DNA of 22,168 nucleotides from a virus. Numbering within the stretch: the stretch's first letter is position 1; every line of letters begins with the position of its first letter. A program made the translations under genes and the position numbers. Shown piece after piece: positions 1 through 22,168 of this stretch. Where the stretch lies: positions 1-22,168 of IMG/VR virus record IMGVR_UViG_3300003321_000100; one strand, 5' to 3'. A model generated the notes under the pieces. The model was not told the DNA's origin and did no database searches. It worked only from the letters and a program-made list of their open reading frames with translations.

Positions 1-2
1 CA

Positions 3-104
3 GCAGGGGACGATAGCCGATCCGAGGGCGACAGCGGGATTGTCCTCCCCTTCTCGCCCGACTTTGGCGGAAGCGGTGAGGATTCTTCGGAGTCCACTTC
101 TTAG
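3..104 (+). CDS. C-terminal end of an upstream gene (partial)
   Basis: An open frame enters from the left edge and stops with TAG at 102-104. The visible tail is about 33 residues, rich in Ser, Gly, Asp and Glu, and ends in an acidic stretch (GEDSSESTS). Third codon positions are mostly G or C, as in the genes that follow. Acidic, flexible C-termini are common in phage replication proteins such as single-strand-binding or recombination proteins, but nothing here identifies the family. A second open frame overlaps it (see 76-189), so the choice between them is uncertain. Confidence 0.4.
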   Translation, partial: AGDDSRSEGDSGIVLPFSPDFGGSGEDSSESTS

Positions 105-189
105 AACGCAGGTGGACTTGCTGCCTGAGGAGGTAGCCGCAATCGAGAGGCTCATCGGTCATGCCGAGCGAAGTCTCTACCATTGATAT
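76..189 (+). CDS. possible 37-residue microprotein, or the end of a longer gene
   Basis: Frame 1 is open from base 1 to a TGA at 187-189. A GTG at 76 follows GGCGGA at a workable distance and would give a 37-residue protein; the frame also continues to the left edge, so it could be the end of a larger gene. The C-terminal part looks like a real helix (LLPEEVAAIERLIGHAERS). It overlaps the stop of the partial gene at 3-104 and the start of the primase/helicase gene, a pattern seen elsewhere in this operon. No family is recognised. Confidence 0.3.
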
Positions 190-1471
190 GCGTGCGTTCT
201 TCAACGACGAAAGGGGGATCGACGATGAGACACTCGACGCCTTCGGGATCGAATTTCCTGAGCGTGACGTCGCCCATCTACCGTATACCTCTGGCGTCAA
301 GGGACGCAGGCATGATCCCGACGGAAAGCGCCATTTCTTTTTTGCAGAGGGCAACGCGTCTGGCTTGTTCCTCTCTCCCGCAGGTACAAGCAGTGATGTT
401 GCATTCCTCGTTGAGGGAGAGACTGATGCTATGCGACTCTGGCAGGAGACTGGTGGAGAGTTTTCAGTCGGGGGCCTTTCTGGAATCAATGGGTGGAAGG
501 AGGAGCTAGCAGAGTTCTACGAGGGGTTCGAGACGGTGTATGTCATTCTCGACAACGACGTCGACTACAAGGTGAACTCCATCGTAGACCAGACCTGGCG
601 GGCAATCCGCAAAGACCTGGGCAAGAAGGCAGTGCGCATCGTGCTGCCGGATTCTCCGGTCGCGGTCAAGGACATCTGCGAGTTCTTCAGCACCTACGAC
701 CTGGACGTCCTCCGCGAGATTGCGGAAAGCGTGCCAGAGCAGACCTTGCACTACAAGTCGCTCGACCTCAACAAGCCTGCGCCGCCAACTGACTGGCTGG
801 TCAAGGGCTGGTTGGCTCAGGGGGATCGTGTCATCATCGCTGGCGAACCATCGGTCGGCAAGTCGTGGCTCACCATGGACTTGGCAACCGCAGTCGCCAC
901 AGGACGCGCTAGCTTCCTGGGCAAGGAGGTCATGAAGCACGGACGGGTGCTGTACATCGACGAGGAGAACCCCGAGGACGTGGTGCGCCAGAGGTTCGAG
1001 AGGTTAGGACTGGCTGGCAGCGACAACATCCGCTTCCTCCATCACCAGGCGGTTCGACTTGACAAGCACCCTGAGAGGATCATCGACGAGGCGATTGCTT
1101 ACGCCCCCACGCTCATCGTGGTGGACAGCCTGAGCCGCGTGCATACAGGAGACGAGAACAGCGCAGCCCACATCGTTCAACTTTTCAACGACGGGTTCAC
1201 CCCGCTCACAGTGGAGACAGGGGCAACGCTGGTCATCCTGCACCACGTCAACAAGTCCGATGGTACCTCGTCCTTCGGTAGACTCCGAGGGTCGAGCGAC
1301 TTGGCAGGCGTGATCGACCAGGGGTACGATGCCGAGAAGAAGGGTCAGCACATCCACATCAAGAGCTTCAAGTCGAGGCGTCTTGCGGTAGGTGCGCTGC
1401 TCGTCGCGGAGATTGTCGATACCCCGGACGGTAACGTCCAGCTTCAAACTCGACAGCGAACGGTGTTCTAG
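161..1471 (+). CDS. TOPRIM / RecA-like primase-helicase protein (RepA-like)
   Basis: Probable replicative helicase, or primase-helicase, of the phage. Residues 80-175 look like a TOPRIM domain: EGETDA at 85-90 supplies the conserved Glu and DNDVD at 131-135 the Asp pair that binds Mg. Residues 215-410 form a RecA-type ATPase of the RepA/AAA_25 kind: Walker A GEPSVGKS at 228-235, DEEN near 268, Walker B LIVVDS with Asp322, and HHVNK near 361 as sensor-like motif. At 436 residues it is shorter than T7 gp4 (about 566 residues), and no CxxC zinc-binding domain is visible at the N-terminus. It opens the visible replication operon and ends in a TAGTG overlap with the next gene. The ATG at 161 follows GAGAGG with good spacing. 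The family call is firm; whether it still primes is unknown. Confidence 0.9.
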   Translation: MPSEVSTIDMRAFFNDERGIDDETLDAFGIEFPERDVAHLPYTSGVKGRRHDPDGKRHFFFAEGNASGLFLSPAGTSSDVAFLVEGETDAMRLWQETGGEFSVGGLSGINGWKEELAEFYEGFETVYVILDNDVDYKVNSIVDQTWRAIRKDLGKKAVRIVLPDSPVAVKDICEFFSTYDLDVLREIAESVPEQTLHYKSLDLNKPAPPTDWLVKGWLAQGDRVIIAGEPSVGKSWLTMDLATAVATGRASFLGKEVMKHGRVLYIDEENPEDVVRQRFERLGLAGSDNIRFLHHQAVRLDKHPERIIDEAIAYAPTLIVVDSLSRVHTGDENSAAHIVQLFNDGFTPLTVETGATLVILHHVNKSDGTSSFGRLRGSSDLAGVIDQGYDAEKKGQHIHIKSFKSRRLAVGALLVAEIVDTPDGNVQLQTRQRTVF

Positions 1472-1764
1472 TGGCTAGCCCGGACAGGTGGCTCAGGAAG
1501 CCACAGGCTCGGGGCGGCTGGCGCTGCTCGCTCTGCAACATCAACTACCCCAACGACCGGGACAAGTTCCGAGTGTGCCTGGCCTGCGGGGATCAGTGCA
1601 ACTACATGAGTAACGTCACGCCTGACGAGGACTGGCTCGATCAAGTGGCCGAACTCGTCAAGCGATGGGAGGGGGGTGAACACAATACCATCCCAACCGA
1701 CTGGCTCGTCCCGCCGCCGAAAGCGGAGGGTGAAGGAGAAGCCGGAGGACAGGGCGGTTCGTAA
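1471..1764 (+). CDS. small zinc-finger protein
   Basis: A 97-residue protein starting at a GTG that overlaps the TAG of the helicase gene by one base, so the two are probably translationally coupled. Cys19 and Cys22 (CSLC) and Cys36 and Cys39 (CLAC) form a clear four-cysteine zinc ribbon, with an extra Cys43. The rest is short, tryptophan-containing and acidic, with a Gly/Glu-rich tail overlapping the start of the next gene. Zinc ribbons of this size often bind nucleic acid or a partner protein. Its place between helicase and nuclease suggests a replication or recombination accessory role, but no named family is recognised. Confidence 0.75.
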   Translation: MASPDRWLRKPQARGGWRCSLCNINYPNDRDKFRVCLACGDQCNYMSNVTPDEDWLDQVAELVKRWEGGEHNTIPTDWLVPPPKAEGEGEAGGQGGS

Positions 1765-2035
1765 AGCAATGGATTACGACGCTCTGTTCGCAGAGCAAGA
1801 CGGTAAGTGTGCAATCTGTGAGGAGGAGTGGAAGCCGCTGAACTGGCGAGGGCAGAAGTCCCGTCGAATGCACCGCGATCACAACCACCTCACGCTCACC
1901 CCTAGAGGGCTGTTGTGCCAGGCGTGCAACCGCCACCTCAAGGAAAAGCTAGGACACAAAGTCATCACGCCGGACTGGTATCTCAAGGCGTACAACTACC
2001 TGATGAAATACGAGAAGGAGGAAACAAATGGCTGA
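1676..2035 (+). CDS. endonuclease VII-like HNH nuclease
   Basis: Matches the recombination endonuclease VII family, which resolves branched DNA (Holliday junctions and Y-forks) before packaging. Visible landmarks: CAIC at 45-48, DHNH at 68-71 (metal-binding HNH core, usually DHDH), and RGLLCQACN at 77-85 supplying the second zinc pair. A helix with KAYNYL near the C-terminus is also typical. The N-terminus is strongly basic (RRRKRR near 13-18). The GTG at 1676 follows GGGAGG very closely and overlaps the previous gene by 89 bases. An in-frame ATG at 1769 (93 bases further on) would remove the basic tail and is the main alternative. It ends in an 8-base overlap with the next gene. Confidence 0.88.
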   Translation: MNTIPSQPTGSSRRRKRRVKEKPEDRAVRKAMDYDALFAEQDGKCAICEEEWKPLNWRGQKSRRMHRDHNHLTLTPRGLLCQACNRHLKEKLGHKVITPDWYLKAYNYLMKYEKEETNG

Positions 2036-2369
2036 TGATTCACTCTACGGCTCTGCCGCTGGGTTCATTCAGTTCGACGTCGAGGAGCGCGAGGCCAACG
2101 GTGCCACCGTGCGCGACGTCACCATCCGCAGCATCGCAACAGGCGACCTGCTTCGTGTCACTGTGTGGCCGGAGCATGAGGACGTCGAGCTTGAGAAGGG
2201 CGACTTCATCGCGGTCGATGGGAAGGTCACCATCCGCGAGGTTGACGACAAGACGTACGTGAACATGAGCGCCTACGGGCTGGTCAGGTTTGCGCCGGAG
2301 GCTCGCTCTGAGTCCGAGGTCGTGACCAAGAAGTCCAGCGCCAAGTCGTCCGGACGCAAGACCTTCTAA
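2028..2369 (+). CDS. OB-fold-like protein, candidate single-strand DNA-binding protein
   Basis: 113 residues, ATG preceded by AAGGAGG. Alternating beta-strand segments (VTIRSIATGDLLRVTVW, then FIAVDGKVTIRE, then YVNMSAYGLVRF) are what a single OB-fold looks like, followed by a basic, disordered Ser/Lys tail. Small single-OB proteins next to phage helicase genes are commonly the single-strand-binding protein. The usual acidic SSB tail is absent; the end here is basic (SSGRKTF). The assignment rests on fold-like pattern and neighbourhood rather than on a diagnostic motif. Confidence 0.6.
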   Translation: MADDSLYGSAAGFIQFDVEEREANGATVRDVTIRSIATGDLLRVTVWPEHEDVELEKGDFIAVDGKVTIREVDDKTYVNMSAYGLVRFAPEARSESEVVTKKSSAKSSGRKTF

Positions 2370-2476
2370 TGTTCTACAGCATTCACGAAATCGTGCTGGC
2401 ATGGAAGGAAGGTCTCTTGACGACGGATGAAGCCAAGGCTGCGGTCATGGCTCTCATCAACCCGGCGAGGGTCTAG
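2369..2476 (+). CDS. 35-residue microprotein
   Basis: ATG overlaps the TAA of the previous gene in a TAATG junction, and TAG lies at 2474-2476. The product is short and largely helical in character, beginning MFYSIHEIVLAWKEG and containing DEAKAAVMALI. The coupling to the gene before it, and the ribosome site for the next gene lying inside its end, argue that it is translated. No family recognised. The longer alternative start of the following gene (2427) lies inside it in another frame. Confidence 0.5.
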   Translation: MFYSIHEIVLAWKEGLLTTDEAKAAVMALINPARV

Positions 2477-2477
2477 C

Positions 2478-2945
2478 GTGGAGGCTCTGCCATATTCTCT
2501 GGTAGAGCCTTACGAGGGAATCGTAAATACACTGGCTCGGCGGTATTCAGGTAGGTTCGGTGCTGAGTTCGACGATCTGATTCAGGACGGGTGGGAGTGT
2601 GTGATCTGGCATCTGCGAGAGGGCACGCTCCCCGAGTCCATGGAAGAAGCAGAAACCATCGTCGAGCGTTGGCTCCGGGCCGAACTGCGCAAGGTCAACC
2701 GCCAGATAAAGGGAGATGTACAAGTGCCTTTTATCTTTGGGGGAACGAGGCCGAATCCGAATGCCCAGCTTGACATTCGGGCAGCACTTGCAGCGTTGCC
2801 CCCGGAGCTACTAACCGTAGTCCTTCTGCGTCACTTCTTCGGATACGAATGGAATGAGGTAGCTGTTCGCATGAACGTATCTCGTCGCACAGCCATTCGT
2901 CTTGAGGAGGACGCGAGGCTCAAACTGAGGAGGAAACTTGCGTAG
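2478..2945 (+). CDS. small sigma-factor-like protein
   Basis: 155 residues from GTG 2478, preceded by GGCGAGGG at good spacing; an in-frame ATG at 2427 is possible but weaker. The N-terminal half resembles sigma-70 region 2: VNTLARRYSGRFGAEFDDLIQDG, which matches the usual A..Y......DDL.Q.G pattern. The C-terminal half resembles region 4: ALAALPPELLTVVLLRHFFG, then a helix-turn-helix (WNEVAVRMNVSRRTAIRLEEDA). Phage sigma-like proteins can redirect host RNA polymerase to middle or late promoters; an alternative is a DNA-binding regulator using only the region 4 helix-turn-helix. It could control the switch to the opposite-strand late operon. The target promoters are not visible. Confidence 0.78.
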   Translation: MEALPYSLVEPYEGIVNTLARRYSGRFGAEFDDLIQDGWECVIWHLREGTLPESMEEAETIVERWLRAELRKVNRQIKGDVQVPFIFGGTRPNPNAQLDIRAALAALPPELLTVVLLRHFFGYEWNEVAVRMNVSRRTAIRLEEDARLKLRRKLA

Positions 2946-3033
2946 ACTGATCGCTGTGTACGTGGTGGACTGGCTCATTGCTGTGAGCCTGGACTTTCGC
3001 TACTGGCTACATCATGAGCCGGATAGAGTCTGA
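2938..3033 (+). CDS. 31-residue hydrophobic microprotein
   Basis: A TTG start at 2938 sits inside the last codons of the sigma-like gene and follows an excellent ribosome site, AGGAGG, at about 2928-2933. The frame runs to TGA at 3031-3033. The peptide is MRRLIAVYVVDWLIAVSLDF followed by a charged tail, so a short membrane-associated helix with a positive N-terminus. The strong ribosome site with no other nearby start is the main support. Function unknown. Confidence 0.45.
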   Translation: MRRLIAVYVVDWLIAVSLDFRYWLHHEPDRV

Positions 3034-3178
3034 CCACCGCTACAACACATCGGAAAAGGGAAAGCGTAGATACGCTACGTACCGAAAACGTCACTGGATG
3101 CGCGTGGAGGGAGCGAGGCTCCGATGGAACCAGGCGCGTCGTGAAAGGAGACTAGATGGACTTCATCCCCAAGACTGA
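3014..3178 (+). CDS. 54-residue basic protein with a YNTSEKGK motif
   Basis: ATG at 3014 to TGA at 3176-3178. The product is very basic, and its N-terminal part (YNTSEKGKRRYATYRKRHW) resembles a short Tyr/Asn-Ser-Glu-Lys-Gly repeat seen in small basic phage proteins, which usually carry several copies; only one clear copy is present here. Probably nucleic-acid binding, but this is inference from charge. The ribosome site is weak. The reading frame overlaps the next gene by 23 bases. Confidence 0.55.
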   Translation: MSRIESDHRYNTSEKGKRRYATYRKRHWMRVEGARLRWNQARRERRLDGLHPQD

Positions 3179-3398
3179 GGACGAGCTTGCATGGGACTTG
3201 GTCAAGGCTGCTGTCCGTGCGAAGGTGAACCTTGAGGTCGCGGCCTACCGCAACCGCAGGGTGAACGAGATTCTCGCGGAGCTATGGCCTGCGTTCCAGG
3301 CGTCCCTGAATGGCGAGGAGATTCTGCAGATCGAACCCGACTACGGCACCTGGGTTGCCGACGCAATTGAGACTAGTCGCAGCGGATCAGCAGCGTAA
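3156..3398 (+). CDS. hypothetical protein, 80 aa
   Basis: ATG preceded by GAAAGGAG, a good ribosome site. The product is mostly helical with mixed charge (DLVKAAVRAKVNLEVAAYRNRRVNEILAEL) and a Trp/Tyr-containing end. No membrane segment, no cysteines, no recognised family. It is placed directly before the exonuclease and overlaps its start, so it is probably co-translated with it. Confidence 0.65.
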   Translation: MDFIPKTEDELAWDLVKAAVRAKVNLEVAAYRNRRVNEILAELWPAFQASLNGEEILQIEPDYGTWVADAIETSRSGSAA

Positions 3399-3966
3399 AG
3401 TCCTGAGCTTCGACATCGAGAACCGTCCACTGTCCTATTGGTACGGGGACGTCACGACGTCGGAAATCACGGCTATCGCTTGGAGTTGGAACGACCCGAA
3501 GAAAATCGAGGTTCGCGTGTTGCCAGAGGTGACACCTGAGGAAATGCTCCACGATTTCGTGGAAGCATACGCGGCTGCAGACATCGTGACTGGACACTAC
3601 ATCCGTCGCCATGATCTGCCCCTCGTCAATGCTAGCCTCATGGAGTATGGCATGGACTTGCTCCCTAGCAAAAAGACCTCAGATACGAAACTCGACCTGG
3701 CTAAGCGGGCGGGTCAGCCTGCTACGCTCGGCCACCTTGGGGAAATGCTCGGGGTCAAAGTCCCTAAGTACGGCATGAGCCAAAAGATGTGGCGTGCCGC
3801 AAACCGACTGGACGATCCCGATGCAATCGAGTACACGAAGAAGCGCGTCACCTCAGACGTGGCATTGCAGATTCTGGTTCGGAACGAGCTACTCAAGAAG
3901 AAGTGGCTCAAGGTTCCGTCCTTCTGGCACAGTGTGGCCGGAGGACTGATTATTCAGGAATCGTAG
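3367..3966 (+). CDS. DnaQ-like 3'-5' exonuclease (RNase H-like fold)
   Basis: Probable DEDD-family 3'-5' exonuclease acting on DNA. Exo I is LSFDIEN near residues 13-19 (Asp and Glu), Exo II is TGHYIRRHDLPLV (Asp), and Exo III is YTKKRVTSDV, with Tyr four residues before the last Asp region. The TTG at 3367 gives 199 residues with Exo I close to the N-terminus, as usual. An upstream ATG at 3310 would add 19 residues that look like a shadow of the overlapping gene. No ribosome site is strong for either. It is not fused to a polymerase, so it may proofread for a separate polymerase, process ends in recombination, or degrade host DNA. Confidence 0.82.
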   Translation: MRLVAADQQRKVLSFDIENRPLSYWYGDVTTSEITAIAWSWNDPKKIEVRVLPEVTPEEMLHDFVEAYAAADIVTGHYIRRHDLPLVNASLMEYGMDLLPSKKTSDTKLDLAKRAGQPATLGHLGEMLGVKVPKYGMSQKMWRAANRLDDPDAIEYTKKRVTSDVALQILVRNELLKKKWLKVPSFWHSVAGGLIIQES

Positions 3967-4187
3967 TGGCTGGGCCGTACGCAGACCGAACATGGTGGGA
4001 TGTCTGCGAACGAGTATTCGATAGGGCGGAGGGTTGGCACTGTGAGGTTACAGGGTACAACCCTCCTTTCATCAGCAATGACATACTACTGCGTTCAGGG
4101 CTGATTCTTCTTGCCTGTCTTGTATTCCTCGACTGGTGTAGGCGATGGGGAAAAGAAAATGGTCAGAAGCATGGCCCAACGCTATAG
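3966..4187 (+). CDS. small single-pass membrane protein
   Basis: GTG at 3966 overlaps the TAG of the exonuclease gene in a TAGTG junction and gives 73 residues. Residues about 47-63 (LLRSGLILLACLVFLDW) form one transmembrane helix; the N-terminal part has Trp-Trp and two cysteines (VCERVFDRAEGWHCEV) and the C-terminus is basic. A DNA-side reading frame extends further upstream without a stop, but that part is antisense-like shadow of the exonuclease gene. Function unknown. Confidence 0.6.
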   Translation: MAGPYADRTWWDVCERVFDRAEGWHCEVTGYNPPFISNDILLRSGLILLACLVFLDWCRRWGKENGQKHGPTL

Positions 4188-4195
4188 GAGGACTA

Positions 4196-4369
4196 GTGGA
4201 GATTGAACTCGATATCCAACTCGTCCCGGCTGAGGACGGTACGGCAGTCCTAACCGTTAGTGGCCCGATTGACGGGGTCATCCTGGCCTATGGCCTGGTA
4301 CGGCAGGGACTGTCGATGTTCTCTCCGGATGATGAGGACGGCCCGCTGGGAGATTCCAGTGTCGGTTAG
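4196..4369 (+). CDS. hypothetical protein, 57 aa
   Basis: GTG at 4196 follows a strong AGGAGG at 4186-4191 with about 4-bp spacing, which decides this start over an in-frame ATG at 4145. The product begins MEIELDIQLVPAEDGTAVLT and looks like a small beta-strand-rich acidic protein with a Gly-Leu-Val-Arg segment and an acidic tail (SPDDEDGPLG). No family recognised. Confidence 0.6.
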   Translation: MEIELDIQLVPAEDGTAVLTVSGPIDGVILAYGLVRQGLSMFSPDDEDGPLGDSSVG

Positions 4370-4571
4370 GGCAAGCTATCTCAAAAGTGAGACGGTAGAG
4401 TTTCCCCTACACGCTGGTGCGTCAGTACGCGGATCGGGCAAGCCGATCAACTTCGTAGTCATGAACGAGCCGGGAAGCGTGGCCGTCACCTTGACGCACG
4501 CCACACGCTTGTACTACGCTCTGCAAGAGGTTCTCATCCAGCAGGGCGTGCTAGATCGCACGGAGTCGTGA
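4359..4571 (+). CDS. hypothetical protein, 70 aa, last gene of the left arm
   Basis: GTG at 4359 follows GGGAGA at suitable spacing and overlaps the previous stop by 11 bases. A longer frame from 4260 exists but overlaps the preceding gene by more than 100 bases. The product has beta-type stretches (INFVVMNEPGSVAVTL) and a helical end (YYALQEVLIQQG). No family recognised. It is the last + strand gene before the convergent junction. Confidence 0.6.
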   Translation: MSVRASYLKSETVEFPLHAGASVRGSGKPINFVVMNEPGSVAVTLTHATRLYYALQEVLIQQGVLDRTES

Positions 4572-4668
4572 AGGGCGGAGCGAGGCCCTGCATGCATAAG
4601 TAGCGACTCCCTCCAACGCCCGAAGGTGAGACAGGCACCGACCTTGTCCAGAAAAACGGAGAGGGCAC

Positions 4669-4709
4669 AGACCCAAGGTTAGCACCGTAACCAATCGCAG
4701 GGTCTTTTT
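4669..4709 (+). terminator. possible intrinsic terminator, nested hairpin with T run
   Basis: AGACCC (4669-4674) pairs with GGGTCT (4700-4705); inside it GGTTA (4677-4681) pairs with TAACC (4688-4692). A run of five T (4705-4709) follows. It lies about 100 bases after the last left-arm gene. The long loop makes it weaker than the one at 4868-4906, and it could instead be one helix of a structured RNA. Confidence 0.45.
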
Positions 4710-4715
4710 CTACAA

Positions 4716-4756
4716 CCCAGGGGCGCTGTCAGGGGAGTGCTACCCCTGCCCCTGGG
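4716..4756. other. bulged inverted repeat (8 bp + 6 bp stem)
   Basis: CCCAGGGG (4716-4723) pairs with CCCCTGGG (4749-4756). After a 6-base bulge on the left, CAGGGG (4730-4735) pairs with CCCCTG (4743-4748), leaving a 7-base loop. There is no direct T run after it (GAAAATTTTGCC follows), so it is not a standard terminator. It may be an RNA structural element or a protein-binding site. Confidence 0.55.
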
Positions 4757-4867
4757 GAAAATTTTGCCTGGTGGCTAATGGCCCGTAACTAACGCCGACC
4801 TACGACCGAATCTTGATCCCAGGGCGCGCTACGGTGAGAGTGGAGGCCCGGTAGGGTAACCAGGCAC

Positions 4868-4906
4868 AAAAAAGAAGCCCCCCGGCGAAAGCCGGGGGGC
4901 TTTTTC
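4868..4906. terminator. strong bidirectional intrinsic terminator between the two arms
   Basis: A perfect 10-bp GC stem, GCCCCCCGGC (4877-4886) with GCCGGGGGGC (4891-4900), closed by a stable GAAA tetraloop. TTTTT follows on the + side and a run of A precedes it, so the - strand transcript also ends in U residues. It sits exactly where the + strand early operon and - strand late operon converge, and should stop both. Confidence 0.92.
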
Positions 4907-4911
4907 TATGC

Positions 4912-4998
4912 TTAGACCGCTGGAAACCCTGCAAAGACTCCGATCACTGCACATACAGCAATCACAGCCAAGCAGAGGTCTGCGAAAGAGAACGCGAT
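4912..4998 (-). CDS. possible 28-residue membrane peptide without a standard start
   Basis: On the - strand a frame ending in TAA (4914-4912) reads as a strongly hydrophobic peptide (FADLCLAVIAVCAVIGVFAG). A perfect AGGAGG lies just upstream (rc of about 5007-5012), but no ATG, GTG or TTG follows at normal distance in this frame; the best-placed codon is ATC at 4998-4996. An in-frame TTG further in would be too far away. Either a rare start is used, or the ribosome site is fortuitous. It would be the last gene of the right arm. Confidence 0.25.
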   Translation of the reverse strand: MAFSFADLCLAVIAVCAVIGVFAGFPAV

Positions 4999-5026
4999 AG
5001 CGCCTCACCTCCTTGCATAGAACGTC

Positions 5027-5242
5027 TTACAGCGGGAAGCCGTCCCACAAGAAGTGGAGCGGTAGCCACGTGCAGAACGCCACGATAGCAAGGAATCCCG
5101 CGAGGTGTCCGCGTCCCTGCTTCACATAGGAGGTAGCGGTATGTGTATTCGGATCAGCATCGAACTCAGCAATCACGTCCGCTGCTATGAACATCACAGC
5201 CGCAGTCCCCATTAGGAAGTACAGAATGCGGGCCTTAGTCAT
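5027..5242 (-). CDS. small two-pass membrane protein
   Basis: 71 residues from ATG, with two hydrophobic segments: residues about 6-25 (ILYFLMGTAAVMFIAADVIA) and about 48-66 (LAGFLAIVAFCTWLPLHFLW), joined by a polar loop. Size and layout fit a holin or antiholin, or an unrelated small membrane protein. It is near the end of the late operon, downstream of the endolysin. GAGG precedes the start. Confidence 0.65.
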   Translation of the reverse strand: MTKARILYFLMGTAAVMFIAADVIAEFDADPNTHTATSYVKQGRGHLAGFLAIVAFCTWLPLHFLWDGFPL

Positions 5243-5244
5243 GT

Positions 5245-5424
5245 TTACGGAACCTCGGCGGTGTAATCCGACGGGATGAACTCGACGGTGCCACGGCCAG
5301 CTTCGACCTCACGAATGAGGCGCGCAAGCTCACCATGACTCGTCGGCATCGTGACGGACTCACCGTCGCGTGCGCCGCCGTGAATCAAGAGAGACTCAGC
5401 GGTGTAGGAGCTAGGTGTAGCCAT
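5245..5424 (-). CDS. hypothetical protein, 59 aa
   Basis: ATG at 5424 follows a good AGGAGG on the - strand, and the stop TAA is at 5247-5245. The product starts MATPSSYTAESLLIHGGARD, then has a helix (HGELARLIREVEAG) and a short beta end (GTVEFIPSDYTAEV). No cysteines or membrane segment. It follows the zinc-ribbon protein by only a few bases. No family recognised. Confidence 0.6.
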   Translation of the reverse strand: MATPSSYTAESLLIHGGARDGESVTMPTSHGELARLIREVEAGRGTVEFIPSDYTAEVP

Positions 5425-5433
5425 TCAGCCTCC

Positions 5434-5577
5434 TTACTTGTCAAGGTCTTTGTTGAGGACAGCGGCGAATATCTTGCCGCAGTCACAGGACACAACCGTC
5501 ATCTTCTTTCCCTCACGTACACGAGGGGTGCAGACGTGGGGCTTAGGCCCTTTGCGCCTTGCGAATCTCCGCCACAC
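5434..5577 (-). CDS. small zinc-ribbon-like protein, 47 aa
   Basis: GTG at 5577 preceded by GAGGAAG, stop TAA at 5436-5434; it overlaps the end of the amidase gene by 35 bases. The N-terminus is basic (WRRFARRKG), then His14 and Cys16 (HVC) and, after a short turn, Cys31 and Cys33 (CDCGK) could bind one zinc. Short basic HxC...CxC proteins like this are frequent in phage late and early regions; their role is unknown. Confidence 0.5.
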   Translation of the reverse strand: MWRRFARRKGPKPHVCTPRVREGKKMTVVSCDCGKIFAAVLNKDLDK

Positions 5578-6082
5578 GGCGTCGAATCTTCCTCATCACA
5601 CGCCGCCTCGGGTAGAAGAAACCCGGATCGGTGTGGGTTCCGCCGAAAGCCTTGGAGACCTCGGCATGGGTGGTAACACCCTTCTTGCCAGCACGCAACT
5701 CGCTAGCATCCACGAAACGCGGGGGGATATTGTACCTCACGCACCAGTGAGCCACGCGGTCGGCTACCTTATTCAACTGCCGACGATGCTTGAGCCACTG
5801 CCACTTCTTCCAGGCGGCGAAACCTGCCTGCTCGATGTGAAGTCCATTGGTATTCGCGCCGGGAGCGCCCCACGGAATGTCAAGGTCAGAAAGAGTGCGA
5901 TAGCACTCCTTGTCATCGACACAAAGCTGGGCCGATCCCTGAGAGGCATGGTTGGCGAACCAAGCAGCCGCTCCTCGTGCCGTCCACGCTTCCTCATCGT
6001 GAAGAACAATCCACTTGATGGAGCTAGCGAATCGCCTTCCGCTCGACTTGGTTGCCTTGAACTCTCTACTGCACCGAACCAT
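5543..6082 (-). CDS. N-acetylmuramoyl-L-alanine amidase endolysin (amidase_2 / PGRP family)
   Basis: Probable endolysin that cuts the amide bond between muramic acid and the peptide stem to release virions. The zinc site is visible: His28 in IVLHDEE, His139 in TTHAEV and Asp152 in HTDPG, with Glu84 in LHIEQAG in the catalytic region. At 179 residues it is a single catalytic domain with a short, strongly basic C-terminal tail (RRRVMRKIRRRV) instead of a cell-wall-binding domain; the charge may do the binding. The ATG overlaps the TAA of the holin candidate by one base (TAATG), so the two are co-translated. Confidence 0.9.
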   Translation of the reverse strand: MVRCSREFKATKSSGRRFASSIKWIVLHDEEAWTARGAAAWFANHASQGSAQLCVDDKECYRTLSDLDIPWGAPGANTNGLHIEQAGFAAWKKWQWLKHRRQLNKVADRVAHWCVRYNIPPRFVDASELRAGKKGVTTHAEVSKAFGGTHTDPGFFYPRRRVMRKIRRRVAEIRKAQRA

Positions 6083-6261
6083 TATGCCCTAGTGAAGTAG
6101 CCTGCAGCGAGTGAAACAAGAGTGACGATGGGGCCTACAGCTTCGGCAGGAACCTCAACGCCAAACGCGGCGAGGATAGCGACGACAGCCGAGACCGCCG
6201 ATCCTGCGCCTGCACCAGCCGCAACCTTCTTGCGGGGGAGGTGCTTTTTGGTAAGAGCCAT
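6082..6261 (-). CDS. holin candidate
   Basis: 59 residues from an ATG preceded by AGGAGGG. The N-terminus is basic (MALTKKHLPRKK), followed by one or two hydrophobic segments, residues about 15-33 (Gly/Ala/Val-rich, VSAVVAILAAFG) and about 41-56 (AVGPIVTLVSLAAGYF). Small basic-ended proteins like this directly before an endolysin are typical holins, which open the membrane for the enzyme. It is coupled to the amidase by a one-base overlap. Holin function is inferred from topology and position. Confidence 0.65.
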   Translation of the reverse strand: MALTKKHLPRKKVAAGAGAGSAVSAVVAILAAFGVEVPAEAVGPIVTLVSLAAGYFTRA

Positions 6262-6271
6262 GCTTACCCTC

Positions 6272-6613
6272 CTAACAGTCGAGCGCCGACAACGACGCTA
6301 GTGTTTGGTTCTGGCTTCTAATCTGCTCCAAAAATGTAGCATCTGGAACATCTGCCAGAGCCTTACCGAACTGAGCGATCTGCTCCTCCTCAGAGAGTTG
6401 GAGGAAATCGATAGTTCGATCACGTCTATCCCGAAGGTCGCCCTTCAAATCGCAAAGAGCATGGAACGTGCGTGCTGAATCGTCTCCTGAGTCTCGGGCA
6501 ATCTTGTAGGTTGCCGCGTTCCCAAAGAGGGAAACAACAAGCGCCAGGACAGCGAGACCAAGAGCAAGCGTGCTTGCAAGCCCGCCCCGTGTGATGTTCA
6601 CTTTTTTGTCCAT
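6272..6613 (-). CDS. membrane-anchored lysis-region protein
   Basis: 113 residues. A single N-terminal hydrophobic segment, residues about 10-33 (GGLASTLALGLAVLALVVSLFG), follows a short basic stretch and precedes a soluble, helical, charged domain with two cysteines (LCDLKGDL and the final Cys). The topology could be a membrane anchor with an external domain, an antiholin or an uncleaved signal. GAGGTAA lies upstream of the ATG. No family recognised. Confidence 0.65.
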   Translation of the reverse strand: MDKKVNITRGGLASTLALGLAVLALVVSLFGNAATYKIARDSGDDSARTFHALCDLKGDLRDRRDRTIDFLQLSEEEQIAQFGKALADVPDATFLEQIRSQNQTLASLSALDC

Positions 6614-6617
6614 GTGA

Positions 6618-6740
6618 TTACCTCAGCATCAGGATTGTAAGTTCGATTGACAGGTTGATGAGAACGAGAGCGGAAACAAGCGTAGTAATGGCAACCACCC
6701 ATTTGAGACCCTTCGTCTCATGTTCCTCTTGATCTTTCAT
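6618..6740 (-). CDS. 40-residue membrane peptide
   Basis: ATG preceded by AGGTGG on the - strand, TAA at 6620-6618. A charged N-terminus (MKDQEEHETKG) is followed by one long hydrophobic helix (WVVAITTLVSALVLINLSIE). Together with its neighbours it makes a run of small membrane proteins beside the endolysin. Could be a holin subunit or antiholin. Function unknown. Confidence 0.55.
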   Translation of the reverse strand: MKDQEEHETKGLKWVVAITTLVSALVLINLSIELTILMLR

Positions 6741-6747
6741 AGGCCAC

Positions 6748-7062
6748 CTACTTCGCTCCATTCTTGACAAGGTAGAAGCTAATCGCCAACTGTGCTACCA
6801 TGATGAGGGTGGTCAACACACCTCCCCCGATGAAATATCGGGTGACGTTGCGAACAGCCTCACGCCCGGCCTTGTCCTCGGCAAGGGTATCCACATCATC
6901 AGCCAGCTTGTTCACTCTATCACGTAGAGTACGAACCTCCTCTTTGGAGGCCATACGATCGATGATGCGAATTTCCAGTTCTGCGTTAGCGAGTCGAATC
7001 TCTGTGCGTAGAGCCTCAAGAGAGACGTTGATTCGCTGTGGTTGCTTTTCTTCTTCGGCCAT
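6748..7062 (-). CDS. coiled-coil protein with C-terminal membrane helix (XhlA-like)
   Basis: 104 residues. Residues about 12-68 are highly charged with heptad-like spacing (LRDRVNKLADDVDTLAED), suggesting a coiled coil; residues about 78-100 (GGGVLTTLIMVAQLAISFYL) form one transmembrane segment near the C-terminus. This layout matches hemolysin XhlA-like proteins that work with a holin in Gram-positive lysis cassettes. The ATG overlaps the TAA of the previous gene in TAATG. The family match is by architecture only. Confidence 0.7.
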   Translation of the reverse strand: MAEEEKQPQRINVSLEALRTEIRLANAELEIRIIDRMASKEEVRTLRDRVNKLADDVDTLAEDKAGREAVRNVTRYFIGGGVLTTLIMVAQLAISFYLVKNGAK

Positions 7063-8393
7063 TAGAGACCCCCTGTTCTACGACCATACTGCAACTGTCT
7101 ACCCAAACCCCCCATTAGGGCTGGGGTGTATCTTGCAGTAGCTGGCCCCATTAGACGAGGAAGGTATTGTTTAGCCTGCTCGTAAGAATACAGCCCTGTG
7201 CCCGGATCGGGGATACCGAGTACCTCTGCTATAGGATCAGGGTGCTTTAGCTTATTCATGGTTGCTCTGGTGGACTTCATATCGCCGCGTTCAACCATAC
7301 GCCCGAACACCTCACCGAGCTTGGAGTTAGCAAAGGTAGCATCAATAGGCGCGCCCATATCTACCAAGGGCTGGATCAACTTCTTGAAGTTTTTTACACC
7401 CTCCATGCCCTTTCGATACTCAGGGCGAATGTATGCTTCATCTGCTCGGGTGTAGCCCAGGTGTCTACCAAACTCCGAGGGTACAACTTCGTAGGTTAGT
7501 GAGCCGATGGTATTACCGTGCTGGTCATGAATGTTGTGGAGACCACTTGGCCTACCACCTCCAATTGGAGAATTCAAGAAGTCATCGTAAGCATCGGCAA
7601 AGTCATCGGAGCCGGGGCCGAAAGCGTCCCGCATTTCCTGCACATGCCTATCAGGATCAACATGCTCATCTACCCCGGTGTAGCGGAAGTACCGATTCTG
7701 CATAGGGTTCGGGGTTCTAGTGGGGGTATTTACCCCACCAATCTCTCGGATACCAAAAGATCGGTTCTGCGGCCCCACCATATTACGGGCCTTGCCTGCA
7801 GTTTTCTGCGTAGTGAAGGGCCGCTGGATAAGCGGTGGCTGTTCCCCCCGAAGCATAGCCCCGAGGGTGTACCCCTTCGCATCCGCAGCATTGAGCATTT
7901 CAGCCCGATTGCCAATCCCGTAACTGCCATAACCACGCATGCCACGATCAAACTCTGCAGCCTTCTGTAGCGTGGCAGCAGGAGAGGTTACCTCCCTTGC
8001 CACCTGGACGCCTTTGATGCCGCCCTTGAGTCCTGCAAGTTCCGGGCCAGGGCCGAAGGGCGCTAGCGAAGCAATGAGATTGGCGGCAAAAATAGCCGAG
8101 TCCATGTGGCCGAGGGTAGTTGGGTCACGACGTACCGGGGGCCTACCAGGAAGGGCTGAACCAAGGATGGTTTGATAGCCGGGCTGTGGTGCTGCTTGAG
8201 GCAGCATCACTGTGCCATAGGTTGTAGTAATAGGCCCACGGGCACCAGGGTAACCCAGACTAGGCGTCTGAGCCTGAACCGGATCACCCATAGACGGCTG
8301 AGCATAGGGGCCGCTGGGCGCACCATATCCACCCGCAGGCTTCGGAGGCTTAGGCGGAGTATAGCTATAGTTGGTGCCTTGAGAAAGCGCCAC
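7062..8393 (-). CDS. virion-cassette protein with Pro-rich N-terminus and GNAT-like domain
   Basis: 443 residues from GTG (TAGTG overlap with the previous gene). Residues 1-75 are rich in Pro, Gly and Tyr (YTPPKPPKP), probably disordered. Residues about 286-370 look like a GNAT acyltransferase core: a strand GSLTYEVVP, then AYIRPEYRKGMEGVKNFKKL as the acyl-CoA-binding turn and helix, then DATFANSKLGEVFGRM as the next strand and helix. The usual R/Q-x-x-G/A loop would correspond to RPEYRKG. It sits between the cell-wall enzyme and the lysis genes, at the end of the morphogenesis cassette, so it may be a minor virion or ejected protein. Enzyme activity is not established. Confidence 0.7.
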   Translation of the reverse strand: MALSQGTNYSYTPPKPPKPAGGYGAPSGPYAQPSMGDPVQAQTPSLGYPGARGPITTTYGTVMLPQAAPQPGYQTILGSALPGRPPVRRDPTTLGHMDSAIFAANLIASLAPFGPGPELAGLKGGIKGVQVAREVTSPAATLQKAAEFDRGMRGYGSYGIGNRAEMLNAADAKGYTLGAMLRGEQPPLIQRPFTTQKTAGKARNMVGPQNRSFGIREIGGVNTPTRTPNPMQNRYFRYTGVDEHVDPDRHVQEMRDAFGPGSDDFADAYDDFLNSPIGGGRPSGLHNIHDQHGNTIGSLTYEVVPSEFGRHLGYTRADEAYIRPEYRKGMEGVKNFKKLIQPLVDMGAPIDATFANSKLGEVFGRMVERGDMKSTRATMNKLKHPDPIAEVLGIPDPGTGLYSYEQAKQYLPRLMGPATARYTPALMGGLGRQLQYGRRTGGL

Positions 8394-9685
8394 TAGACCA
8401 TACCTCCTGCCTGGATGTTTGCGAGATTTTCGAGCAAGTCCTCGACGGATGACTTGCGCTTGCGTCTGCGGCCCATGAACGGAATCTCTGCGTAAGAGCC
8501 AATGGACGCGCCGAGGATGTCAGCCGACTGCGCATTCTTGGTAGCGATAGCACGCTGCTGTCCAGGCGAAGCCGACTGCGTGAAGCTATTACCCGAGTAC
8601 TGTCGTGCCGCAGGCACAGCAGAGGTCGGGTCATACAGGTTCTCGGTCACCGTAGTCTCCGGGTTTCCGAACTCCTGCCCGAAGTGGAGGTGGACGGGGA
8701 AGCGGCCAGAGTCTCCGACGTAGCCGAGGAGTTCACCACGCCGCACCTTGTCGCCAGCCTCAAGGCCGGGAGCAAGCTGGCTCATGTGGGTCATAAACCA
8801 CTGCGGCAGTCCAGGGGCACGCGGATCAAGGGTCAGGCGATTTCCCCACACGGTCGAGCCATTGTCGGAGAACCCGAACCCTCCTGTCAACTTCCCGCGA
8901 GCCGGAGCATACACGGGTGTACCCGCCTTGGTGCCCATATCTATGGCGTTGTCGGACTGCCAGTTGCCGAGGGGACGGCTCATGTGCGCATCCACCCCAC
9001 CCAGGCTAGTCCAGTCAGCCTTGCCGAGAACCGGAAACAACTTCATCGCTGCGTCCCTGCCGACGACCTTGGAGAGCGCATTCATGTAGGACGTGACGTT
9101 GCCCGTCCAGTTCTTGTTGACTGCATTCGGGTCGTTGGCTGCACCAACAGGTGCCCACTTGCTAGAAATCTCGGGGATGGTGTTCCTCCCCTCCTGAAAA
9201 TAATTCTCAGCGAGGTTGCGGGCGGTAGCATCCGCACCCTGTCCCCAGGACTTGTACCGAATGCCAGGCCCCATACCCCACACATTGTGTTCAGAGAGCG
9301 GAGCGGCATTGGGGTCTTTGCCGAGCGAAGTCTCCGCTCCCGCGATAGCCACGAGCAGGCGCGGGTCGATCCCGTACTTGCGTGACTTGCGCGTGAACAC
9401 ACGCCCCAATCCGGCGAGGGGAGAACCCTCTGCCCGGAGATACTGGTTGATGAGACCAGGCACACCCGCATAGGCGGGCAGCATGTAAGAAGCAGTCGTA
9501 GCGTCAGAACCGGGCATGACCTGACCACCAGCGGGGATATACCCCACCTGCTCAGGCATCTGCCCGGTCTGCATAGCGATGTGCTCCGCCAACGCACTCG
9601 GATACGTAGGTGCCGGGGGTGCGGGCGGATTCTTAGGAGGATGATAGACACCCTGGTTTAGGTTCGTGCCAATCGGAATGCCCAT
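8393..9685 (-). CDS. two-domain cell-wall enzyme: lysozyme-like plus M23 peptidase
   Basis: 430 residues; probably a virion-associated peptidoglycan hydrolase used at entry. Residues about 95-205 resemble a glucosaminidase/lysozyme-like domain: YGIDPRLLVAIAGAETSLGK, with Glu118 as candidate acid, then NVWGMG and ENYF. Residues about 240-345 are an M23 (LytM) domain: Asp249 in NAIDMG, GTPVYAP, His300 in MTHMSQL, GELLGYVGDSG and the HLH pair His332/His334. The usual first zinc ligand His is Asp245. The N-terminus is proline-rich (PPAPPAP). It is placed next to the 833-aa protein, as the transglycosylase of T7 gp16 belongs to the internal virion proteins. Confidence 0.87.
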   Translation of the reverse strand: MGIPIGTNLNQGVYHPPKNPPAPPAPTYPSALAEHIAMQTGQMPEQVGYIPAGGQVMPGSDATTASYMLPAYAGVPGLINQYLRAEGSPLAGLGRVFTRKSRKYGIDPRLLVAIAGAETSLGKDPNAAPLSEHNVWGMGPGIRYKSWGQGADATARNLAENYFQEGRNTIPEISSKWAPVGAANDPNAVNKNWTGNVTSYMNALSKVVGRDAAMKLFPVLGKADWTSLGGVDAHMSRPLGNWQSDNAIDMGTKAGTPVYAPARGKLTGGFGFSDNGSTVWGNRLTLDPRAPGLPQWFMTHMSQLAPGLEAGDKVRRGELLGYVGDSGRFPVHLHFGQEFGNPETTVTENLYDPTSAVPAARQYSGNSFTQSASPGQQRAIATKNAQSADILGASIGSYAEIPFMGRRRKRKSSVEDLLENLANIQAGGMV

Positions 9686-9686
9686 C

Positions 9687-12188
9687 TTACCTCCCGTCTA
9701 ATTGTCGTCCGAGGGTCTGAGCCTTCGGCTGGTTGAGCCACTTGATCGGGAGACCAAGCAGCGCGAACAGATTTTCTTCTGGTGTCTTGGAGAACATCGG
9801 CGTTCTCGTCGAGGGGTCGGGATCGAACATGCTCTGCGCGAGCTTCACGTGAGGCAGGTTCTGAATCGGTCGTCCAATAACCGAGCCGATAGGCCCGAGT
9901 CCCTGGATCAACTGGCCGAGGTTGGACTCGTCCGTACCCAGGGGTTCGCCTGTGAGCATTGACGTACCCGTGAGGGTCTCGATGCCCGACTGGACAAACG
10001 GGTTCAACTGGGTGCCAACAGTCTCACCTGCACGCGGAGCACCCGACACACCAGGCAGCAGGGACTCAGCCGAGAGGCCGAGGTCTGCAGCAGAAGCATA
10101 CGGGTTCAGCGATCCGGTAGAGAGCACAGGGATGCGCCCTTCCATGCCAGGCACAGGAATGCCGGGGATCATGCTGCGCATGAAGTCCGGGATACTCTGG
10201 CCCAGTTCCTCCCTGACCCAGTCGCTCCCCTGGTGGCCGATGTTAGCTGCTACCAGAGTGCGGCCTGGGTGCTTGGTCGCCATGCGCACGCTATTGAGTG
10301 CGATGTGGCGCTGCCAGGTATAGAACGGATCGACAGCACGGAGGTTGCGCTCCCAGCCGTGAAGGGCCACATAGTTGCCCATCGTGGAGTAGACCTCATC
10401 GGTGACGCGCCGCTGCACCTCGGGGTGCTTGCGATACACTTCCTCGATAGCCTTGTCCACGGCCTCGGCGTCCTTCATGCCGCGCTTCTTGTTCCGCTTG
10501 ATCTGTTCCTTGACGAGAGGTTCGCTGGTCGCCTTGGCGTAAAGCGCCGCGATGCGCAGGTCGCGCTCAGTGCGCTCACCCACGATCTTGAACAGCGTGT
10601 ACTTCTCGGGGATGCGGGAGCGGGTGGTCTCGCCCGTAGCCTTCGCCACTGTCTCAGAGGCCAGGTTGCCCGGCTCACGGAACGTGGTCGAGTGGAAAGC
10701 CTGTCCAAGCTGGTCAGCGTGCCAGCGGTTGATCCAGTGGTTGGTCTTGTTCGGGGAGTACCCAGTCTCCTTGAGGGCAGCAGCGAGGTTCTTCTGTGCC
10801 CACGTCAGGCCCTTAGCCTGGCGCATGGCCTCGAACATACCGACCGCAGCGTGCGATCCCATGACCTCAGAGCCGAGGAGGAACGCATTGCCGACGGCGT
10901 TGTTGACGAGGAATCTCGGGGACAGACCCAGGATGATTCCCTTCCACAGGGACGTGCCCTCGCGGTATGCCTTCTGCACAGCGTTGGCGGAGTTCTTCGC
11001 TTCGATGCCCATGTTCTTGGCAGTCTGCTTGTTGACCAGCCGCACCATGGGAACGCCGCGCACCATTTCGATTTCAGCACGGGCCACCTGGTTGGTGGAG
11101 GCGTACTTACCGAAGTCGCGGAAGTTCTGCAGGATTTCCTCGTTCGTGCCAGCGTACGCAGCCTTGCCTGTACCGGGCCGCTTCCTGAGCGTCCACTTCT
11201 TCTGAGCGAGGAGGCGATAGCTCATGCGGTTGATCTTGCCAGACTCCCAGTCTGCGAGCGGGACGAGCATGCCGTCCTTGTCCGCGTGGCGCTTGAGGTT
11301 CTCCCAGTTGCCCTCGGTGAACTCCTTGAGCAACTGCGCCCGGACGTGAGAGTTAGTGCCTGCCTCGTCCATGGCCTTGGTGAACCGCTCAAGCTGACCG
11401 AACTGCCAACCCAGCGCCGCCATGTTCCCTGCGAGCCTGACCAACTGGGCCTGCTCGTAGGACATCTGTGCGGGAAGCTGATATAGCCCACCCTTGGAGG
11501 CGAGCTTCTCAGACAGGCCATGCAGCCCGATCTGCCCCCACTGCGTGAAGGCGTTGCGGGACGTGGCCTTTGGGATCGCCATACGCGGCAGGTTACCGCC
11601 AAGTTTGAGTGCCCGGTCGTCAGCCGTCAGGGTCTTGAGGCGCATGGGAGCGCCCGGACGATCCACCCGCATAATCTCCGGAGGCGTACGCGTTGTCGCA
11701 GCCAGTCGGTCGATGACAGAGGGATTCTCGATGCGAGACTGGAACGCGCCTGCCCTCGAAGCGGGGTTGGCGATGGTGCGCGTGCCGAGAGCACCTGCTG
11801 CCCGTTCTGAATACTCGGCCTTGGACAGCAATCTGGCACCCTTACCTGCAAGCGACGCACCACCAGTGAAGATCGCAGCCACGTCAAGGATCGGCCCGAG
11901 CGGATGCTCGAACGTCTGCTTGGCGAAGTCAATGGGATGTCCAGTGAAAAGGGGAGACCACTGCTGCCACTCGGCAGAGCCAATCTCCTTTACGGTCTTG
12001 ATGGGGTTCTGAGTAGCGACGTGGTACAGGCCGGGGAAGAATCCCAGGCCCGCATCCACTACGTCCTCAAGGAGGTTCTTTTGGAAACGGAAGGGGGCCG
12101 TGATAACGTCGGTCAGCCCGAAGCCACCACCACCTCCGCCGGAGCTAGCGCCAGCTTGTGCGGCGTTGCTGATTACTGGACTAGCCAT
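9687..12188 (-). CDS. large internal virion / DNA-ejection protein candidate (833 aa)
   Basis: The longest gene in the window. The N-terminus has a glycine run (residues 17-22), then an amphipathic region. Hydrophobic stretches occur around residues 97-115 (ILDVAAIFTGGASLAG) and 415-450 (GIILGLSPRFLVNNAVGNAF). Elsewhere it is long helical, charged sequence, and the C-terminus is rich in Gly, Pro and Leu. Its size, helical nature and place between the fibre-side structural genes and the peptidoglycan enzyme match the large internal virion proteins of short-tailed phages (T7 gp15 is 747 residues), which form a trans-envelope channel during entry. No diagnostic motif confirms this; a fused membrane-active assembly protein is the alternative. 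Confidence 0.6.
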   Translation of the reverse strand: MASPVISNAAQAGASSGGGGGGFGLTDVITAPFRFQKNLLEDVVDAGLGFFPGLYHVATQNPIKTVKEIGSAEWQQWSPLFTGHPIDFAKQTFEHPLGPILDVAAIFTGGASLAGKGARLLSKAEYSERAAGALGTRTIANPASRAGAFQSRIENPSVIDRLAATTRTPPEIMRVDRPGAPMRLKTLTADDRALKLGGNLPRMAIPKATSRNAFTQWGQIGLHGLSEKLASKGGLYQLPAQMSYEQAQLVRLAGNMAALGWQFGQLERFTKAMDEAGTNSHVRAQLLKEFTEGNWENLKRHADKDGMLVPLADWESGKINRMSYRLLAQKKWTLRKRPGTGKAAYAGTNEEILQNFRDFGKYASTNQVARAEIEMVRGVPMVRLVNKQTAKNMGIEAKNSANAVQKAYREGTSLWKGIILGLSPRFLVNNAVGNAFLLGSEVMGSHAAVGMFEAMRQAKGLTWAQKNLAAALKETGYSPNKTNHWINRWHADQLGQAFHSTTFREPGNLASETVAKATGETTRSRIPEKYTLFKIVGERTERDLRIAALYAKATSEPLVKEQIKRNKKRGMKDAEAVDKAIEEVYRKHPEVQRRVTDEVYSTMGNYVALHGWERNLRAVDPFYTWQRHIALNSVRMATKHPGRTLVAANIGHQGSDWVREELGQSIPDFMRSMIPGIPVPGMEGRIPVLSTGSLNPYASAADLGLSAESLLPGVSGAPRAGETVGTQLNPFVQSGIETLTGTSMLTGEPLGTDESNLGQLIQGLGPIGSVIGRPIQNLPHVKLAQSMFDPDPSTRTPMFSKTPEENLFALLGLPIKWLNQPKAQTLGRQLDGR

Positions 12189-12197
12189 TTACCCTCC

Positions 12198-13271
12198 TTA
12201 GTATTGTCGGAAGCTATTGCCCTGCAGGAACCAGTCTGGCATCCCCTCGGCATTAGCCGCGTTGAACCTCGTAGCGAAGTTGCCCGAGACCCAGGCACGG
12301 AACGCAGCCCGTACACGTGGGTCGTTCAAGTCCATGCCGGACGAAGTCGCAGCCCCACGCAACTGCGCGAGCAACTGCGGGAAAGCGTTGGACTTGGCAG
12401 CCTCGTAACTGTCTCCGGTGTCGGGGTTTTTGACGTCCATGAACATGGTGTCTGCACTCTCACCGAGCGCGTCACGCATGTTGTTGAAGTCGGTACCCTC
12501 CGGGCCAGTGGCGACCTGCCCACCTGTAAGATAGGCATCGCGCTGTTCAGGAGACATTAGCCCGAGCACATCCATCATGCGATCCCAACCGTCACCCTGA
12601 GACTGTGCAGCAGCCGCACGCATATCATCGCGGATACCTGCACGCTCCTGAGCGCCGAGTCGGGCCTGCACCATCTTCTGATAGTTGCCCTGAGCGATAG
12701 CGTCGTTCGCCAGTCGCCTGTCGAAGCTCTGCGTGTTGGCATTCAGTTCGCGGAGGTAGGAGCCTTCCGACTGTCCGCCGAGCATGAGGCCGTACCCCAC
12801 ACCCTTGTCCGCCTGTGCTCCCACAAGAGAGCGGTTGAAGGACTTAGCTTCTTGGCGCATCTTCTTCGAAGTGCGCTTGTCGCCCTTGCGGGCCTGATTG
12901 ATGTTGCCGGACAGCGCGCTGAACCAGTCACCGATGTCGGACTGATTCTGCGCCTCCTGCGCATGAGACTGCGCAAGTGCCTGCGTGTAAGCTGAAAGGT
13001 CGGGGCCTTGCCCAGCACCTCCTGACGCCATAGCCATTAGCTGCTGGAACGGAGTAAGCTGGATGGTAGCCCGCGACTGCTTCTTTGATTCTTTCTTCGA
13101 CTCCTTGGCATCGCGCTCCTCCTCAAGACCCTTACGCACCATAGCAATGTGCTCAAGAATCATGCTAGGAGTCATGCCCGAGGCCATGCCACCTGCTGTA
13201 CCGCCTAGACTGAACCCTGGGCTAACAGGCATGGGGGCACCGTAGCGCGGCCCTACTGGAAATCCTGCCAT
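12198..13271 (-). CDS. structural or ejection protein candidate (357 aa)
   Basis: Residues 1-35 are Gly/Pro/Met-rich (PRYGAPMPVSPGFSLGG), followed by ILEHIAM, a short motif also present near the N-terminus of the 430-aa cell-wall enzyme. Residues about 55-70 are a Lys/Glu/Ser stretch (KESKKESKKQS). The remainder is Gln/Ala-rich and helical. It lies between two other unknown virion-cassette genes with short spacers, so it is probably incorporated in the virion. No family recognised. Confidence 0.6.
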   Translation of the reverse strand: MAGFPVGPRYGAPMPVSPGFSLGGTAGGMASGMTPSMILEHIAMVRKGLEEERDAKESKKESKKQSRATIQLTPFQQLMAMASGGAGQGPDLSAYTQALAQSHAQEAQNQSDIGDWFSALSGNINQARKGDKRTSKKMRQEAKSFNRSLVGAQADKGVGYGLMLGGQSEGSYLRELNANTQSFDRRLANDAIAQGNYQKMVQARLGAQERAGIRDDMRAAAAQSQGDGWDRMMDVLGLMSPEQRDAYLTGGQVATGPEGTDFNNMRDALGESADTMFMDVKNPDTGDSYEAAKSNAFPQLLAQLRGAATSSGMDLNDPRVRAAFRAWVSGNFATRFNAANAEGMPDWFLQGNSFRQY

Positions 13272-13280
13272 ATCTCCCCC

Positions 13281-13799
13281 TTACGGAACCTGGGCAGCGG
13301 GCGTGAAAGCCCCTGCCGTGATTGCATTCATGATTGCCTGCAGAGTACCTGAGTACTCGTCCTTACCCTTGGCTTCTTTCGCCTGGATTTTGCCGAGGCG
13401 AATAGCACCCATACGGGCCTGGAAGTCCTTGAGAAGCTGCGAGGTCTCGCTGCCCTGTGCAGTGAGAGCCATTCTACGCTGTTGCTCACCAAGACCGCTG
13501 CCCATACCATAGGAGGTCTGCAGTCCCGCACTCTGCTGTGCATTACCTAGGTCAGTAAGTTCCTGGCCCTGTGTACGGTAAAGACTCTGAATCTGCCCAT
13601 AAGGATTGTTGGGATCAATATGGACGTTACCATGTCTACCAATGTTGAAACCATAACTTCCAAGGGTCTCGCGCTTCTGGTTCTGCAGGGCAGCAACAGC
13701 CTGTTTGTAGGCATTATCGGCTAGGATGTTTGAGTTGTTATACGGAAGCGGCGTAGCCTGAGTAATAGGCTGGCCGGTTGTTGGGTCTTTCATACCCAT
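13281..13799 (-). CDS. small structural or ejection protein candidate (172 aa)
   Basis: Starts MGMKDPTTGQPITQATPLPY, then a Gln/Ala/Asn-rich helical region with tyrosines (YGQIQSLYRTQGQELTDLG). Length is close to T7 gp14 (196 residues), the smallest internal virion protein, and its order (small, middle, large, then cell-wall enzyme) resembles the T7 gp14-gp15-gp16 order. Sequence similarity to gp14 cannot be claimed from reading alone. Confidence 0.55.
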   Translation of the reverse strand: MGMKDPTTGQPITQATPLPYNNSNILADNAYKQAVAALQNQKRETLGSYGFNIGRHGNVHIDPNNPYGQIQSLYRTQGQELTDLGNAQQSAGLQTSYGMGSGLGEQQRRMALTAQGSETSQLLKDFQARMGAIRLGKIQAKEAKGKDEYSGTLQAIMNAITAGAFTPAAQVP

Positions 13800-13811
13800 G
13801 CTGCCCCCTTT

Positions 13812-15887
13812 CTATGATCGATGGATGACTAGGAAGTAGTAGGTGTCGCTAGCCGGATCAAGTGTACCACTGCCGGCATTGAATCCGCGCAAAGTAATCT
13901 GGTCAGCAACTGTAGCAATCGGCTCAGCCCGCCAGATGAACTGTCGCTGACCACTCGCTGAGTCGAGAAACATACAAATGTCGCCTACCTTCACGCCAGT
14001 GACAGTTATATTGCCGTTCTGGACGGTGTGGTTTGCGGTAGAGGCCCAGTTGAACGTCCCTGACATCAACTCGAAATCCCACCGCTCTCCTGCTTTGCCG
14101 AAGGCGAGAGCTCTTTTCGCACCGCCCTCATTGATTGTATGGAACAAGGGGTCGTCATCAACATCAGCGGCATACAAACGTACCGTATCAGCATCAGCCG
14201 ATTCCACAGCAGTTGCCTTTGATTTGAAACTCACAATCGTTCCGCGCCAAGCGTCTACATCAGCTACAGAATTTTCAGCCTCAGGAGAGCCAGTGTCTAG
14301 ATCACTCATCCACACTCGGCTAATCACTTTATCGTAATCTACTGTACCCTCACCACCGCTGCCGGGCTGATCTGGATTTGCTCTATCATTATCCTCACCA
14401 ATGAACGTAAAACCACTTGGGGTAGTTCCAGATGTAAAACGTGGATTAGATATTGGAGAACCCGGATCAAAAATATCCAGTGTCTGCACACCATACACTA
14501 CAGTGGTTGCAAATACAAGCCCGCGCTGCGTAAGGGGAGAGTTCGTAGGGCCAGTACTAGAGGGGCTAGAACCGGTTGTACTATTTTCAGTACCGGAAGT
14601 TGCGTCCTCTACATCTTGTACTCCGGAAAACTCAAACATCTGCACAATACCAATGTCTACGTTTTTATCAAACGTCATCGTATCATCATCAGTACCAGTG
14701 GCAACACGCTTATAAATTCCTTGGCGGCCATTAGTTGCACCACCCCAGGTATTTGCCTTGACGTTAGAGTACTTTGATCCATCCCAGGTATGCGTTGCAT
14801 TACCACCAGCATCCCAGGAATTCACAACTACCAGCAGAAGGTTTCCGACAGTAGGAGTGGCGGGCCAAGACACATCAATAGAGGTGATGCCTGTATCAGT
14901 AAATGACTCTGACTGCTCCAAAACTGCCTGCTGCCAAACCCCAGCCTCCTGTGCCGCGACCTGAATCATATCGTTTCGCGTAAGGCGAGAGCCGTAGTTA
15001 GCACCAAAGTAAATGCGTCCCTTTACCTGAACTGTACCGTCGCTTGCATCTACTCGGAATACAGGATCGGTATCTCCTGAGCCGTCATACATACGAATGC
15101 CAACAAAGCTCGCATCAAGTTCAGGCGAGCCTGCACCATCATCTTTAGCTCCAAAGCCAGTCTGAACATTCGGGCCACCCCAGGTACCCGCGATCATTGA
15201 GGAGGCTATTGACAGTACAGCCTCAAAATGCTCAGCCGTGATTGAACCTGCAAGCTGGTCACTACTAGCGTTGGGGTCTAGCTGTGCAGATGCTTCGACA
15301 CTTGCAGCAGCCTCACCATCTTCATCTTTAGCAATGATCTTGAAGTAGTAAGTGATGCCGTACGTGAAGTCTGTACCATCAGGCAATCGCTTGATAAAAG
15401 CAAGACCACCCGGCGTCTCTCCTGCAAGCGTAGTACCATCTGGCGTAAACCCGCTTGTATCAGATACATGAATCTCGTATGTGATAGGGTCGGGATTTGC
15501 TACACCCGTCCACTTGACTGCAAAGAGGCGAGGGCCTCCTTGAATAGTTGGGGTAGGAGAGGAAGCAGGGGCTGCCCCATCAGTAGTAACAGCAATGGTG
15601 GCTGCATCAGTAGCAACCACCATTTGCTCACCACTAACCGAGTCAATTGCAACCGTATAAACTTGTCCCTCCTCCGCACCTGAGGGATTGACTACGTAAC
15701 TCTGGTCAGCCTCAAGTGAGTCAAAGAAGCTCAAGTCGAGGTCGCCCTCAACCCGAAGATTTCCTACCGTAATCGAGTCAGGAAGATCAGGGGCCGGTGT
15801 AAGTGGAACGTTTCTCGCCTCATGCGGCTTGGATTTCCGATGAGTTTTGTGCTTACGCTTTTCTTCCCACTTATCAATCTGGCTCAT
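13812..15887 (-). CDS. tail fibre or appendage protein
   Basis: 691 residues. N-terminus is very basic (KRKHKTHRKSKPHEAR), then a short beta region. Residues about 110-205 look like a fibronectin type III domain (VKWTGVANPDPITYEIHVS, later YYFKIIAKDEDGE). About 260-300 resemble fibre sequence with RVDASDGTVQVKGRIYFG. Residues about 325-560 form a beta-sandwich-like domain (LLLVVVNSWDAGGNATHTW) that may bind a surface ligand. About 565-691 is another beta-rich end. It is next to the nozzle gene, as fibre genes often are in podoviruses. The codons look more A/T-rich than those of the neighbouring 833-aa gene. Receptor binding is inferred. Confidence 0.78.
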   Translation of the reverse strand: MSQIDKWEEKRKHKTHRKSKPHEARNVPLTPAPDLPDSITVGNLRVEGDLDLSFFDSLEADQSYVVNPSGAEEGQVYTVAIDSVSGEQMVVATDAATIAVTTDGAAPASSPTPTIQGGPRLFAVKWTGVANPDPITYEIHVSDTSGFTPDGTTLAGETPGGLAFIKRLPDGTDFTYGITYYFKIIAKDEDGEAAASVEASAQLDPNASSDQLAGSITAEHFEAVLSIASSMIAGTWGGPNVQTGFGAKDDGAGSPELDASFVGIRMYDGSGDTDPVFRVDASDGTVQVKGRIYFGANYGSRLTRNDMIQVAAQEAGVWQQAVLEQSESFTDTGITSIDVSWPATPTVGNLLLVVVNSWDAGGNATHTWDGSKYSNVKANTWGGATNGRQGIYKRVATGTDDDTMTFDKNVDIGIVQMFEFSGVQDVEDATSGTENSTTGSSPSSTGPTNSPLTQRGLVFATTVVYGVQTLDIFDPGSPISNPRFTSGTTPSGFTFIGEDNDRANPDQPGSGGEGTVDYDKVISRVWMSDLDTGSPEAENSVADVDAWRGTIVSFKSKATAVESADADTVRLYAADVDDDPLFHTINEGGAKRALAFGKAGERWDFELMSGTFNWASTANHTVQNGNITVTGVKVGDICMFLDSASGQRQFIWRAEPIATVADQITLRGFNAGSGTLDPASDTYYFLVIHRS

Positions 15888-15896
15888 GACACCTCC

Positions 15897-18158
15897 TTAG
15901 ACTTGTCCAGGTCGCTTATCCTTGTAGGCCAGCGCCATTGCACCGAACACGATCTTCTGAAAGCCCGTGTTGGTTGCTGACGGCCAGATTTTGAAGCCAA
16001 GGAACTGCGACTTCTTGTTGAATTTCACACGGCGATTCTGGAATCCAGCCACCCAGTTACCCGCTGTATTCTTCACGCGAGTCAGCCTCCACTTACCATT
16101 GCTGGTCACGGCCACATCGTTCAGCCCGACCATGGTAGCGAAGTTCAGGTAGTTGTTGTCGTAGTCGGTCTCACCATCCCCGGCTGCGCCGAGGGTGATG
16201 TAATCACCGTCCACAGATTCGATCCAGAAGTTACCCATGAGTTGCTTTACACGCTTCTTCACCTGCGGTGTGCCCATATCGTACCTCCCCGACTCGATGA
16301 AGATGTCGGGGCCACGGTAGTCGGCAGCCGCCATAGGAAGCGTGCGGGTATTGATGTCGTCAGGCCCGCCGTCATCGTCGAATAGATCGCTAGCCCGGCA
16401 TAGTTTGGCCGCGTTGAAGGCGAAGGGCGTGGTGGTGTCGTGATGATTCACCACGAACACCGTGCCTTGCGTCTCCTCAAGCGGGGACTTGACGCCACCA
16501 AGGAACGCGAGGTTCGTCATGGTGGTGACAGCCCGCCTGTCGAGGCGGATAGCAATAGTCAGGTAGTCGGTCGATCCGCCACTAGATGAGTTGTCATCGT
16601 TAGCGGTCGTGTCGGGGGCGTAAGGCGGGTCAGCATCCGGAATGTGCAGGAAGTAGACACCACGATACAGGAAGCTGTATGCCGGATAACTGTGTGAGAG
16701 GTAGTTCTCCACAGCCTTCTGGTACCAGTCACCAATGCGGTCATCGATCAGAGGATAAACCTCATTCCCGTCAAAGAACCAGATGCCCTTCTCTCCTGCC
16801 CACACCACTCCGCCGTTCCACTCCTGAAAGACCATTGGGCTGAACGCCCCATCGTCATGCAGAAAGCGCGGAGAGAAGTCGGCCTCCGACGTTCCGAAGA
16901 TGCCCCAGGTCTCCTGTGTCTTGGTAACCAAGAGGCAGGACGGGGTGCTCCACAGGCCTGTAATTGAGCGCAACGGGAGCTTCTGGTTCGGAATGAAGAT
17001 GTGGTCACCATCCACGGTGTTGTCCACAGCTTCGGCATCGAAGTAGCGAGAGAAAGTAACCCGCGATTCATTATGCTGCTTGTTGCGGTTGGAGTATGGG
17101 TTGTTGGCGTACCACTGGCGTCCTGCATGGAACGCGGTGATAAAGCCAAAGTCAAGGGCGTCGGTCACACCGACATCACGGTCTCCCGTCATATCAATGG
17201 CGACGAACTCCTCCTTGTTGCAAGTGACGTTCGCATTGGCTGTAAGATGAAGCTGAGCATCTGAGTTGACTGTGTTTACACGACCAACATACTTCATATC
17301 GTCAGCACGAAAGATTGCCCAGGGGCCACCTGTATTCAACTTCTGACGCTGGAATTTAGTACCCGATCCATTGACTACAGTGTCTGAGGTGGTGCAGGTA
17401 ATCTGCCCCTTAGAGACTCGACGATCAAGTGGTCGGATGGACTTGAGTATATAGTTCCGCCCAGTTGCACCATTAGTAACAGCGAAAAGAGCACCCTCAA
17501 CAAGCGTGAGTGCGGTTGCGGATTCCACAGATTTGACTTGGCCGATATACTGCTTTCCCTTAGCAGTTGCTTCATCTGCAACTGCGTAAAGGAACATACC
17601 CACCATGGTCGAATCCCAGGTTGTGCCTACGCCACCTACCGAAGTAGAATCCTGCGAAGTAGAATTGACCTTACCAGTAGAGTAGGCCGCATGATCTGCG
17701 CCACCCCAGTGGGCTACGCCAGTCTGTGTGCGCTTCTCAACCCACGGCTGGGTGCCGATGATGACGCCACCCTTCATGTGTGGTGAGGTGGCATAGCGGT
17801 ACATCTTGTCGGTCTTGAAGAACAGATTGGTCGCGCCCTCATCATACGTCAACTGAGTTGCCCCATTGTATGATGTATTCAAGGCTTGCAGGTACGCATG
17901 TGTATCATCCCCAGTGAGGACGCCGATGCGCCAGCGGTCGTTCGGGTCTTGGACGGACACAATGCCGATAGCTCTGGTGGAGAACGTCGGGAAACCCGAG
18001 CCGGGAGTAACCGGCCCGCGCATATATGCGACCTCCTCCTTGTCCAGCAAGATGTCCTGCAGATAGCGAGCCTGTGTGGGTTCAATGGCCCACGGCTTCG
18101 CCTGCAGGTTCATGCCGTCAGGCCAAGCGACAATGTCCGCTAGCTGTAGCATCCCCAT
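15897..18158 (-). CDS. tail nozzle protein (T7 gp12-like)
   Basis: 753 residues, close to T7 gp12 (794). It forms the end of the short tail below the adaptor. Supporting features: the N-terminal GMNLQAKPWAIEPTQARYLQ, typical of nozzle starts, and a beta-propeller-like core with GGVVWAGEKGIWFFDGNEV and then IDDRIGDWYQ. Two related beta modules appear inserted at residues about 162-227 and 251-313, each with a V..G.GT.(W/F) signature (174-181 and 261-269). The gene abuts the adaptor with a one-base overlap, the order seen for T7 gp11-gp12. The family is clear from architecture and position. Confidence 0.85.
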   Translation of the reverse strand: MGMLQLADIVAWPDGMNLQAKPWAIEPTQARYLQDILLDKEEVAYMRGPVTPGSGFPTFSTRAIGIVSVQDPNDRWRIGVLTGDDTHAYLQALNTSYNGATQLTYDEGATNLFFKTDKMYRYATSPHMKGGVIIGTQPWVEKRTQTGVAHWGGADHAAYSTGKVNSTSQDSTSVGGVGTTWDSTMVGMFLYAVADEATAKGKQYIGQVKSVESATALTLVEGALFAVTNGATGRNYILKSIRPLDRRVSKGQITCTTSDTVVNGSGTKFQRQKLNTGGPWAIFRADDMKYVGRVNTVNSDAQLHLTANANVTCNKEEFVAIDMTGDRDVGVTDALDFGFITAFHAGRQWYANNPYSNRNKQHNESRVTFSRYFDAEAVDNTVDGDHIFIPNQKLPLRSITGLWSTPSCLLVTKTQETWGIFGTSEADFSPRFLHDDGAFSPMVFQEWNGGVVWAGEKGIWFFDGNEVYPLIDDRIGDWYQKAVENYLSHSYPAYSFLYRGVYFLHIPDADPPYAPDTTANDDNSSSGGSTDYLTIAIRLDRRAVTTMTNLAFLGGVKSPLEETQGTVFVVNHHDTTTPFAFNAAKLCRASDLFDDDGGPDDINTRTLPMAAADYRGPDIFIESGRYDMGTPQVKKRVKQLMGNFWIESVDGDYITLGAAGDGETDYDNNYLNFATMVGLNDVAVTSNGKWRLTRVKNTAGNWVAGFQNRRVKFNKKSQFLGFKIWPSATNTGFQKIVFGAMALAYKDKRPGQV

Positions 18159-18817
18159 TAGTCATCGTACCCGTCAGAGACATCGAAGTCGTAGAAAAGT
18201 ATCGAATCCGGGGAGTCCCACTGCACCTTCTCCAAGTCCTGTCTCATGTTCTCCATGATTTCGTCGAACATACTCTTGAACATGGATGCGTTCTCGGGGT
18301 CGTCCTCCCGCGCGTTGATGCGGTAGAGCGCCCCAGCGATAATCGCCTCGTGCCACTGGGCGGGAAGCAGGATGTCGGCCTCAGTCGAGGCTGCATCTAC
18401 GTCCGCCTGGTGTGCGAGATAGGTGATGCGGAAAGTCCCAGATGAGGGGATGGGGTACAGGTATAGCTGGCGACCCACGAAGAAGTAGTTGTAGGGAGTG
18501 CCGCCCTGTGTGAGGCTGCCGCTCCGCTCCTTGAAGTGGACGTCGCGCCTGATCCACCGGATGGTGTATCCGGACGCGCCCGTATTGACGATGTCCATGA
18601 GGCCACCGAACTCGTAGGTCAGGGCGGTGTAATCCACCAGCCCGTCGGCGTCCACGTCCAGCGCCGCGTCGATGTCGTCGAACACCTCGCGGAAAGCCCA
18701 CGGCTCTCGGTTCACGATGCCCTTGATCGCGCGGTTGATGAAGCCGACCTTGTCGGCCTCCTCTAGGTCGTCGTAACCGGCAATGTCAATCTCGTCGATG
18801 ATGTCCTGGACGTCCAT
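18158..18817 (-). CDS. head-tail adaptor protein (T7 gp11-like)
   Basis: 219 residues, close to the gp11 size (196). The N-terminus is helical (VQDIIDEIDIAGYDDLEEADKV...INRAIKGIVNREPWAF), then a beta region with YNYFFVGRQLYLYPIP and TFRITYLAHQ, then LPAQWHEAIIAGALYRIN and a long C-terminal helix (FKSMFDEIMENMRQDLEKVQ). This helix-beta-helix pattern is typical of tail-tube adaptors that dock under the portal ring. It overlaps the nozzle start by one base and follows the capsid genes. Assigned on pattern and context. Confidence 0.8.
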   Translation of the reverse strand: MDVQDIIDEIDIAGYDDLEEADKVGFINRAIKGIVNREPWAFREVFDDIDAALDVDADGLVDYTALTYEFGGLMDIVNTGASGYTIRWIRRDVHFKERSGSLTQGGTPYNYFFVGRQLYLYPIPSSGTFRITYLAHQADVDAASTEADILLPAQWHEAIIAGALYRINAREDDPENASMFKSMFDEIMENMRQDLEKVQWDSPDSILFYDFDVSDGYDD

Positions 18818-18820
18818 CGC

Positions 18821-19261
18821 TTACTCCTTCCCGGCTACGTAGGTTGAAATCTGAGGGTTCTTCACGCCTTTGGCTTCCTTCATGACGTCGGCGTAAGTCT
18901 CGGCAAGGCGCTCGTTCTCCTTGTCCCAGTCCGCCTGACGCTGGCGCTCCTGGCGCATGATCTGGTCGAGTAGCTTGGCCCCATGCTTGCGGGTATTCGC
19001 TTCGTCGGCTCTCCGCACCGCCTCCTCCGGCGTCGGCATTTCCTTGCCGAATCCGAGGACGGGGAGAATCTCCGGCTTGTGGCCCAGCGGCATCTTGACG
19101 AAGATGCACCAGTCACCGTAGCCGGGATGGTCAGGCTCATTGATGCGGCCAAAGATCAGGCGCTCGTCGTAAGCCTGTACCGCGCGCGATACGCGCATGG
19201 GTGCGAGGTCTACGACGCCCTGGCCCGGTAGCCACAACTTGGTAGTCGGCTCCTTCTGCAT
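18821..19261 (-). CDS. hypothetical late protein between capsid and adaptor (146 aa)
   Basis: Residues 1-75 contain a beta-type domain (LWLPGQGVVDLAPMRVSRAV, then GDWCIFVKMPLG). Residues about 78-135 are a charged helix with many Arg, Glu and Gln (QIMRQERQRQADWDKENERL), probably coiled coil. It could be a head decoration, a connector component or an assembly factor, since such genes often lie at this position; none of these is proven. It ends 4 bases before the adaptor start. Confidence 0.55.
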   Translation of the reverse strand: MQKEPTTKLWLPGQGVVDLAPMRVSRAVQAYDERLIFGRINEPDHPGYGDWCIFVKMPLGHKPEILPVLGFGKEMPTPEEAVRRADEANTRKHGAKLLDQIMRQERQRQADWDKENERLAETYADVMKEAKGVKNPQISTYVAGKE

Positions 19262-19292
19262 GGCGATCCTGTAGCTCCTTTGTGAAAGATTA

Positions 19293-19335
19293 GGTGGGGG
19301 AGGCCACTAAATGGGTGGCACCATCATCCCCCACC
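19293..19335 (-). terminator. nested hairpin after the capsid gene, possible attenuator
   Basis: GGTGGGGGA (19293-19301) pairs perfectly with TCCCCCACC (19327-19335); inside, GCCAC (19303-19307) pairs with GTGGC (19315-19319). It fills most of the gap of about 90 bases between the capsid gene and the next one. On the - strand only a modest T-containing stretch (TAATCTTTC) follows, so it may attenuate or protect the capsid messenger end rather than fully terminate. Confidence 0.6.
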
Positions 19336-19351
19336 ATGAAACGACTACGGC

Positions 19352-20623
19352 TTAGTAGCCGAGGTCGGTGAGACCCGTCATCTTCGCAGACGAGTTCCGC
19401 TGATCCGCGACCATTTCGACGTCGCGCTGCAGCGCCCACTCCCACCTGTCGTATCCGGTCACCCAGTGAAGGAAGTGACCGTCCTCGTCAAGCGGCTGGA
19501 AGTCCGAGTCAGCGGCGAGGCGGATTGCCTTCTCGTCCGGCATGAACACCGAACCGAGCGGGCAGTCAACGTCACCGATGAACGGGCGATCCATGAACTG
19601 CAGGACGCGGAATCCACCTTCGAGCTTCATCGGCTCAACGAACTGAACCTGACCCTGCAACTCCTTGAAGTACTCGCGGATGATGCCGAAGGTCGTGATG
19701 ATGCTCCTGGACTCCTTACCAGCGGTGATGCGCGTCTTGTTCCACAGAGCGTGGAGGTCGTCAGAGTCGAAAGCTCCACCGGAGTCATCGACCTGGGACT
19801 TCCAGTCCGAGAGACCCGCATCAGCCGGGTCGAGGCCACCAAGAGGCTCCTCGGAGATAACCGCCGAGATTCCCGTGAGGCCCACGTTACCCGCCGAGTC
19901 AACCGTACCGGCCCGCACGAGGAAGTCCCCGGCAGCCCAGCCAGTGTCGTCTGCGACGAGAGTGATGCTCGGGGTGTCCACATCGACCGAGGCAACCTCG
20001 CTCGTGCCAGAGGCACCAGCGTTCTCAATCGAAGCGAAGTTATCCGTGGCGTCGAGCTTCATGCCCGGATAAATCCACCCCATGCGAATCGCCTGGTCGC
20101 TCGTCAGAACGAACACGCCAGAACCGGAGTCCGTGGCGATCTTGGCGATTGCGGCAGAGGCGTTAGCCTCACCGTCGGTGATACCCGAACCCGCAGCGGT
20201 CGCAGCCCCTGCGATGTCGAATCCACCATAGACCTGTCGCGCGAAGTCGTCACGAAGGTCGCGCTGCAGTCCGTCGGCCTCAAACTTGAGGGCGCGAGCG
20301 AAAGCCGCAGCGTTCGAGCGAGTGGAGCGGACGGACTGACCCGTCACTTCACCACGCGCGTAGAGGGACTTGAGGTTGTAAATCGCCCGCTCCGGGTTCT
20401 GATGCCCAGCAGCCGGGAGTGCCCCGCGCTCACGCGCAGGCCCGATGCCACCGGAACGACCCAGGGACAGAGCGACGACAACCTTGAGGCCCTCAACGAT
20501 TCCGTCGGCGTTAGCCTCAAGGCGCTTGGCGAGGAGAACCTCGTCATTGGTCTGCCGGACAATGCCCGGAACATAGACCTCCTTGAGCAACGCCTCGATG
20601 GTATCTCGTCCGGCACCAGCCAT
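19352..20623 (-). CDS. major capsid protein
   Basis: 423 residues, starting MAGAGRDTIEALLKEVYVP from an ATG preceded by AGGAGG. The N-terminus is helical, the middle is rich in Gly, Ala, Ser and Asp with a variable insertion-like part (residues about 190-290, VDVDTPSITLVADDTGWAAG), and the C-terminal third has FRVLQFMDRPFIGDVDCPLGS and HWVTGYDRWEWALQRDVEM, which fit the end of an HK97-type capsid subunit. It directly follows the scaffold gene, as the shell subunit does in this class of phage. No N-terminal delta domain is obvious, consistent with a separate scaffold. Confidence 0.85.
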   Translation of the reverse strand: MAGAGRDTIEALLKEVYVPGIVRQTNDEVLLAKRLEANADGIVEGLKVVVALSLGRSGGIGPARERGALPAAGHQNPERAIYNLKSLYARGEVTGQSVRSTRSNAAAFARALKFEADGLQRDLRDDFARQVYGGFDIAGAATAAGSGITDGEANASAAIAKIATDSGSGVFVLTSDQAIRMGWIYPGMKLDATDNFASIENAGASGTSEVASVDVDTPSITLVADDTGWAAGDFLVRAGTVDSAGNVGLTGISAVISEEPLGGLDPADAGLSDWKSQVDDSGGAFDSDDLHALWNKTRITAGKESRSIITTFGIIREYFKELQGQVQFVEPMKLEGGFRVLQFMDRPFIGDVDCPLGSVFMPDEKAIRLAADSDFQPLDEDGHFLHWVTGYDRWEWALQRDVEMVADQRNSSAKMTGLTDLGY

Positions 20624-20667
20624 GGAGAGTACCTCCTATCGAGGTTGAGGGTTACCTAGAGCACAAC

Positions 20668-21633
20668 CTACTGGTTAGCAAAAATCTGCTTGATCCGCTC
20701 AGCAGCGATCTTGCCAGCGTCATCCATGTTCTGGATGACCACCGGCTCCTCGCTGTGGGTGGCTCCTGCCGGGGGTGCGGCAGCAGCACCAGCGGGTGCA
20801 GATTTGCGGGCCACGTAATCCGTGACGATACGCTCAGTCAGGGCGTCGTAAATCTCGACGGCAGCTTCGAGGTCTCCCCCTGTGCTAGCGCCGAGAGCAT
20901 ACACCGCATTCATAGCGTCGTCGTCCAGGTCAGTGCGTTCACGCCGAATCTTCTGATCCTGGCGCTGAATCGCGGCAATCTCCGCGTCACGCTGAGCCTG
21001 CTGGACACGCTCCTGCTCCCTCCGCTCCCAGTCTGCCTGGCGAGCTTCGAGTGCAGCGACCTGCTTGACCAACGGGTTGTCGGGACTGACACCGAAGTCC
21101 TCAAGGTCACCAGCAAGGGCAGACTCGACCTGCCGCGTTGCCTCAGCTTCCGCCTGAGCGGGAGAGGCACCAGCAAGTTCGAGGGCCTGCGCTAGCTCCG
21201 AGTGGACTCGGGTGGCGAAGTCCCTGTCAGTAGCGAGGTTCTGCACGAAATCGTACGCCTCGCGTGCCTGATTGGGGTCGATCCCCTCAAAGGCCCGTCG
21301 CAGACCTGACAGTTCCTGCGACTTCTGAGTGAAACCACGCTGGAAGCTCTTGTAGGCAGTGGTGATAGCCTCACGAGCACCGGGGTCGGTGACCCCTTCC
21401 AACAGTGATTCCAGGTCGGCTCTAGGAAGGAACTCCTCCTCCTCGGCTGCAGGCTTTTCCTCTGCAGCAGGGGACTCGGTTGGTTCGGGAGCCGGAGACT
21501 CAGCCGCCGCTACTTGGCCCTCCGTCCCAGGTTCAACTCCGGCTTCGCCCTCGTCAGAGCTAGCCTCGGCATCCATGAGACGCTGGGCTGCAGCAGTGGC
21601 TGCGTCCATATCTACGTAAGGTTCGTCGGGCAT
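20668..21633 (-). CDS. capsid scaffolding protein
   Basis: 321 residues, very acidic. Residues about 20-70 are low-complexity Glu/Ala/Pro (EEKPAAEEEE), residues about 85-190 helical, and 190-235 a long charged helix (EARQADWERREQERVQQAQR). The C-terminus ends in a basic helix (AGKIAAERIKQIFANQ), the kind of end that scaffolds use to bind the capsid subunit. Immediately before the capsid gene. Composition, length and place all agree with a scaffold that guides shell assembly and then leaves. Confidence 0.85.
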   Translation of the reverse strand: MPDEPYVDMDAATAAAQRLMDAEASSDEGEAGVEPGTEGQVAAAESPAPEPTESPAAEEKPAAEEEEFLPRADLESLLEGVTDPGAREAITTAYKSFQRGFTQKSQELSGLRRAFEGIDPNQAREAYDFVQNLATDRDFATRVHSELAQALELAGASPAQAEAEATRQVESALAGDLEDFGVSPDNPLVKQVAALEARQADWERREQERVQQAQRDAEIAAIQRQDQKIRRERTDLDDDAMNAVYALGASTGGDLEAAVEIYDALTERIVTDYVARKSAPAGAAAAPPAGATHSEEPVVIQNMDDAGKIAAERIKQIFANQ

Positions 21634-21657
21634 GATGTCCCTTTCTGTGGAGTGGGA

Positions 21658-22164
21658 TTATTCCCTTGTTCCGGACGGGAGTTCGTCAGGCACGACTTCT
21701 TCATAGTCGGCCTCGATGATTTCGTCCTCCCGTTGTTTCGCCATAGAAACGGCCCCCTCAATGAGGCCACGGGCGAGTTCGCGCATGTGCGCGGGGCTAA
21801 TCTGCTCTTTCTGCTCTGCAGGCTTGAGCGTCTTAGCTGCGTTGAGCTTGTCCGTTAGGACGCCCACGCCAGTCATTAGGTCGCGGGCTGCTACCTCACC
21901 ATCACGCACCTTGTCCTCCCACTGCTTGAGTGCGAGGTCTCGGGCGCGGGTAGCGTCCTCAATGAACTGCTCAACGTGTTGCTCTGCCGCGAGTGCAATC
22001 TCCTGCGAAGGCCCCTTCTGTAGCCACTCGTGTTTCCACTTGACTACCGTGGGCTTCGGGATTCCCAACTCGCGGGCGGTTCGTGTTGCGTTTCCTTCGT
22101 TGATGGTAAGAGCCGCGAAAACGCGGCCCTTGTCATCATCGGTGTAGGTTCGTCTACTTGCCAC
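21658..22164 (-). CDS. HTH DNA-binding protein, possible small terminase subunit
   Basis: 168 residues from a GTG at 22164; only four bases of upstream sequence are present, so the start cannot be checked and the gene may extend beyond the window. Residues about 10-45 form a helix-turn-helix (GRVFAALTINEGNATRTARELGIPKPTVVKWK). The middle has a helical oligomerisation-like stretch (DLMTGVGVLTDKLNAAKTL), and the end is acidic (ADYEEVVPDE). HTH N-terminus plus helical core plus acidic C-terminus fits small terminase subunits, which recognise phage DNA for packaging. The alternative is a regulator. Large terminase and portal are not in view. Confidence 0.65.
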   Translation of the reverse strand: MASRRTYTDDDKGRVFAALTINEGNATRTARELGIPKPTVVKWKHEWLQKGPSQEIALAAEQHVEQFIEDATRARDLALKQWEDKVRDGEVAARDLMTGVGVLTDKLNAAKTLKPAEQKEQISPAHMRELARGLIEGAVSMAKQREDEIIEADYEEVVPDELPSGTRE

Positions 22165-22168
22165 TGGA

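Follow-up and report, generated by a model that had tools for sequence, protein, structure and literature searches.

A putative bidirectional intrinsic terminator and an unusually long 3′ spacer at the convergent operon junction of an IMG/VR virus

Gene setting of the convergent junction

The window analyzed here comprises bases 1-22168 of an IMG/VR virus record that is 31295 bases long. On the + strand, it has a replication-type operon with genes for a helicase-primase (161-1471), endonuclease VII (1676-2035), a sigma-factor-like protein (2427-2945; phrog_351, E 1.7e-9), and a polymerase-type exonuclease (3310-3966). Weak counterparts of the sigma-factor-like protein were seen behind the SSB-like gene in several relatives. 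The tail of the operon encodes small proteins and ends at position 4571. Its last gene (4359-4571, taken from the ORF list with an inferred GTG start; codon score 0.11 for 4362-4571) encodes a protein of about 70 aa, for which searches of PHROGs and Pfam gave no family. The - strand encodes small membrane-type proteins, an endolysin (5543-6082), and structural proteins, with the major head protein at 19352-20623, and terminase-like and portal-like genes (named by inspection) follow past the window end. The last clearly coding gene of the - operon (5027-5242, from the ORF list; codon score 0.24) encodes a 71-aa membrane-type protein, which also gave no family in PHROGs and Pfam. The two operons converge at 4572-5026.

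It was found that positions 4572-4911 are without genes on both strands. Over 4572-4900, the codon-usage scores were about 0 or lower in nearly all 90-base windows of the six frames, and the stray ORFs scored from -0.08 to -0.36, as compared with about 0.07 to 0.42 in real genes. A hidden or frameshifted gene in the gap was ruled out by these codon scores and by in-frame stops. A search of the region for tRNA and tmRNA found none. The gene-free character that the initial annotation had assigned to the junction, between 4571 on the + strand and the genes of the - strand, was thus borne out. The first part of the gap (4572-4668) is non-coding DNA past the + operon with weak folding only (z -2.02 on the + strand and +0.66 on the - strand), and a structural match to it was sought in the relatives and none was found.

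The length of the gap depends on a small ORF of the - strand (4912-4998). If this ORF is real, the gap ends at 4911 and is 340 bases long; otherwise, it ends at 5026 and is 455 bases long. On the - strand, AAGGAGGTGA (ribosome-binding site, 5014-5005) is followed by an ATC codon 9 bases past GGAGG and then by 28 open codons, IAFSFADLCLAVIAVCAVIGVFAGFPAV. By its sequence, this frame would be a single membrane helix, while the codon score of 4917-5000 is weak (0.06). The ORF may encode a 28-aa membrane mini-protein with a rare ATC start, which would be the last gene of the - operon, or the start codon may be an assembly base error.

The stem-loop at 4872-4905 and the folding of the spacer

A stem-loop predicted to be a bidirectional intrinsic terminator lies at 4872-4905, between the convergent stop codons at 4571 (+) and 5027 or 4912 (-). 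In a relaxed scan, it has a 15-bp stem with 10 GC pairs, a 4-base loop (GAAA on the + strand), seven A residues on the left, and seven T residues on the right. Since an A-tract lies on one side of the stem and a T-tract on the other, the element has the form of a terminator in both directions; the T-tract directly after the stem is CTTTTTCT on the + strand and CTTTTTTG on the - strand. A strict terminator scan called a 12-pair GC-rich stem with a T-run on the - strand and did not call the + side, although the sequence ends in CTTTTTCT. The stem-loop alone (4869-4908) gave z of -6.26 (+) and -4.85 (-). The strong terminator that had been noticed at the end of the stretch is therefore present, and it faces both ways.

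It is known that intrinsic terminators are often bidirectional between convergent genes and that their 5′ flanks are enriched in A (PMC7566282). Such terminators have been described in Escherichia coli and Zymomonas mobilis (PMC7566282; Ju et al. 2019 Nat Microbiol, cited in PMC11585934). The element at 4872-4905 resembles them in its GC-rich perfect stem, its tetraloop, the A-tract before and the T-tract after the stem, and its position between facing stop codons. It differs from them in being a predicted terminator and in having about 300 more 3′ untranslated bases on its + side.

The whole stretch of 335 bases (4572-4906) folds with z of -2.75 (+) and -3.16 (-). These values are due to the terminator, because 4572-4866, from which the terminator is excluded, showed no folding stability beyond its composition (z -0.22 on the + strand and -0.50 on the - strand). 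The initial annotation had described several inverted repeats in order and a 102-base domain closed by a perfect helix as candidate RNA structure. All of the repeats were found, including the perfect 8-bp helix between TGCCTGGT (4765-4772) and ACCAGGCA (4859-4866), but they do not stand out as extra structure. When perfect 8-bp arms separated by up to 110 bases were counted, 4572-4866 had two inverted repeats, as compared with an average of 0.44 in the shuffles. One or more such repeats occurred in 37% of the shuffles and in 36% of the equal-length stretches of the window, and two or more occurred in 6% of each. Thus, the series of inverted repeats is near the expectation for such a stretch. 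The interior of the 102-base stretch (4765-4866, +) also folds at chance level, with z of -0.10 (+) and -1.86 (-), or -0.48 with short flanks (4757-4869).

Two other hairpins were seen on the + strand. In the first (4669-4709), a GGTTA/TAACC stem is enclosed by an AGACCC/GGGTCT stem, and TTTTT comes next; this hairpin is a candidate weaker intrinsic terminator (z -1.79 for 4664-4712). It is absent from the output of the strict terminator scan, and its sequence suggests that it is possibly an auxiliary upstream terminator. The second (4716-4756; inverted repeat I5) is a stable hairpin, CCCAGGGGC...GCCCCTGGG, with an inner CAGGGG/CCCCTG pairing and no T-tract directly after it (-26.3 kcal/mol, z -2.23). 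Outside the terminator, this hairpin alone is somewhat above chance, with z of -2.2 to -3.2 for a feature that was picked after the fact.

Could the region act as DNA, for instance as an origin of replication or an array of protein-binding sites, rather than as an RNA? Short units are repeated there (CAGGGG, CCCCTG, and CCCAGGG, twice each), and the GC skew turns at the junction. However, two operons coded in opposite directions would produce such a skew turn anyway, the repeats are few and within chance, and in most of the relatives that share the helicase, the gap is 31-80 bases long, which leaves no room for such an element. I give this explanation very little credence.

A degenerate tandem duplication with units of about 100 bases (4674-4765 and 4772-4866) was also considered. 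The chosen pairing beat 99.6% of the shuffles; it was rejected after an unbiased self-comparison, which was equalled by 44% of the shuffles.

Convergent junctions and homologues in other phages

Close relatives were sought with the exonuclease and with an 833-aa structural protein, and none were found. The helicase search led to relatives with 36-48% identity, the amidase search to relatives with 27-50%, and the terminase and capsid searches to relatives with up to 76% and 73%, respectively, whose contigs are without the junction. Among the relatives whose terminase is 70-76% identical, the closest is contig G001 (terminase 76%, capsid 73%), which breaks off within its homologue of the 6748-7062 gene and so falls about 2 kb short of the junction. 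In bacterial and archaeal genomes, only distant helicases (23-46%) were found. The nearest readable junction is that of L043 (helicase 48%, endolysin about 50%), and it gave no blastn alignment to the junction of the window.

I compared 21 convergent junctions, with facing genes downstream of the helicase block, in the helicase relatives (36-48% identity). In 20 of the 21 junctions, the gap or its edge contains a stem-loop of 7-18 bp that has A and T residues next to it. The independent cases are somewhat fewer, since the records include near-duplicates (L061, L062, and L070, for example). The exception is L077, in which the ORF ends overlap and no stem-loop match was found. The stem sequences vary among the relatives; thus, the form and the place have been kept, but not the sequence. 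These related uncultivated phages (L043-L086) share with the window the gene order, that is, a helicase-primase, an SSB-like gene, and a convergent block with a bidirectional stem-loop, while they differ from it in the stem sequences and in the gaps, which are 31-198 bases as opposed to 340-455 bases in the window, the longest of the 22 junctions.

In three relatives (L043, 6992-7070; L086, 7683-7728; L075, 9866-9921 on the - strand), the junction terminator is immediately preceded by a domain of about 45-80 bases that is closed by a helix (z -2.1 to -2.7); the strand is not the same in all three. These domains have no clear common sequence and no Rfam match. A motif common to the window and L043 (GCCGACCT and the closing helix before the terminator) looked alike by eye and was dropped, as neither blastn nor a covariance model supported it.

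No known family had been recognized in the stretch, and a covariance search of Rfam 15 agreed with this, with no match at the gathering score; nearly all of the weak matches below the threshold lie on the terminator. A blastn search of the region against phages, down to E 10, found nothing, and against plasmids, it found two weak matches only, both on the terminator. With single-sequence covariance models of the two halves of the stretch (R1 and R2), 69 sources (0.94 Mb) were searched and no further copy was found, the sole match outside the window being at chance level (E 8.1). On 34 whole records, the R1 model (4712-4868) matched only the window's own record (G000). This absence of covariance matches is weak evidence, because a model built on a single sequence can detect only structures that are fairly similar to it.

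The length of the gap, 340-455 bases, is a counterpoint to the terminator reading, as it is unexplained by a terminator alone. One explanation is that the 300 bases are leftover DNA, such as the relic of an insertion or of a gene that has been lost, which is now an unconstrained spacer before the terminator. The coding signal is absent in all frames, the gaps of the relatives are much shorter, and no sequence homologue was found, all of which are consistent with this origin. On the other hand, the region contains no recognizable gene or element remnant, and its self-similarity is that of chance (44% of the shuffles as high), giving no sign of a decayed duplication. I consider a leftover origin possible but on the unlikely side. 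It is compatible with the terminator reading, since the latter concerns the terminator.

Another explanation is a small RNA specific to this lineage. It would be processed from the 3′ end of the + operon message or transcribed from a promoter of its own, and it would end at the terminator and include the hairpin at 4716-4756 and the 102-base domain. The somewhat higher stability of this hairpin than that of the shuffles and the excess of the gap over those of the relatives would fit such an RNA, as would the helix-closed domain directly before the terminator of L043, the nearest comparable junction (z -2.69). However, that domain could not be aligned by blastn with the one in the window, and the latter folds at chance level. 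In addition, no promoter-like site was found in the region, Rfam gave no match above the threshold, and structural matches were found neither in the 69 sources nor, with the 4712-4868 model, in the 34 whole records. A small RNA of this makeup is thus improbable. Small RNAs from mRNA 3′ ends have been reviewed (PMC9438474). Any transcript here would resemble them in ending at an intrinsic terminator after an operon, whereas a promoter and a conserved structure were sought in the region of the window and neither was found. Also improbable is a phage small RNA or stable 3′ untranslated RNA that is specific to the lineage, is roughly 140-340 bases long with its end at the terminator, and has a function linked to the change from the replication operon to the lysis and structural operon. 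A functional small RNA is possible, and one stable hairpin and the gap length make up the positive evidence for it.

Interpretation of the junction

As judged from the sequence, the junction very probably combines an intrinsic terminator that acts in both directions with a 3′ intergenic spacer of unusual length. The analysis established the sequence, its fold by prediction, its freedom from genes, and the stem-loop that recurs at the junctions of the relatives; that termination truly occurs at 4872-4905 is inferred. The junction would then serve as the common 3′ end of two convergent phage operons. In the RNA of each strand, the GC-rich stem-loop, with the A-tract and the T-tract at its flanks, would fold into an intrinsic terminator. 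Transcription of the replication operon would be halted there as it arrives from the left, and transcription of the lysis and structural operon as it arrives from the right. This may keep each operon from being read in the antisense direction by transcription of the other. The approximately 300 bases before the terminator would be a 3′ untranslated spacer, in which the hairpins at 4669-4709 and 4716-4756 might act as a weaker upstream stop for the + strand or protect the mRNA end.

The initial annotation had suggested a non-coding RNA or a structured messenger end. The messenger end is supported in an ordinary sense, with a strong terminator at the end of the stretch and perhaps a weaker one before it. 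The non-coding RNA is unsupported, as no excess folding and no similar phage or plasmid sequence was found outside the terminator, and the searches gave no Rfam family and no structural match in the relatives. The junction looks ordinary, not like a new RNA. It also gives a caution that a single strong terminator can lend apparent structure to a whole intergenic region. At the same time, a regularity emerges: in diverse uncultivated phages with this helicase-primase, the place where the operons converge is nearly always marked by a stem-loop terminator that is bidirectional and varies in sequence.
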